Positions 1 to 64,000 of a DNA stretch of 64,000 nt are shown here, piece after piece. The stretch comes from Gammaproteobacteria bacterium. GTDB taxonomy: Bacteria; Pseudomonadota; Gammaproteobacteria; Pseudomonadales; Pseudohongiellaceae. Below the pieces are notes generated by a model. The model saw only the letters and a list, made by a program, of their open reading frames with translations. It ran no database searches and had not been told where the DNA came from. The DNA lies in the NCBI GenBank assembly GCA_030654835.1, contig JAURWS010000060.1:62001-126000 (forward strand). The letters are read 5' to 3'. Numbering within the stretch: the first letter of the stretch is position 1; every line of letters starts with the position of its first letter. A program made the translations under genes and the position numbers.

Positions 1-614
1 AGCTGGCTTGGACGATCACAGCGAATGGCGTGACCAAAATTGCTTATGGCACACTGGCTCGTGATTACGTGATCGACAACGTGGTGATTGCGTCTGAAAC
101 CGGCTCCCTCGGAGCCGGTACCAGCAGCCCTGAATCACGCTCCAACGTACCACCTGTCGTGACAGTACAGGGTGATCGCGTCGGTGACGAGATCGTGCGC
201 ACAATCCGAGTTGGTGAACCGCTCGTCCTGACCGCCAAAGTCGATGACGACGGTCTGCCCAAACCTTCAGCTTCCCGCGGTCCGCGTACTCCGGAGACTG
301 AGCTGCGTCGCATAATGCGTCCGCCCACAAGAATTACTGTGGGTAAGGTGAATGGTCTGTTCCTGTCCTGGAACGTGTATCGTGGTGCTGGCAAGGTGAC
401 GTTCGATCCTCCTCAGGTCAAGCCCTGGGAAGATACCCGTACCGATGCCAACTCTCCGTGGGGCGCATTGTGGGTTCCACCAGCGGTTCCGGCAGATGGC
501 ATGTACAACACATCTGTCACCTTCGATGAGCCAGGAACTTATGTTCTGTGGGCCAGAGCGGATGATGGTGGTTTGTACCACGATCAGTGGGTAACGATTA
601 ACGTCACTCCCTGA
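1..614 (+). CDS. C-terminal part of an unknown protein with an Ig-like end domain (partial)
   Basis: The reading frame is open from the window edge (frame beginning at base 3) to a TGA at 612-614, so this is the 3' end of a longer gene. A GTG at 30 could act as a start, but the frame continues upstream with plausible protein. The last 100 residues are rich in beta-strand-type residues (WNVYRGAGKVTFDPP, then a TSVTFDEPGTYVLWARADDGG segment) and look like a secreted immunoglobulin-like or PKD-like domain ending in WVTINVTP. I do not recognise the family and assign no function. A strong hairpin terminator follows at 636-671. Confidence 0.6.
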   Translation, partial: LAWTITANGVTKIAYGTLARDYVIDNVVIASETGSLGAGTSSPESRSNVPPVVTVQGDRVGDEIVRTIRVGEPLVLTAKVDDDGLPKPSASRGPRTPETELRRIMRPPTRITVGKVNGLFLSWNVYRGAGKVTFDPPQVKPWEDTRTDANSPWGALWVPPAVPADGMYNTSVTFDEPGTYVLWARADDGGLYHDQWVTINVTP

Positions 615-635
615 TTCAGCTGAGTAAAGAATGAG

Positions 636-671
636 AAAGGGCATGTACCTGACGGTACGTGCCCTTTTCTT
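636..671 (+). terminator. Rho-independent terminator after the first gene
   Basis: A 14-base arm AAAGGGCATGTACC (636-649), a TGAC loop and the arm GGTACGTGCCCTTT followed by a T-rich stretch form a strong stem with one mismatch. It lies 22 bases after the stop codon. Confidence 0.85.
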
Positions 672-845
672 TTGGAGCGTGGTTTCACGACAAGGGAGCG
701 CTATTGATGAGGCGAATTCTGCCGATGCTGGCCATGCTGGGAGAGGGTCAGCACGCAAAAGCTGATCCCTCTGACATTGATCATGGTCGGTGTTTCGGGG
801 GGGGGGCCTGACTACTTGAAGATCGCCCTTTTCCTGCGCCCAAAT

Positions 846-883
846 AAAAAGGTGGTGTCACCCGTTAATGACACCACCTTTTT
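846..883. terminator. Bidirectional terminator between the first gene and the cold-shock gene
   Basis: Perfect 15-base arms AAAAAGGTGGTGTCA (846-860) and TGACACCACCTTTTT (869-883) around an 8-base loop. The A/T ends make it a U-tailed terminator in both directions; its main user is the minus-strand cold-shock gene ending at 939. The rest of 615-938 holds only a weak bulged hairpin (about 742-772) and a run of ten G at 797-806; no gene seen. Confidence 0.85.
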
Positions 884-938
884 ATTGCGTTAGCAGCTTT
901 TGCGAATCGAAGCCGTCACAGAGGACGGTGCGACGCAA

Positions 939-1148
939 TCAGCAGGCTACGACGTTCTCGGCCTGTGGGCCTTTCTGACCTTGAGTCACGGTGAATTTCA
1001 CCTGTTGGCCTTCTGCCAGAGTTTTGAAACCGCTGTCCTGAATGGCGCTGTAGTGAACGAATACGTCCGGGCCATTGGCCTGAGAAATGAAGCCGAAGCC
1101 TTTTGATTCGTTGAAAAATTTAACCTGGCCAGTCACTGTGTTTGACAT
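939..1148 (-). CDS. CspA-family cold-shock protein
   Basis: A 69-residue single cold-shock domain, the usual family length. It shows RNP1 (KGFGFI, residues 16-21) and RNP2 (VFVHY, residues 29-33), the aromatic single-strand nucleic acid-binding motifs of CspA proteins, which act as RNA chaperones in the cytoplasm. It is a lone gene with a perfect terminator 56 bases downstream. The leader is long and AT-rich (about 1149-1250), as is common for csp mRNAs, whose leaders often control temperature response; I could not define a cold box. Which Csp paralogue this is cannot be said. Confidence 0.93.
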
Positions 1149-1378
1149 TTTGTAGTCCTGTATTTCTAAAATAATAAAAAGATTTTTTGATTCATCGGTT
1201 CATTCACGCGCAGGCGTCAAGGACTGAGAGAATCGGTAGCATAAGAATTCGAATATAAAATATGAGATACAGAACGAGGACTTAACGGCGGGGCATCGAT
1301 TTGCAGTACATAAATATAGCCGCTATTCAGGCTGGCCGCGAGTATACGGGGTAAATGCGCCAAGTCAAACCTTTATTT

Positions 1379-1427
1379 GCAAACAACCCGGGAGCAGTGT
1401 TGTCTGCAACCGGGCTGTATTGTTTGC
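1379..1427. repeat. Imperfect inverted repeat between csp and the NHL gene
   Basis: GCAAACAACCCGG (1379-1391) pairs with CCGGG (1410-1414) and TTGTTTGC (1420-1427), with a five-base bulge. It lies just past the stop of the minus-strand NHL gene and could end its transcript, but there is no T tract. The gap 1149-1448 otherwise holds only the csp leader. Confidence 0.3.
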
Positions 1428-1448
1428 TGGAGCGCAAAGGCTCCGGTG

Positions 1449-2528
1449 TTACTGGGTTTTACGGGTGTAACGGACGAGCTGGCGTGGACCTACTTCTGCC
1501 CCGTAGATGTTGCCCGCTGCATCGGCAGCAACGCCTTCTGCGGCGCTCGTCCCGCCTGGGTTCTGCTCTGGATCGGGAATGAAGGAGATCACGTGTCCGG
1601 TGATGGCACTGCCTACCCGTATGCCACGACGCCAGCCTGGGTTGGAGACGGCACTGGATTCGGAGTCTGCAGCGTACAAGATGTCATTCTTGTCGATGAA
1701 GATACCGCTCAGGCGACCGAACTGCTTCCACTCGGTGATGAACGTGCCATCCTGTTCGAATATCTGGATGCGCACATTGCCACGGTCGGCAACAAACAGG
1801 CGGCCTCTGGAGTCGAAGGCCATGCTGTGGGGTGTGCGGAACTCACCCGGTGCCGTGCCAATGCGGCCCCAGGACTCCAGGAAGCGGCCCGTTTTGTCAT
1901 ACTTGGCGATGCGCGCGACTGTATCCCAATCTGCGGTGGCGCCCTGCCCACTATGGCCTTCGGCGATGTAGATGTCACCATTCGGCGCAGTGATCACGTC
2001 ATTCGGTTCGTTGAGCAGGGCGCCGCCGACACCATCTCCGGCCACGCCAGGCTGGCCAAAGGTTATCAGTACTTCGCCGGTCGCGCTGAATTTGTAGACC
2101 GCGTGGCCCTTGCCCGCAGCGCTGGGGTTGGCGGCCAACTCGTTGGCGTTGGCCGCTCGACCATCGGTGACCCAGACGTTGCCTTCGGCGTCCACGTGAA
2201 TCCCGTGCGGGAATATGAACATGCCGCCCCCAAAGCTGGTGAGGATGTTGCCGTCTTTGTCGTACTTGACGATTGGATCAACGTCGGAGCCAGCACAGCT
2301 GTTGGCGCTGCAGCGCTCGGCCACCCAGATGGATTCGCCGTCCGGGTCAATATCCACGGCACTGGTTGAGCCCCATTCACGGTCGCCGGGAAGATCGAAG
2401 AAGTCTGTATCGGCATCGTAAGGGTTGGGGTGTTCGTTGGTAGGATTGATCGTCAGTTGGGCCTGCAGGCCTCCGCTGATCAACAACAAACTGACAAGTG
2501 CCCAGCGGGCCTTCTGTGGCGTAAACAT
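1449..2528 (-). CDS. Secreted NHL-repeat six-bladed beta-propeller protein
   Basis: 359 residues. The N-terminus has a charged start, a hydrophobic stretch (ALVSLLLISGGLQAQ) and an AQA-type cleavage site, so export to the periplasm is likely. The mature part is built from repeated blades with NHL-type signatures such as FPHGIHVDAEGNVWVTD, LNEPNDVITAPNGDIYIAE and FRTPHSMAFDSRGRLFVAD. This resembles the propeller of peptidyl-alpha-hydroxyglycine alpha-amidating lyases and other NHL proteins. Propellers of this type bind ligands or act as lyases or lactonases; the substrate cannot be read from sequence. It stands alone, between the csp gene and the fisR-like regulator. Confidence 0.75.
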   Translation of the reverse strand: MFTPQKARWALVSLLLISGGLQAQLTINPTNEHPNPYDADTDFFDLPGDREWGSTSAVDIDPDGESIWVAERCSANSCAGSDVDPIVKYDKDGNILTSFGGGMFIFPHGIHVDAEGNVWVTDGRAANANELAANPSAAGKGHAVYKFSATGEVLITFGQPGVAGDGVGGALLNEPNDVITAPNGDIYIAEGHSGQGATADWDTVARIAKYDKTGRFLESWGRIGTAPGEFRTPHSMAFDSRGRLFVADRGNVRIQIFEQDGTFITEWKQFGRLSGIFIDKNDILYAADSESSAVSNPGWRRGIRVGSAITGHVISFIPDPEQNPGGTSAAEGVAADAAGNIYGAEVGPRQLVRYTRKTQ

Positions 2529-2654
2529 GTCGTGCTCCTATTCTTATTGGTATGGGATCTAGCAGGTGCCTGGATTATAAGCCGCTCGAATGGTTACAAA
2601 CCATGCCTTAAGAGAGCGGGATTGCACCCCCTTTCATTCGTAACCCGCTTGGGA

Positions 2655-3944
2655 TCACCGCAATTTCCGATAGAGCGTGCGCAAGGAGATGCCGAGATGG
2701 TCGGCAACAGCCTGCTTATCCTCCTTGAACTCCGTGAGCAGGCGGTGAATGTGTCCGCGCTCAACGGATCTCAGATCCACCGGCGTGTCGGCTCCGGGTT
2801 GTTCACCGTCCAGGCAATCCCGCAGCAGGTCGGCATCGATGCGCGTCGTCGCGCTGAGCAGGATGGCGCGCTCGAGAATGTTGCGCAACTCGCGGATGTT
2901 GCCGTGGAAGGGGATGCTCTGCAGCAGGGTCTGAGCATCCGTTGTCAGGGTGTATGGTTGCTGCGGCGCTATTTTGGCCAGCAACGACTGGGCCAGCAAA
3001 GGGATATCCTCAACACGTTCACGCAGGGCGGGCAGATGAACGGGGAACACGTTGATGCGGTAGTAGAGATCTTCCCGGAATAATCCCTTCTGGACCATCT
3101 CCTTGAGATTTTTGTGAGTGGCGCAGATCAGGCGGAAGTCTGCTCGCAGAGCTTCGACGCTACCGACCGGACGGTACGTGCCGGTCTCGATCAGGCGCAG
3201 GAGTTTGACTTGTTGCGACAGAGGAATGTCTCCGATCTCGTCCAGAAAGAGAGTGCCGCCATTGGCGGCATCCACCAGGCCCTGTTTGTTGAAAGTCGCT
3301 CCGGTAAATGCGCCCTTGGTGTGTCCGAAGAGTTCGCTCTCGAAGAGCGTCTCCGTCAGCCCCGCACATTCGACAGTCACGAAGGGCATGTCCTTGCGCA
3401 AGCTTGCGCGATGAATGGCCCTGGCCGCCAGTTCCTTGCCGGTGCCGGACTCGCCAAGCAACAGCACGGAGGCGTTACTGGGGGCGACGCGATTGATCAT
3501 CTCGATCAGTGTATTGAAGCGCGCGCTTGTGCCGACCATTAGCTCGCTGCTGGCTTGTGCGCTGGCATGGGCGACGGGTTTGAGCAGCTCTACAAAATAG
3601 CGAAGTTCCCCGTCGTCACCGAAGATAGGCAGCATTTCAACGTCGACGTGCTCGCGGCCGCGTGGCGTGTTATGGATATGCAGCACCTTTTCGCGGTGAC
3701 CGGATTTCCGGCAGGCTACCAGCGGGCATGACTCGCCAGCCTCGTCGCAGGGTTTGCTGTAGTGGTGCGATACCTGATAGCAGAAGGCTTTGGCGGAGGT
3801 ATCGATGTGACCAAAGGTGCGAGTATAGAGGTCGTTGGCAGCCAGAATCTGATAGCTGCTGCTGACGAGAATGGCTGGGTAGTCGAACCCTTCCAGCATG
3901 CCTGCGCTGGAGTGAAAATTTTTGTCGGAACTGATGATCTGCAT
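2655..3944 (-). CDS. fisR: FisR-type sigma54 activator of sulfide oxidation genes
   Basis: 429 residues from the ATG at 3944. Order: N-terminal sensor domain (PAS-like), AAA+ domain with Walker A GESGTGKE, the sigma54-contact loop GAFTGA and Walker [12 protein letters not shown], then a Fis-type helix-turn-helix ending [20 protein letters not shown]. The sensor domain has cysteines at 55, 66 and 73, the same spacing as Cys53/64/71 of Cupriavidus FisR, which senses sulfane sulfur. A longer start at 4004 is possible but would place operator-like palindromes inside the gene, so I chose 3944. Divergent from the persulfide dioxygenase and SQR genes, which it very likely activates. Role by analogy; motifs are direct. 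Confidence 0.85.
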
Positions 3945-3949
3945 AGTTG

Positions 3950-4025
3950 TGTCAATATTGACAAAGTGACGTGTCGTTATTGTCTGAAGTATTGGCTGGC
4001 GCACTCCAGGTTGTCAATCCTGATC
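3950..4025. promoter_or_regulatory. Three operator-like palindromes upstream of the sulfide operon
   Basis: A perfect 14-base palindrome TGTCAATATTGACA sits at 3950-3963. Related copies matching 10 of 14 positions are at 3972-3985 (22 bases on, about two helical turns) and 4012-4025. They lie roughly 70-145 bases upstream of a sigma54 promoter, the usual distance for an enhancer-binding activator, and overlap the leader of the regulator gene, which would allow autoregulation. Binding by the FisR-like protein is inferred. Confidence 0.6.
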
Positions 4026-4090
4026 TGGTACGATTTTGAAAAAGGCTTATCTATCAATCAGGTGCGCGACTTATGCAAGTCTACGCGAGC

Positions 4091-4107
4091 TTGGCCCGTG
4101 AATTGCT
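4091..4107 (+). promoter_or_regulatory. Sigma54 (-24/-12) promoter of the pdo-sqr operon
   Basis: TTGGCCCGTGAATTGCT matches the TGGCAC-N5-TTGC consensus. The invariant GG (4093-4094) and GC (4105-4106) are separated by exactly 10 bases. It lies 45 bases before the ATG at 4152 and is downstream of the palindromes at 3950-4025. Confidence 0.75.
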
Positions 4108-4151
4108 CTTTTCTTATCAAGAATCAAACCTAACAGGAGAGGAATGCCAAT

Positions 4152-5042
4152 ATGACCACCTTACCGTTCGTGCCAGACCTGCAAGTGCAACCACAGGTTT
4201 ATCACTTCTTCGATGAGCCAACCAATACCTTCAGCTACGTCGTCAAGGACCCCAACTCCGACGCCTGCGCAGTAATAGATTCGGTCATGGACATCGACTA
4301 TGCGGCCGTGCGCACCAGCTATTCCGGTGCCGACAATATCATTGCGTTCATTCGTGAGAAGGGCTGGAAACTGGAATGGATCATCGAGACCCATGTGCAC
4401 GCCGATCACCTATCGGCGGCTCCCTACATTCAGCAGCACCTTGGCGGCAAACTGGGCATTGGTGATCGCATTACAGTTGTGCAGGAAACCTTTGCCAAAA
4501 TCTTCAATGAAGGCGCCGAGTTTCAGCGTGACGGCTCGCAGTTTGATCGACTTTTCGCGGACGGAGACAGCTATCAGATCGGTACCATGGTGGCATATGC
4601 TCTGCACACCCCCGGTCACACGCCAGCGTGTATGACGCACGTGATCGGGAATGCAGCCTTCGTCGGTGATACAGTGTTCATGCCTGACAGCGGTTCGGCT
4701 AGAGCAGACTTCCCGGGGGGTGATGCCCGCACACTTTATCGATCCGTGCACAGAGTGCTGGAGTTGCCCGATGCGACGCGCCTGTTCATGTGTCACGACT
4801 ACCCGGAAGGGCGTGCGGAAGCGTGGGAGACCACGGTAAAAGAAGAGCGTGATCACAACGTGCACGTCAATGATCGAATCTCGGAGGACCAGTTCGTAGC
4901 TATGCGCGAGGCTCGCGATAAGACGCTCGACATGCCGAGACTGATCCTGCCATCTTTGCAAGTGAACATGCGGGCAGGGCACTTGCCCCCAGCCAATGCC
5001 GGCGGTCAGGTTTTTCTGAAATTGCCGGTAAACGTGCTGTAA
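4152..5042 (+). CDS. pdo: Persulfide dioxygenase (ETHE1-like metallo-beta-lactamase fold)
   Basis: 296 residues. Metallo-beta-lactamase fold with the THVHADHLSAA motif (His81, His83, Asp85, His86), then HTPGHTPACMTHVIGN, FVGDTVFMPDSG and a late MCHDYPEGR with the last histidine. In the ETHE1/PDO family these hold one iron and oxidise glutathione persulfide to sulfite. An AGGAGAGG ribosome-binding site precedes the ATG. It is first in a two-gene unit with the SQR fusion 35 bases downstream, so SQR would make the persulfide that this enzyme consumes in the cytoplasm. The regulator and sigma54 promoter next to it support the assignment. Confidence 0.88.
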   Translation: MTTLPFVPDLQVQPQVYHFFDEPTNTFSYVVKDPNSDACAVIDSVMDIDYAAVRTSYSGADNIIAFIREKGWKLEWIIETHVHADHLSAAPYIQQHLGGKLGIGDRITVVQETFAKIFNEGAEFQRDGSQFDRLFADGDSYQIGTMVAYALHTPGHTPACMTHVIGNAAFVGDTVFMPDSGSARADFPGGDARTLYRSVHRVLELPDATRLFMCHDYPEGRAEAWETTVKEERDHNVHVNDRISEDQFVAMREARDKTLDMPRLILPSLQVNMRAGHLPPANAGGQVFLKLPVNVL

Positions 5043-5077
5043 TATGACCACATACTTTTGCAGGAGACGGAGAGCAT

Positions 5078-6766
5078 ATGATTATTAAAAAAGTAAACGA
5101 AGGTTTCGCAGTCGCCGAACAACTGAACGTCAGCGATGTTGCCGATCTGGCGGCACAAGGCGTCAAGAGCCTTATTTGCAACCGACCCGATGGCGAAGTT
5201 GCCGGGCAGCCGTCCTATGCTGAAATCGCGGCTGCAGCGCAACAGCAGGGGATGAGTATTCGTCATGTGCCAATCGTGTCCGGACAGTTTGGTCCGGCCG
5301 ATGTGCAGGCATTCGGTGCGGCGCTCGCTGAGCTGCCGCAGCCAATTGTTGCCTACTGCCGTACCGGTACCCGATCGATCAATCTATGGGCGCTCGTGCA
5401 GGGCGGCAAAGGCATGCCCGGTGCGGACATCCTGAGTGTGGGCAATGCTGCAGGTTATGATCTGAGCGATTGCGTGCGGCGCGCCGAAGCGACGGCATCA
5501 GCACCGCAGGCCCAGACTTCAGCTTCTTTAGCACGCCACTTCAGTGTCGTGATTATCGGTGCCGGAGCCGGTGGTATCAGCACCGCATCCAGTTTGCTCA
5601 AGCGTAAACCAGATCTGCAGATCGCCATCATCGACAAGGCGCAGAAGCATTACTACCAGCCCGGCTGGACCATGGTCGGCGCCGGCGTCTTCCAGAATAC
5701 GGACACCGAACGTGACATGGCTCCCTTGATTCCTCGTGGGGTAACCTGGATACAGGCGGCCGCGCAGGAATTTTCCCCGGGACAGAATCGGGTGACGCTG
5801 GATGATGGCACTGTCGTCAGTTATGAGCGTATGGTTGTCGCTTGCGGTATCAAACTGAACTGGGCTGGAGTCGAGGGGCTCACCGAGTCTCTGGGGCGCA
5901 ATGGCGTCACGTCAAACTATCGCTACGATCTCGCGCCTTATACCTGGAAACTAGTGCAGGGACTGAAATCTGGGCGCGCGGTGTTTACTCAACCTCCGAT
6001 GCCGATCAAGTGTGCAGGCGCGCCGCAGAAGGCGCTCTACCTCTCTTCCGATCATTGGCTGCGACAGGGCGTGCTGAGCAATATAGACGTTCAGTTCTAT
6101 AATGCTGGGGCCGTGTTGTTCGGCGTGAAGGACTATGTGCCAGCGTTGATGAAGTATATCGAGCGTTATCACGCCAAACTCAACTTCAATCACCGTTTGA
6201 ATAGAGTGGATGGCGAAGCAAAGACTGCCTGGTTCGAACGTACCGATGCGGATGGACAGAAGAGTGTCGTCGAGACTCACTTCGACATGATTCACGTGTG
6301 TCCTCCACAACAGGCGCCCGATGTCATTCGCAGCAGCACGTTGGTGGACGCTGCGGGTTGGGTAGATGTCGATCAGGAAACGCTGCGTCACAAAAAATAC
6401 AGCAACATCTGGTCACTGGGCGATGTCATGAATGCGCCCAATGCCAAGACCATGGCTGCCGCGCGCAAGCAGGCCCCAGTGGTTGCACACAATCTGCTGG
6501 CCGATATGGGCGTCACGCGCAGCACAGCACGCTATGATGGCTACGGTTCCTGTCCGCTGACTGTCGAGAATGGCAAGATCGTGCTCGCCGAGTTTGGCTA
6601 TGGTGGCAAGCTCCTGCCCAGTTTCCCTGAGTGGGTAATCAAAGGCACCGAGCCGACTCGTCTCGCGTGGATTTTGAAGAAAGACATGCTGCCGCCGATT
6701 TATTGGCACGCTATGCTCAAGGGCCACGAGTGGATGGCAGCGCCCAAGCTGGACAGTAAGGAGTAA
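5078..6766 (+). CDS. sqr: DUF442 sulfurtransferase-like domain fused to sulfide:quinone oxidoreductase
   Basis: 562 residues in two parts. Residues 1 to about 115 are a DUF442 (TIGR01244) domain with a rhodanese-like active loop YCRTGTRS (Cys94). From about residue 155 an FAD enzyme follows: dinucleotide motif VVIIGAGAGGIS, VACGIKLNW, and the two redox cysteines of type II SQR in IKCAGAPQK (Cys312) and YGSCPLTV (Cys492). SQR oxidises sulfide at the membrane, passing electrons to quinone and sulfane sulfur to an acceptor. DUF442 may relay the sulfur to glutathione for the neighbouring dioxygenase (inference). In the bigR-type operons DUF442 is instead fused to the dioxygenase. AGGAGACGGAG precedes the ATG. 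Confidence 0.87.
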   Translation: MIIKKVNEGFAVAEQLNVSDVADLAAQGVKSLICNRPDGEVAGQPSYAEIAAAAQQQGMSIRHVPIVSGQFGPADVQAFGAALAELPQPIVAYCRTGTRSINLWALVQGGKGMPGADILSVGNAAGYDLSDCVRRAEATASAPQAQTSASLARHFSVVIIGAGAGGISTASSLLKRKPDLQIAIIDKAQKHYYQPGWTMVGAGVFQNTDTERDMAPLIPRGVTWIQAAAQEFSPGQNRVTLDDGTVVSYERMVVACGIKLNWAGVEGLTESLGRNGVTSNYRYDLAPYTWKLVQGLKSGRAVFTQPPMPIKCAGAPQKALYLSSDHWLRQGVLSNIDVQFYNAGAVLFGVKDYVPALMKYIERYHAKLNFNHRLNRVDGEAKTAWFERTDADGQKSVVETHFDMIHVCPPQQAPDVIRSSTLVDAAGWVDVDQETLRHKKYSNIWSLGDVMNAPNAKTMAAARKQAPVVAHNLLADMGVTRSTARYDGYGSCPLTVENGKIVLAEFGYGGKLLPSFPEWVIKGTEPTRLAWILKKDMLPPIYWHAMLKGHEWMAAPKLDSKE

Positions 6767-6814
6767 TGATGAAGCGGGCGGAAATGATGACGGCGCCCGA
6801 TTGAACATTCACGA

Positions 6815-7309
6815 ATGAACTACCACACTCATGTCAGAAAACGCTGGAAGCTGAACGAAGCAGCGGGCGCTGAGGCGTTCAGTCTCCCAGAGAGTCAGTT
6901 TGCAGAGCTCGTGGAGCAAAGCGATTGTGTGGTAGAGCGCTGGCAAGGCAAACCCGGCGGGAAATTGTCGGGGTTTCTGCTGAGCATCGGTGCAGGCAGG
7001 GCTGTCGAGAACTTTGGCTATATGTGGTTTCAGACGCGGTTTGACAACTTCCTGTATGTCGACCGCGTTGTGATGGTAGCTGACGCTCGGCGCCGAGGGA
7101 TGGCGACCGCGATGCTAATGGAGGTGTTGCAGTGGTGTCGCGAGCGTGGCATCGACAACCTCGTCTGTCAGGTGCGCGACAGGCCTGCCAATCCCGCCGG
7201 ACACGCACTCTGCAAAAAGCTTGGTTTTACACCTCTCGAAAGCGTGATGCTGCCTTCCCGCGACATCGTCACGATGTATCAGCGTTCCACCGCGATCGCC
7301 ACACCCTGA
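6815..7309 (+). CDS. GNAT-family N-acetyltransferase
   Basis: 164 residues. The central part has the GNAT core: FLYVDRVVMVADARRRGMATAMLMEVL contains the acetyl-CoA pyrophosphate loop of type RxxGxA, followed by NPAGHALCKKLGFTPLESVML near the end. The first 40 residues are less typical. Substrate unknown. It starts 48 bases after the SQR fusion on the same strand and may be read with it, but nothing in the sequence ties it to sulfide. Its 3' end overlaps the convergent thiolase gene by 31 bases. Confidence 0.75.
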   Translation: MNYHTHVRKRWKLNEAAGAEAFSLPESQFAELVEQSDCVVERWQGKPGGKLSGFLLSIGAGRAVENFGYMWFQTRFDNFLYVDRVVMVADARRRGMATAMLMEVLQWCRERGIDNLVCQVRDRPANPAGHALCKKLGFTPLESVMLPSRDIVTMYQRSTAIATP

Positions 7310-8457
7310 CCACCACCGATGCACAAGGTCGCCAGTCCTTTTCGCACATCACGCTTCACCATTTCATGCAGCAGTGTCACGAGTACCCGGCAACCGGATG
7401 CACCGATGGGATGGCCCAGCGCAATAGCGCCACCATTGACGTTGACCCGGCTGACATCCCACTGCAGCTCCTGTGATACCGCCAGTGCCTGGACCGCAAA
7501 GGCTTCGTTGGCCTCGATCAGATCCAGATCGCCGATCGACCAGCCAGCCTTGCTGAGACAGCGGCGCGTAGCCGAGACCGGGCCAATCCCCATGATGGAT
7601 GGATCGACGCCGGCACTCGTCCAGGCACGGATGCTGGCCAGCGGCGTCAGGGAGAGTTGTTTCAGCATGACGGTATTACACAGCACGACGACCGCTGCGC
7701 CGTCGTTTAGACCTGAGGCATTGCCTGCGGTGACGGTGCCATCAGTCTTGAAGGCGGGTTTGAGGCGCGCCAGCAGTTCGGCGCTGCTGTCGGGGCGTGG
7801 CCCCTGATCCTGATCAACAATCAACGCGTTACCTTTGCGCTGAGAAATGCGCAGCGGAATGATCTCGTCAACGAAGCGCCCCGCACTCATGGCTGCGACA
7901 GCCTTGCGTTGTGAGGCGAGCGCGAATCCATCCTGTTGCTGGCGAGAGATGCCGTACTTCTGGGCAAGATTCTCAGCGGTGATGCCCATGTGATAACCGT
8001 TGAAGGCGTCGATGAGTCCGTCGTGCAGCATGGTGTCGATCAACTGCCAGTGGCCCATCGTCTGTCCTTGCCGCGAGTGCGGCAGCACATGCGCAGACTG
8101 ACTCATGCTCTCCATGCCTCCCGCGACCACGAGCCGAGCATCCCCCAGCGCAATCGCCTGTGCGCCAAGATGAACCGCCTTGAGTCCCGAGCCGCACACT
8201 TTGTTGATGGTCATGGCGGGTGTCGTGATGCCGATGCCAGCGCTGAGACTGGCCTGCCGCGCCGTATTCTGCCCGCAGCCCGCCGAGAGAACATGCCCAA
8301 GCATGACCTCATCAACGAGCGCCGGATCAATGGCATGCCGTTCCAGCAACTGCCGAATAACCTGACTCGCCATCTCCACGGCAGACAGATCCGCCAAGGT
8401 CCCATTGAAGCCGCCAATCGCGCTACGTCCGGCTGCGGCTATGTATACTTCGTGCAT
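7279..8457 (-). CDS. Acetyl-CoA C-acetyltransferase (thiolase)
   Basis: 392 residues, the standard length for biosynthetic or degradative thiolase II. Active-site cysteine in NKVCGSGLKAV (Cys88), the NEAFAVQAL loop, the histidine motif GGAIALGHPIGASGCR and the C-terminal cysteine in LCIGGGQGVA are all present. It interconverts two acetyl-CoA and acetoacetyl-CoA in the cytoplasm. Acetyl-CoA synthetase lies downstream on the same strand across a 190-base gap containing a hairpin repeat, so shared acetate/C4 metabolism is plausible. AtoB and PhaA cannot be told apart here because there is no phaB or ato partner next to it. Confidence 0.9.
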   Translation of the reverse strand: MHEVYIAAAGRSAIGGFNGTLADLSAVEMASQVIRQLLERHAIDPALVDEVMLGHVLSAGCGQNTARQASLSAGIGITTPAMTINKVCGSGLKAVHLGAQAIALGDARLVVAGGMESMSQSAHVLPHSRQGQTMGHWQLIDTMLHDGLIDAFNGYHMGITAENLAQKYGISRQQQDGFALASQRKAVAAMSAGRFVDEIIPLRISQRKGNALIVDQDQGPRPDSSAELLARLKPAFKTDGTVTAGNASGLNDGAAVVVLCNTVMLKQLSLTPLASIRAWTSAGVDPSIMGIGPVSATRRCLSKAGWSIGDLDLIEANEAFAVQALAVSQELQWDVSRVNVNGGAIALGHPIGASGCRVLVTLLHEMVKRDVRKGLATLCIGGGQGVAIAVER

Positions 8458-8507
8458 GCTCTGGCCCCACAGGATTTATGTATCTGACGATTCCACAGAA
8501 CGTGATC

Positions 8508-8619
8508 AGACAGGGGTTGGGTGCTCACTGACATGACCGTCGCCAGCATGGATGCTGGCGTCGAGCCCCCATGGATGGGTTCACGGCGTGTCATGGCAGT
8601 GAGTACCCAATCCCTGTCT
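8508..8619 (+). repeat. Conserved-core, variable-stem hairpin repeat, copy A
   Basis: Left arm 8508-8537 pairs with right arm 8590-8619 (30 bases, three mismatches, two of them compatible with G-U). The 52-base core (8538-8589) contains CATGGATG, CGAGCCCCCATGGATGGG and ends TTCACGGCGT. Three more copies with related cores but unrelated arms are in this window. It lies between the start of the thiolase gene and the end of acs. Confidence 0.85.
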
Positions 8620-8647
8620 TACCCACACCTCTGTGCAATTCAAAAAA

Positions 8648-10585
<1,938 letters not shown>

Positions 10586-10694
10586 CGAATAATTCCTTGC
10601 TAAGTCTTATGACGAGCAAGGAGTTTTAGCAGGTTTTCCTGAGCGAGTAAATTGTGCTGGTTCGATCTCTGCAGCCCGTGTGAAGGGCATCAGA

Positions 10695-11549
10695 TCAATG
10701 TGAGGAAAGTTGTACGCGCAAGTTGTCGATCAGGCGGGTCGTACCCATCCACGCAGCAGCCAGAATGACGAGGTCGCTGTCATGCGGTTGTGCGGGTTCC
10801 AGCGAGAGAGCATCGCAAACGCTGTAATAGTCGGGCTGAAAGCCGACCTGCTCCAGCCGCACACGCGCCATTGCTTCCACTCTGTCTATCGAGTCGCCAG
10901 CCTGCAGTCGTACGCGGCTTTCCAGAAGAGTCTGGTACAGCACTGCGGCGCGTTGCTTCTCATCGGGTGTGAGATAGCCGTTGCGGGAACTGAGGGCCAG
11001 GCCACTGCTCTCGCGTTGTGTCTCCACACCGATGAGTTTGATCGGAAAGCACAGGTCGGCCACCATTCTGGTGATGACCATGAATTGCTGGTAGTCCTTT
11101 AGTCCGAACAGCGCTGTATCCGGTTGCACCAGGTTGAAGAGTTTGCTCACCACCGTGGCGACACCATCGAAGTGGCCGGGGCGACTGATGCCACAATGGC
11201 GTTCTGACACTTTCGGCACAGAGACAACCGTCTGCTGTTCCAGGCCGTCAGGATAGATCTCGGATACGGGCGGGGCGAACAGGACAGTGCACCCGGCTGC
11301 TGCAAGTTTTTGCCTGTCTTGCTCCAGCGTTCGCGGGTAAGCGTCCAGGTCCTCATTTTTGCCGAACTGCATGGGATTGACGAAGATCGTGCAAACCACG
11401 ACGTCGCCATGGCGGTGCGCCTCATTGACCAGATGGATGTGCCCGCTGTGCAGATTCCCCATTGTCGGCACTACGGCGATGCGACGACCTGCCTGCCGGT
11501 GGCTGTTCAGAAGGGAGCGTAATTCATTGATGTGCGTGACGAGGTCCAT
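10695..11549 (-). CDS. panC: Pantothenate synthetase
   Basis: 284 residues from the ATG at 11549. Joins pantoate and beta-alanine with ATP, the last step of pantothenate synthesis. Shows PTMGNLHSGH with the HxGH nucleotidyl-transferase motif (His34, His37), FVNPMQFGKNEDLDAYPRT, and LALSSRNGYL in the KMSKS-like position. A longer frame runs to 11627 but would overlap panB and adds residues not typical of the family, so I start at MDLVTHINEL. It follows panB with a 22-base gap that holds a repeat of the panB tail. Confidence 0.95.
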   Translation of the reverse strand: MDLVTHINELRSLLNSHRQAGRRIAVVPTMGNLHSGHIHLVNEAHRHGDVVVCTIFVNPMQFGKNEDLDAYPRTLEQDRQKLAAAGCTVLFAPPVSEIYPDGLEQQTVVSVPKVSERHCGISRPGHFDGVATVVSKLFNLVQPDTALFGLKDYQQFMVITRMVADLCFPIKLIGVETQRESSGLALSSRNGYLTPDEKQRAAVLYQTLLESRVRLQAGDSIDRVEAMARVRLEQVGFQPDYYSVCDALSLEPAQPHDSDLVILAAAWMGTTRLIDNLRVQLSSH

Positions 11550-11556
11550 GACATGC

Positions 11557-11583
11557 TCAGTTGAAGCAACTTCAGTTGAAGCA
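11557..11583. repeat. Short tandem duplication at the panB stop
   Basis: TCAGTTGAAGCA occurs at 11557-11568 and again at 11572-11583, a 15-base period. The copy at 11572-11583 encodes the last three residues and stop of panB; the other lies just past the stop. Confidence 0.8.
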
Positions 11584-12408
11584 GTGTTCCGGTGCAGGAA
11601 AGCGCTTCGCCTTGACGTCGGCGACATAGGCGCGCAGGGCGCCCGGAATACCGTCGTCTGAGCCTTTCAGAAAATTTTTCACGAACTTTGGAGTGATGGG
11701 CGAGATGCCCAGCAGATCATGCAGCACCATCACCTGAGCATCTGTATCAGGGCCTGCGCCGATGCCGATGACCGGGATTGTCACTGCTTCCGAGATAGTC
11801 CTGGCCAGCGTCTGCGGCACGCATTCCAGCAGCAACATGCTGGCACCGGATTCTTCGAGCAATTTTGCCTCGGCCAGCATGCTCTCCGCCTGACGAGGGT
11901 CTCTGCCCTGGACATGGTAGCCGCCGATGCGGTTGATCGATTGTGGGGTCAAGCCCATGTGGGCGCATACCGGAATGCCGCGTTCGGCCAGCAGGCGAGT
12001 GGAGTTGGCGATCCAGGCACCACCCTCCAGCTTGATCATCTGTGCCCCGGCACGCATCAACGTGGCGGCATTCTCCAGAGTCTGCGTTTCCGATGCGTAG
12101 CTCATGAAGGGCATGTCCCCGATCAGGAAGGCGCCGCGATTGCCGCGTTTGACACTGCTGATGTGGTAGACCATGTCATCCATCGTGACCGGCAATGTAC
12201 TGTCGTGGCCCTGCAGCACCATGCCCAGCGAATCGCCGATCAATGTGACCTCGACACCGGCTTCCGCGATCAATTGCGCGAAACAGGCGTCATAGGCCGT
12301 CAGGCAGGTGAATTTCTCGCCACGCTGCTTCATCTTAATCAGTGTGCTCAGGGTGACAGCGGGTCGGCTGCTTGCAGAACCTTGATTTGGCGCGGCTTGT
12401 GAACTCAT
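11572..12408 (-). CDS. panB: 3-methyl-2-oxobutanoate hydroxymethyltransferase
   Basis: 278 residues. Transfers a hydroxymethyl group from methylene-tetrahydrofolate to alpha-ketoisovalerate, the first step of pantothenate synthesis. Typical motifs: [17 protein letters not shown], the metal-binding [16 protein letters not shown] and [15 protein letters not shown] near the end. The extra N-terminal 20 residues ([18 protein letters not shown]) are low-complexity and perhaps disordered. It lies between the deoxynucleoside kinase gene (62-base gap) and panC. Confidence 0.96.
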
Positions 12409-12469
12409 AGGTGTTGAACCGGAATCGACTGAGTGGCAATTGGCAGCGAGGCGTCAGAGAGCGTGATCA

Positions 12470-13150
12470 TCAGAGCAGGCTGGGCCTCGGATTGAAATAA
12501 TGGGTGCCCCGGGGCACGGTCAGTATGTGATTGACGAGTTGCTGATAATCGTCTTGATTATCCACAAGGTCAATCTCCGCGCTGTTGACGATCAGCAGCG
12601 CGCTCTTGTCGTAGTAGTGAAAAAAGCTGGTGTAGGCGTCGTTCAGCCGCTCCAGATACTCGCGTTGAATCTGTCTCTCGGCGGCGATGCCACGCTTGTG
12701 GATGCGATGCAGCAGCACCTCCGCAGGTGCTTGCAGGTAGATCACCAGGTCGGGAGTCGGGGCGTCGATGGTGAGGTGTTCGTAGACCTGCTGATACAGT
12801 GTGTATTCGTCCTGGTCGAGGTTTTGCCGGGCGAATAGTTGATCCTTGTCGATCAGGAAATCGGCCACGCGCACGGGCTCGAAGAGATCGTCCTGACGCA
12901 GGTCTTGAATCTGGCGTGTACGCTGGAACAGGAAGAACAACTGAGTTGCGAGTGCGCCCTGGCGGGGATTGTCATAAAAGCGTTCGAGAAAAGGGTTCTC
13001 CTCGGGCTTTTCGAGCAGGATATCGTAATTGAAAGTCTCTGCCAGGCGTCGTGCGAGGCTGGTCTTGCCCACGCCAATCGGGCCCTCCACTGCGATGAAG
13101 CGGGGCTGCTTCCTGCCGAATGCAGAGCCTGTTGTAGGGCTGTCTGTCAC
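12470..13150 (-). CDS. Deoxynucleoside kinase family protein
   Basis: 226 residues. P-loop GPIGVGKTSLARRLA near residue 20, LLEKPEENPFLERFYDNP, and a LID-type region RGIAAERQIQREYLERL mark the deoxyguanosine/deoxyadenosine kinase family, which phosphorylates salvaged deoxynucleosides. Its ATG overlaps the pcnB stop by four bases, so translation is probably coupled. In Pseudomonas the slot after pcnB is held by folK; no folK is seen here. Substrate specificity cannot be read from sequence. Confidence 0.85.
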   Translation of the reverse strand: MTDSPTTGSAFGRKQPRFIAVEGPIGVGKTSLARRLAETFNYDILLEKPEENPFLERFYDNPRQGALATQLFFLFQRTRQIQDLRQDDLFEPVRVADFLIDKDQLFARQNLDQDEYTLYQQVYEHLTIDAPTPDLVIYLQAPAEVLLHRIHKRGIAAERQIQREYLERLNDAYTSFFHYYDKSALLIVNSAEIDLVDNQDDYQQLVNHILTVPRGTHYFNPRPSLL

Positions 13151-14670
13151 GCGCTATCACCTGCTCCACTGGTCGGCTTTCGTGAAGGTTTGCGTCGACG
13201 ACGACGCGGTCCTGTGCTGCCCTTGCCGAGTTCTTCCTGCATGAGGTCCTGCTGAATCTTGTCGCTATCCTGGAAGTCTGTCCACCATTGACCGAGTCCA
13301 GCCAGATCTTCCCCGGCGTCTTCGCGCAGCAGCAGGAAATCGTATCCTGCCCGGAATTTTGGATGCTGGTAGGCCGATTCGGCACCGCGCTTGCTGCGCA
13401 CGGCGAAGCGTAATTGCAGTTCCCAGATCTCGCGCATGGCGATAGAGAAGCGTTTGGGAATGGAGGTGACCTGCAGTTGTCGACCGATGACCTTGTTGGC
13501 AGCATCCTGTTGGGCCAACAGTGTCACAGGTTTGTCTCCCAGTACCCGCTCCAGTTCATGCAAGAGCGCTGGCCACAGCAGGGCAGCGAAGAGGAACGCA
13601 GGTGTTACAGACTTGCCGTCTGCCAGGCGGCTATCGGTGTTGCGCATGGCCAACACCACCAGACGGCTGGCAGGCGCTTCGGGGTCGCGGGTGCATGCCA
13701 TGGTGCCAGGGAACATGAAATCGCCAACCTTGAACTGGTGCAACAGGGAGTACGTCTTCTCCGCATGCCCCCCGGTCAGCAGCTTGACGCTCTCGTCGAA
13801 CAGGCGTGCAGGTGAGATGGATTCGAGCAGGTAGGCGAGCTCATTGATCGGTGCTCGCGTCTTCTTTTCGATCTCGAAGTCGAGCTTGGCGGCGAAGCGC
13901 AGCGCACGCAGCAGACGTACGGGGTCCTCACGATAGCGGGTGGCCGGATCGCCGATCATGCGCAGCAGGCGCTTCTCGATGTCCTCCAGGCCGCTGGCGA
14001 AGTCGATGATGCGGAAGCCGTCGGTCGTGTAATAAAGCGCATTGGCGGTAAAGTCGCGACGCAAGGCATCCTCGTTGATGCTGCCATAGACGTTGTCCCG
14101 CAGAATCATGCCCGAACTTGAGTGGGCGGAGTCCAGTCCCTTGATTGCCCGGTGTGAGGTGTCATCCTGGAATTCGTTCTCAGCTTCATGGTGGGCGCGG
14201 AAAGTTGTCGCTTCAATGATTTCTCGGCCGTAGCGCAGATGCACGATCTTGAAGCGCCTGCCAATGATCATGGCGTTGCGGAACAGCTCGCGGATTTGCT
14301 CCGGGGTCGCGCTGGTCGCGATATCGAAGTCCTTTGGCGTGTCGCTCAGCAGCAGGTCGCGCACACCACCGCCGACCAGAAAGGCGTGGTAACCGGCATC
14401 GTTCAGGCGGTACAAGACCTTGAGTGCGTTTGGTGAGATGCTTTTGCGGGAGATACAGTGGTCTTCGCGTTCAATAACACGGGCGCGGGAGAGATCGAGA
14501 TCGCTGAGGCTGGCTCTGCCGGAGGCGGGAGCTTGGCGACTTGCGTTGTCTGGCCTGTCGCCTCGGGGACGTTGAATTTCCGGCAACTCGTCAACGCTGT
14601 TTTTTGGTTTGGCGCGCTTGCCGAAAAGAACTCTGGTTAACTTTCTCAACATCAGTTTTTCAGGACCCAT
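13147..14670 (-). CDS. pcnB: Poly(A) polymerase I
   Basis: 507 residues. Adds poly(A) tails to RNA 3' ends and so promotes decay. Class II nucleotidyltransferase motifs: FLVGGGVRDLLL, KDFDIATSA (catalytic aspartates) and RRDFTANALYY. The basic C-terminal tail (GPRRRRRKPSRKPTS) fits RNA binding. Two starts are possible, ATG 14670 or ATG 14652 (MLRKLTRVLFGKR, the family-like N-terminus); neither has a strong ribosome-binding site. The gene follows cbrB and the CrcZ-like RNA, the same order as in Pseudomonas. Confidence 0.94.
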   Translation of the reverse strand: MGPEKLMLRKLTRVLFGKRAKPKNSVDELPEIQRPRGDRPDNASRQAPASGRASLSDLDLSRARVIEREDHCISRKSISPNALKVLYRLNDAGYHAFLVGGGVRDLLLSDTPKDFDIATSATPEQIRELFRNAMIIGRRFKIVHLRYGREIIEATTFRAHHEAENEFQDDTSHRAIKGLDSAHSSSGMILRDNVYGSINEDALRRDFTANALYYTTDGFRIIDFASGLEDIEKRLLRMIGDPATRYREDPVRLLRALRFAAKLDFEIEKKTRAPINELAYLLESISPARLFDESVKLLTGGHAEKTYSLLHQFKVGDFMFPGTMACTRDPEAPASRLVVLAMRNTDSRLADGKSVTPAFLFAALLWPALLHELERVLGDKPVTLLAQQDAANKVIGRQLQVTSIPKRFSIAMREIWELQLRFAVRSKRGAESAYQHPKFRAGYDFLLLREDAGEDLAGLGQWWTDFQDSDKIQQDLMQEELGKGSTGPRRRRRKPSRKPTSGAGDSA

Positions 14671-14804
14671 TTACCGGTACGACTCGGTCATGGTGGAAAT
14701 CACCAGAGCAGGATACGCGGATAAAATCTGTGATTCTCATCGAAGGGGGAAGCGAATGGGCCGGGATAATACACTGAAATGGTGGAAAGTAGCAGAAGGA
14801 AATG

Positions 14805-15050
14805 CTCTGGGGGGCGAGTAACACCCCCCCGCAAGGAAGGTAATTTAGTTTTGTTATTTTTATTGTACTAATGAGGCACCAAATACAGCACCGCAAAGCA
14901 TTTTATGAAACAGTATCTTCAGCCAGACAACAACTACGCCATCACTAAAAACCGAAAATCCACTTCTTGTTGTTTTTATTCACTGCACCAAATTGAGCAT
15001 GCAATTTTTATTATTATTGGCTTTCGTTGTTATTATTTATTGTTATTGTC
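14805..15050 (-). ncRNA. crcZ: CrcZ-like regulatory RNA (Hfq/Crc decoy candidate)
   Basis: The 645-base gap between cbrB and pcnB is very AT-rich and has no gene. Read on the minus strand it carries many AAYAAYAA motifs: a cluster at 15027-15047, then at 15008-15018, 14967-14974 and 14851-14858. In Pseudomonas such CA motifs make CrcZ sequester Hfq/Crc, and crcZ sits at exactly this place, transcribed from a CbrB-dependent sigma54 promoter. A near-consensus sigma54 promoter is at 15061-15076, giving a predicted 5' end near 15050. The 3' end is uncertain: a G7/C6 hairpin at about 14809-14830 lacks a clear U tract, and read-through into pcnB is possible. Identity is inferred from position, promoter and motifs. 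Confidence 0.72.
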
Positions 15051-15060
15051 GCGTATATAG

Positions 15061-15076
15061 AGCACTAACCGTGCCA
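15061..15076 (-). promoter_or_regulatory. Sigma54 promoter of the CrcZ-like RNA
   Basis: On the minus strand TGGCACGGTTAGTGCT matches the sigma54 consensus; GG and GC are exactly 10 bases apart. It directs transcription away from cbrB toward pcnB. Confidence 0.8.
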
Positions 15077-15149
15077 GATAGTTAAAGTTGAATAAATACA
15101 ATTAGTTAAGTTTTTTGTGGCGATTAATTTACTGCTTAAACTGGTACTG

Positions 15150-15205
15150 TGTTACCGAACGTCTCTGATTCGTTGTGTAGATGGGTATCAGTAACAAATT
15201 GTTGC
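15150..15205. promoter_or_regulatory. Candidate CbrB upstream activation sites
   Basis: TGTTAC at 15150-15155, GTAACA at 15191-15196 and TGTTGC at 15200-15205 lie 75-130 bases upstream of the sigma54 promoter. From memory, CbrB sites in Pseudomonas are TGTTAC/GTAACA inverted repeats; spacing here is not the canonical one. Confidence 0.45.
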
Positions 15206-15315
15206 ATGACACTGACATTGTGTAATTAGGGTGCATTGCGCAGGTGGTGGGGGGGATTTTTGGTGCACTATTGGAGGATTCTGAAGGACTGTGGTCCGAG
15301 ACCTCCAAGCCTGAA

Positions 15316-16701
15316 TCAGGCCTGCTTCTTCTTTCTTGGCAGCCCGAAGCGCTGTCGTCTTTCCCACAGACATTTGCGGCTGATGCCAAGTTTTCTAGCC
15401 AGCTGCGTCTCGTTCATCTGATCCTGATGCTCCAGCACGAAGCGCTGGAAATAGTCCTCCAGAGACAATTCCTCGACCGCCTCGTCGTGGCTCAGAGAAC
15501 TCGGAGCGGGGTGGCGTTCACCGAGCGAGCGTGGTGCCATCTTGGCTCCGGATTCGATGGCCAGCAGTTCCGCACCAATATACTCTGACTCGGCCAGCAC
15601 GACGGCCCTCTCGATGGCATTCTCCAGCTCCCTGACATTGCCCGGCCACGAGTAGGTGGCGATGGTCTGGGTAGCCTCGGGGCTGAACTTGAGCATCGGG
15701 GATTTCAGGCGCTTGCAGGTGCGCTCGAGAATGGCATCTGCCAGTTCCAGAATATCATTACCGCGCTCCTTGAGCGGGGGTATGACCAGCGTCATCACGT
15801 TGATTCGATAGTAGAGGTCTTCACGGAAGTCGCCGTCGATCACCAGTTGCTTGAGATCACGGTGGGTTGCCACTACCAGGCGCACATCGACCTTCTTGGA
15901 TTGAACTGAGCCAACCTTGCGAATCTCGTTTTCCTGCAGTACGCGCAACAGGCGAGCCTGAGCTTCCAGCGGCAACTCGCCGATCTCGTCGAGAAACAGT
16001 GTGCTGCCACTCGCGGCCTCTACCAGTCCGGTGCGGTTGGCGGTGGCGCCGGTAAACGCACCCTTCTCATGCCCGAACAATTCAGATTCGATAAGGTTCT
16101 CGGGAATGGCGGCACAGTTCACGGAAATCATCTCGGCGTCCTTGCGGTCACTGAGCTTGTGGATGGCGCGCGCCACCAACTCCTTGCCAGTGCCGGATTC
16201 GCCATTGATGAGAACAGTGGAATTGGTCTGAGCAACTTTGCGGATGCGGCGGAACAGCTCCATCATCTGAGGGCAGCTGCCGATCATTCCATAGACCGGC
16301 GGTTCGGGCGGTGGCACGGGCTTCTCGGCGACCACTTTCCTGTTGGCGCTTTCCTTGATGATGCGGGCAACGGTTTCGAGCATCTCTTCGTGTTCGAAAG
16401 GTTTGGAAATGTAGTCGACGGCGCCCATTTTCATGGAATCGATGGCGGAGCGCAGGCTGGAATAGCTGGTCATGATCAGCACCGGGGTCTTGGTGCTCTT
16501 GATGAGATCGGTGCCAGGGGCTCCAGGAAGACGCAGGTCGCTGACGATGATGTCGAAGCCGTCCAGTTTGTGTTGCTCGACGGCGTCTTTTACGCTGCCC
16601 GCTTCCTCAACCAGATAGTTGTGTCTCTCCAGCAATCGGCGCAGGGCAGTGCGAATAACCTGCTCATCTTCAACAACCAATACTTTGCTCTGTGCTGCCA
16701 T
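15316..16701 (-). CDS. cbrB: CbrB-like sigma54 response regulator
   Basis: 461 residues from the ATG at 16701; an upstream in-frame TTG at 16713 has no ribosome-binding site. Receiver domain with KVLVVEDEQ and the phosphorylation site in DIIVSDLRLPG (Asp55), AAA+ domain with [14 protein letters not shown] and LFLDEIGE, and a Fis helix-turn-helix ending ETQLARKLGISRKCLWERRQ. With CbrA upstream it forms the carbon/nitrogen-balance two-component system; in Pseudomonas it activates crcZ. The match of neighbours on both sides (cbrA, pcnB) makes CbrB far more likely than NtrC. Confidence 0.88.
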   Translation of the reverse strand: MAAQSKVLVVEDEQVIRTALRRLLERHNYLVEEAGSVKDAVEQHKLDGFDIIVSDLRLPGAPGTDLIKSTKTPVLIMTSYSSLRSAIDSMKMGAVDYISKPFEHEEMLETVARIIKESANRKVVAEKPVPPPEPPVYGMIGSCPQMMELFRRIRKVAQTNSTVLINGESGTGKELVARAIHKLSDRKDAEMISVNCAAIPENLIESELFGHEKGAFTGATANRTGLVEAASGSTLFLDEIGELPLEAQARLLRVLQENEIRKVGSVQSKKVDVRLVVATHRDLKQLVIDGDFREDLYYRINVMTLVIPPLKERGNDILELADAILERTCKRLKSPMLKFSPEATQTIATYSWPGNVRELENAIERAVVLAESEYIGAELLAIESGAKMAPRSLGERHPAPSSLSHDEAVEELSLEDYFQRFVLEHQDQMNETQLARKLGISRKCLWERRQRFGLPRKKKQA

Positions 16702-16761
16702 CTTCTTACTCAAAAAGTGCTAACAAAACCAACAGGCTAAACTAACGGACTGGCAATTTGA

Positions 16762-19707
16762 TCAGAGTGCATGTGGAGATGCCCCGGCTGCAGAGGCCGA
16801 GCCATCATAACAGGGAAAGGTCAGAATTACCCGTGTCCCGGGATTCTCCCTGCGCAGCGATGCGTTGATTATATCAATATGTCCATCGAGGTTTTCAACG
16901 ATGCTGTAGACCAGTGACAGGCCCAGTCCCGTGCCTTCGCCTGGCTCCTTGGTGGTGAAGAATGGCTCGAATATCCTGTCGCGCACTTCTTCGGGAATGC
17001 CTGTGCCTTCATCGGTCACAGAAATCTGCACGGAACCTGAAACCAGTTTGCTGGCAATAGTGATGGTACTGCCGGCCAGGCTGGCGTCGTGGGCGTTGTT
17101 GATGAGATTGATCATGACCTGCAGGAGTCTCTGGGAGTCCCCCAGTATCTGCAGCCCCGGTCGGCAATTGACGACGTAATGGATGTCCTTGCGTTTCTTG
17201 TCGAGAGAAATGAGTGTGATCGCCTCTTTGGCGCATTCTTCCACCGTCACCACTTCAGAATTGTGGTCTAGTTTGTTGGCGCCGCTGTGAGCAAAATTCA
17301 CCAGTGACTGCACAATGCGTGAGGTGCGATCCGTTTGCTCGATGATCTGTCTGGCCATGGAGCGCAACTCATCGTTGTCGGTTTCATCGCGTATGTTCTG
17401 TGCCAGGCAGGCGATGCCGGTGATGGGGTTGCCGATCTCGTGGGCGACGCCTGCAGCGAGTCGGCCGATGGAGGCAAGTCGTTCGCTGTGGGTCAACTCT
17501 TCTTCCAGTAGTTCGGTTTCGGTCAGGTCTTCCAAGAGAATCACGACGCCGTCTTGTTTGATCTTGTGGGTCGCCGACTTCTCGATAATGGCCTTGTGCA
17601 GGCTGATGAAGCGACGGCTGTTTTTCACCTGCACGACGCGTTTGTGAGCATGTGCCGCGTCTCCCACTGTGAAGTCGTGGATCAAGGATGCCCACGGTTC
17701 GCCAATGTCGCTCAGCTGGGCGCCGAGCACCGACTGCCCGGGTGTGCCTGTCAATTTCTCCATGGTGTGGTTCCACATCACGATCTGATTCTGTTCGCCG
17801 AGCGAGCAGACACCCAATGGCAACTCCAGCAATACCTGGCGGTGATAGCGGCGCAGATTGTCGAGATCTTCCGCCATCCCCGATAGATTGCTGCGATAGG
17901 CTTCGATGCGGCTTTCGATAACGTCGACATCCGTTGAGTCGGCCGCAGATTCGATGGTGTAAGGCAGGAAGCGATCGATTAGATCGTGGGCAATAGAGGG
18001 GCCCAACAGTCCCGAGAGGTTTGCTTCGAGCCTGCCGCGCAACAGGCGCATTGCATGCGGGCTCTTTTCCTGTTGATCGATCTTGAGGTCGCGCAAGGCT
18101 TGCAACACCTCGCGAGTAGCCGTGCGTTCGCCCAGTGGTTTGGTGAGCTTGGCGATGAATTCGTCAGGGCTGCGGGCGACCAGTCCAGTGCGGTTGCGAC
18201 GACGAATGGTGTCCAGCGCGCAGATATCCGCCGACGCCCGTTCCTCTGCTGAGGTATGTGTCCAAATAGAGGTCATCACGAATATCAGGATGTTGCAGAC
18301 GAGGGAAATGGCGATGATTTCCCGTGAGCTGAGATTGGTGAATTCAAGTAGATCGACTCCTGTCACGACGGGCAACATCAGGAACAACAGCCAGATCGCC
18401 ACTCCCGTAAAGAGCCCGGCCATGTAGCCGTTCTTGTTGCCGCGTGGCCAGTACAGCAGGGCGACGATACTGGGCAGGAACTGCAGGCTGGCGATATAGG
18501 ACACGTTGCCGATGGCTCGGACGCTGAGCTTGTCGTCGGGGATGTAATAGAACAGGAAGCCGATCCAGATCAGTGCCGCAATCAGTATTCTGCGTTTCCA
18601 CAGCAGCCAGCGGTAAATGTCGTTGCGTGCCGTGGGCTGGTAGACCGGCAGAATCAAATGGTTCAGGCACATGTTGGAGAGTGCGAGGGTGATGACAATT
18701 ATCAGCCCGCTGGCGGCCGACAGCCCACCGAGGAAACCTATCATCGTGATCAGCGGTGAGCCGTAATCCGCGCCAATCGTCACAGGATAGAAATCCAGCG
18801 GGGCGGTGGAACCTGCCTTGAGCCCAGCCCAGAGAATAGGCATCACCGGGAGGCTGAGCAGCAGGAAGTAGAGCGGCAGCGCCCAGCTGGCCATGGTCAG
18901 CGCTTTGGGGTCGTTGTTCTCGTTGAAGATCATGTAGAACATGTGAGGGGAGGCGACCGCTGCGGTAAAAAACAGGATTACCGTCACGTGGAAGCTGCCA
19001 GCGGTGGAGGTGTCCTTGATGCTGCTCAAGAGTTCGGGCTGCGCCTGCAGCCACTGATCGACCCCCGCGACGCTGCCGAACCCCTGATAAATAGCGAAAC
19101 CGCCCACCGTAAGCATGGCCAGCAGTTTCACGACGGACTCGAAGGCAATTGCCATTACCAGGCCCTCGTGCTTCTCGCGGCCAGCACCACGGCCGGTGCC
19201 GAAGAAGATGGCGAACAAGGTGATCAGTAAACAGAATGTGACGGCAAGGGTAGTCTGTGACGCTTCGGGCGCGAGAATTGCCACGCTGCTGGCAACTGCC
19301 TGAATCTGCAGCGATAACAGTGGCGTGACCCCCATCAGCATGACGATTGTGGTCAGCGTGCCAGCCAGCGGGCTGCGATAGCGGAAAGCCAGCAGGTCTG
19401 CCAGGGAGCTGAGCTGATAGCTCTTGGTGATGTCCAGAATGGGGCGCAGCATGACGGGCGAGAAAAGGAATGCCAGCGAGATACCTATGAAGGGCGCCAG
19501 ATAGCCGAAGCCGTCGCGAAAGGCGCTGCCCGTCACGGCATAGTAGGACCAGACGCTGGCGAACACCCCTAGTGACAGGACATAAACGATGGGATGGTGG
19601 GTAATCCTCTGCGGAATCCAGCCTTTGTCAGTAGCCAGAGCGATGCCGAACAGCAGCATTAGGTAGCAGATGCCCAGAATAAACAGCGTGCTCAGGTCAA
19701 AGATCAT
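16762..19707 (-). CDS. cbrA: CbrA-like sensor kinase with SLC5 transporter domain
   Basis: 981 residues from the ATG at 19707, close to Pseudomonas CbrA. About the first 500 residues form a sodium:solute symporter-type domain with some 13 membrane segments, starting [21 protein letters not shown] linker and PAS-like segment follow ([16 protein letters not shown]), then the HisKA helix with [12 protein letters not shown] (phospho-histidine) and the ATPase domain: [34 protein letters not shown]. The upstream ATG at 19746 is rejected because 19707 overlaps the cbrX stop, as in Pseudomonas. It phosphorylates CbrB; the transporter part may handle histidine or sense flux (family knowledge). Confidence 0.9.
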
Positions 19708-19873
19708 CGGAGTTTTGTTCCCGATGGCTGAAGGCGGCCAGTGCAATCACGAGCAGTCCAATGATGAAGGGGCGATACCAGGCGCCGTCTGGCTCTGCCA
19801 GCCAGTCCACGCTCGTCAGAAAGAGCAGGTAACTGAACAGCATCAGCAGCAATGTGGCTCGTGTGATGTACAA
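19697..19873 (-). CDS. cbrX: CbrX-like small membrane protein
   Basis: 58 residues from a TTG at 19873 with a GAGAG ribosome-binding site; an ATG-only start at 19843 would give 48 residues. Two hydrophobic segments: LLLMLFSYLLFLTSV and FIIGLLVIALAAF, split by a charged turn (EPDGAWYRP). Its TGA lies inside the first codons of cbrA, so the two genes are probably translationally coupled. A small gene in the same place in Pseudomonas, cbrX, controls cbrA translation (recalled). The frame also stays open into the end of gluQ. Too short for usual gene callers. Confidence 0.7.
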   Translation of the reverse strand: MYITRATLLLMLFSYLLFLTSVDWLAEPDGAWYRPFIIGLLVIALAAFSHREQNSDDL

Positions 19874-19952
19874 AAGTTCTCTCGCAGATGTGTGTCCGTC
19901 CGGGGTAAGCGGACCTGATTGGATGCCGAAGTGGTGAACCAGCCAAGTTCCT

Positions 19953-20855
19953 TCAACTGTCTGACTGGAGCGGAATGGTAGCTAACTTCGGCACCGCCTG
20001 TATATCCCAGTGCGCGGCTCCCCAGGCGAGCAACTCCGCCGGTAACGCAGTTGCCAGATGCGGGTCGGGATGCAGTCCGGGAAACTGCCCCAAAAATTGC
20101 AGCGCCGCCAGCAATTGAGCTGTCGGCTGCTGCAGATCCAGTGGGGTCGCGAAGTGCTGCTTGCTGAGTTTCTGGCCACTGTCGTTCACCACCACCGGCA
20201 TGTGCGCATAGTTCGGGCTCGGGAAACCCAGGAGTTTCTGCAGGTAGAGCTGACGTGGGGTGGAATCGAGAAGATCGGAACCGCGCACGATATGCGTGAT
20301 GTTCTGAAAGGCATCATCGACGACTACCGCCAATTGATAGGCAAACAGGCCATCCTTGCGGCGCAGAACAAAATCCCCACACTCGCGCTGCAGATTCTGC
20401 TGTTGCGGCCCCTGTATCGTGTCCACGAAATCGAAAATCTCATCTGGCACCACGACGCGCAGCGCCCCTGACGTCGGCGGCAATCGGCGCAGGCGGCAGC
20501 GATTGTCATAGACCCCGCCCATAACCTGAATATGCGCGCGGGAGCAATCGCAACTGTAGATGAGGCCGCGCTCCTGCAGAGTCGCAAGCGCGTCGGCATA
20601 AGCGCTCAGGCGCTGGCTCTGATAGATCACGGGGCCATCCCAGTGCAGGCCGAACGCATCGAGTGTCGAGAGAATCTGTGCCGCCGCTGCCGGTGGTTCC
20701 CGAGCTGGATCGAGGTCCTCCATGCGCAATAACCACAGGCCCTGTGCAGAGCGAGCATCAAGATAGCTGGCCAGTGCAGCCACGAGCGAACCGAAATGCA
20801 GAGGCCCGCTGGGCGAGGGGGCAAAGCGACCGATGTAGTCTGCCTTGTTGCTCAT
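19953..20855 (-). CDS. gluQ: Glutamyl-Q tRNA(Asp) synthetase
   Basis: 300 residues. A truncated glutamyl-tRNA synthetase that attaches glutamate to queuosine in tRNA-Asp. RFAPSPSGPLHFGSLVAAL holds the HIGH-type motif; KLSKQ replaces KMSKS. Zinc ligands are in YSCDCSRAH and YDNRCR. The anticodon-binding domain of full GltX is absent, as expected. It lies downstream of dksA with an 81-base gap, the order conserved in gammaproteobacteria, and its tail overlaps the open frame of cbrX. Confidence 0.95.
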   Translation of the reverse strand: MSNKADYIGRFAPSPSGPLHFGSLVAALASYLDARSAQGLWLLRMEDLDPAREPPAAAAQILSTLDAFGLHWDGPVIYQSQRLSAYADALATLQERGLIYSCDCSRAHIQVMGGVYDNRCRLRRLPPTSGALRVVVPDEIFDFVDTIQGPQQQNLQRECGDFVLRRKDGLFAYQLAVVVDDAFQNITHIVRGSDLLDSTPRQLYLQKLLGFPSPNYAHMPVVVNDSGQKLSKQHFATPLDLQQPTAQLLAALQFLGQFPGLHPDPHLATALPAELLAWGAAHWDIQAVPKLATIPLQSDS

Positions 20856-20936
20856 GGGTGCGGAAGTGGATGGAGAGTCAGTTGCGAGAGGGAGAGGGCA
20901 GAGCGAGTCTGCCCGGGAGGAACACGGAGCGCCCTG

Positions 20937-21374
20937 TCAGGCACCCCATTGCTTTTCCTTGATCTCGTCGAGGGTCTTGCAGTCGATGCACTTGCTGGCC
21001 GTTGGTCTGGCCTCAAGGCGACGAATGCCGATCTCGATGCCACAGGATTCACAAAAGCCGTAATCGTCCTGAGCAATCTTCTCGATCGTGCTGTCGATCT
21101 TCTTGATCAGCTTGCGTTCGCGATCACGGGTGCGAAGTTCGAGACTGAACTCCTCCTCCTGTGTGGCACGGTCTGCCGGATCAGGGTAGTTGGCGGCTTC
21201 GTCCTGCATGTGGTGAACGGTTCTATCCACCTCTTCCATCAGCTGATTGCGCCAGTGGCGCAGGATGGACTTGAAGTGTTCCTTCTGATTCTCGTTCATG
21301 TACTCTTCCCCCTTCTTTTCATTGTAGGGGGTGAAGTTCTTGAGAACAGGAGCAGTGGCTTGCTTGTCAGACAT
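20937..21374 (-). CDS. dksA: RNA polymerase-binding transcription factor DksA
   Basis: 145 residues. Coiled-coil tip with the [11 protein letters not shown] motif (the conserved acidic tip residues) and a C4 zinc finger CESCGIEIG...CIDCK near the C-terminus. Works with ppGpp on RNA polymerase during the stringent response. The gene starts [17 protein letters not shown]; a 295-base gap separates it from the divergent aminotransferase, where I see no further gene. Confidence 0.96.
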
Positions 21375-21669
21375 GGTTCGCTACGCCTCATTGCCCACAC
21401 GGGGCTCGTCCAAAATAATCACTCGCAATCATTAACAGCGTGATGCCAGCACTGGGTCCAAAGAAAGCCCGGTAAGCTACCAGAATATTCTCACTCATGC
21501 CACAGGAATGTCACAACCGGCAATTGCAGGTCTGGCGCGCCCGGGACTTTCCGGAAAGTAGTTCGCCGTACTCTATCACCGTCTATATAATGCACTTCCT
21601 GATAAAAGTCAGCAGTCTTGTCCCACCTATACAGTCTCATCAACGTCTCAGCAACCGGAGTTGCAATTC

Positions 21670-22866
21670 ATGCCCAGCGAAACCAGATGCCGATTCACGG
21701 TTGCGCAGCGCATGCGTGGCGTCAATCCATTCCGGGTGATGACGGTGCTGGAACGGGCCAAAGATCTGGAGTCCCAGGGGCGGCACATTGTTCATCTGGA
21801 GGTGGGGGAACCCGACTTCGTGACGGCCGCGCCAATTCTGGAGGCGGGACGGACCGCTTTGGCGCAGGGACATACCAGCTATACCCCTGCCGCCGGGCTG
21901 CCGCAGTTGCGGGAGCGTATCGCCGCATTCTATCGCAGTGATTATGACGTCGATATTGCACCGCAGCGTATCTTCGTGACGCCTGGCGCCAGTGGCGGAC
22001 TCAGTCTGCTCGCGCAGTTGCTGCTGAATCCGGGAGATGGTGTGCTGATGAGTGATCCCGGGTATCCCTGCAATCGCAACTATGTGCGCCTGGCGGGAGG
22101 CGAAGCTCAGCTCGTCGAGGTCGGTGCCGACACCCGCTATCAGGTCACTCCGGAATTGCTGGAGCGCCATCGCACCGAGCGCACACGTGGCGTGTGGATC
22201 GCCTCCCCCGGCAATCCCACTGGGACGGTGCTGGATATCGCCGGGCTTCAGGGGCTCAGCGCGTGGACGGACCGCCACAACCTGCACCTGCTGGTGGACG
22301 AGATCTATCATGGTCTCGATTACACAGAGGGCCTGCCTACGGCACTGCAGGTCTCCGACGATGCGCTGGTCGTGAACAGTTTTTCGAAATACTTTGGCAT
22401 GACCGGCTGGCGGCTGGGCTGGTTTGTCGTGCCCGAACCTCTAGTGGCGGCCAGCAATATTCTGGCGCAGAACCTCTTCATCGCGGCGTCCACTGTCGCG
22501 CAGTACGCCGCATTGCGAGCCTTCGATCTTGATACGCGCGAGATATTGGAAGAGCGCAGGGTGGCCTTCGCGCAGCGTCGTGATTTTCTCACCGGTGTTC
22601 TGCAGGAGCTGGGATTCGCCGTTCCGGTCGCCACCGAGGGGGCGTTTTACATCTACGCAGGCATCGACAAGTTTGGCGACGATAGTGAATATTTTTGCCA
22701 CGCTCTGCTGGAACATTTTGGCGTGGCTGTGACGCCTGGCACAGACTTCGGAGATTTCGAAAATCGTCGCCATGTGCGCTTCGCCTTCACGACCAGTATG
22801 GAGCAGTTGCAGGTGGCGGCCGACCGCCTGCGCGTGGCGGTGAACTCTGGAAGGTTACGGCGATGA
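21670..22866 (+). CDS. Class I/II PLP-dependent aminotransferase
   Basis: 398 residues from the ATG at 21670, with GGAG nine bases upstream. Fold type I motifs: LEVGEPDF, the loop SPGNPTGTV, LVDEIYHGLDY (aspartate to PLP nitrogen) and NSFSKYFGMTGWRLGW with the Schiff-base lysine. The substrate is not known; aspartate or branched-chain acceptors are common for relatives. Its stop codon overlaps the sfsA start (ATGA). A gene of the same type lies beside dksA in Pseudomonas. Confidence 0.88.
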   Translation: MPSETRCRFTVAQRMRGVNPFRVMTVLERAKDLESQGRHIVHLEVGEPDFVTAAPILEAGRTALAQGHTSYTPAAGLPQLRERIAAFYRSDYDVDIAPQRIFVTPGASGGLSLLAQLLLNPGDGVLMSDPGYPCNRNYVRLAGGEAQLVEVGADTRYQVTPELLERHRTERTRGVWIASPGNPTGTVLDIAGLQGLSAWTDRHNLHLLVDEIYHGLDYTEGLPTALQVSDDALVVNSFSKYFGMTGWRLGWFVVPEPLVAASNILAQNLFIAASTVAQYAALRAFDLDTREILEERRVAFAQRRDFLTGVLQELGFAVPVATEGAFYIYAGIDKFGDDSEYFCHALLEHFGVAVTPGTDFGDFENRRHVRFAFTTSMEQLQVAADRLRVAVNSGRLRR

Positions 22867-23582
22867 AGTTTGCCACGCCTCTACAGGAGGCTAGGCTGAT
22901 AAAACGCTACAAGCGTTTTCTCGCCGATGTCGTTCTTGCCGACGGCAGCACGACGACGTTGCATTGCCCTAACACTGGTTCCATGCTCAATTGTGCTGCT
23001 CCCGGCAGTCGTGTCTGGTATTCGGTGGCTGAGAATGCGGCACGCAAGTATCCGTTTACCTGGGAGCAGGTGGAAGTCGACGGAGGTCATCGCGTCGGCA
23101 TTAATACGGGCCGAGCCAATACCCTCGTCAAGGAAGCGCTGCAGAATGAGGTGATTCCGGCGTTGCGCGGTTATGCCATGTTGCAGAGTGAAGTGGCCTA
23201 CGGCAGTGAAGGCAGCAGGATTGATTTTCTACTCTCCGGTGGCGGAGAGGAACCACTGCCCTCCTGTTACCTGGAGGTCAAGAGTGTCACGCTCGGATTG
23301 GGTGATGGTCTCGGTGCATTTCCCGACGCGGTGACTGCCCGCGGTCTGAAACACCTTCGCGAGCTGGTAGCCATGCGCGAGAGTGGGCAGCGAGCGGTTC
23401 TGCTGTTCTGCGTACAACACACGGGCATTGATACTGTGGTACCGGCAGATCGCATAGACCCGGTCTACGGGAGAGCGCTGCGCGAGGCCAGAGCAGCAGG
23501 CGTGGAGGTAATGGCATGGGGATGTGATATCGGATCGCAGGAGATCATCCTGCGGCGCGAACTTCCAGTGCAGATGCCCTGA
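22863..23582 (+). CDS. sfsA: SfsA family DNA/RNA nuclease-like protein
   Basis: 239 residues. Motifs typical of SfsA: HCPNTGSM, RVGINTGRANTLV, GSRIDFLL, CYLEVKSVTL, FPDAVTARGLKHL and the C-terminal RIDPVYGRALREARAAGVEV. Originally linked to maltose gene expression in E. coli; its fold is that of a nuclease. It overlaps the aminotransferase stop by four bases, so translation is likely coupled. Confidence 0.95.
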   Translation: MKFATPLQEARLIKRYKRFLADVVLADGSTTTLHCPNTGSMLNCAAPGSRVWYSVAENAARKYPFTWEQVEVDGGHRVGINTGRANTLVKEALQNEVIPALRGYAMLQSEVAYGSEGSRIDFLLSGGGEEPLPSCYLEVKSVTLGLGDGLGAFPDAVTARGLKHLRELVAMRESGQRAVLLFCVQHTGIDTVVPADRIDPVYGRALREARAAGVEVMAWGCDIGSQEIILRRELPVQMP

Positions 23583-23607
23583 AGCGCATTTCCCGGGAAG
23601 GTGTGGG

Positions 23608-23952
23608 TCAGATCCTGCCCAGGTGGATGACGTCTTGCTCGTCCACCATCAGGAAGCCATTGCCAATCACGAAGGGAATCGGGTGCAACCGCTTGCCCTT
23701 GCAGGGGCCGAGAATGCATTGACCGCTTTCGATCAGGAACAGCGCGCCATGCGTGGAGCATTGAATCAGCGCACCATCACTATCGAGAAAGCGATCTTCC
23801 TGCCACTCCAGCGGCGTCCCCAGATGTGGGCAATAGTTGTAGTAGACATGCATCCGATCGTCCTTTTTCACGGCGAACACATACTTGTTGCCGATCTCGA
23901 AGCCCTTGGAAGTGCCTTCTTCCATGTCTGACGTATGACAAAGCGTAATCAT
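23608..23952 (-). CDS. Small Rieske-type [2Fe-2S] protein
   Basis: 114 residues, a free-standing Rieske domain. The first ligand pair is in YCPHLGTPLEW (Cys, His) and the second in CSTHGALF (Cys, His), 16-18 residues apart, followed by the usual GPCKGKRL loop. Similar proteins serve as electron carriers for oxygenases or as nitrite-reductase small-subunit relatives; no oxygenase is beside it. AGGA is eight bases upstream of the ATG. It lies between convergent sfsA and a cystathionine gamma-synthase-type gene on the same strand upstream. Confidence 0.88.
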   Translation of the reverse strand: MITLCHTSDMEEGTSKGFEIGNKYVFAVKKDDRMHVYYNYCPHLGTPLEWQEDRFLDSDGALIQCSTHGALFLIESGQCILGPCKGKRLHPIPFVIGNGFLMVDEQDVIHLGRI

Positions 23953-24016
23953 TCTTCCGATCCTTTTTCTGACGCCACTCGCCTGCGGATATCTTTCTGG
24001 TGTTCAGGCCAGGCGC

Positions 24017-25246
24017 TTAAGCCAGCGCCTGCTCGAAGTCGGCCAGCAGGTCATCGATATCCTCGATGCCGACTGCGAGCCGGATCAGGGAATCGGCGAT
24101 ACCCATGGACGCTCTGCGTGCCGCCCCCATCTCGAAGAAAATCGTGTGCGCAACAGGAATCGCCAGCGTGCGCGTGTCGCCGAGATTACTTGAAGAGACT
24201 ACGCAGTTGAGTTTGTTCAGGAAGTCGAAGCAATCCAGTTCATCGACGAGTTCGATGCTCATCAGCGCACCGAAATGACGAAACAGTTGCGCCGCTCGCT
24301 CGTGCTGGGCGTGGCTGGGCAGCCCCGGATAGTTGACCTTGCGGACGCGCGGATGCTGTTCGCAGAACTGTGCCAGCGCCATGGCGTTCTGACAGGCGCG
24401 TTCCACGCGCAGGGACATGGTCTCTGACCCTACCGCAAGATGGTGAGCGGGCTCGGGTGCCAGTGTGGCGCCGAAGTCGCGCAGTCCCTTCTTCTTTATC
24501 TGCGTCATGCCCCACTGTGCCGCCGGACCAGTCTTGTAGTTGTCGTAGAGATTCGGATAGGTTGACCAGTCATAGAGTCCGGTATCGGTGACGGCGCCAC
24601 CCAAGGCGTCGCCATGGCCACCAAAATACTTGGACAGTGAATTGACGATTAATGATGCACCGACTTTTTTCGGCGAGAACAGCCATGGTGTTGTAATCGT
24701 GTTGTCGACGACATAGATCAGCCCCAGCTCGCTGCACAGCGCGCCGATGCCATCCAGATCTGCCACCTGGGTCGCCGGGTTGGCGATGGTCTCGACAAAC
24801 ACCAGACGCGTGTTGCTCTTCACAGCCGCCTGCACATTGCTCGCTGCAGTGGCATCCACGAAGCTGACTTCAACGCCAAAATTGGTGAAGGTGTTGAAGA
24901 GGCTGTTGGTGTTACCGAAGAGGAACGAGCTGGCCACCACATGGTCGCCCTGGCGTAGCAGTGCAAACAGGATCGAGCCAATGGCAGCCATGCCGGTCGC
25001 GAAGGCAACGGTCGTCAGGCCCTGCTCCATGTGGGTGATGCGGTTCTGCAAGGCGTTGACGGTGGGATTCTGCTGTCGACCGTAGTTGTAGCCGTTTTTG
25101 CGGCCTTGAAATACGGCGGCCAGTTCACGCGCGTCGGCATACTCGTAGGCAATCGACGTGTGAATGGGTTTGTGCAGGCTGCCATGCTCCGGATGATCGG
25201 CGCGGTCGGAATGCAGATTGGTGGTATCGAATCCTGATTTGCTCAT
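24017..25246 (-). CDS. Cystathionine gamma-synthase family PLP enzyme
   Basis: 409 residues. Cys/Met metabolism family: the tyrosine-containing YNYGRQQNPTVNALQ loop, FATGMAAI, VDNTITTPWLFSP and SLSKYFGGHGDALGG with the PLP lysine, then SNLGDTRTLAIPVAHT. Members make or cleave cystathionine or sulfhydrylate homoserine esters; which reaction is used here cannot be decided. The Rieske gene follows 65 bases downstream on the same strand. Confidence 0.85.
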   Translation of the reverse strand: MSKSGFDTTNLHSDRADHPEHGSLHKPIHTSIAYEYADARELAAVFQGRKNGYNYGRQQNPTVNALQNRITHMEQGLTTVAFATGMAAIGSILFALLRQGDHVVASSFLFGNTNSLFNTFTNFGVEVSFVDATAASNVQAAVKSNTRLVFVETIANPATQVADLDGIGALCSELGLIYVVDNTITTPWLFSPKKVGASLIVNSLSKYFGGHGDALGGAVTDTGLYDWSTYPNLYDNYKTGPAAQWGMTQIKKKGLRDFGATLAPEPAHHLAVGSETMSLRVERACQNAMALAQFCEQHPRVRKVNYPGLPSHAQHERAAQLFRHFGALMSIELVDELDCFDFLNKLNCVVSSSNLGDTRTLAIPVAHTIFFEMGAARRASMGIADSLIRLAVGIEDIDDLLADFEQALA

Positions 25247-25334
25247 GCTGTCACAGTCCTGCTTGACGAATACCAGCCTGAATGGGAGTGCGAAAGGTGG
25301 CTGGAAAGGGCGGCAGTATATAACGAGGCTGGTA

Positions 25335-26699
25335 TTACTGAATACCAGCGGGGGAGGGTGAGAAGGTTGGTGAGTGGGCTGGTAAGTAGACAGGCAGTGC
25401 GGCTATCTCCTTGTCGATGGCGGCCACCCTGTCCAGATAGGCTTGGCTGTTGCGGTCCCGATATTGTTCGGAAAAGTCCGCTTCATTGAGCCCTGTCAGA
25501 TCTCGTGCAACAAGGGGAACATAATCCGTTTCCAGTGTGGCGTGCGCCAGCCTCTGCTGCAGAGCCAGCGCCTCTGTGGCATTACTGGTCGCAGCATTGC
25601 CCAGCGCCACGCCAGCGCTGTTGGCTGTTAGATCGCTGAAGCTGAATCCGCTGCGATAGCGGGCGTCGTAGGTTTCCTTGCTGTTGGAGAGTATGCCTGC
25701 CACCCCGGCTCCCGCCGACGCCGTGATGGCGGCGGAGGTAGTCAGATGCTGGGCCAGATCGACACGGCGCTGGATCGTCACTTCAACCCTGCGCACTGGG
25801 GTGCCGCCGAGCTCTCCAGCCAGCTGCCGGAGGTCCGATTCATTGACGTAAAGAGACAAGGCCTGCAGCAGGTTGCGATTCTCTGCAATGGCATCCCTGC
25901 CGTTGGCGGAGCGGACGCTGGCGATGCGGAATAGTGGGAACAGCAGTTCGTTCAGCGAGACAGAGGAGGTGTCGGCAGGCAGTGCGGCGACGATTTCGGC
26001 TATCTGCACGTAGTAGCGGAGTATGCGGTCATTGTCATCCGCGCTCAGGAACAGCTGCTCGGCTTGTCCCTTGACCTGCGACAGCATGTCCGGCTGCCAG
26101 TCGAGAGTGACGTGCACTGCCTCTTCCTCGAAGGTCACATCGCGAACGCTCTGCTGTAACGCTGAGAATTCCTGATAGTTCACGTAATTCGCCGCCAGTA
26201 TGCGTTGTCCCATCAGGATTGCGCTACGCACCACCGCCGTTGGAATTGGCAAGTGCCCGGCGCGCACACCGTACAGCTCGATGGCTCCGTCTCGTTGCCT
26301 GACGCGGGCATGCAGATTCAGATAAAGGGGCAGGCCCGGCAGTTGCCATGGCACCACCAGATCGACTCTGGCGCTGCCGGGCGACAGTGCCACGTCGGCG
26401 GCCAAGTCCTGCAGGCCGGGGATTGTTTGCAGGCCAAAGGCCGCCAGCAGATTCAATTCCTCCTTGTCCAGCTGCAGGCGCCGTTCGCCAGCGCTGCTGA
26501 TCTCTTCGGGGGCGTTGTCGACAATAAGTTGTTCGATGGTGCGAATATCGACATCGTCAATCGTGCGGGTCACGGGAACCGAGGGAGATGTCTGCAGAGT
26601 CAATATCATCAACAACAGCACTAACGCCAACAGACCGAGCAGTAGCGCGGTGAGTCGTCTTGCCAGGGTAATCAAACTGGAGAAGCGTGCTATCGTCAT
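25335..26699 (-). CDS. Membrane-anchored protein of unknown function
   Basis: 454 residues. One N-terminal membrane segment (LTALLLGLLALVLLLMIL, about residues 12-33) with a positive start suggests a periplasmic body anchored in the inner membrane. The rest is soluble, with amphipathic repeats and a glycine/alanine-rich stretch TTSAAITASAGAGVAGILSN near residue 320, and a proline-rich tail. I recognise no family. It is divergent from the lipoprotein gene at 26889 and has no operon partner. Confidence 0.7.
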   Translation of the reverse strand: MTIARFSSLITLARRLTALLLGLLALVLLLMILTLQTSPSVPVTRTIDDVDIRTIEQLIVDNAPEEISSAGERRLQLDKEELNLLAAFGLQTIPGLQDLAADVALSPGSARVDLVVPWQLPGLPLYLNLHARVRQRDGAIELYGVRAGHLPIPTAVVRSAILMGQRILAANYVNYQEFSALQQSVRDVTFEEEAVHVTLDWQPDMLSQVKGQAEQLFLSADDNDRILRYYVQIAEIVAALPADTSSVSLNELLFPLFRIASVRSANGRDAIAENRNLLQALSLYVNESDLRQLAGELGGTPVRRVEVTIQRRVDLAQHLTTSAAITASAGAGVAGILSNSKETYDARYRSGFSFSDLTANSAGVALGNAATSNATEALALQQRLAHATLETDYVPLVARDLTGLNEADFSEQYRDRNSQAYLDRVAAIDKEIAALPVYLPAHSPTFSPSPAGIQ

Positions 26700-26888
26700 G
26701 GGATTTCAGCATGGACTGCTGACAAATTCGTGGATTACCGTTATAAAGAACGCGGCCGGAGTGTCGAAATCCGGTCAATTACCTTGCTGCATGCGCCTGC
26801 CGCAGACTTGACGGTACTATCTTAGAGTGATTATGGTGTCGTCAAGCACTATAGGCTCTCGCCCTGACTTTTGTACAAGGACCACTTC

Positions 26889-27506
26889 ATGATGATGACC
26901 CTGAAATTAATCGGCCACTTTTCCACCCTTTCCCTGCGAGCGGGGCTGGGGGCAATGGTGCTCGTGCTGGTAGGCTGTGCCTCATCTTCAGAGCAGGCTG
27001 ACCAGACCTCAGAGCAGGCGGCGATCACCGAAGAACAGCGTGCGGCCGAGGTTGCTGCTGTGTCCAGGGCCGCAGAGGAGAGAGCGAGAATCGAGGCTGA
27101 GCAGGCCGAACGCGAAACTGCCCGCCAAGCGGCTGAACGTCAGGCTCAAGCCGAAGCGGCGGCAAGAGTTGAGCGCGAACAATTGGCTCGTGCCGAAGCC
27201 GCAGAGCAGCAGCGCCGTGAAGCCGAAGATCGTCAGCGTGAACAACAGGTCCGCATCGCTGAATTGGAGGCTGAGATTGCAGCAGCCCGCGCGCAGACAG
27301 AGAATGTGACGGCGGCCAATGGCAAGCTTGAAGAAGCGATTGCCACCGCCGAAGAATTGCTGGACGTGCTCGCCGCCGAGCAGCTCAAGTATGGCACTGC
27401 TGACGCCACAGGCCAGCTCGCGGAACCCCTGCAGAAGGATTTGATCGCTGACCTGGAGTCTCGCAAAGACTCTCTCAAGCGCGAGGCACAGGCACTGGTC
27501 CAGTAA
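26889..27506 (+). CDS. Coiled-coil lipoprotein of unknown function
   Basis: 205 residues from the ATG at 26889 with AAGGA upstream. A signal segment leads to the lipobox LVGC followed by ASSS, so the mature protein is probably lipid-anchored. Residues from about 40 to 150 are one long Ala/Glu/Arg/Gln-rich helix expected to form a coiled coil, in the style of TolA-like or SlyB-like envelope proteins, but with no domain I can name. The stop overlaps the next start by one base. Confidence 0.72.
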   Translation: MMMTLKLIGHFSTLSLRAGLGAMVLVLVGCASSSEQADQTSEQAAITEEQRAAEVAAVSRAAEERARIEAEQAERETARQAAERQAQAEAAARVEREQLARAEAAEQQRREAEDRQREQQVRIAELEAEIAAARAQTENVTAANGKLEEAIATAEELLDVLAAEQLKYGTADATGQLAEPLQKDLIADLESRKDSLKREAQALVQ

Positions 27507-27718
27507 TGAGCGCAGACGTAATCGACATCAACGGGCCGCGTGAAGAACGCCGGTTCAAGGAGAAAGAGTCCCGCTTGAATGAGCTGCGCGGTGCTTTCAA
27601 GGCGGCACGGCTTGACGCTCAGGTCGCGAAGAAGAAAGCTCATTCCGGCGCGGCGGGCAGAACTTCTACCAAGACCACCTCAGGCAACAAAAAGAAGGGT
27701 AAAAAACCCACCCGTTAG
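27506..27718 (+). CDS. Small basic protein of unknown function
   Basis: 70 residues, starting at the ATG that shares one base with the stop of the lipoprotein gene. It begins with an acidic MSADVIDINGP and becomes very basic (KKKAH, KKKGKKPTR at the end), so nucleic acid or acidic-surface binding is possible. Not recognised. The overlap suggests translation coupled to the lipoprotein. Confidence 0.6.
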   Translation: MSADVIDINGPREERRFKEKESRLNELRGAFKAARLDAQVAKKKAHSGAAGRTSTKTTSGNKKKGKKPTR

Positions 27719-27897
27719 GCTCATTGCAAGTCAATTCAGAACCAATTCCTCACCGTTTCAGCGCAATAGAAACTAGCAGTCAGTTCCAGTTTCAGGGGCC
27801 CTTCGAGGCACCCTGGCGACGGCTTTGTTTGTCGTAATTGATATGCTACAGTGCCCCCGGTCCATACAAAAACAATAGATAAAGGGGTTACCGCAAG

Positions 27898-30045
27898 ATG
27901 CCAGGCATGACAATTACAATAAGTGTGTTGCTTTCTATTTTCGGTTTGGGCGTAGCGTATTTTTACATGCGCCAGGTAATGAGTGTCCCTCTGGACCTGG
28001 GTCTGGATGGAGAACAGAAATCCCGTGTGAAAATGATCCATAGTGCAATTGCTGAAGGGGCCATGGCATTCCTCAAGCAAGAGTACAAATTCCTCGCAAT
28101 ATTCATGGTCGTATTTGCTGCCATCATCGCGCTGCTGATCGACGACAGTCATACCCCTGATACCCGGGAGGGTATCTACACAGCAGTCGCCTTCCTGTTC
28201 GGCGGCATCATCTCCATTGCGTCCGGCTACATCGGCATGATGATCGCCACGCAGGGCAACGCCCGTACAACTGTTTCGGCCAAAGACAACATTGGTGATG
28301 CGTTCAAGGTGGCGCTAAACTCCGGCGCCGTGATGGGTTTCGCACTGGTCAGTCTGGCAGTGCTGGGTCTGGTGATCGTGTACGTGGTACTGAAGGCCTG
28401 GCTGCCCGCCGACCTTCCCAACCACGTCCTCATGGAAATCATTGCCGGCTTCGGTCTTGGTGGTTCCACGATTGCGCTGTTCGCCCGTGTCGGCGGCGGT
28501 ATCTTCACCAAGGCGGCTGACGTCGGTGCGGATCTCGTGGGCAAGGTAGAGAAAGGCATTCCAGAAGATGACCCTCGCAACCCCGCAGTGATCGCCGACA
28601 ACGTCGGTGACAATGTCGGTGACGTAGCCGGTATGGGTGCCGACCTGTTCGGTTCCTGCGCCGAGAGTACCTGTGCCGCGATGGTGATCAGTGCTGTGGT
28701 GTTTGCCGGCAATGTTGATGCCCTGCTGTACCCGATTCTGATCAGTGCCGTGGGTATTCCCATAAGCCTGCTGACGATGTTCTTCGTCAAAGTGAAAACA
28801 GAAGACGACGTCTCTCCGGCGCTGATGAAGCTGCTGATCATCTCCAGTACACTGATGGCCATTGCCATGTTCTTCGTGACACGCGCCTTCATTCCTGCGG
28901 ACTTCGTACTGCGTGAAGTGGCGTACACCAGCATGGGCATCTACTGGTGCTTCCTGTCCGGTCTGACTGCAGGTCTCGTAGTAGGACTGCTCACCGGCTA
29001 CTACACCTCGGGAGCATTCAAGCCCGTGCAGGAAGTGGCCAAATCCTGTGAGACTGGCGCTGCTACCAACATCATCTACGGTCTGGCGCTCGGTTATAAG
29101 AGCACTGTGTTGCCCTATATCGCCATCGCCATCGCGATCTTCGTTTCGTGGAAATTGGGTGGCATGTACGGCGTGGCTATCGGCTCACTCGGTATGCTCG
29201 GTACATTGGCAATTGCGCTGACCATCGATGCTTACGGCCCGGTGTCTGACAACGCTGGCGGAATCGCCGAAATGGCTGGCTTGCCGAAGGAAGTCCGTCG
29301 TCGTACTGATATCCTTGATGCCGCTGGTAATACCACGGCTGCGATTGGTAAAGGCTTCGCCATCGGTGCGGCCATCCTGACCTCGCTTGCTCTGTTCGCG
29401 GCGTTCCTGACCAGTGCGGACGCGTTGATGAAGGAAGAGGACCCGACTTCGGATCTGCTGGCGTCGATCAACCTGCTCGACCCGGTTGTGTTCGTGAGCC
29501 TGTTCATGGGTGCGGTGCTGCCGTTCCTGTTTACAGCGATGACCATGAAGTCAGTCGGCAAGGCCGCCTTTGACATGATCGAAGAGGTGCGTCGTCAGTT
29601 CAACACTATCCCCGGTCTGATGGAAGGCACTGCGTCTCCTGATTACGCTCAGTGCGTGTCCATCTCTACCCAAGCGGCGTTGCGCGAGATGATCGCTCCC
29701 GGCATCCTGATCATGGGCACGCCGCTAGTTGTCGGTTATCTGTTCGGCGTTCCCGCTGTGGCGGGTGTCCTGGCGGGTTCACTGGTGTGCGGTGGTGTGC
29801 TGGCCATATCGGCGTCCAACAGCGGTGGTGCGTGGGACAATGCCAAGAAGTACATCGAGGCAGGTAATCTGGGTGGCAAGGGTTCCGAAGTGCACAAGGC
29901 TGCCGTGGTAGGTGACACAGTAGGTGACCCGCTGAAGGATACCTCAGGTCCATCACTGAACATCCTGATCAAGCTGTCTGCCATTTTGAGTCTGGTGTTC
30001 GCGCCGTTCTTCGTGCAGTACGGTGGTGTGCTGACTGGTGGTTGA
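27898..30045 (+). CDS. hppA: Membrane-bound ion-translocating pyrophosphatase
   Basis: 715 residues with about 16 membrane segments. Pyrophosphate-site motifs: [39 protein letters not shown], and near the end WDNAKKYIE and [15 protein letters not shown]. It hydrolyses pyrophosphate and pumps ions out of the cytoplasm. [14 protein letters not shown] has alanine where potassium-independent enzymes carry lysine, so it is predicted to be potassium-dependent; such enzymes may pump H+ or Na+, which I cannot decide. A terminator follows. AAAGGGG precedes the ATG. Confidence 0.95.
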
Positions 30046-30072
30046 TACTTGTGATCTTCCTGCTTGAATGAA

Positions 30073-30101
30073 AGAGGGCTGCAATTGCAGCCCTCTTTTT
30101 T
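30073..30101 (+). terminator. Terminator of hppA
   Basis: Perfect 10-base stem AGAGGGCTGC / GCAGCCCTCT with AATT loop, followed by T5. It begins 28 bases after the stop. Confidence 0.92.
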
Positions 30102-30129
30102 GAGTATCGCGAAGCACTGGGGTTTGAGC

Positions 30130-30234
30130 GCCTTGCTGGTGCGGCCATCATGGACACGCCGTGAACCCATCCATGGGGGCTCGCTTTCGCCATCCATGGC
30201 TCAAGACGGTCCATGATGGCCGCACCAGCAAGGC
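30130..30234 (-). repeat. Conserved-core, variable-stem hairpin repeat, copy B
   Basis: Perfect 26-base arms at 30130-30155 and 30209-30234. The 53-base core is in minus orientation relative to copy A and matches it closely. CGAAGCAC at 30110-30117 and 30240-30247 forms an 8-base direct repeat around the element. Confidence 0.87.
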
Positions 30235-30320
30235 ACTCCCGAAGCACGATGCTATGCGTACCCAATGGCAACCCCAAGTGCGAGTGCTGATCTTCAGGTC
30301 TTCGAGTATCACCATGCTTA

Positions 30321-30439
30321 GATCTGTGGTGTGGGATAGGGGATGGCAGGACCGTTGAGCGCCATGGATGGCGCGATCGAGCCCTACATGGATGTATTCA
30401 CGGGCGTGTCCTGACAGTCCCTATCTCACACCACAGATC
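30321..30439 (+). repeat. Conserved-core, variable-stem hairpin repeat, copy C
   Basis: Arms at 30321-30352 and 30408-30439 (32 bases, about four mismatches), core 55 bases with CCATGGATGG, CGAGCCC, ATGGATG and TTCACGGGCGT. Stem sequence is unrelated to copies A, B or D. Together with copy B it fills most of the 431-base gap 30046-30476 between two convergent genes; nothing else seen there. Confidence 0.83.
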
Positions 30440-30476
30440 GACCTACGGAGCAGTATTTGAAGAACTCAGAAGAAAA

Positions 30477-31028
30477 TCAGAACTCGCGACGCCGCTCGAA
30501 GTGATACATGACCCACTCCGTGAATTCGGTGTTCGTACCTGAAACAGGGTCCTGCCAGTGCAGAGTGACATTGCGCACGCACTGATAAATTCGGAAGGAA
30601 TCCGTGTCCTCGATTATCAACCCCCGCACCGACGGATTGAGTGTGTAGTTGGAAATCTCCACCAGCTTCCAGTTCTCCGCCATCGTATCGCTGATGCACT
30701 GGCTTCCGGACAGCAGATCGACGTAAGACATCTCGGTTTCCGCCCACGCCTGTGCGGCAACGGTCAGATCGATGGCAAGATTGGTGGTGATGGCGGCATT
30801 GTTCTCGTCGCTGAAAAGGATCGAATTGAGTTTGATTGCATGCTCACTCTGATTCTGTGCCACCAGCCGCAGGCCAGCATTGCTTTTCTCGCCCCACGCA
30901 CTCGAATAGATCGCATACTTGATAGGCGAGTCACTTTCCGCGGGCGGGGCGATTGTGGCGGCTCCCTGTGCGAGCGCGGAATCAGCAATCGCCAGGGCAA
31001 TTAGCATGCACAACGTTGCTTTCGACAT
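30477..31028 (-). CDS. Secreted protein of unknown function
   Basis: 183 residues from the ATG at 31028; the frame is open further upstream to 31343, but that stretch does not look like protein and 31028 gives a clean signal peptide (LCMLIALAIADSALA, then QGAAT). Two cysteines (ISDTM region and IYQCVRNV) may form a disulfide in the periplasm. Not recognised. Divergent from the Mrp gene. Confidence 0.68.
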   Translation of the reverse strand: MSKATLCMLIALAIADSALAQGAATIAPPAESDSPIKYAIYSSAWGEKSNAGLRLVAQNQSEHAIKLNSILFSDENNAAITTNLAIDLTVAAQAWAETEMSYVDLLSGSQCISDTMAENWKLVEISNYTLNPSVRGLIIEDTDSFRIYQCVRNVTLHWQDPVSGTNTEFTEWVMYHFERRREF

Positions 31029-31260
31029 CGCAATAGTTATTCCTGGCTGAGTGGTTATTGTGCTGAGTCCGGGCTCAGAGGTTAGCTGAAAAGAAAGGGG
31101 TTTTCCACGCCGATATCGCCCTTGCCATCTCCCTGCCTGCGAGTGAGATGAAGATAGATCAGGGATGTTCAAGACTGGCGTGGCAATGGATAATGCCTGC
31201 TCTCCGAAGACCGGTCTCTGGTCATCGATCACCCTTTCTGTTTGTAAAAGTGAGTCGCTC

Positions 31261-32082
31261 TTGAGTATGTTGAATGCAGTAAAACACATCGTCTGCGTGG
31301 CCTCTGGCAAGGGTGGTGTCGGTAAATCCACGACCGCCGTCAATCTTGCACTGGCCCTGCATCAACGCGGTCTGCGTGTCGGGCTGCTTGACGCGGACAT
31401 CTATGGACCAAGCCAGCCTCTGATGCTTGGCGTGAAAGCCGGTACGCGGCCGCAGATCATCGACAACAAATACATGGAGCCGATTCGCGCCCATGGCATC
31501 GTCTCCAACTCCATGGGTTATCTGGTGGATTCAACGACGGCGATGGCGTGGCGTGCACCGATGATCGTGGGTGCCTTCAAGCAGATGCTGGAGCAGACCC
31601 TGTGGTCAGATCTGGACTATTTGATCATCGATATGCCGCCGGGTACGGGAGACATTCAACTGAGTCTTTCCCAGTCGGTGGCAGTCAGTGGTGCAGTGAT
31701 CGTGACCACACCGCAGGACGTGGCGCTGCTGGATGCGCGCAAGGGCATCGAGATGTTCCGCAAGGTGAATGTACCGATTCTAGGCATAGTCGAGAACATG
31801 GGAATCCACATTTGCTCAAACTGCGGACATGCAGAGGCGATTTTCGGAGAGGGTGGCGGCAAGAAGATTGCGAACGACTACGGTGTCGATGTCATCGGGT
31901 CGCTGCCACTCGATCTCTCGATTCGTGAGCATACGGACAGCGGCAACCCGATCGTGGTGGCACAGCCAGACAGCGCAGTGGCGAAGGCCTATCGTGTGCT
32001 GGCGGAAAAAGTCGTGCAGAAGATTGAGGGGCTGAGTGCCTCACAATCGGCACAACCCAGTATCAGCATGACGGATGATTGA
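31261..32082 (+). CDS. apbC: Mrp/ApbC-type Fe-S cluster carrier ATPase
   Basis: 273 residues from a TTG at 31261 with GTGAG upstream; an ATG at 31267 or a longer start at 31165 are alternatives. Deviant Walker A GKGGVGKSTTAVNLA, DADIYGPSQP, IIDMPPGTGD and the C-terminal CSNCG (CxxC), which binds the bridging iron-sulfur cluster. It loads Fe-S clusters onto target proteins in the cytoplasm. Most gammaproteobacterial Mrp proteins carry an N-terminal DUF59 (MIP18) domain; this one does not. Confidence 0.92.
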   Translation: MSMLNAVKHIVCVASGKGGVGKSTTAVNLALALHQRGLRVGLLDADIYGPSQPLMLGVKAGTRPQIIDNKYMEPIRAHGIVSNSMGYLVDSTTAMAWRAPMIVGAFKQMLEQTLWSDLDYLIIDMPPGTGDIQLSLSQSVAVSGAVIVTTPQDVALLDARKGIEMFRKVNVPILGIVENMGIHICSNCGHAEAIFGEGGGKKIANDYGVDVIGSLPLDLSIREHTDSGNPIVVAQPDSAVAKAYRVLAEKVVQKIEGLSASQSAQPSISMTDD

Positions 32083-32091
32083 TGTCCATGG

Positions 32092-32613
32092 TCAGGGTGA
32101 TGGTGTGACCTCGAAACGATAGATGATGTAGGACATGGGGGAGTGCAGAACACTGAAGCGGTGCGGTATTCCCGCAGGCAGCACGACGACATCACCCGGG
32201 CCTATCTCCTGCGTGTCACCCCCAATCTGCGTCACAAAGAAGCTCGGCGTGTCGCCGAGGTTGGGGGGATCGGATACGGCACGCTGCTCCTGCATTTCTC
32301 CGCCTGTGACGAGCGCGCCGGAACCTTCGATGATCTGATAGATCTCCGTCAACTCTTCGTGCATCAGTGCCCGGTTTTCCGCTGCGGTGCGATGCACAAT
32401 GCCCACGCGCACCAACCCGCCTTTGACTGGAGTCTCATTGACCTTGGTGTCCAGAATGTTGCCCGCTACGGAGCGGCTCATGGTCGCTTGCCAATCGGCA
32501 GCCTTTACGACCGCTGCTGCAGACGCGGCAGGGGGCTGTGCATATGCCAATGCGTGGGGTAACAGAGCAGTTACCACTGTACTGAAAAGAACCCTGCGGA
32601 TAATCGTCTTCAT
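32092..32613 (-). CDS. Exported cupin-domain protein
   Basis: 173 residues with a signal peptide (VLFSTVVTALLPHALAYAQ). The cupin motifs are HEELTEIYQIIEGSG in the first half and GPGDVVVLPAGIPHRFSV in the second, giving likely metal-binding histidines and a glutamate. Function unknown; small periplasmic cupins include dioxygenase- and isomerase-like proteins. Convergent with apbC, ten bases apart. Confidence 0.75.
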   Translation of the reverse strand: MKTIIRRVLFSTVVTALLPHALAYAQPPAASAAAVVKAADWQATMSRSVAGNILDTKVNETPVKGGLVRVGIVHRTAAENRALMHEELTEIYQIIEGSGALVTGGEMQEQRAVSDPPNLGDTPSFFVTQIGGDTQEIGPGDVVVLPAGIPHRFSVLHSPMSYIIYRFEVTPSP

Positions 32614-32677
32614 GCCAAGTCTCCTGAGAGGGCCTTTTGAATGCCCCGGTTATCGACGTGTCTGATCGAGCTAAAGA

Positions 32678-34360
32678 CTACACGTGCTCTCCCGGCAGGC
32701 GGATGTTTCTGACGATCTCCTGCACCTCGAATGGTGGTTCGACGGTGAAGCGGCAGACCACCAGTGCGACCACGAGATTGAGAAGTGTGCCCAGTGTCCC
32801 GATCCCTTCGGGGGAGATACCGAACCACCAGTGTTCGGCGGTGCTCATCGTGGGATTGATGAACTTGAAGTAGATGATGTAGGCCGCCGTGAAGGTAAAT
32901 CCAGAGACCATCCCGGCCACAGCTCCGTGCTTGTTCATCCTGCTGTAGAAGATACCCAGTACGATGGCCGGGAAGAACGAGGCGGCTGCCAGCCCGAAGG
33001 CGAAGGCGACCACTTCGGCCACGAAGCCGGGCGGATTGATGCCGAAATACCCCGCGATCAGTACTGCAAAGAAGATCGCAATGCGTGCGTAATTCAACTC
33101 CTCCTTCTCAGTAGTGTGGGGCCGCAGGCAGCGCTTGATCAAGTCGTGGGAGATTGACGTCGATATCACCAGCAGCAGTCCTGATGCGGTGGAGAGTGCC
33201 GCCGCGAGTGCGCCCGCCGCTACCAGTGCCGCGACCCAGTTCGGCAGTTGAGCAATCTCCGGATTTGCCAGCACCATGATGTCCCGGTTGACGGTCAACT
33301 CATTTACTGCAGCATTTCCCACATACTGAATCCGTCCGTCGTCATTTTTGTCATTGAAGGTAATCAGGCCCGTGCGTTCCCAGGTCGAGAACCACGAGGG
33401 CATGGTGCTGTATTCGGCATTGTTCACCGTGTCCAGCAGATTAGTCTTGGAAAATGCTGCCAGCGCTGGCGCGGTTGTATACAGCAGCGCGATGAACAGC
33501 AGCGCATAACCCGCAGACTTGCGCGCATCGCGTACTGACGGCACAGTGAAGAAGCGAATGATCACATGCGGTAGTCCGGCGGTGCCAAACATCAGCGCGG
33601 CGGTGATGAAGAAGACGTCCTGTGTGCTCTTCTGCCCTTCGGTATAGGTGCCGAATCCCAACTCTCTGGACAGGCCATCCAGGCGGTCCAGCAGATAGCC
33701 GCCACCGTATTCAGGAGTCAGTTCTGAGCCAAAGCCCAATTGTGGAATCGGATTGCCGGTCATCATCAGCGACAGGAATATCGCCGGGACCATATATGCA
33801 AAAATCAGTACGCAGTACTGGGCGACCTGCGTATAAGTGATGCCTTTCATGCCGCCGAGCACCGCATAACAGAATACGATCGCCATCCCGATGACGACAC
33901 CGGTCGTGATGTCGACCTCCAGAAAGCGCGAGAAAACGATTCCGGCGCCCTGCATTTGACCACAGACATACACGAATGAAATCACGATGGCGCAGAATAT
34001 TGCCGTCAGCCGCGCGCTCTGAGAATAATAACGGTCGCCGATGAAGGCCGGCACGGTGAACTTGCCGAACTTGCGCAGGTAGGGTGCCAGCAGTAATGCC
34101 AGCAATACATAGCCGCCGGTCCAGCCCATCAGGTAATAAGCGCCGTCCCGCCCCAGAAAGGAAATCAAACCTGCCATCGAAATAAAGGATGCAGCCGACA
34201 TCCAGTCGGCAGCCGTCGCCATGCCATTCGTCAGGGGGTGGATACCACCACCGGCGACATAGAAATCATGTGTGGAACCGGCCTTTGACCATATGGCGAT
34301 CAGGACGTAGAGTCCGAAAGACAGGAAGATAAATAGGTAAGTCCAGATCTGCACACTCAT
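32678..34360 (-). CDS. Sodium:solute symporter, acetate (ActP/VC_2705) type
   Basis: 560 residues with about 13 membrane segments, SLC5/SSS family. Typical motifs: TAADWMSAASFISMAGL near the start, GTAGLPHVIIRFFTVP in the middle and the AFAFGLAAASFFPAIVLGIF helix. It overlaps the small DUF4212 protein by four bases, the arrangement of VC_2705-type acetate or monocarboxylate symporters. With acs in the same window, acetate uptake is the best guess; pyruvate or propionate remain possible. Confidence 0.88.
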   Translation of the reverse strand: MSVQIWTYLFIFLSFGLYVLIAIWSKAGSTHDFYVAGGGIHPLTNGMATAADWMSAASFISMAGLISFLGRDGAYYLMGWTGGYVLLALLLAPYLRKFGKFTVPAFIGDRYYSQSARLTAIFCAIVISFVYVCGQMQGAGIVFSRFLEVDITTGVVIGMAIVFCYAVLGGMKGITYTQVAQYCVLIFAYMVPAIFLSLMMTGNPIPQLGFGSELTPEYGGGYLLDRLDGLSRELGFGTYTEGQKSTQDVFFITAALMFGTAGLPHVIIRFFTVPSVRDARKSAGYALLFIALLYTTAPALAAFSKTNLLDTVNNAEYSTMPSWFSTWERTGLITFNDKNDDGRIQYVGNAAVNELTVNRDIMVLANPEIAQLPNWVAALVAAGALAAALSTASGLLLVISTSISHDLIKRCLRPHTTEKEELNYARIAIFFAVLIAGYFGINPPGFVAEVVAFAFGLAAASFFPAIVLGIFYSRMNKHGAVAGMVSGFTFTAAYIIYFKFINPTMSTAEHWWFGISPEGIGTLGTLLNLVVALVVCRFTVEPPFEVQEIVRNIRLPGEHV

Positions 34361-34674
34361 GGTTTGATCTCCGTGTCGACATTCGCGGAGTGAGTAACAT
34401 GTGGCTTGTCAGCCGTCTCGATCTGATCGAGCTTGTACTGATGATCCAGCCTGTCCATGAGCCGGATGTAGACAAATATCAGGACCACAAAGCCATAGAT
34501 CGACCCTTGCTGGGCCATCCAGAAGCCGAGCTTGAAGCCGCCGAGTCGAAAGTTGTCGAGAAAATCCGCCAGCAAGATGCCGCAGACAAAGGAGATGAAG
34601 AACCAGATACACAACAGAATGAGCACTATTCTGATGTTGGCTTTCCAGTACGAGCGCGCATTTCTATCGGACAT
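34357..34674 (-). CDS. DUF4212 small subunit of a sodium:solute symporter
   Basis: 105 residues with two membrane helices: IRIVLILLCIWFFISFVCGILL and IYGFVVLIFVYIRLMDRL. DUF4212 proteins always precede VC_2705-type symporters, as here, with an ATGA overlap. AGAGG lies just upstream of the ATG, and an A-rich CA motif lies 25-37 bases upstream of it, a possible Hfq/Crc repression site. Confidence 0.88.
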   Translation of the reverse strand: MSDRNARSYWKANIRIVLILLCIWFFISFVCGILLADFLDNFRLGGFKLGFWMAQQGSIYGFVVLIFVYIRLMDRLDHQYKLDQIETADKPHVTHSANVDTEIKP

Positions 34675-34698
34675 TGCGGGCCTCTTATAATTTATTGA

Positions 34699-34711
34699 TT
34701 TTGTTGTTTTT
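34699..34711 (-). promoter_or_regulatory. CA motif (possible Hfq/Crc site) in the symporter leader
   Basis: On the minus strand the leader reads AAAACAACAAAA about 13 bases upstream of the ribosome-binding site. It fits AAYAAYAA-type sites that Hfq/Crc use for catabolite repression in Pseudomonas. The CrcZ-like RNA in this window carries the same motif. Confidence 0.5.
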
Positions 34712-34820
34712 TATTCTTTGTCCATACAAAGGCAGCGCCGATGGTATCACTAAAAAAATAGCTCGTACATCGGCTGCAGTTGCTGACCGCCGCCCCTCAG
34801 AGCCGACTGTTGATTTATTA

Positions 34821-34860
34821 ATCAATTGCATTACTATTCATGACATTGATATAAATTGAT
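34821..34860. promoter_or_regulatory. ATTGAT repeats between the symporter and lysR genes
   Basis: ATCAAT at 34821-34826 and ATTGAT at 34845-34850 and 34855-34860. The last two are 10 bases apart, one helical turn, and form an inverted repeat with the first. The position next to the LysR start suggests an operator. Confidence 0.35.
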
Positions 34861-34896
34861 CGCAGTATTCCTGATAAATGTGAAGTGGCGGCGCGT

Positions 34897-35787
34897 ATGA
34901 GTCTGAAGAAATGTGATCTCAATCTGTTTCTGGTGTTCGACACCATTTATTCGGAGCGAAATCTGACTCAGGCGGCAAAGGCTCTGGCCATTACTCAGCC
35001 TGCTGTCAGCAATGCATTGGCGCGGTTGCGCAAGCTCTTCAATGACGAGCTGTTCGTGCGCACAGCCAGAGGCATGTTACCGACGCCTGTGGCCGATGGG
35101 ATAGCCCAGAATGTCTTGGACGCACTCGGACTTCTCAACGCCAGTATTATGGAACGGGAAGAATTTTACCCGGCGCTGGCTGAGCGGACCTATCAGTTCA
35201 GTATGACCGATCTGGCAGAGGACCTGGTGTTGCCTCGGTTGATTCCGCATTTTCAGCAGCATGCTCCCGGAGTGGCGTTGCAGAGTTACTATGTCAAACG
35301 CACGGAACTCGTGCGCAATCTGGCGCGAGGTGAGATCGATTTCGCTGTCGATATTCCGATTGTGGAGGACCCTCAGCTTTGTCATCAATCTCTGACTGCC
35401 GATGATTACGTCTGCGTTGTGCGCCATGGGCACCCGGCCTTGCAGCAGGAGTTGACGCTGGAGCGCTTCATGGCGCTGCAGCATATTCATGTGTCGAGTC
35501 GCCGCAAAGGGCTGGGGCAGATCGATGTGGCACTGCTCAAGCATGGCTGTGAGCGCCGCATCATGTTGCGGGTTCAGCATTACAGGGTTGCGGCCGCCAT
35601 CGTCGAGACGACAGACCTTGCTCTGAGCGTGCCGCGCTACCTTGCGGTCAAATACGATCTGGAAATCCTGCCGTTGCCTTTTGCGGTGCCTAAACTCGAT
35701 TTCCATCTGTATTGGCACAAGCACTCTGACAGCGATGCGTCGCATCGCTGGCTGCGGGAAGTCATGACGAGGTTATTCAGGCCGTGA
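34897..35787 (+). CDS. LysR-family transcriptional regulator
   Basis: 296 residues from the ATG at 34897. N-terminal winged helix: LNLFLVFDTIYSERNLTQAAKALAITQPAVSNALARLRKLF; then a periplasmic-binding-like effector domain of usual length. The pattern (no extra domain, NodD/LeuO-like sequence) is common for regulators of catabolic or transport genes. It is divergent from the acetate-type symporter operon, which is the likely target. Effector unknown. Confidence 0.9.
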   Translation: MSLKKCDLNLFLVFDTIYSERNLTQAAKALAITQPAVSNALARLRKLFNDELFVRTARGMLPTPVADGIAQNVLDALGLLNASIMEREEFYPALAERTYQFSMTDLAEDLVLPRLIPHFQQHAPGVALQSYYVKRTELVRNLARGEIDFAVDIPIVEDPQLCHQSLTADDYVCVVRHGHPALQQELTLERFMALQHIHVSSRRKGLGQIDVALLKHGCERRIMLRVQHYRVAAAIVETTDLALSVPRYLAVKYDLEILPLPFAVPKLDFHLYWHKHSDSDASHRWLREVMTRLFRP

Positions 35788-35814
35788 ACGTGTGCAGGAC
35801 GGCGTTACCGCCGC

Positions 35815-36321
35815 TTACTCGATGTATTCCTTGATGTAGTTCAGCAGTCTGCGACGATGCACGCGAGCGGCCTCGGTGTCGTCCTTGCTGTAGTTGCGGA
35901 CCATCTGACGGATAGCCTGACGTTCGGCGAGCGGGAAATCGGTGACGAACGCGTTGACATCTTCTTCCGATCCAGCCAGCAGTCGATCACCCCATTGCTC
36001 GATCAATTGTGCGCGCCGAACCTGAGCGATGTCGGGCGTGCGCATCTTGTCCAGTTGCGCCTGGATTTCGTCATGATTGGAATCGCGCATGATCTTGCCA
36101 ATGAGCTGCAGCTGGCGCCTTCTCGCACCATTGCTATTGGGCAGGCGATTGAATTCGTTGATCGCGGCGATCAGCGTGTCTGGCAGAGGCAACTTCTCCA
36201 GCTGCTTCTTGTTCAGGGTCGTCAACTCTTGACCTAGCTCCTGAAGGTGGGTAGCGTCGCGTTTCAGTTGTGACTTGCTGGGAGGTTCCAGGCTCCAGTC
36301 GATGGGTTCGCGTTGTTTCAT
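35815..36321 (-). CDS. darP: Ribosome biogenesis factor DarP (YjgA, DUF615)
   Basis: 168 residues from the ATG at 36321, which has AGGA nine bases upstream; the longer frame to 36420 adds a non-family leader. Conserved segments: PPSKSQLKRDATHLQELGQEL, LQLIGKIMRD and the C-terminal RMVRNYS-type arginine-rich helix (RQMVRNYSKDD, RVHRRRLLNYIKE). DarP binds late 50S precursors. Convergent with the LysR gene. Confidence 0.93.
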   Translation of the reverse strand: MKQREPIDWSLEPPSKSQLKRDATHLQELGQELTTLNKKQLEKLPLPDTLIAAINEFNRLPNSNGARRRQLQLIGKIMRDSNHDEIQAQLDKMRTPDIAQVRRAQLIEQWGDRLLAGSEEDVNAFVTDFPLAERQAIRQMVRNYSKDDTEAARVHRRRLLNYIKEYIE

Positions 36322-36355
36322 GCTTGCTTTCCTGCCCCGATATGAGGGTTGTGTG

Positions 36356-36622
36356 TCATTCGCTTTCGTCGAAACGATTGTCAACCAGTGTGGTGATGGC
36401 CTCCAGGGCCTCTTTCTCATCCTCGCCGTCGATGATGATGTTGAGCACAGTGCCCTTGCTGGCGGCCAGCATCATCAAAGAGAGAATGCTCTTGCCGTCG
36501 ACCAGTTTGTCCGCGCCGACCTTGATGCTGCTGCGAAATGTGGAGGCGACCGAGACCATGCGCGAGGCGGCTCTGGCGTGCAATCCCGCTTTGTTACTGA
36601 TGGTGATGGTAGATGTGATCAT
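36356..36622 (-). CDS. ptsO: Phosphocarrier protein NPr (nitrogen PTS)
   Basis: 88 residues of HPr fold. Phosphorylation histidine in NKAGLHARAAS (His15) and the second conserved site GKSILSLMMLAASKG around Ser46. In the PTS-Ntr chain it passes phosphate from PtsP to PtsN. It lies seven bases past the rapZ stop, so it belongs to the ptsN-rapZ-npr unit downstream of rpoN, as in E. coli. Confidence 0.95.
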   Translation of the reverse strand: MITSTITISNKAGLHARAASRMVSVASTFRSSIKVGADKLVDGKSILSLMMLAASKGTVLNIIIDGEDEKEALEAITTLVDNRFDESE

Positions 36623-36628
36623 GATTCT

Positions 36629-37501
36629 CTAAGCGGTTTCCCTGCGGCGCAGTTCACGATGCAGGACCTGCACGTTTCTGATGGTCTTGGAAAAATGATG
36701 CCTCAGCTGCTCGCTCAGATAAACGGAACGATGCTGGCCACCTGTGCAGCCGATGGCCACTGTCATGTAGCTGCGATTGCTCTCCGCGAATCTGGGCAGC
36801 CACTTGTCCAGATACGCACGCAGGTCCTCGTGCATGGCGCGAAATTCGGGCTGACTCTCCAGCCATTCACCGACTTCAATATCCAGCCCCGTAAGCGGAC
36901 GCAACTGCGTGTCCCAATAAGGGTTCGGGAGGCAGCGGACGTCGTAAACAATGTCTGCATCGATGGGCACGCCGTGTTTGTATCCGAACGATTCAAACAG
37001 CAGCGCCATACCGGTGGAATCATCCCGTTCCACGATGCGCGTCTTGATGTTGTCACGTAGCTGGTGCAGTGACATATGGCTGGTGTCGATGGATAGACTG
37101 GCCAGCAGTGCAATCTGCTCCAGCAGCTCTGTTTCCATGTTGATCGCTTCACGCAGACCAATCTTGTCAGTCGTCAGCGGATGCTTGCGGCGACTCTCGC
37201 TGAAGCGCTTGATCAGGGTCGGGCTGCTGGCGTCGAGAAAGATGATCTCGGGTCTCAGCGAGGTCTGGTTCAATGCCTCCAGAATCTGCGGTACTTGCTT
37301 GAGGTCCAGCGGGACATTGCGGGCATCGATACTCACAGCAACTCTCGGCAGATCAGTCGCCTGCGCACTGACGCGCTGCGCCAGTGCGGGCAGCAGACTG
37401 GCCGGCAGATTGTCGATGCAGTAATAGCCGTGATCTTCCAGCATGTTGAGCGCCGTGCTCTTGCCGGAACCGGAACGGCCGCTGATGATGAGCAGTTTCA
37501 C
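36629..37501 (-). CDS. rapZ: RNase adapter protein RapZ
   Basis: 290 residues. Walker A GRSGSGKSTALNML at the N-terminus and the C-terminal domain with IGCTGGQHRSVYLSEQL. RapZ guides RNase E to the small RNA GlmZ and so controls glucosamine-6-phosphate synthase, and it binds nucleotides. Located between ptsN (105-base gap) and npr, the usual order. Confidence 0.95.
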   Translation of the reverse strand: MKLLIISGRSGSGKSTALNMLEDHGYYCIDNLPASLLPALAQRVSAQATDLPRVAVSIDARNVPLDLKQVPQILEALNQTSLRPEIIFLDASSPTLIKRFSESRRKHPLTTDKIGLREAINMETELLEQIALLASLSIDTSHMSLHQLRDNIKTRIVERDDSTGMALLFESFGYKHGVPIDADIVYDVRCLPNPYWDTQLRPLTGLDIEVGEWLESQPEFRAMHEDLRAYLDKWLPRFAESNRSYMTVAIGCTGGQHRSVYLSEQLRHHFSKTIRNVQVLHRELRRRETA

Positions 37502-37606
37502 AATGTCTGTCGCCTGGGATTTGGAGCAGGAGTAATGCAGCGCCGGGTGTATGGCGGCATCAGTTTCGGGCTAACAGTATCAGGTTTGCCGGGTCGTGAA
37601 CAGTGA

Positions 37607-38056
37607 TCAGGAATTCACCGCTATGTCATACAATTCCTGCGCGGATGTCGCCTGGCGCAGCTTGTTGCAGAAGGATTCCTGGTGAAACAGTGCTGCCAAT
37701 GCACCGAGAACCTTCAGATGCTCGTGCGTTTCCTGTGCAGGGACGATCAGGACAAAGAGCAGATCCACACGGCGTGAATCGACAGCGTCAAAGTCGATGC
37801 CTTCATCCAGTTTGATGAGCGCACCGGTGATTGCCTTGCAATCGGCCAGGCGGCAGTGAGGAATCCCTATGCCATTGCCAATGCCGGTGCTGCCCAGTTG
37901 TTCTCTTGCCAGCAGCGCAGTGTAAATGTTGTCGGCATTGAGTGCGGGGGTGTCTTCGGCAATAAGCTCGCTGATGGTTGTCAGAAAGCGCTTCTTGCTG
38001 ACGCCGGGCAGGTTGCAGTAACAGCGCTCGGGGGTCAGGATGGTATCAAGTCGCAT
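37607..38056 (-). CDS. ptsN: Nitrogen PTS EIIA component
   Basis: 149 residues, EIIA-Ntr/mannitol type. Active histidine in GIGIPHCRL (His67) and the LVLIVPAQETHEHLKVLGALA segment. In the nitrogen PTS it regulates potassium transport and sigma54-linked processes rather than sugar uptake. In most gammaproteobacteria hpf lies between rpoN and ptsN; here the gap is only 113 bases with no gene. Confidence 0.95.
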   Translation of the reverse strand: MRLDTILTPERCYCNLPGVSKKRFLTTISELIAEDTPALNADNIYTALLAREQLGSTGIGNGIGIPHCRLADCKAITGALIKLDEGIDFDAVDSRRVDLLFVLIVPAQETHEHLKVLGALAALFHQESFCNKLRQATSAQELYDIAVNS

Positions 38057-38169
38057 GTTGAACAGATCTCAAAGGGAAATTTTGCGCGGCTGATTCTAGC
38101 ACCGAAGTGCACGGGCTTATGAGTGATTTTTGCGACATGCGTACGATTATCAGCTGTGTTCGTTGTTGT

Positions 38170-39711
38170 TCAAATCAGCTTCTTGCGCTCATTGGACGGT
38201 GGAATGGACAGTGATTCCCGATACTTGGCAATGGTACGCCGTGCGACATTGATGCCCTGTGCTTCGAGGAGCTTGGTAATTTTGCTGTCACTGAGGGGTT
38301 TGCGGGCATTCTCGGCAGCCACCAGCTTCTTGATCAGCGCCCGGATTGCCGTGGAAGAACATTCACCGCCACCTGCCGTGCTGACGTGGCTGGAGAAGAA
38401 GTATTTCAACTCGAAGATGCCCTTCGGTGTATGCATGTACTTCTGGGTGGTTACGCGCGAGATAGTGGATTCATGCATGTTCACTGCCTCGGCAATGTCA
38501 TGCAGAACCAGCGGTTTCATGGCCTCTTCCCCATATTCGAAGAATCCCTTCTGGTGCTCTACGATGCGGGTGGCGACCTTCATGAGTGTTTCGTTGCGGC
38601 TCTGCAGGCTCTTGATGAACCAGCGTGCCTCCTGCAGGTTGTCGCGCAGGTAATTGTTGTCGTTGCTGCTGTCGGCGCGGCGGACCAGGGAAGCGTAATC
38701 GGGATTGATGCGAATCTTCGGTGCTGTGTCTGGATTTAGCTCCACGAGCCAGCGCCCGGTGTCAGAATCCTTGGAGACGATGACGTCCGGCACGATGTAG
38801 GTCGTTGAAGGCGGTGCGATGTCCGAGCCCGGACGTGGATTGAGCCCTTCAATGATGGCGATGGCATCCCGCAATTCCGGTTCCTTCAGGCGGGTCAGGC
38901 GCATCAGCTGTGCATAGTCTCTATTACCCAGCAGCTGCAGATGATCCTTGACGATAATCTTGGCGTGGTGGATGGCCGGTGTGACCTCGTGGTCGGTGAA
39001 TTGCTGCAACTGGATCAGCAGGCACTCTGCGAGATCGCGGTAGCCCACTCCGACGGGATCGAACTGTTGAATGCGGTGCAGGACGGCAACGACTTCTTCG
39101 GGATCGATGTCCAGCGAACGGATCAGGCTGGCGTGGATGGAGTCTATCGTGGAGGTCAACATGCCGTTGGCGTCGATGGCGTCAATGATGGCGAGTCCGA
39201 TCAGGCGATCGGGGTCTGACATGGGAGTCAGATTCAACTGCCACATCAGGTGGTCCTGCAGAGTCTCGGTGGCACTGTTGCGTGATTCGAAGTCGAGTCC
39301 ATCGCCTTCGCTCGAACCATTACTGCTGGAGGTGTAGCTGCTCTGATAGACGTCTTCCCAGCTGGTATCCACGGACAATTCTTCGGGGATGTGGTCTTCC
39401 CAGCGGTTTTCGTCCTGATCCTGAAGTTGCTGGTTGTCGCTCTTTTCGTAACTCTCGGTGTTCAGGACCCTATCGGCACTGAATTCGTCACTGGAGACAT
39501 TGCTCTCGCTGTTCTGTTCCGTCCCGGCATCGGACTTCGCATGAAACTCATCAGTGCCCTCATCAAGCTCGAGCATTGGGTTGGATTCCAGTGCCTGGTG
39601 AATTTCCTGCTGCAAATCAAGAGTGGAGAGCTGAAGTAGGCGAATCGCTTGCTGCAGCTGTGGTGTCATGGTCAGCGTTTGACCCAACTTGAGCTGGAGC
39701 GACATTTTCAT
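38170..39711 (-). CDS. rpoN: RNA polymerase sigma-54 factor
   Basis: 513 residues. Region I starts [33 protein letters not shown], then an acidic region II, the core-binding part, the helix-turn-helix and the RpoN box [12 protein letters not shown] near the C-terminus. It is the sigma factor read by the FisR-like and CbrB activators of this window and by the two -24/-12 promoters found. A hairpin at 39827-39846 separates it from lptB, so it may have its own promoter. Confidence 0.97.
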
Positions 39712-39826
39712 AGTGTGTTGTACTTCTTCATAAGCTTCATAAGCATTTTTGACGCTTTTGGATAGACGGCGAAGTTGCCTGGCGATTTTAGCAAATATCG
39801 TGCCGTAGTTGCAGGTTAATTTTCAA

Positions 39827-39846
39827 GCACTGTCGACGCACAGTGC
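39827..39846 (-). terminator. Hairpin after lptB, possible terminator
   Basis: GCACTGT (39827-39833) pairs perfectly with ACAGTGC (39840-39846) around a six-base loop, 11 bases past the lptB stop. On the minus strand it is followed by TTGAAAATTAA, a weak T tract. Confidence 0.4.
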
Positions 39847-39856
39847 GATGAACTCA

Positions 39857-40582
39857 TCAGATACGGAATTGGTGGCCGAGGTAAACGTCCCGGACCTTCT
39901 GATTGGCAAGGATGTCCGCCGAGGAACCTTCGGCTATGATCTGCCCCTCACTGACGATGTAGGCCTTCTCGCAGATGTCGAGAGTCTCGCGCACATTGTG
40001 ATCGGTGAGCAGCACACCAATGCCCTTGTTTTTCAGATGCGTGATGATGTCCTTGATGTCGCTGACGGAGATCGGGTCGACGCCGGCGAAGGGTTCATCG
40101 AGCAGAATGAAGCGGGGTTCGGTGGCGAGCGCACGGGCGATCTCGGTACGACGGCGCTCCCCCCCGGACAGGCTCATGCCCTTGTTGTTGCGAATATGGC
40201 CAATGTGGAATTCGCCCAGCAGGCTTTCGAGCTTCTCCATCTGCTGTGCGCGGGTAAGCTCCTTGCGGGTCTCCAGAATGGCGAGGATGTTCTCGGCTAC
40301 CGTGAGGGTGCGAAAGATGGAGGAGTCCTGCGGCAGATAGCCCAGCCCTCGTTGCGCCCTGGCGTGAATGGGCAGCGAGGTCAGGTTGGTGGAATTCAGT
40401 TCGATGCTGCCGCTGTCGGCTTTCACCAGGCCAACAATCATGTAAAAGCAGGTGGTTTTGCCGGCACCGTTGGGGCCGAGTAGCCCGACAATCTGACCGC
40501 TGTCTATGCTCAGCGACACGTCCCGGACGACTTGTCGCCCCTTGTAGGACTTGGCGAGATGAGAGGCTGTTAAGGTGTCCAT
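39857..40582 (-). CDS. lptB: LPS export ABC transporter ATP-binding protein
   Basis: 241 residues from the ATG at 40582, which overlaps the lptA stop (ATGA). Walker [13 protein letters not shown], signature [17 protein letters not shown], Walker [15 protein letters not shown] and the switch histidine in LLTDHNVRE. LptB powers extraction of lipopolysaccharide from the inner membrane with LptFG, not in this window. A longer start at 40666 would lie inside lptA. Confidence 0.96.
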
Positions 40583-41094
40583 CAGTTTATTTGCTGGCTC
40601 AGAGAGCCGCTGCATGCCTGTCCGGAGGTGGCGCCGGATTCGATTACATGGCGAATCTGAGCACACTGCAATGCGGTGCCGGGTTGGTTGAAACTGGCAC
40701 CGCCGATGAACTCCACCACCGATTCGTTGCCGGCGTAGTAATTGATGGTTTCGCTGCTGCCAGTCAGTGGCGCGGATTCTCCATCCGGCTTTTGCTGAAA
40801 ACGGGCAGGTGATCCCGTCAGGCGCACGGTCTGCAGTTGGTTGTCGAGGTTGTATTCAAGGATTGCCTGGTCGCCCGTCAGTTCGATATCGTTTTGGCGC
40901 ACAAAGACATTGTCGCGCAATGTGATGACACGCAAACCATTCACTGTCTCGATGGTGGTTTCACCATCTGCCCGGTATTCATGAGCACCATTGGCTTCTT
41001 GCGCCAGAGTGATAGAACCGGCTCCGAATAGGAGCATCGCCCCCAACAGCGTTGCGACTTTCATGAGATCAGGGTTGACTGCTGGGAACTTCAT
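40582..41094 (-). CDS. lptA: LPS transport periplasmic protein LptA
   Basis: 170 residues from the ATG at 41094 with an AGAGG site five bases upstream, or 160 from 41064. Signal peptide [20 protein letters not shown]. The OstA fold follows: [43 protein letters not shown], in line with the beta-jellyroll bridge that carries LPS across the periplasm. Overlaps both lptC and lptB. Confidence 0.93.
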
Positions 41095-41791
41095 ATCGGC
41101 CTCTGACCTGTGAGCGGAAAGTCAATTTGTCCTGGCGCAGATCGACGAGCAAGCCGATAGCCGTCTGTCGCAAGGTGTTGGTTGTCATGGTGACCTCCCG
41201 GTCGGTGTTCATTGTCTCAGTGCCGGGAAATAGGGAGATGAATCCGGTAGTAAGTGTCATGCGTTCACCGGCAGCATCGATCTGGAAAAGTTCTACTTCG
41301 TCGCTAAGATCCAGGCGCTCAATATTGTCACTGTCCGCAACCCCGTGGATTCTGCCCGATTTGGCCGCGATATTCCAGCGCTCCCCGGAGTTCTGGTAGA
41401 GGCGTACGTAGGGGTTGCTGAGTACAGTAGTGTTATCCAGATAGTGGGTTTGTTCGCTTGCTTCCAGGGTGTAGTCGATGCGCCCCTCGGCATTGTAGAG
41501 AACGCTGGTGGTTCCCACGGAATAGGCATCGTAATTTATCTCGGTGCCGGGCTCGGTTGTATCAACAATGGCCGGGGTGCTGGAAAACATATAGCGGCCG
41601 GAATAAATTGCCAGCACGAGAAGTCCCAGCAGTGCCCACAAGCGCCAGCCCGTTAGAAGCTGGCGTGTCTCTTCATCGACGACTTCTTCGCCAGCGACAC
41701 CCTCTCCAACGATCTCCTCGTCAATGATTCTCTCATCAACAGGTAGGTTGCTGACCGCGTCCCTAGAGGAAGTGGGCAATGGCTGAGTCAT
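41069..41791 (-). CDS. lptC: LPS export protein LptC
   Basis: 240 residues from the ATG at 41791 with AGGA upstream, overlapping kdsC by 29 bases. An unusually long acidic cytoplasmic start (DERIIDEEIVGEGVAGEEVVDEE) precedes one membrane helix LWALLGLLVLAIYSGRYMF, then the periplasmic LptC domain with EGRIDYTLEASEQTHYLDN. It receives LPS from LptBFG and passes it to LptA. The acidic tail is not seen in E. coli LptC. Confidence 0.9.
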   Translation of the reverse strand: MTQPLPTSSRDAVSNLPVDERIIDEEIVGEGVAGEEVVDEETRQLLTGWRLWALLGLLVLAIYSGRYMFSSTPAIVDTTEPGTEINYDAYSVGTTSVLYNAEGRIDYTLEASEQTHYLDNTTVLSNPYVRLYQNSGERWNIAAKSGRIHGVADSDNIERLDLSDEVELFQIDAAGERMTLTTGFISLFPGTETMNTDREVTMTTNTLRQTAIGLLVDLRQDKLTFRSQVRGRYEVPSSQP

Positions 41792-42302
41792 AACGGTCCT
41801 GTGCCTGCAGAATAAAATCACAAATTTCACGTACCGCGCCCTGGCCGCCCTGCAGTGAGGTCTGAGCGTGTGCTGATTCCTTGACGGATCTATGTGCGTT
41901 GGCGACGGCGATGGCTAGTTGTACCGCTTTCATGGGCTTGATATCCGGCAGGTCGTCCCCGGCATAGCCGATCTGCGACGGCGTCAAGCCAGCCTCTGCA
42001 CACATTTCCTGCAAGGCATTGAGTTTGTCCTCCCGCCCCTGAATCAGTAGTCGGATTCCCAGATTCTCAGCCCGTCGTGCCAGCAACGCTGATTTGCGTC
42101 CGCTTATGATGCCCACTTGAATGCCGCTATTCTGCAGGAGCTTGATACCCTGACCATCCAGGGTGTTGAATGCCTTCATCTCCTCACCGCTATCGGTCAG
42201 GAACAGTTCGCCGCTGGTCAGCACGCCGTCGACGTCCAGCACCAGTAATCTGACCTCGCGTGCGCGCCTGACTATGTCGTTCTCGTCCGTTCTGAAAATC
42301 AT
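41763..42302 (-). CDS. kdsC: 3-deoxy-D-manno-octulosonate 8-phosphate phosphatase
   Basis: 179 residues of HAD fold, type C0. Nucleophile motif LLVLDVDGVLTSGEL, then GIISGRKS, and GYAGDDLPDIK. It makes Kdo from Kdo-8-phosphate for the inner core of LPS. It lies between kdsD (54-base gap) and lptC. Confidence 0.95.
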   Translation of the reverse strand: MIFRTDENDIVRRAREVRLLVLDVDGVLTSGELFLTDSGEEMKAFNTLDGQGIKLLQNSGIQVGIISGRKSALLARRAENLGIRLLIQGREDKLNALQEMCAEAGLTPSQIGYAGDDLPDIKPMKAVQLAIAVANAHRSVKESAHAQTSLQGGQGAVREICDFILQAQDRYDSAIAHFL

Positions 42303-42356
42303 CTTAACGTGTGTCCTTTGGGTCGAAAGTATTCTCCGACAGAGCTGCTGATCTGA

Positions 42357-43331
42357 TCACACGACGTTGGCCAGCAGCAGATCGTGCATGCGAATGACAC
42401 CCTTCAGAGCATCCTGGTCGTCGACAACGATCAACGTGTAGATGCTGTTTTCCTGCATCATATGCACGGCTTCTGTGGCTAGCGCATTATCGCGGACTTT
42501 CTTGCTGCGCACCGACATGACGTCCCTGATCAGAGTCTTATGAATATCCTTGCCGGAGTCGAGTGTACGGCGCAGATCGCCATCGGTAAACACGCCACAC
42601 AGGATCCCTTTGGTGTCGACGACCGTCGTCATGCCCAGGCCCTTGCGGGTGATTTCCAGCAGTGCCTCGCTCAGTACCGTTCCGGGTTCCACCATCGGGA
42701 TTGCGGTGTCACTGTGCATGACATCTTTGACCTTCAGCAGAAGTCGTCGCCCCAAGCGGCCACCGGGGTGGGAAAATGCGAACTCCTCGCGGGTGAAGCC
42801 CTTGGCTTCCAGCAGCGCCATTGCCAGCGCGTCGCCAAGCACCAGTGCCACGGTGGTGCTGGTGGTCGGGGCGAGCCCCAGCGGGCAGGCCTCCTCGCTG
42901 ACGCTCGCGTCCAGGTGCACGGTGGCCGTTTGAGCGAGCATGGAGCGACTGTCGCCGGTCATGCTGATCAGAGGAATGCCCTTGCGTTTCAGGACTGGCA
43001 GAATGGTCAATATCTCACTGGTGGTTCCGGAGTTGGAGAGTGCCACCACGACGTCTTTTTCCGTGATCATGCCAAGATCGCCGTGACTCGCTTCACCTGG
43101 ATGTACGAAGATGGCCGGAGACCCGGTGCTGGACAGGGTTGCGGCAATCTTGCGCGCGATATGCCCAGACTTTCCCATGCCGGTGACGATAATTCTGCCT
43201 TCGCATGCCAGCAGAATTTCACATGCCTGGACGAACGTGCTGCCAATGCGTTGCGACAGTTCTCCTATGGCTCTGTGCTCTATCTCGATCGTGCGACGCG
43301 CGCTGTTGATCAGGATGTCACCGTCAGTCAT
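42357..43331 (-). CDS. kdsD: D-arabinose 5-phosphate isomerase
   Basis: 324 residues from the ATG at 43331 with GGGAA upstream. SIS domain (GRIIVTGMGKSGHIARKIAATLSSTG; HPGEASHGDLGM) followed by two CBS domains at the C-terminus. It converts ribulose-5-phosphate to arabinose-5-phosphate, the first step to Kdo. First gene of the kds-lpt run. Confidence 0.95.
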   Translation of the reverse strand: MTDGDILINSARRTIEIEHRAIGELSQRIGSTFVQACEILLACEGRIIVTGMGKSGHIARKIAATLSSTGSPAIFVHPGEASHGDLGMITEKDVVVALSNSGTTSEILTILPVLKRKGIPLISMTGDSRSMLAQTATVHLDASVSEEACPLGLAPTTSTTVALVLGDALAMALLEAKGFTREEFAFSHPGGRLGRRLLLKVKDVMHSDTAIPMVEPGTVLSEALLEITRKGLGMTTVVDTKGILCGVFTDGDLRRTLDSGKDIHKTLIRDVMSVRSKKVRDNALATEAVHMMQENSIYTLIVVDDQDALKGVIRMHDLLLANVV

Positions 43332-43831
43332 TTCTAGTTCCCTACCATTCTTATGCAATATTCAACGCCGCAATATGCGCCTGTTTCACATTTACTTTGA
43401 TTTTTTCTGAATTCACAGTCCAGAAAGAGGCGCTGAAGTATTCCGTCGGTAGCGGTAGAAAAGCATTGCGATGCTGGTCTGACGTGGGTTCGGAATGCTT
43501 GAGAGTACCCCCGGGTAACGCTGTTGCAGACCCCTGATACCGCCCGGCGCTTCGCGGTGATGGGGTGGGCTTTGCTTGGCACTACCTGTCCGCGTCGAAA
43601 GACCTTGACTGCGCAATTTACGGAAGGGGCACAATTAGACGAGGGATTATTATTGTTTGCAAGTAGTAATTTATTGCCGCTCCCGTTTCATGTAAACTGC
43701 CGCCTGCATTAGCGGGTAATGGGAAATCTGGCGTCTGCAGGTCAGGATGAGGCCGACGCAGGGTCGGAAGCAGGTGATCGAACTCAACTGTTCGACGCTG
43801 AGAGTTGCTCAACACACAGGAGATTCACCAG
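43332..43831. other. 500-base gap between kdsD and mlaC without a gene
   Basis: No coding frame with a protein-like sequence and no structured RNA that I can recognise. It must hold the divergent promoters. In E. coli this interval holds yrbG and the first genes of the mla operon, which are absent here. Confidence 0.6.
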
Positions 43832-44437
43832 GTGAAGTCGATCAAAACATTCTTAGTCATGGCCGCCCTGGCGTTGTTCGCCTCTGCCGGATTGCAGGCA
43901 GCAGAGGAGCTCAGTGCCGTGGCTTCTGCGGAGAAATCCGTGAACGAGTTGCTTGCGACAGTAGTAGAACTCAAGCCGTATTTTGAAACTGACAAAGAGC
44001 GATACTTTGCCGGCATCGAGCAATCCCTGAGTTCTTTTGTGGATTTTGACGAGGTCGCCATTGGTGTCATGGCGCGCTTGGGAGAGAACGCAACTCCCGA
44101 GCAGATTTCCCGATTCGGCGACAAATTGAAGATCACGCTGACACGCTTCTATGGGGCAGCGTTGGTGGGTTACGACGGTCAGAAACTGGAGTTCATGCCT
44201 GCCGGTGAGCCGTCACCGGATCCCGAGCTGAATACCAATGTCCGAATGCAACTCAGCGCCAACAATTCGAAGATCGAACTGCAATACACGCTGTTCCTCA
44301 ATGCGAACAGGGAGTGGAAGCTGAAAAACCTGTATCTTGGCGGGATCAATCTGCGTCGCCAGTATTTCACGCAGTTCTCTGCGCTCATGAACCGCTATGG
44401 CAATGATATCGATCAGGTTATCGATAACTGGAAGTAG
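43832..44437 (+). CDS. mlaC: MlaC-like periplasmic phospholipid-binding protein
   Basis: 201 residues from a GTG at 43832 with AGGAG nine bases upstream. Signal peptide TFLVMAALALFASAGLQA, then the MlaC/Ttg2D domain (FGDKLKITLTRFYGAALVGYDGQKLEFMP; LNANREWKLKNLYLGGINLRRQYFTQFSALMNRYGNDIDQVIDNW). MlaC shuttles phospholipids between the outer-membrane MlaA complex and the inner-membrane MlaFEDB transporter. None of those partner genes is adjacent, which is unusual. ibaG and murA follow, as in other gammaproteobacteria. Confidence 0.9.
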   Translation: MKSIKTFLVMAALALFASAGLQAAEELSAVASAEKSVNELLATVVELKPYFETDKERYFAGIEQSLSSFVDFDEVAIGVMARLGENATPEQISRFGDKLKITLTRFYGAALVGYDGQKLEFMPAGEPSPDPELNTNVRMQLSANNSKIELQYTLFLNANREWKLKNLYLGGINLRRQYFTQFSALMNRYGNDIDQVIDNWK

Positions 44438-44481
44438 CCGTTTTTCACGTCCCACCGTGCAGATTTTCAAGGTTGTATTGT

Positions 44482-44727
44482 ATGGCGATAGATTCAGATC
44501 AGATTCGACAATTGCTCGAATCGCAATTACCGGGCTGCGAAATACAGGTGCAGGGCGAAGGCAACAAATTCCAGGTTCTCGCTGTTGGTGAGGTGTTCGC
44601 TGGCCTCAACGCTGTCAAGAGACAGCAAAAGATCTACCAGATTCTTAATCCTCATATCGCGAGCGGCGCCATCCATGCCGTGAGCATGCGGTTAATGACT
44701 TCTAGTGAAAAGGCAGTCTCTGCCTGA
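44482..44727 (+). CDS. ibaG: BolA/IbaG family protein
   Basis: 81 residues from the ATG at 44482. BolA fold with GCEIQVQGEGNKFQVLAVGEVFAGLNAVKRQQKIYQIL and the conserved histidine in SGAIHAVSMRL. Works with monothiol glutaredoxins in iron-sulfur handling; IbaG is linked to acid stress. It sits between mlaC and murA, the usual place of ibaG. Confidence 0.93.
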   Translation: MAIDSDQIRQLLESQLPGCEIQVQGEGNKFQVLAVGEVFAGLNAVKRQQKIYQILNPHIASGAIHAVSMRLMTSSEKAVSA

Positions 44728-44757
44728 GTTTCCTCCAATCCATAGACTGAGAAATAA

Positions 44758-46020
<1,263 letters not shown>

Positions 46021-46033
46021 GCGCCTGAAACCC

Positions 46034-46681
46034 ATGAGCAAACAGAACACAGTGATTGCCCTGACCAAGGGCCGCATCCTCGACGAGGTGCTGCCGCTGT
46101 TCGAGCGTGCCGGCATAGCGCCACTGGAAGACATCAACAGCAGTCGCAAGCTGATTTTCGATACCACCATGCCGAATGTGCAGATCATGGTGATTCGTGG
46201 CTCGGACGTCCCCACCTATGTAGAGTTCGGCAGTGCGGATCTTGGTGTCGTAGGCAAGGATCTGTTGATGGAATATGGCAGCGAAGGCTTCTATGAGCCG
46301 CTCGATCTGCGGCTGGCGCGCTGTCGCCTGATGACCGCAGCCCCTGTGGGTGCGTCGCCAGTCGCCGGGCGCATCAAGGTTGCCACCAAATTTGCCAATA
46401 TCACGCGCCGCTACTTCGCCGAGCAAGGCGTTCAGATTGAAGTCATCAAACTCAATGGCGCGCTGGAGCTGGCGCCGTCGATGGGGTTGGCGGATATCAT
46501 TGTGGATATCGTGGACAGCGGCAATACGCTGAGGGCTAACGGTCTGGAGCCTTTGCAGTTGATTGCTCAGATCAGCTCCCGCGTGATCGTCAACAAGGCC
46601 GCCATGAAGATGAAGCACGCGGTCATTGGTCCTCTGTTACAACAGCTTGCAGAGGCCGTTGAGGCCAGCAATCGCGCCTGA
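46034..46681 (+). CDS. hisG: ATP phosphoribosyltransferase, short form
   Basis: 215 residues. First step of histidine synthesis (ATP plus PRPP). [15 protein letters not shown] at the start, [13 protein letters not shown] and the PRPP loop [18 protein letters not shown]. The C-terminal regulatory domain is missing, so this is the short form that needs HisZ; no hisZ is in the window. hisD follows after ten bases. Confidence 0.95.
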
Positions 46682-46691
46682 GAAAAGCATT

Positions 46692-47999
46692 ATGTCAGCA
46701 GACAAGCCGCAGATCACCTATCTGGACACCCGCAGTCCCGACTTTGACAGCCAGCTCAAAGCGATGCTCAATCGGGCGATGATTGGCAACCCGGAAACGA
46801 ACAGGACGGTGGAAAATATCCTGTCGGATGTGCATCAACGTGGTGATGCCGCTGTGCTGGAGTACACGCGCCGCTTCGATCGTTTCGAGGCTGACAGCAT
46901 TGCCGATCTTTCCGTCTCGAAGGAGCAGATGGAGATCAGCCTGCAGCGCCTGCCAGAGTCGCAGGTCAATGCGTTGACGGCGGCGGCAGACCGAATCCGT
47001 ATCTACCACGAGAGACAGAAGCAAGTGTCCTGGCAGTATCAGGAGCCCGATGGTTCCATTTACGGTCAGAAAGTCAGTCCGCTGGACCGCGTCGGGATCT
47101 ATGTGCCGGGAGGGAAGGCCAACTACCCATCCTCCATGTTGATGAATGCGATTCCCGCGCAGGTAGCCGGCGTCGGTGAGATTATTGCCGTGGTGCCGAC
47201 GCGCTGGAGCGAACAGGGTGACTTGATCTTCGCCGCCGCCGCCCTCGCCGGCGTGGATCGCGTGATCACGATTGGCGGGGCGCAGGCCATCGCCGCCCTG
47301 GCCTATGGAACACAGAGTCTTCCGAAGGTCGACAAGATCACCGGTCCTGGCAACATCTATGTCGCTATTGCCAAGAAACTGGTGTTTGGCGAGGTGGGCA
47401 TCGACATGATCGCCGGTCCGTCCGAGCTGACGATCATCTGCGACGGCGGGACCAATCCGGATTGGATCGCCATGGACCTGTTCTCACAGGCTGAGCACGA
47501 CGAACAGGCGCAATCGATCCTGATCAGCGATGATGCTCAATATCTACAGCGCGTCATGGAGAGTATTGAGCGCCTGCTGCCCACCATGAATCGCCGCGAG
47601 ATCATCGGCAAGTCGCTGCGTGATCGCGGTATGTTCATTCTGACACAGTCATTGATAGAGGCCGCTGCCGTGAGCAATCAGATCGCTCCTGAGCATTTGG
47701 AGCTTTCCGTTGCCGATCCTCAGGCGTTGGCGGCACATATCACTCATGCTGGCGCGTTGTTCATGGGGCGTTACAGTGCAGAGGCTCTGGGGGACTATTG
47801 TGCCGGTCCCAGTCATGTGCTGCCAACTTCCGGGACTGCGCGATTCTTCTCCGCACTGGGGGTATATGACTTCCAGAAGCGGACGTCCATCATCCAGTGC
47901 TCGGCGCAAGGGGCCAGTCATTTGGCTGGAATCGCGCAGGAGCTGGCGACGAATGAGTTTCTGCATGCGCACGCAGAGTCTGCAGCCTATCGCCGCTAA
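46692..47999 (+). CDS. hisD: Histidinol dehydrogenase
   Basis: 435 residues. Oxidises histidinol to histidine with two NAD. Motifs: [72 protein letters not shown] (zinc site) and APEHLELS. In Pseudomonas hisC comes next; here the next gene is the convergent protease. Confidence 0.97.
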
Positions 48000-48052
48000 C
48001 CAAGTAGTTTGCTAGGGCCTGGCGGCATCTCTCCTGTGGTCAGGCCTCAGTT

Positions 48053-49231
48053 TCAGTTCGCTGGTAGTTGCGGAATACGGTATTGCGTGGTGCCTGTGCC
48101 GAGCTCGACCGGAATGGTCAACGTCTCACCCTCACGATAGATCGTCAGATCGACCATCTGGCCGGGCGCCTTGCGGTTGATCTGATCGACTGCACCGATC
48201 ACGTCGGCAATGACCGAACCATCAATGGCGGTCATCACATCTCCAGCCTTGATTCCCGCTAGCTCTGCCGGACTGGCCTCGGTAACTTGTTCTATCAGCA
48301 AGCCAGAGACATCGGGTCGGCCGAAAAAGTTCTGGCTGGTCTCGGCTGTCAGCATCTCGCCGGTGATGACTCCCAGGTAGCCAGGTGTCACCTCGCCATA
48401 GGCGATCAACTGGTCTACGACGCCCATCGCTTTGTTGATCGGAACCGCGAAGCCGATACCGTCAGAGCCACCCGACTGTGAATAGATGAAGGAGTTGATG
48501 CCGATCAGTTCGCCATCGGCATTGACGAGCGCGCCTCCCGAATTGCCATAGTTGATAGCCGCATCGGTCTGGATGTACTCGACGATTGGCAGGCCGTTCT
48601 GAGGAATGCCCAGCGCGCTGACGATGCCGCGCGACACAGACTTCTGGCTGATTAGCTCCTGACTGGGGAAGCCTATGGCCAGTACCGTATCTCCCACGCG
48701 AACGGCGTCCGACGATCCTATCGGTATCGGGGGCGGGAGTTCTTTTACTTCAATCTTCAGCAGAGCCAGATCGGTCTCAGGATCGGAACCGACCAGCTTG
48801 GCAGCGCCAATGAAGGTATTGTTGTTCTCGTCGCCGAAACGTACTTCGATGTCCTCGGCGCCCTCGATGACATGCAGAGAGGTCAGGACATGCCCCTCCG
48901 CACTGACGATGACGCCAGAGCCGAGGCTGCTGTAGGAGCGCTCGGCCGGAATGTTCTGCAGCAGATTGCGGAACAGGGGAGGGATCTCATCGGCAGGGGG
49001 TAGTTGAATCTGTTGGCGGATCGTCGAATGAATGCTGATGACTGAAGGCGCCGCTTTGCTGACAGCGTCGGCCAGGGACGCAGATTCGCTGGCGTTCCGG
49101 ATCGCTTGCGCGGGAGCGGTCTGGGAGAGGACGGCCCCCAGTCTGTTGATCTGCTGATACTGGGCCAGAATGACGGCGAAAAGGATACCGGCAACTGTTG
49201 GCCAGCCAATGAACTGAAGGAGCTTTTTCAT
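48053..49231 (-). CDS. algW: DegS/AlgW-like periplasmic serine protease
   Basis: 392 residues. One N-terminal membrane anchor (PTVAGILFAVILAQY), trypsin-type domain with His120 (HVLTSLHVIEGAED), Asp154 (PETDLALLKIE) and Ser231 (NYGNSGGALVNADGE), then one PDZ domain ending the protein. DegS/AlgW cleaves the anti-sigma factor RseA/MucA in the envelope stress response. One PDZ and the anchor favour this over DegP. In Pseudomonas algW also lies after hisD-hisC. Confidence 0.9.
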   Translation of the reverse strand: MKKLLQFIGWPTVAGILFAVILAQYQQINRLGAVLSQTAPAQAIRNASESASLADAVSKAAPSVISIHSTIRQQIQLPPADEIPPLFRNLLQNIPAERSYSSLGSGVIVSAEGHVLTSLHVIEGAEDIEVRFGDENNNTFIGAAKLVGSDPETDLALLKIEVKELPPPIPIGSSDAVRVGDTVLAIGFPSQELISQKSVSRGIVSALGIPQNGLPIVEYIQTDAAINYGNSGGALVNADGELIGINSFIYSQSGGSDGIGFAVPINKAMGVVDQLIAYGEVTPGYLGVITGEMLTAETSQNFFGRPDVSGLLIEQVTEASPAELAGIKAGDVMTAIDGSVIADVIGAVDQINRKAPGQMVDLTIYREGETLTIPVELGTGTTQYRIPQLPAN

Positions 49232-49367
49232 GACATCTCGCGGCGGTTCAGGCCGCTGTGGTTGAGTCTGCTACCATACGCGCCTGAGATTGGCGCATGG
49301 TGTCGGCGGTGTGCCGAAAGTGCGCCCATTATGCGAGTTATTAACAGCGGTGTGAAGGTGAAATCCA

Positions 49368-50129
49368 ATGTCGGCAAGGCTTGATGATATAGCGCAGGAG
49401 TTGAAATCCCTGCTGCGTCCGGAGCAGTTCAATGATTATTCTCCGAATGGGTTGCAGGTGGAAGGGAGGCCAACAGTCGTACGCATGATCTCTGGTGTCA
49501 CGGCCTGCCAGGCCCTTATCGACAAGGCCATAGAGATGGAGGCGGATCTGATTCTGGTTCATCACGGCTATTTCTGGCGCGGAGAGGATGCCGTGGTCAC
49601 CGGTATCAAGAAAAACCGGATTCAGGCACTTCTTAAACACAACATCAGTCTGCTGGCCTATCACCTGCCTCTGGATGTGCACGTCGAGCTCGGCAATAAC
49701 GCGCAGTTTGGCAAGCTATTGGGCTTCAGCGTCAATGGTGATCTGGGCAAACAGAACAACAACAGCATCGGGCTCAAAGGGGCGTTGCAGGAACCTGCCT
49801 CGGGCAAAGAGTTGGCTGCTTTGATTGAAAGTCGGCTGGACCGTGCGCCGCTGCATATCCCCGGTCACGCCGACCCCATCAAGACAGTGGCATGGTGCAC
49901 GGGTGCAGCGCAAAACTATATCGAGCACGCTGTCAAAGCTGGTGTCGATGCCTACATTACTGGCGAGATATCCGAGCAGACCGTCCACATCGCCCGAGAG
50001 ACCGGCATCCACTTTTATGCTGCTGGGCACCACGCCACAGAGCGCTACGGTGTGCAGGCTGTGGCCGCCCACCTGGTCAAGCGCTTCGGCCTGGAGCACC
50101 AGTTCGTCGATATCGACAACCCGGTGTAG
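49368..50129 (+). CDS. Nif3-like dinuclear metal-binding protein (DUF34)
   Basis: 253 residues. Typical metal-binding motifs: LVHHGYFWRGEDA, LAYHLPLDVHVELGNNAQFG and the C-terminal FYAAGHHATERYGVQAVAAHL. The family (YbgI) has been tied to GTP cyclohydrolase-like or NAD-linked roles; biochemistry is not settled. A Nif3 homologue also lies near algW in Pseudomonas. Confidence 0.93.
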   Translation: MSARLDDIAQELKSLLRPEQFNDYSPNGLQVEGRPTVVRMISGVTACQALIDKAIEMEADLILVHHGYFWRGEDAVVTGIKKNRIQALLKHNISLLAYHLPLDVHVELGNNAQFGKLLGFSVNGDLGKQNNNSIGLKGALQEPASGKELAALIESRLDRAPLHIPGHADPIKTVAWCTGAAQNYIEHAVKAGVDAYITGEISEQTVHIARETGIHFYAAGHHATERYGVQAVAAHLVKRFGLEHQFVDIDNPV

Positions 50130-50163
50130 AAGTTTGTTGATCCGCCGACGACTCATTGATCCT

Positions 50164-50277
50164 GTTCCGGGTGTAGAAGGCAGTGAAACGAAACTGTCCG
50201 AGGCATGGATGCCGAGGCCAAGCCCCCAGGGATGGGTTCACGGCGTGTTTCGATTCACTGCCTTCTACACCCGGAAC
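50164..50277 (+). repeat. Conserved-core, variable-stem hairpin repeat, copy D
   Basis: Arms at 50164-50194 and 50247-50277, 31 bases with one mismatch. The 52-base core (50195-50246) has GCATGGATGCC, AAGCCCCCAGGGATGGG and ends TTCACGGCGT, aligning base for base with copy A. It lies between the convergent ends of the Nif3 and cysNC genes. Confidence 0.87.
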
Positions 50278-50293
50278 GGCATGGCACGCCCGT

Positions 50294-52201
50294 TTAAATG
50301 ACCTTCTTGTCTTTCAGCAGCTTGACTACCTGGCTGATGCACTCCTCGATGGAGAGAGCGCCCGTATCCAGCACGAGGTCGGGTGCTTCCGGAGCTTCGT
50401 AAGGGAAGGATACGCCGGGGATGTCGGCGGAAGGTGACAGCTCGGCTGCAGCGTAGAGGCCGCTTGGATCTCTCTGCTTACAAACGTCAAGTGACGGATT
50501 CAGGTAGATCATGAAACAGTTGTCTCGGCCGATCACGCTCAGCGCATGTTCGCGGGAGTCATTGTTGGGCGCGACGAAAGCGGCGCAGCAGATCAGGCCG
50601 GAGTCGTTCAGCAATTTCGCCACATGCGCGCTGCGGCGCAGATTTTCCGCGCGGCCCTGTTGGTCATGGGGCAAATCCTTGCTGATGCCCAGTCGCATCG
50701 TCTTGCCGTCCAGTACCGTACTGACGCGGCCCATATCGAACAGGCGGCGCTCCAGTCCGTGTGCCATAGTCGATTTGCCCGCTCCCGATACGCCGATGAA
50801 CATCACTGTCGCCGGGCTCTGCCCGTAGCGGGCTGCCCGCTCTTCGCGGGTGACGTGGACGGTGCTGCTCGTGGCATCAGTCTGCGCGGCTGAATGGGAG
50901 GCATCTACCGAGATCATGCCCGCGCCGATAGTCGCATTGCTGAGACGGTCGATGATGATGAGGGCGCCCGTACTGCGATTTGACGAGTAATTGTCGACGC
51001 ACACCAGCTGATCCACTTCCACCTCACAGACACCGATGCTGTTCAGTTCGAGGGTCGGGGCCGGGCGTTTCTCCAGCGTGTTGACGTCGATCTGGTGCTT
51101 GAGAGTCTTGACTGTGCCGGTCACGGTCTTGGTGCCCAGCTTGAAGTCGTACATCTTGCCGGGCAGCATGGGCTGCTCTGCCATCCACACGATGGTGGCG
51201 CGGAAGCGCTCAGTTACTACGGGGTAATTGTCGCTGTGGACGATCATGTCGCCACGGCTGATATCGATCTCGTCTTCCAGCGTCAGTGTCACCGCCATGT
51301 CGGTATACGCCGATTCCAGCTCCTCGTCATAAGTGACAATCGACTTCACGCGACTCTTCTTCTGCGAGGGCAGCACGACAATCTCATCGCCCTTGCGCAC
51401 GATGCCGGACGCAATGGTACCGCAGAAACCACGAAAGTTGAGGTTCGGGCGGTTGACGTACTGAACGGGGAAGCGCAGGTCCTTCAAGTTGCGATCTTTG
51501 GCGATTTCAACAGTCTCGAATAACGACATCAGCGTCTGCCCCTTGTACCAGGGCATGTGCTCGCTTGGGTTGACGACGTTGTCACCGTCGAGCGCCGACA
51601 TTGGTATAAAGTGGAGGTCGGCCTTGGTCAGGCCTTTGGCAAAGTTCAGGTAGTCGGCTTTGATGCGCTCGAAAGTCTCTTCACTATAGCCAACGAGATC
51701 CATCTTGTTGATGGCGACCACCAGATGCTTGATGCCCAGCAGCGATGTGATGAAGCTGTGGCGACGCGTCTGCACCTGTACGCCGTGGCGGGCGTCGATG
51801 AGAATGACGGCCAGGTCGCAGGTGGATGCGCCAGTCGCCATATTGCGTGTGTACTGCTCGTGTCCCGGCGTATCGGCAATGATGAACTTGCGGCGCGCAG
51901 TGGAAAAGTAGCGATAAGCAACATCGATGGTGATGCCCTGTTCCCGCTCTGCCTGCAGGCCATCCACCAGCAGGGCCAGATCAAGTCCGCCGCCGGTAGT
52001 GCCTGATTTGACGCTGTCAGCCTTGATGGCGCTCAGCTGGTCTTCGTAGATCATCTTGGAATCGTGCAGGAGTCTGCCGATCAGCGTGCTCTTGCCATCG
52101 TCGACGCTGCCACAGGTCAGCAGGCGCAGCAGCTCCTTGCGTTCGTGCTGAGCCAGGTAGGCGTTGATGTCTGTGCTGATGAGTTCCGATTGATGTGACA
52201 T
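50294..52201 (-). CDS. cysNC: Bifunctional sulfate adenylyltransferase subunit 1 / adenylylsulfate kinase
   Basis: 635 residues. N-terminal CysN GTPase: [44 protein letters not shown], then elongation-factor-like barrels. The CysC kinase starts at about residue 465 with [17 protein letters not shown] and has the typical [18 protein letters not shown]. Together with CysD it activates sulfate to APS and then PAPS for assimilation. The fused form is common in pseudomonads. cysD is 66 bases upstream. Confidence 0.96.
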
Positions 52202-52267
52202 AGTGATTGAACCTGGTTGATCTTTTTCATGACTGAATTCGAATGTGTTCCGACGCGTCGTGTGCGG

Positions 52268-53176
52268 TCAGAAATACCCTTTGCGCTTCTTGTCTTCCAT
52301 CGAGCCGGCCTTGTCGCTGTCAATCAGGCGCCCCTGGCGCTCGGAGGTGGTGGTGAGGAGCATCTCCTGAATGATTTCGGGCAGTGTGGTCGCTGATGAT
52401 TCGACGGCGCCTGTCAGCGGATAGCAACCCAGGGTGCGGAAGCGCACCATCTTGTTGACAGCGCTTTTGCGCAGCTGCTCCGGCATACGGTCATCGTCGA
52501 CCAGAATGTCGGCACCGTCCATCGACACCACAGGGCGTTCCTTGGCGAAGTAGAGCGGCACAATGTCGATATCGTTCAGGAAGATGTACTGCCAGATGTC
52601 GAGTTCCGTCCAGTTGGAAAGCGGGAATACGCGGATGCTCTCGCCTTTGTTGACCTTGCAGTTATAGATATTCCACAGTTCGGGACGTTGATTCTTGGGA
52701 TCCCAGCCATGGTTCCTGTCGCGAAATGAGAAGACTCGTTCCTTGGCGCGGGACTTTTCCTCGTCGCGGCGCGCGCCACCGAATGCTGCATCGAATTTGT
52801 ATTTGCTCAGAGCCTGGCGCAGCGCCTGGGTCTTCATCACGTCGGTATGCTTTTCACTGCCGTGAGTGAACGGACCTATGGCATTGTTGATGCCTTCCTG
52901 GTTTACGTGAACAATCAGATCCAGCCCCAGTTTCTTCACCTGCTTGTCGCGGAATTCGATCATCTCCTTGAACTTCCAGGTGGTATCGACGTGCATCAGC
53001 GGGAAGGGAGGCTTGCCAGGATAGAAGGCTTTCATGGCGAGATGAAGCATGACGGCTGAGTCCTTGCCGATGGAATACAGCATCACCGGGTTGTCAAACT
53101 CCGCTGCGACTTCGCGAATGATATGAATGCTCTCAGCTTCGAGTTGTTTCAGATGCGTCAGATTGTAGTCTGTCAT
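52268..53176 (-). CDS. cysD: Sulfate adenylyltransferase subunit 2
   Basis: 302 residues. PP-loop-type ATP pyrophosphatase: [29 protein letters not shown] and [21 protein letters not shown]. Makes APS from sulfate and ATP with CysN. First gene of the cysD-cysNC unit. Confidence 0.96.
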
Positions 53177-53282
53177 GCTTGTTCACTTTGTAGTGTTGAG
53201 TCCCTTGAGCTCACCGGTGAGGAGGCTGGGGACAATATCGTTATATAAAGGGAAGTAGTTCGAAGGTGCCCGATTGGAACCG

Positions 53283-53732
53283 CTACAGATAATCCTTGTC
53301 TGATTCTCTCGGCTTCTCTAGTCCAAAGCCCTCGGAAAGGGCGCCACTCTGGCTGGCATTTTGCCTGGGGGCATAATCCTTGGGCGGCTGTATGTCAGCA
53401 GCGTCACTACTCAGTGCTGAAGCGCCGAAAGCACCTTCTCTGGAGGCGGGCAGGAGCTTGTTCGCCACTTCTCCCGTGCAGAGGTCCTGTGCACCACTGG
53501 CCAGATGCTGGTACACGTCCCGGTAGCTGTCGGTCATCTGCTGAACCAGCTCGGCGGTCACACTGAAATGTTCGCTCACTTCGTCCTTGTAGCGAGAATG
53601 AGTGCGCTCCATATCCTGCAGGTTCTTTTCAAGCTCCGTGATCCTGGAGGGATTGGTGTTCACTCGGCTTGCCAGCACAAAGCCGATGGCAACACCGGCT
53701 GCCAGACAAACAATAGCGGTCAACCACAACAT
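53283..53732 (-). CDS. zapG: ZapG (YhcB, DUF1043) inner-membrane protein
   Basis: 149 residues. One N-terminal membrane helix (LTAIVCLAAGVAIGFVLAS), then a coiled coil and the DUF1043 segment VSEHFSVTAELVQQMTDSYRDVYQHLASGAQDLC. YhcB/ZapG links cell division and envelope synthesis. It is divergent from zapE, as usual for this gene pair. Confidence 0.9.
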   Translation of the reverse strand: MLWLTAIVCLAAGVAIGFVLASRVNTNPSRITELEKNLQDMERTHSRYKDEVSEHFSVTAELVQQMTDSYRDVYQHLASGAQDLCTGEVANKLLPASREGAFGASALSSDAADIQPPKDYAPRQNASQSGALSEGFGLEKPRESDKDYL

Positions 53733-54003
53733 AGCAATACCTTGCCTCTTGTTCGTAAGCTCGCTAAAAAGCGGGCCAGTTAGTCAGGGAGCGCAAGTAT
53801 AGCCTGAATGCTCTTTGCGAGGGCAAAAAAATCCACCAGAAGTCCGCGCCAGGAACTGGTCGGTAGTGGGAGAAAGCGCTGATTTGGCTGGTTCCTGATG
53901 GCCCTTTTGCCTTAGAATGCGCAGCCTTCTGACGGGTGCGGTTCTTTACAGTACCCAGACCGCACGACTCGTACTCTCACTGTGTTTCGCGTTTCATGAA
54001 TAA

Positions 54004-55149
54004 ATGATGCCTTCAATGACGCCTCTTGAACGTTACCAGTTGGATGTTGCGGCCGGAGCCATAGCTCCGGATCCTGCGCAAGAACAGGCAGTCAGACACT
54101 TCCAGCGTTTGTATGATGACTTGATGCGTGTCCCTGAGCGGACACGTGGCGTCGTAGCCACCGCATGGCAATTGTTGGCACGGGTGGGGCGACAGGGCGC
54201 TGTGGGCAAGCGTGCCGACGACTCCAGAATTAAAGGCCTGTACCTGTATGGTGGCGTTGGCAGGGGCAAGACATATTTGATGGACGTGTTCTTCGAGAGC
54301 CTGCCTTTCCAGAACAAGATGCGAACGCACTTTCATCGCTTCATGCAAAGGGTGCACACCGAATTGACTCTGCTCAAGCAGCAGAAGAATCCACTGGAGA
54401 GTGTCGCCCGCAAGATCGCCACTGAGGCGCGAGTCATATGTTTCGATGAATTCTTCGTGTCGGACATTGGCGATGCGATGATTCTGGGAGGCTTGCTGAC
54501 CCATTTGTTGAACGATGGCGTGACACTGGTGACCACGTCGAACATCCAGCCAGACTTCTTGTATGAGAATGGTCTGCAACGGGAGCGTTTCCTCCCCGTG
54601 ATTGCATTGTTGAAACGTGATACGGATGTTGTTGAACTCGATGGAGGTGTCGACTATCGGCTGCGTAGCCTGCAGCAGGCCAGGATTTACCACAGTCCGC
54701 TGGGGGCGGATTCCGATAAGGAGTTGGCCGGTAGTTTTCGGCGGCTGGTTCCAGAGCATGCGGTGATTCAGGCTGGCGAAGTCATTGAAGTGCTGGGCAG
54801 GCCCATCACTTCTCGCATGAGTGCCGACGACGTGATCTGGTTCGACTTTGTCGAGTTGTGCGGTGGTCCCCGAAGTGCCTATGATTACATTGAGCTGGCC
54901 AAAGTGTATCAAACCATTCTGCTAGGCAACGTCCCGCAGTTGAAGGCTGAAACCGACGATATGGCAAGGCGGTTTGTGAGTCTTGTGGACGAGCTTTATG
55001 ATCGCAACGTTAAACTGATCATCTCTGCGGCAGTGCCGTTGTTGCAATTGTATGTAGGCAGCAGCTTGGCATTTGTGTTCGAGCGCACAAGCAGCCGTCT
55101 GCTGGAAATGCAATCGCATGACTATCTCGCCCGTGAACACAGAGCCTGA
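54004..55149 (+). CDS. zapE: Cell division protein ZapE (AFG1-like ATPase)
   Basis: 381 residues. AAA+-type ATPase with Walker A GLYLYGGVGRGKTYLMDVFFE, Walker B VICFDEFFVSDIGDAM and the family segment TLVTTSNIQPDFLYENGLQRERFLP. ZapE is linked to Z-ring behaviour in E. coli and to mitochondrial-AFG1-like roles. Two adjacent ATG codons (54004, 54013 further down) are possible starts. It is just upstream of rplM. Confidence 0.94.
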   Translation: MMPSMTPLERYQLDVAAGAIAPDPAQEQAVRHFQRLYDDLMRVPERTRGVVATAWQLLARVGRQGAVGKRADDSRIKGLYLYGGVGRGKTYLMDVFFESLPFQNKMRTHFHRFMQRVHTELTLLKQQKNPLESVARKIATEARVICFDEFFVSDIGDAMILGGLLTHLLNDGVTLVTTSNIQPDFLYENGLQRERFLPVIALLKRDTDVVELDGGVDYRLRSLQQARIYHSPLGADSDKELAGSFRRLVPEHAVIQAGEVIEVLGRPITSRMSADDVIWFDFVELCGGPRSAYDYIELAKVYQTILLGNVPQLKAETDDMARRFVSLVDELYDRNVKLIISAAVPLLQLYVGSSLAFVFERTSSRLLEMQSHDYLAREHRA

Positions 55150-55221
55150 CTGCCTCCTGTCTGGCGAGTGGGTAAACAGGGTGCAGCGTATGGGTTCGTA
55201 CTGTTTATGGCTATTTAGTGC

Positions 55222-55250
55222 TTGAATAATTAAAGTTGCTTCGGTAGTAT
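55222..55250 (+). promoter_or_regulatory. Sigma70-type promoter of rplM-rpsI
   Basis: TTGAAT (55222-55227) and TAGTAT (55245-55250) with a 17-base spacer, about 40 bases before the rplM ATG. Confidence 0.55.
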
Positions 55251-55289
55251 TCGCGCTCCTTGAAGACAATGCTCCTTTGGTGAAAGTAA

Positions 55290-55718
55290 ATGAAGACCTT
55301 TATTGCGAAACCGCAGAATGTTGAACATAACTGGCTGTTGCTGGACGCCGAAGGGCTGACTCTGGGTCGTATGGCCGCTGAGATAGCCAGCCGTTTGCGC
55401 GGTAAGCACAAGCCTGAGTACACGCCGCACGTTGATACCGGTGACTACATCGTTGTTATCAATGCCGAAAAAGTGGCTGTAACCGGTAATAAAGTGAAAG
55501 ACAAGATCTATCATTCCCACTCGGCATTTCCAGGTGGTATGAAGAACATCGCTTTCGGCAAGCTGCTTGACAGAGCGCCTGAGCGCGTACTTAAGCTGGC
55601 GGTTAAGGGTATGTTGCCACGTACTCCTCTTGGTAGAGCCATGTTCAAGAAATTGAAGGTGTATGCGGGTACAGAGCACCCCCACACTGCACAACAACCG
55701 CAAACGCTGACACTGTAA
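55290..55718 (+). CDS. rplM: 50S ribosomal protein L13
   Basis: 142 residues, the standard length. Start [55 protein letters not shown] and [20 protein letters not shown]. First of two genes with rpsI, 19 bases apart. In E. coli L13 represses its own operon at the leader; no such structure was confirmed here. Confidence 0.98.
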
Positions 55719-55737
55719 AGAGGTTCACTGAATAGCT

Positions 55738-56130
55738 ATGTCTACGACACAATATTACGGTACGGGTCGACGCAAAACAGCTACTGCCCGAGTATTCCTG
55801 ACCAAGGGAACTGGCACTATCTCTATCAACAAGCGAACTCTGGATCACTTCTTTGGTCGTGAAGTTGCTCGCATGGTGGTTCTGCAGCCTCTTGAGCTGG
55901 TTGATCTGAAGGATAAATTCGATGTAACCGTGACTGTGAAAGGTGGCGGTAGCTTTGGTCAGGCCGGTGCGATCCGTCATGGTATTACCCGCGCGCTGAT
56001 GGAATATGATGGCGAGCTGCGTCCGACTCTGCGTAAAGCAGGATTTGTGACTCGTGATGCGCGTGCCGTGGAGAGAAAGAAAGTTGGTCTGCGCAAAGCA
56101 CGCAAGAGACCACAGTTCTCCAAGCGTTAA
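55738..56130 (+). CDS. rpsI: 30S ribosomal protein S9
   Basis: 130 residues. [16 protein letters not shown] at the start and the basic C-terminus [14 protein letters not shown] that reaches the P-site tRNA. Followed by a strong terminator. Confidence 0.98.
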
Positions 56131-56206
56131 TACCGCTGACTGCTCAAGCTTTGAAGGTAATCGCGGTGGTGCTGCAAGGGCTGCCACCGCTATTAAAAAA
56201 TTTTAT

Positions 56207-56246
56207 AAAAGCGCTTTTGCCAATCTGGTGAAGCGCTTTTTTTTTA
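56207..56246 (+). terminator. Terminator after rplM-rpsI
   Basis: AAAAGCGCTT (56207-56216) pairs with AAGCGCTTTT (56231-56240) followed by a T run. A first stem GCGGTGG/CCACCGC (56163-56190) followed by an A/T run precedes it. Confidence 0.85.
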
Positions 56247-56279
56247 GAAAAATAAAAATTTCCCACTTAAATCAAGCTG

Positions 56280-56307
56280 TTGTCCCTATATTAAGAAGGG
56301 CTATGCT
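56280..56307 (+). promoter_or_regulatory. Possible sigma70-type promoter of petA-petBC
   Basis: TTGTCC (56280-56285) and TATGCT (56302-56307) with a 16-base spacer, giving a leader of about 150 bases before the petA GTG. Confidence 0.35.
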
Positions 56308-56466
56308 TGAAAAAATGGGAGAAACTCACTACCATTCGCGCAATTTGTGAGACCGCTGCATATCGAGGGGTCAGGTGCTTCTCGTTTCCAAATTTCTAAT
56401 CTGGATTCTTTCCTCGTTATCGCAGGGGAGGGTTCTTAACATTACCAATGCTCAGGAGATAACACG

Positions 56467-57066
56467 GTGAGTGAAGACGGTACTGATTCTGGCCGCAGAC
56501 GATTTTTATTGGGGTCTACCTCGGTAGTAGGGGTTGCTGGAGTAGTGGGCGCCGTGGTGCCTTTCGTTGGGTCGTGGAGTCCGAGTGCCAAGGCCCGGGC
56601 TGCAGGCGCTGCTGTCAGAATTGACATCAGTCAGGTCGAGGAGGGAGCCATCATGGGGCCGATTCCTGCCTGGCGTGGCAAACCTATATTTATTGTAAGA
56701 CGGACAGCGGAAGCGTTGGCCGCACTGCCTGAAGTGGCAGACCGACTGCAGGATCCGGATTCTACCCAACCTGAACAGCCAGAGTATGCGACAAATGCTC
56801 ACCGTTCACGCGAACCTGAGATACTGGTTCTGGTTGGTCTGTGCCCACACCTGTTCTGTTCTCCCACTCCCCACATTGAGCTGCGTGCCGAGCCGTTCGA
56901 CGAAGATTGGAAAGGCGGATTCTTCTGTCCTTGCCATGGTTCTCGTTTCGATTTGGCTGGCAGAGTTTTTCAGGGCTCTCCTGCTTCACGCAACATGCAA
57001 GTGCCGCCCTATTATTACGAGTCAGAGACTGTTCTGGTAATTGGTGAAGATGGGGTAGGTGCATAA
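56467..57066 (+). CDS. petA: Ubiquinol-cytochrome c reductase iron-sulfur (Rieske) subunit
   Basis: 199 residues from a GTG with AGGAG upstream. Twin-arginine signal GRRRFLLGSTSVVGVAG and one membrane anchor hold the protein at the periplasmic side. The cluster boxes are CPHLFC and CPCHGS; the usual bc1 first box is CTHLGC, so Thr and Gly are replaced by Pro and Phe, while all cysteine and histidine ligands and the disulfide cysteines remain. Electrons go from quinol to cytochrome c1. The stop overlaps the start of the next gene. Confidence 0.94.
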   Translation: MSEDGTDSGRRRFLLGSTSVVGVAGVVGAVVPFVGSWSPSAKARAAGAAVRIDISQVEEGAIMGPIPAWRGKPIFIVRRTAEALAALPEVADRLQDPDSTQPEQPEYATNAHRSREPEILVLVGLCPHLFCSPTPHIELRAEPFDEDWKGGFFCPCHGSRFDLAGRVFQGSPASRNMQVPPYYYESETVLVIGEDGVGA

Positions 57067-59072
57067 TGAGTACATCGAACAAGAGTGGCTGGATCGTCTC
57101 TTCGCTGGCTGGTCTGCGAGATTGGACCAATGATCGTCTGCCGATTATCCCCGCGTGGGAACGGCACATGAGCAAGTACTATGCGCCGAAGAACTTCAAT
57201 TTCTGGTATTTCTTCGGGGTGCTGTCACTAGTTGTGCTGGTCATGCAGTTGCTGACCGGTGTCTGGCTCACCATGAATTACACCAATAGCGCCGAAGCCG
57301 CGTTTGCTTCTGTCGAATACATCATGCGAGACGTGGAGTGGGGCTGGTTGCTGCGTTACCTACACTCAACCGGAGCCTCTGCGTTCTTCATCGTCGTATA
57401 TCTGCACATGTTCCGCGGACTGATGTACGGTTCCTACAAGAAGCCCAGGGAGTTGGTCTGGGTGTTCGGCATGGCAATCTATCTGGTACTCGTGATTGAA
57501 GGCTTCATGGGTTATGTATTGCCATGGGGTCAGATGTCCTACTGGGGTGCCAACGTGATTGTGTCGCTGGTCGGTGCGATCCCTGTGATCGGTGAAGACC
57601 TGCTGGTCTGGGTGCGCGGTGACTATCTGATCTCCGGCGCCACTTTGAACCGTTTCTTCGCATTGCACGTCGTTGCACTGCCGATCGTCTTGCTGGCACT
57701 GGTGGTTCTGCACCTGCTGGCTCTGCACGAAGTGGGCTCAAACAACCCGGACGGCATTGAAATCAAGAAGAACAAGGGGCCGGATGGCATCCCGCTTGAT
57801 GGTATTCCTTTCCATCCTTTCTACACGGTTCACGACTTGGTCGGCATCACGGTGTTCTTGTTCGTGTTCTGTTTCATCGTGTTCTTCGTTCCCGAGATGG
57901 GCGGCTACTTCCTTGAGCACGCCAACTTTCAGGAAGCCGACCCGCTGCTGACCCCTGCGCACGTACCGCCGGTCTGGTACTACACGCCTTTCTACTCCAT
58001 GCTGCGTGCCGTGACTGTGCCATTGCTCGGTATCGACGCGAAGTTCTGGGGCCTTATTGTAATGTTTGGTGCTATCGCGATTCTGTTCGTGGTGCCCTGG
58101 CTCGATCGCAGCCCGGTCAAGTCGATTCGTTACAAAGGCTGGGGAAGCCGCATCGCTCTGTTGGCATTCACAGTCAGTTTCCTGATCCTTGGTGTGCTTG
58201 GCACAATGTCTGTCAGCCCTGCACGTACGGCGCTGGCGCAGATCATGACGGTGGTTTACTTCGGCTTCTTCTTCCTGATGCCCTGGTACACCGCGAAGGA
58301 GCAGACTCATCCGGAGCCTGCCCGCGTCACTGGCCGATGGATTACCTGGAAGCAACTGATCATCACGCTGGCTCTGCTTGCAGCGCTGGTAGTGTTGCCT
58401 CTGAAGGCTGTCGGTGCAGAGGCCACTGTCGAGCTTGATCACGTCGAAATGGATGTGACCGATCAGGCGTCTCTGCAGAACGGCTTCAAGTACTACATGA
58501 ATTACTGTGTTGGCTGCCACTCTCTGCAGTATGCCCGCTATGAGCGCACTGCCAACGATCTCGGCATCCCCGGGGATCTGATTCTGGAGGACATCATATT
58601 CAGCGATCACCAGATCGGTGATCTGATGGACAATGCCATGTCGGTCGACAATGCCAAGAACTGGTTCGGCGCGCTGCCGCCTGACTTGACGTTGATTGCC
58701 CGCGTGCGTAGCCCTGAATGGCTCTACACCTATCTGCGCTCTTTCTACGCTGATTCTTCACGCCCCTGGGGTGTCAACAACACGGTATTCCCGAACGTGG
58801 GCATGCCGAACGTGATGCACGAGTTGCAGGGCGATGTTGTGTGTGAAGGCGAGGCTGGACACTGTGAGCCGACGCATGTTGCCGGTACAGGCTCCATGGC
58901 GCCGGAAGAGTTCGATGCAATAGTCGCCGACATGGTGAACTTTCTGTACTACATTGGCGAACCTGTACGTGCGGAGCGTGAGCGTCTGGGCTTCTACGTC
59001 CTGGGCTTCCTGGCGATTCTGTTTGTGTTCGTGACGTTGCTGAATCGCGAGTACTGGAAAAAGATCCACTAG
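57066..59072 (+). CDS. petBC: Fused cytochrome b / cytochrome c1 of the bc1 complex
   Basis: 668 residues in one frame. The first 430 or so form cytochrome b: heme-ligand helices with RYLHSTGASAFFIVVYLHMFRG and FALHVVALPIVLLALVVLHLLALHEVGSNN, the Qo-site region and eight membrane helices. A hydrophobic stretch LIITLALLAALVVLPLKAVGA (about residues 429-450) resembles a signal peptide with a cleavage site before EATVEL. Cytochrome c1 follows: heme site CVGCHSLQY, PNVGMPNVMHELQG with the methionine ligand, and a C-terminal anchor FYVLGFLAILFVFVTLL. Pseudomonas has two genes; Bradyrhizobium FbcH is a similar fusion that is cut after synthesis. Confidence 0.95.
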   Translation: MSTSNKSGWIVSSLAGLRDWTNDRLPIIPAWERHMSKYYAPKNFNFWYFFGVLSLVVLVMQLLTGVWLTMNYTNSAEAAFASVEYIMRDVEWGWLLRYLHSTGASAFFIVVYLHMFRGLMYGSYKKPRELVWVFGMAIYLVLVIEGFMGYVLPWGQMSYWGANVIVSLVGAIPVIGEDLLVWVRGDYLISGATLNRFFALHVVALPIVLLALVVLHLLALHEVGSNNPDGIEIKKNKGPDGIPLDGIPFHPFYTVHDLVGITVFLFVFCFIVFFVPEMGGYFLEHANFQEADPLLTPAHVPPVWYYTPFYSMLRAVTVPLLGIDAKFWGLIVMFGAIAILFVVPWLDRSPVKSIRYKGWGSRIALLAFTVSFLILGVLGTMSVSPARTALAQIMTVVYFGFFFLMPWYTAKEQTHPEPARVTGRWITWKQLIITLALLAALVVLPLKAVGAEATVELDHVEMDVTDQASLQNGFKYYMNYCVGCHSLQYARYERTANDLGIPGDLILEDIIFSDHQIGDLMDNAMSVDNAKNWFGALPPDLTLIARVRSPEWLYTYLRSFYADSSRPWGVNNTVFPNVGMPNVMHELQGDVVCEGEAGHCEPTHVAGTGSMAPEEFDAIVADMVNFLYYIGEPVRAERERLGFYVLGFLAILFVFVTLLNREYWKKIH

Positions 59073-59119
59073 TCTGCGGTTGGTAAAAGTCAGCAAATCC
59101 GAAAATTGAGGTTGAGAGT

Positions 59120-59752
59120 ATGGGTGTGGTCGCTAAACGTTCTTCAATGACGTTCTATTCTGATGGTGCCAGTCAGTACAGTCATCGCGTCAGAATAGTC
59201 TTGGCCGAGAAGGGCGTCACCGTCGAAACAATCGACGTTGATCCCGACCGAAAGCCTGAGGACCTCGCGTCTCTCAACCCTTATAACAGCCTTCCTACTC
59301 TGGTTGATCGTGATCTGGTGCTCTACGAAGCCAACATCATGATGGAATATCTGGATGAGCGCTTTCCTCATCCTCCGCTGTTTCCTGTGTACCCGGTTGC
59401 CAGGGCGCAGAGTCGTCTCTGGATGTTCCGCATCCAGCGTGACTGGTGTGCTCTGGTTGACTTCGTAATGGCAGGGAAGGGCAGTCCGGCGGAGATGGAC
59501 AAGGCGCGCAAGGAACTCAAGGAGAGCCTGACTACAATTGCGCCGATATTTTCCGAAAAGCCTTATTTCATGAGTGACGAATTCACTATCGTGGATTGTT
59601 GTGTGACGCCTATTCTTTGGCGTCTACCTGCGATGGGTATCGAGCTGTCTGATTCCAAAGCTCTGCAGCCGCTGCTTGAGTATCGTGCCAGACTGTTCAC
59701 GCGCGATTCTGTCCGAGCAAGTCTGTCCGAGCAGGAAAGAGAAATGGTCTGA
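59120..59752 (+). CDS. sspA: Stringent starvation protein A
   Basis: 210 residues, glutathione S-transferase fold without catalytic use. [62 protein letters not shown] (with the conserved PHPPL surface) match SspA, which binds RNA polymerase with sigma70 and alters stationary-phase transcription. Follows petBC by 47 bases, order conserved. Confidence 0.95.
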
Positions 59753-59865
59753 TACGGTGCCATGCGGGCCTTTATCAATAGTCTTCAAGTCTGATGCTGG
59801 TGTCTGCTGGATGCCAGCATGATGGCCCGGTCTCCCGCAGGTGATCATCCAAATTGGTGCACAGC

Positions 59866-60288
59866 ATGACCATGACATCCAGTCGTCCCTATATTCTTCG
59901 GGCACTCTATGAGTGGATCGTGGAAAACAGCTGCACCCCTTACATCCTAGTCAACGCTTTCGGCCCTGGGGTAAGAGTGCCGCAGGAACACGTCAAGGAC
60001 GGACAGATCATTCTCAATATATCGCCCTCCGCCGTGCATGGATTGCGAATCATGGATGAGGCGATCGATTTCAGTGGCCGCTTTGCGGGGATCCCGACGC
60101 CTGTCTATGTTCCGGTAGGGTCAGTGTTGGGGATTTATGCCCGTGAGAACGGACAGGGCATGGTCTTCGAGCAGGAAAAGCCGCAGCCTCAACCGCCGAC
60201 ACCCGCTACTCCGCAACCCATTGGATCGGGTAGAAAGCCTGGCTCCAAAGAGGCTGCGAAACGTCCGTCTCTACGAGTCGTAAAGTAA
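59866..60288 (+). CDS. sspB: Stringent starvation protein B (ClpXP adaptor)
   Basis: 140 residues from the ATG at 59866; ATG 59872 is also possible. SspB domain: RPYILRALYEWIVENSCTPYILVNAF, DGQIILNISPSAVHGL, FSGRFAGIPTPVYVPVGSVLGIYARENGQGM. The tail is proline/glutamine-rich and ends SLRVVK, the ClpX-binding motif. It delivers ssrA-tagged proteins to ClpXP. Confidence 0.95.
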   Translation: MTMTSSRPYILRALYEWIVENSCTPYILVNAFGPGVRVPQEHVKDGQIILNISPSAVHGLRIMDEAIDFSGRFAGIPTPVYVPVGSVLGIYARENGQGMVFEQEKPQPQPPTPATPQPIGSGRKPGSKEAAKRPSLRVVK

Positions 60289-60307
60289 GCCTCTCGCCGG
60301 ACTATCC

Positions 60308-61970
<1,663 letters not shown>

Positions 61971-62036
61971 CAGTTCACTTCCGTTGTGAGGCTGAGGGAA
62001 ACATACTGCTGATGAGTATAGCAGTGGAGCGGGCAT

Positions 62037-63887
62037 TCAGCGTGGCAGGACGCTGGCAGCTCCATTGACGATCACGGCGTTGCTGAGTTCCCGGCGTATG
62101 CCGCCATCGGGTTTGATAGTCAGCTGCCCTGTAGCACCGCTTATGCGCGTATAGGGGAACTGGCGCAATTGCTCCAGGCGCAGATGCAGCCTGAAGCTGT
62201 CGACGCCCATGGCTCGCAGGCGTTGAATTGGCCCTGAGGCCGCTGTCCAGGTTGCCAATGCGCTTTGCTTGAGCGGGTCACTGTCTTCCAATATCCAGGG
62301 AGCATCGTTGAAAACAATGCCGTTCAGGTCGCGGTTTGCGATCGGGCTGCTGCCTCCATCATAAATGGAAGGCATGGCGTAGACGGGGACGTCGCCAGCG
62401 AAATGGAACGACAGAGTTGGTTTTATCTGTCGTCCTTCCGTTGGATTCGCGAGCAGGAAGATGAAATCGACGTCCTGTCTTCTTCTGGGCACAAACTGTA
62501 CTGTGCTGCGCGGGATCAGATTTCTGATGCTGGCCGCGCGTGCCTCGCTGGCATCGATATTGAAGAGCCGTTTTATCATCGGCGAGTATTCATTCTCACC
62601 ACCGAATGTGTCGACTGAAACGATGCGACCTCCCAGTGCTGTCCAGTAATTGATAAAGGTGTCCTGGATGCGCAGGTAGTCTTCACCGGTCGGTGTCAGA
62701 ACGGCCGCATTCCGATGCCCCTCCTTCCATGCAGTGTCAGCAGCCTGCATGATTTCGTCTTCCGGAGCCAGACCGAACTGGAAGAGGCCGACAGGCGTGC
62801 CGCCACCAAGGTCGCCGTAGTTCAGAGCGAGTGTAGGAACCGGCATTGGGCTGCTGGAGCGTTGCATCCGTCGCACAGCATCCTTGAGCAGCGGGCCGAT
62901 GATCATATCGACACCATCCTGCACTGCCTGGTCGTAGAGTGCCAAAACGTCTGTGCGGAAGCTGGTGTCATAGATGCGAACCTGAGGAACGTCGTGGCCC
63001 TTGGAGATCGCGTCATAGTAGGCGCTGAGAAAACCCTCACTAATGGCTTTGCCGAGTGGCTCCTGCATTGGCAGTACCAGTGCAATTTCACGTGGTCGTT
63101 GTTCCCATAGATCGTAAATGATGCTCAGGCCATCGGGCAGGCGTGCTGATGCGGGGTGTTGCGTCCAGGTGTTGCGCCATTGATCAATGGCGCTCATCTG
63201 GGTCTGCAGGTTGTACTGGTTAGAGCTGACCAGGCGAAGTAATTCAAGCCAGCCGCGCAGTTCATAGGAGTCGACATTGTTACCTGCAATGCTCAGCGTG
63301 CCAGCGGGCGCACTCGAAAGCACCTCCCATATGGCATTGTTGTTGGCATGCAGGGGATCGCCTTCCAGCTGCGATGAGAGTTGAATTCTCTCCCGTACTG
63401 CTGTGAGGTACTGATGGTCCTGAAAAAGGGCGTCGATGCGCAATTGATGCAGCGTTAACTGTTGCTCCTCAGGAAGATTGCTAAGGGGCTCCAGCGGCGA
63501 TGAGTTCAGTATCTGCAGGGCGACAGTGGGATCTTGTTCTGCCAGCGCCAGTGAGGCTCTTGCAAACGCGTACCTGATCTGCAATGAGAGGGGGAGCGTG
63601 TCGACCGCTCGTAGTTCGCTCAAGGCGCTGTCGGCTTCATCCAGTCGATCAGCATCCATCAGCAGATCGACGGCATCCAGCAGATAGTCTTCAGCATCAG
63701 GTGAAGGGCTGCTGTGTGCCAGCAACAGCAGTGCGTCGATTGGGCTCGCTGGCGTGGCCGGAGCAGCCTGTTCAGGCACCAGTGCGGGCTCTTGCCGGGG
63801 AGCTGTGCCGGAGCAAGACGCAAGAACAAGCAGCATCAGAATCGGAGCTGCGCGTCGAGCAAAAGAGGTCCGAGCTCGGAGTGTCAT
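62037..63887 (-). CDS. lpoA: Penicillin-binding protein activator LpoA
   Basis: 616 residues from the ATG at 63887; an ATG at 63920 is also in frame. Signal with lipobox LASC (ILMLLVLASCSG). N-terminal helical TPR-like half and a C-terminal periplasmic-binding-protein-like half (REIALVLPMQEPLGKAISEGFLSAYYDA; VDMIIGPLLKDAVRRMQ; AAVLTPTGEDYLRIQDTF). LpoA activates PBP1A from the outer membrane. In related genomes rsmI is divergent from it; the last 80 bases of the window show no recognisable rsmI start. Confidence 0.93.
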   Translation of the reverse strand: MTLRARTSFARRAAPILMLLVLASCSGTAPRQEPALVPEQAAPATPASPIDALLLLAHSSPSPDAEDYLLDAVDLLMDADRLDEADSALSELRAVDTLPLSLQIRYAFARASLALAEQDPTVALQILNSSPLEPLSNLPEEQQLTLHQLRIDALFQDHQYLTAVRERIQLSSQLEGDPLHANNNAIWEVLSSAPAGTLSIAGNNVDSYELRGWLELLRLVSSNQYNLQTQMSAIDQWRNTWTQHPASARLPDGLSIIYDLWEQRPREIALVLPMQEPLGKAISEGFLSAYYDAISKGHDVPQVRIYDTSFRTDVLALYDQAVQDGVDMIIGPLLKDAVRRMQRSSSPMPVPTLALNYGDLGGGTPVGLFQFGLAPEDEIMQAADTAWKEGHRNAAVLTPTGEDYLRIQDTFINYWTALGGRIVSVDTFGGENEYSPMIKRLFNIDASEARAASIRNLIPRSTVQFVPRRRQDVDFIFLLANPTEGRQIKPTLSFHFAGDVPVYAMPSIYDGGSSPIANRDLNGIVFNDAPWILEDSDPLKQSALATWTAASGPIQRLRAMGVDSFRLHLRLEQLRQFPYTRISGATGQLTIKPDGGIRRELSNAVIVNGAASVLPR

Positions 63888-64000
63888 GGTAGTGCTTCGG
63901 AGGGAGCGATTGGCAAACATTGGAAGGCATGACGCAGGATATGATCGGGCTGAGAAGCTTATTACAGATACCTGGGCCGAGCAACACGGCCTGCAGGCAT

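Follow-up and report, generated by a model that had tools for sequence, protein, structure and literature searches.

In Pseudomonas, a decoy RNA soaks up Hfq and switches on the use of poorer foods, with Crc as the usual partner protein. The question raised by the locus considered here is whether an RNA of this kind, CrcZ, is also encoded in a lineage outside Pseudomonadaceae, in the gap between cbrB and pcnB of a 64-kb stretch of DNA, hereafter called the window. In the passages of a review and a paper that deal with the matter, the CbrAB system is called exclusive to Pseudomonadaceae (PMC8871633, PMC6296734), whereas in the present work CbrB relatives were found at E ≤ 1e-110 in 248 of 293 genomes of the order. 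No title among the open-licence literature matches listed reports CrcZ outside Pseudomonadaceae. A preliminary description of the window had proposed a CrcZ-type RNA gene at the crcZ position, driven from a CbrB/sigma54 promoter, in a lineage outside that family, and this proposal is supported by the sequence.

Gene organization of the locus

The minus strand of the window carries, in this order, cbrA, cbrB, the gap and pcnB. The cbrA gene (16762–19746) codes for a protein of 994 aa in which a transporter-like N-terminal part is fused to a PAS/histidine kinase with HisKA, HATPase and PAS matches. Because no Pfam match to SLC5 was obtained for CbrA, its SLC5 part was assigned from the alignment with relatives and the literature description; with this assignment an SLC5-kinase CbrA adjoins an NtrC-type CbrB, as in known CbrAB systems. 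CbrB (15316–16713, minus strand, 465 aa) is an NtrC-type sigma54 activator containing Response_reg and Sigma54_activat domains. Relatives of CbrA detected by tblastn share 38–49% identity and lie upstream of cbrB in all 20 sampled families, the copy in family f7 being in two pieces, and the window CbrA aligns with the CbrA of family f19 at 49% over residues 16–982. Family f19 was taken to be Pseudomonadaceae because its Crc is 86–91% identical to P. aeruginosa Crc, and the window lineage falls outside it. Gene order, regulator domains and promoter sites are all shared by the window with CbrAB.

The gap between the cbrB stop codon and the pcnB ATG spans 15315–14671, that is 645 bases with a GC content of 0.42, and is as long and as AT-rich as first described. 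It is followed by pcnB (13147–14670, minus strand), coding for poly(A) polymerase (TIGR01942, 486.5 bits). The DNA-binding domain of sigma54 itself (rpoN, PF04552, 239 bits) is encoded in the same window, also on the minus strand, at 38179–38655 (contig positions 100179–100655). Thirteen records with CbrA at 81–98% identity are metagenome assemblies, and the isolate names Loclat and ErkenSummer suggest a lake habitat for related lineages. One of them, locus L196, is titled as a Klebsiella pneumoniae MAG but bears the cbrA-cbrB-pcnB of this uncultured lineage and looks like a mislabelled bin.

Promoter and upstream sites

An exact sigma54 -24/-12 element, CTGGCACG-GTTA-GTGC, occupies 15062–15077 on the minus strand, which bears out the promoter noted in the preliminary description. 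Its core, TGGCACG-N5-TGC (15076–15062), is the sole exact match in 64 kb. When one mismatch is allowed, the window holds eight sigma54-like sites where 8.9 would be expected, so that hexamers of this kind carry no significance by themselves; it is the exact copy together with its context that counts.

Two exact CbrB half-sites, which had been announced for the region 75–130 bases upstream, were found on the minus strand: TGTTAC, or F1 (15191–15196), 119 bases upstream of the promoter element, and GTAACA (15150–15155), 78 bases upstream of it. The CbrB consensus given in the relevant passage of PMC8871633 is TGTTAC-N12-14-GTAACA-N15-19-GTAACA; the distance from F1 to GTAACA in the window is 35 bases (14+6+15), which places GTAACA at the R2 position, with a degenerate R1 in between. 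Most loci of the window family have F1 118–120 bases upstream of the promoter element, and in this family the exact pair consists of F1 and a site at 78–80 (R2); in three f19 loci it consists of F1 at 123–124 and R1 at 101–103. These two forms are bridged by loci L062 (121/100/78) and L076 (120/99/77), since both carry all three half-sites. Between the half-sites and the promoter there is an IHF-like site, YAA-N4-TTG (15096–15108, minus strand), named after its resemblance to the IHF consensus. It is found at this place in 12 of the 14 rows of an alignment of gaps from the genus (absent in L007 and L011), the full YAAN4TTGATW being present in two of the 14.

The predicted RNA

Transcription from this promoter would start at about 15050, 12 nt after the -12 element, and give an RNA of about 275 nt directed toward pcnB (14774–15050, minus strand), the 3′ end of which is a guess because a scan found no terminator-like site on this strand. 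Nor was any sigma70 promoter for pcnB found by a scan. The window contains 19 copies of the motif AAYAAYAA where 3.1 would be expected, and none of 100 shuffles reached that number; eight of the 19 copies lie on the minus strand at 14851–15047, just downstream of the promoter. They form four A-rich clusters of the Hfq (CA) type, clusters 1 and 2 within 15008–15047 (15047–15027 and 15018–15008), cluster 3 at 14967–14974 and cluster 4 at 14851–14858, and the intervals given in the preliminary description proved correct.

The predicted RNA is closed by a hairpin, UGC-G7...C6-AGA-GCA (14803–14833, minus strand), which is preceded by the conserved TACCTTCCT and is near-invariant in 28 aligned RNAs. 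The 3′ end as a whole at 14842–14800 (minus strand), consisting of TACCTTCCTTGC, the G7 hairpin and AGAGCATTTC, is near-invariant across these 28 RNAs of the family, in contrast to their drifting middle part, and TACCTTCCTTGCGGGGGGG is identical in all 28. The C/U-rich 3′ stretch could pair with Shine-Dalgarno sequences. The 3′ block was not found in six family loci (L032, L033, L078, L079, L084, L090), and a seventh locus without it in the alignment, L012, is cut by the contig end. RNAalifold applied to the 28 members gave a small GCAU...GUGC hairpin between clusters and the 3′ hairpin, with both-sided changes in four of 16 pairs, all at the inner ends of helices, so the covariation support is modest. 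Between the hairpin and pcnB, TTCAGTGTATTAT at 14785–14760 (minus strand) is conserved in two genera and is perhaps an extended -10 of pcnB. RNAs from five other families (L044, L054, L060, L061, L073) have a different closing motif near AGACCTGGRTGGGGAAG together with a hairpin, and such AGACCTGGRTGGGGAAG-type RNAs perhaps represent a second structural class.

Relationship to CrcZ and similar decoys

The Rfam model of CrcZ (RF01675) matches 15049–14774 on the minus strand over model positions 1–398 with 24.6 bits and E = 1.7e-4 in a search of 801 bases, and the match begins one base from the start predicted from the promoter. It is also the single match in a search of the whole genome (E = 1.9e-4). 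The gathering score of the family is 95 bits, and nothing in the window reaches the gathering score of any Rfam family. The covariance-model check proposed in the preliminary description thus gave a full-length alignment but a score well short of the cut-off; its expectation that homology searches would probably miss the RNA proved half right, since the Rfam model does find it, but the match falls far below the cut-off and the window genome was missed under the stricter filters used for the many-genome search. By place, promoter and architecture the predicted window RNA is regarded as a CrcZ homologue, though not as a member by Rfam's rule.

Among the 293 genomes of the order, the RF01675 cut-off was passed in 14 (12 of f19 and two of f2), and a match at E ≤ 0.01 was present in 66, a number of them directly behind cbrB. 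The best scores are 305–368 bits in f19, 103–111 in f2, 66–73 in f32 and 33–55 in f18, and genus g6 of the window family reaches 35–41, with the 24.6 bits of the window at the lower end. This graded series, combined with a shared location and a promoter of one type, argues for common descent and not for convergence.

CsrB/RsmZ sponges bind CsrA at GGA hairpins; they share the decoy logic and the repeated protein sites with the window RNA, which instead carries presumed single-stranded A-rich sites for Hfq. CrcY and CrcX, further copies in Pseudomonas, are likewise CbrB/sigma54-driven Hfq decoys, but the window genome has one RF01675 match only, while some other families have gaps with two promoters. 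Two sigma54 elements per gap were seen in L039, L045 (three in this case), L060, L070, L071, L075, L076 and L215, and these gaps apparently hold tandem CrcZ-type RNAs. With Pseudomonas CrcZ the window locus has in common the position between cbrB and pcnB in the same direction, the upstream CbrB half-sites, the sigma54 promoter, multiple A-rich Hfq motifs on the transcribed strand from the first bases on, the closing GC hairpin and an alignment to the whole model. It differs from Pseudomonas CrcZ in its low Rfam score, in the predicted length of about 275 nt against 407 nt for CrcZ, which is presented as a separate RNA in the relevant part of PMC4063720, in the degenerate R1 half-site and in belonging to a genome without detectable Crc.

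Conservation and spread

The region behind cbrB was examined in 90 loci (L005–L094), namely the 30 top-scoring loci of the family search, that of the window among them, and a further 60 of the family and the order, picked from the CbrB matches listed. In 84 of them pcnB was found downstream; L012, L041, L042, L057, L058 and L077 were dropped, with L012 and L057 ending at or near a contig end and L041 and L042 both belonging to f7. With a promoter called at a minimum of 10 of 13 sigma54 consensus positions, 77 of the 84 cbrB-pcnB gaps contain one, compared to 65 of 1640 shuffled gaps. The seven gaps without it are L040, L046, L066, L081, L083, L093 and L094, of which L046 has a 9/13 site accompanied by an A-rich array.

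Within 300 nt downstream of the promoter in the 77 loci, which are related so that the counts are not independent trials, AAYAAYAA occurs 487 times against 15.8 in dinucleotide shuffles, and the reverse-strand motif four times. Taken singly, 71 of the 77 loci exceed their own shuffles at the 5% level (the others being L035, L039, L043, L049, L070 and L075). In the 200 bases upstream, TGTTAC and then GTAACA are present in 65 of these 77 related loci against 0.08 expected from mononucleotide shuffles, with the first half-site in most loci at 118–126 and the second at 76–80 or 99–103 bases upstream of the promoter element. The 13 other loci of the same genus (L006–L018) keep the promoter, the half-sites and the A-rich clusters. 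In the alignment of the 14 gaps of the genus, the first 100–200 bases after cbrB drift, and then TGTTAC-(T/C)G(A/C)TAC...GGTAACACAGTACCA or a close variant, the IHF-like core, the promoter, the clusters and the hairpin are kept, with variable spacers between them. In two family members, L081 and L093, cbrB and pcnB are kept but the gap has disappeared together with the RNA, leaving 66 bases in the one and an overlap in the other.

The order CbrA-CbrB-gap-pcnB is kept among relatives. The cbrB-pcnB gap is present in 26 of the 28 families sampled, among which 25 have the promoter, 23 at least two AAYAAYAA motifs and 21 the half-site pair; in f7 and f25 cbrB was not seen to be followed by pcnB, the f25 sequence reaching a contig end. 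The same gap architecture is found in loci named Pseudomonas and Halopseudomonas (L202, L204–L209). Since the promoter and the array are this widespread and the RF01675 cut-off is passed in so few genomes, annotation based on that cut-off would miss most of these RNAs. A decoy circuit treated as a Pseudomonadaceae speciality in the published passages cited above appears here, by its DNA, to be present in many sampled families. The RNA is not universal, since seven of the 84 gaps have no promoter, f7 has no adjoining pcnB and in Alcanivorax, where the gap is present, a promoter match was found in none of four loci. The CrcZ Rfam matches of f7 genomes such as G142, G277, G296 and G315 are located apart from cbrB, and in this family (L041, L042) the RNA may have moved elsewhere.

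A class-wide sample of 142 genomes contained 18 with CbrB matches, 16 of them outside the order. Behind cbrB in these 16 loci no pcnB was found, and no A-rich array accompanied by a promoter either, with the L179 sequence ending about 740 bases beyond cbrB; the same applies to L175, the one other order member among the loci read. As CbrB-like proteins outside the order come without the RNA elements, the regulator is wider in distribution than the RNA, which in the cbrB-pcnB place appears confined to the order on this sample. Some of the CbrB relatives in the order, such as those of f24 (1e-114 to 1e-124), may be paralogues.

Hfq and Crc

The genes hfq (PF17209, NCBIfam), rpoN, cbrA and cbrB are all present in the genome. 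Hfq has Y25, K31, Q33, Q52 and T61, and S at position 28, where the P. aeruginosa and E. coli proteins carry N. Crc was not detected in the genome, a 60-contig draft rated 100% complete, either by a PF03372 search or with a Crc query. Only two PF03372 (EEP) proteins are encoded, ExoIII (TIGR00633, 315 bits) and a YbhP-like one, so a hidden Crc was rejected. The Crc query finds just ExoIII, at 31% identity and with the active-site E, D, N and DH kept, all of which Crc has lost; a catalytically degenerate ExoIII relative, which is what Crc is, was not found in this genome. A check of the crc and hfq genes had been named beforehand as decisive against the preliminary reading if the pair was absent: hfq was found and crc was not, and the titration originally ascribed to Hfq and Crc jointly can be kept for Hfq only.

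Crc was likewise not detected in three sister genomes. Five members of the genus were tested, four of which have only the 31%-type ExoIII and the fifth, G036, an intact enzyme at 44%. Matches of 42–48% in other genera of the family (L115–L121, seven read) keep the catalytic motifs and for that reason were counted as probable active enzymes, not as Crc. When the best Crc matches of 20 genomes were read by eye for four short motifs, 12 had degenerate, Crc-like sites (f24, f14, f18, f5, f35 twice, f34, f32, f6, f36, f9, f39) and eight had intact active sites (f21, f43, f38, f8, f11, f23, f26, f20). Degenerate active sites were also read in seven f7 and f2 loci. As for genomes that bear the RNA, the single Crc match of G158 (L056) at E ≤ 1e-35 has its motifs intact, G304 (L059) does not figure in the Crc matches listed, and G004 and G048 (L078, L082) have a match of 29–30% only. 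The RNA and Crc thus appear to be separable. Such genomes part the two partners naturally, which makes the contribution of Crc directly testable.

In the sections of PMC4063720 that concern amiE, P. aeruginosa Hfq is described as binding the A-rich site of this mRNA by its distal face and as being titrated by CrcZ. In E. coli, Hfq was both required and enough for the repression of amiE, while full repression in vivo needed Crc too (PMC4063720, same sections). Since Hfq itself binds the A-rich site and suffices for repression in E. coli, a decoy without Crc is mechanistically sound. An Hfq-only version is plausible, perhaps with weaker repression.

Proposed circuit and alternative explanations

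What is established here comprises the DNA elements with their conservation and strand bias, the homology to CrcZ, the presence of cbrA, cbrB, rpoN and hfq and the lack of a detectable Crc. The gap very probably encodes a homologue of CrcZ, driven by CbrB and sigma54, which would titrate Hfq on its own, without Crc. On the model of the Pseudomonas system, a poor carbon supply would lead CbrA to phosphorylate CbrB, which would bind TGTTAC...GTAACA with IHF bending the DNA, and the sigma54 polymerase would then make the RNA of about 275 nt. Its single-stranded AAYAAYAA clusters would occupy the distal face of Hfq and draw it off mRNAs for uptake and catabolism at their A-rich ribosome-binding sites, so that these mRNAs could be translated; in the window genome the titration step would run without Crc.

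The same elements would be expected if CbrB and sigma54 drove transcription into pcnB and the A-rich part were an Hfq-bound 5′ leader of its mRNA and not a free small RNA, as might be suspected from pcnB being next in the same direction, from the terminator scan and from a gap of just 230 bases in L055. We consider such a leader improbable, as the closing hairpin, near-invariant in sequence in 28 relatives, ends the predicted RNA about 130 nt before pcnB, the gap length among promoter-bearing loci varies from 230 to 1865 bases, and CrcZ of Pseudomonas is a separate transcript of 407 nt according to the part of PMC4063720 cited above. Even less credence is given to an RNA acting mainly by base pairing, with the invariant TACCTTCCTTGC and the 3′ hairpin as a seed and the A-rich parts merely recruiting Hfq: the identity of TACCTTCCTTGCGGGGGGG in every aligned family member despite a variable middle fits it, but several A-rich clusters, in 23 families, seem to exceed the need for recruitment, and the 3′ block was not found in six family loci.

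That the gap is simply A-rich, low-complexity DNA with chance motifs is hardly conceivable. It is indeed AT-rich, and sigma54-like sites with one mismatch occur at chance frequency in the window, but the motif count after the promoter is 487 to 15.8, with four copies of the reverse-strand motif, and the half-site pairs stand at 65 of 77 to 0.08; on the shuffle counts and the strand bias, chance AT-richness was rejected. Returning to the Hfq decoy, a broader reading is about as likely as not. In it CbrAB-CrcZ-Hfq would be the old carbon-control core of the whole order, existing before or without Crc; some families would have added Crc by recruiting an active enzyme of the ExoIII type, and the window lineage would be Hfq-only.

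Candidate targets

Possible targets were sought among predicted genes from about 460 kb, including the window. AAYAAYAA is present at five of 347 start sites, against 0, 0, 0 and 1 in four other intervals around the same genes. In a slightly different gene set it is present at six of 367, which makes it the top one of 28 motifs of the same composition (the others 0–5, the next being 5). As evidence for targets this excess is weak and no more than suggestive. The six start sites include those of a solute-binding-like protein (judged by eye) and of the small subunit of a symporter in the window. The candidate mRNA site of the latter, AACAACAA (34701–34708, minus strand), lies ahead of the Shine-Dalgarno sequence of an operon (32678–34674, minus strand) coding for the small and large (VC_2705 family) subunits of a sodium/substrate symporter (TIGR03647, TIGR03648). 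The window acs has no such A-rich motif at its start. In 28 genomes searched, 25 of 27 copies of the symporter gene, the window copy included, have AANAANAA within -45 to +9 of the start, and 13 of the 27, again with the window copy, have AAYAAYAA in that interval, mostly beside GAGG and with different surrounding letters. In L223, an A-rich stretch immediately precedes the start of a gene at 14065 on the minus strand that by eye resembles the one for polynucleotide phosphorylase.
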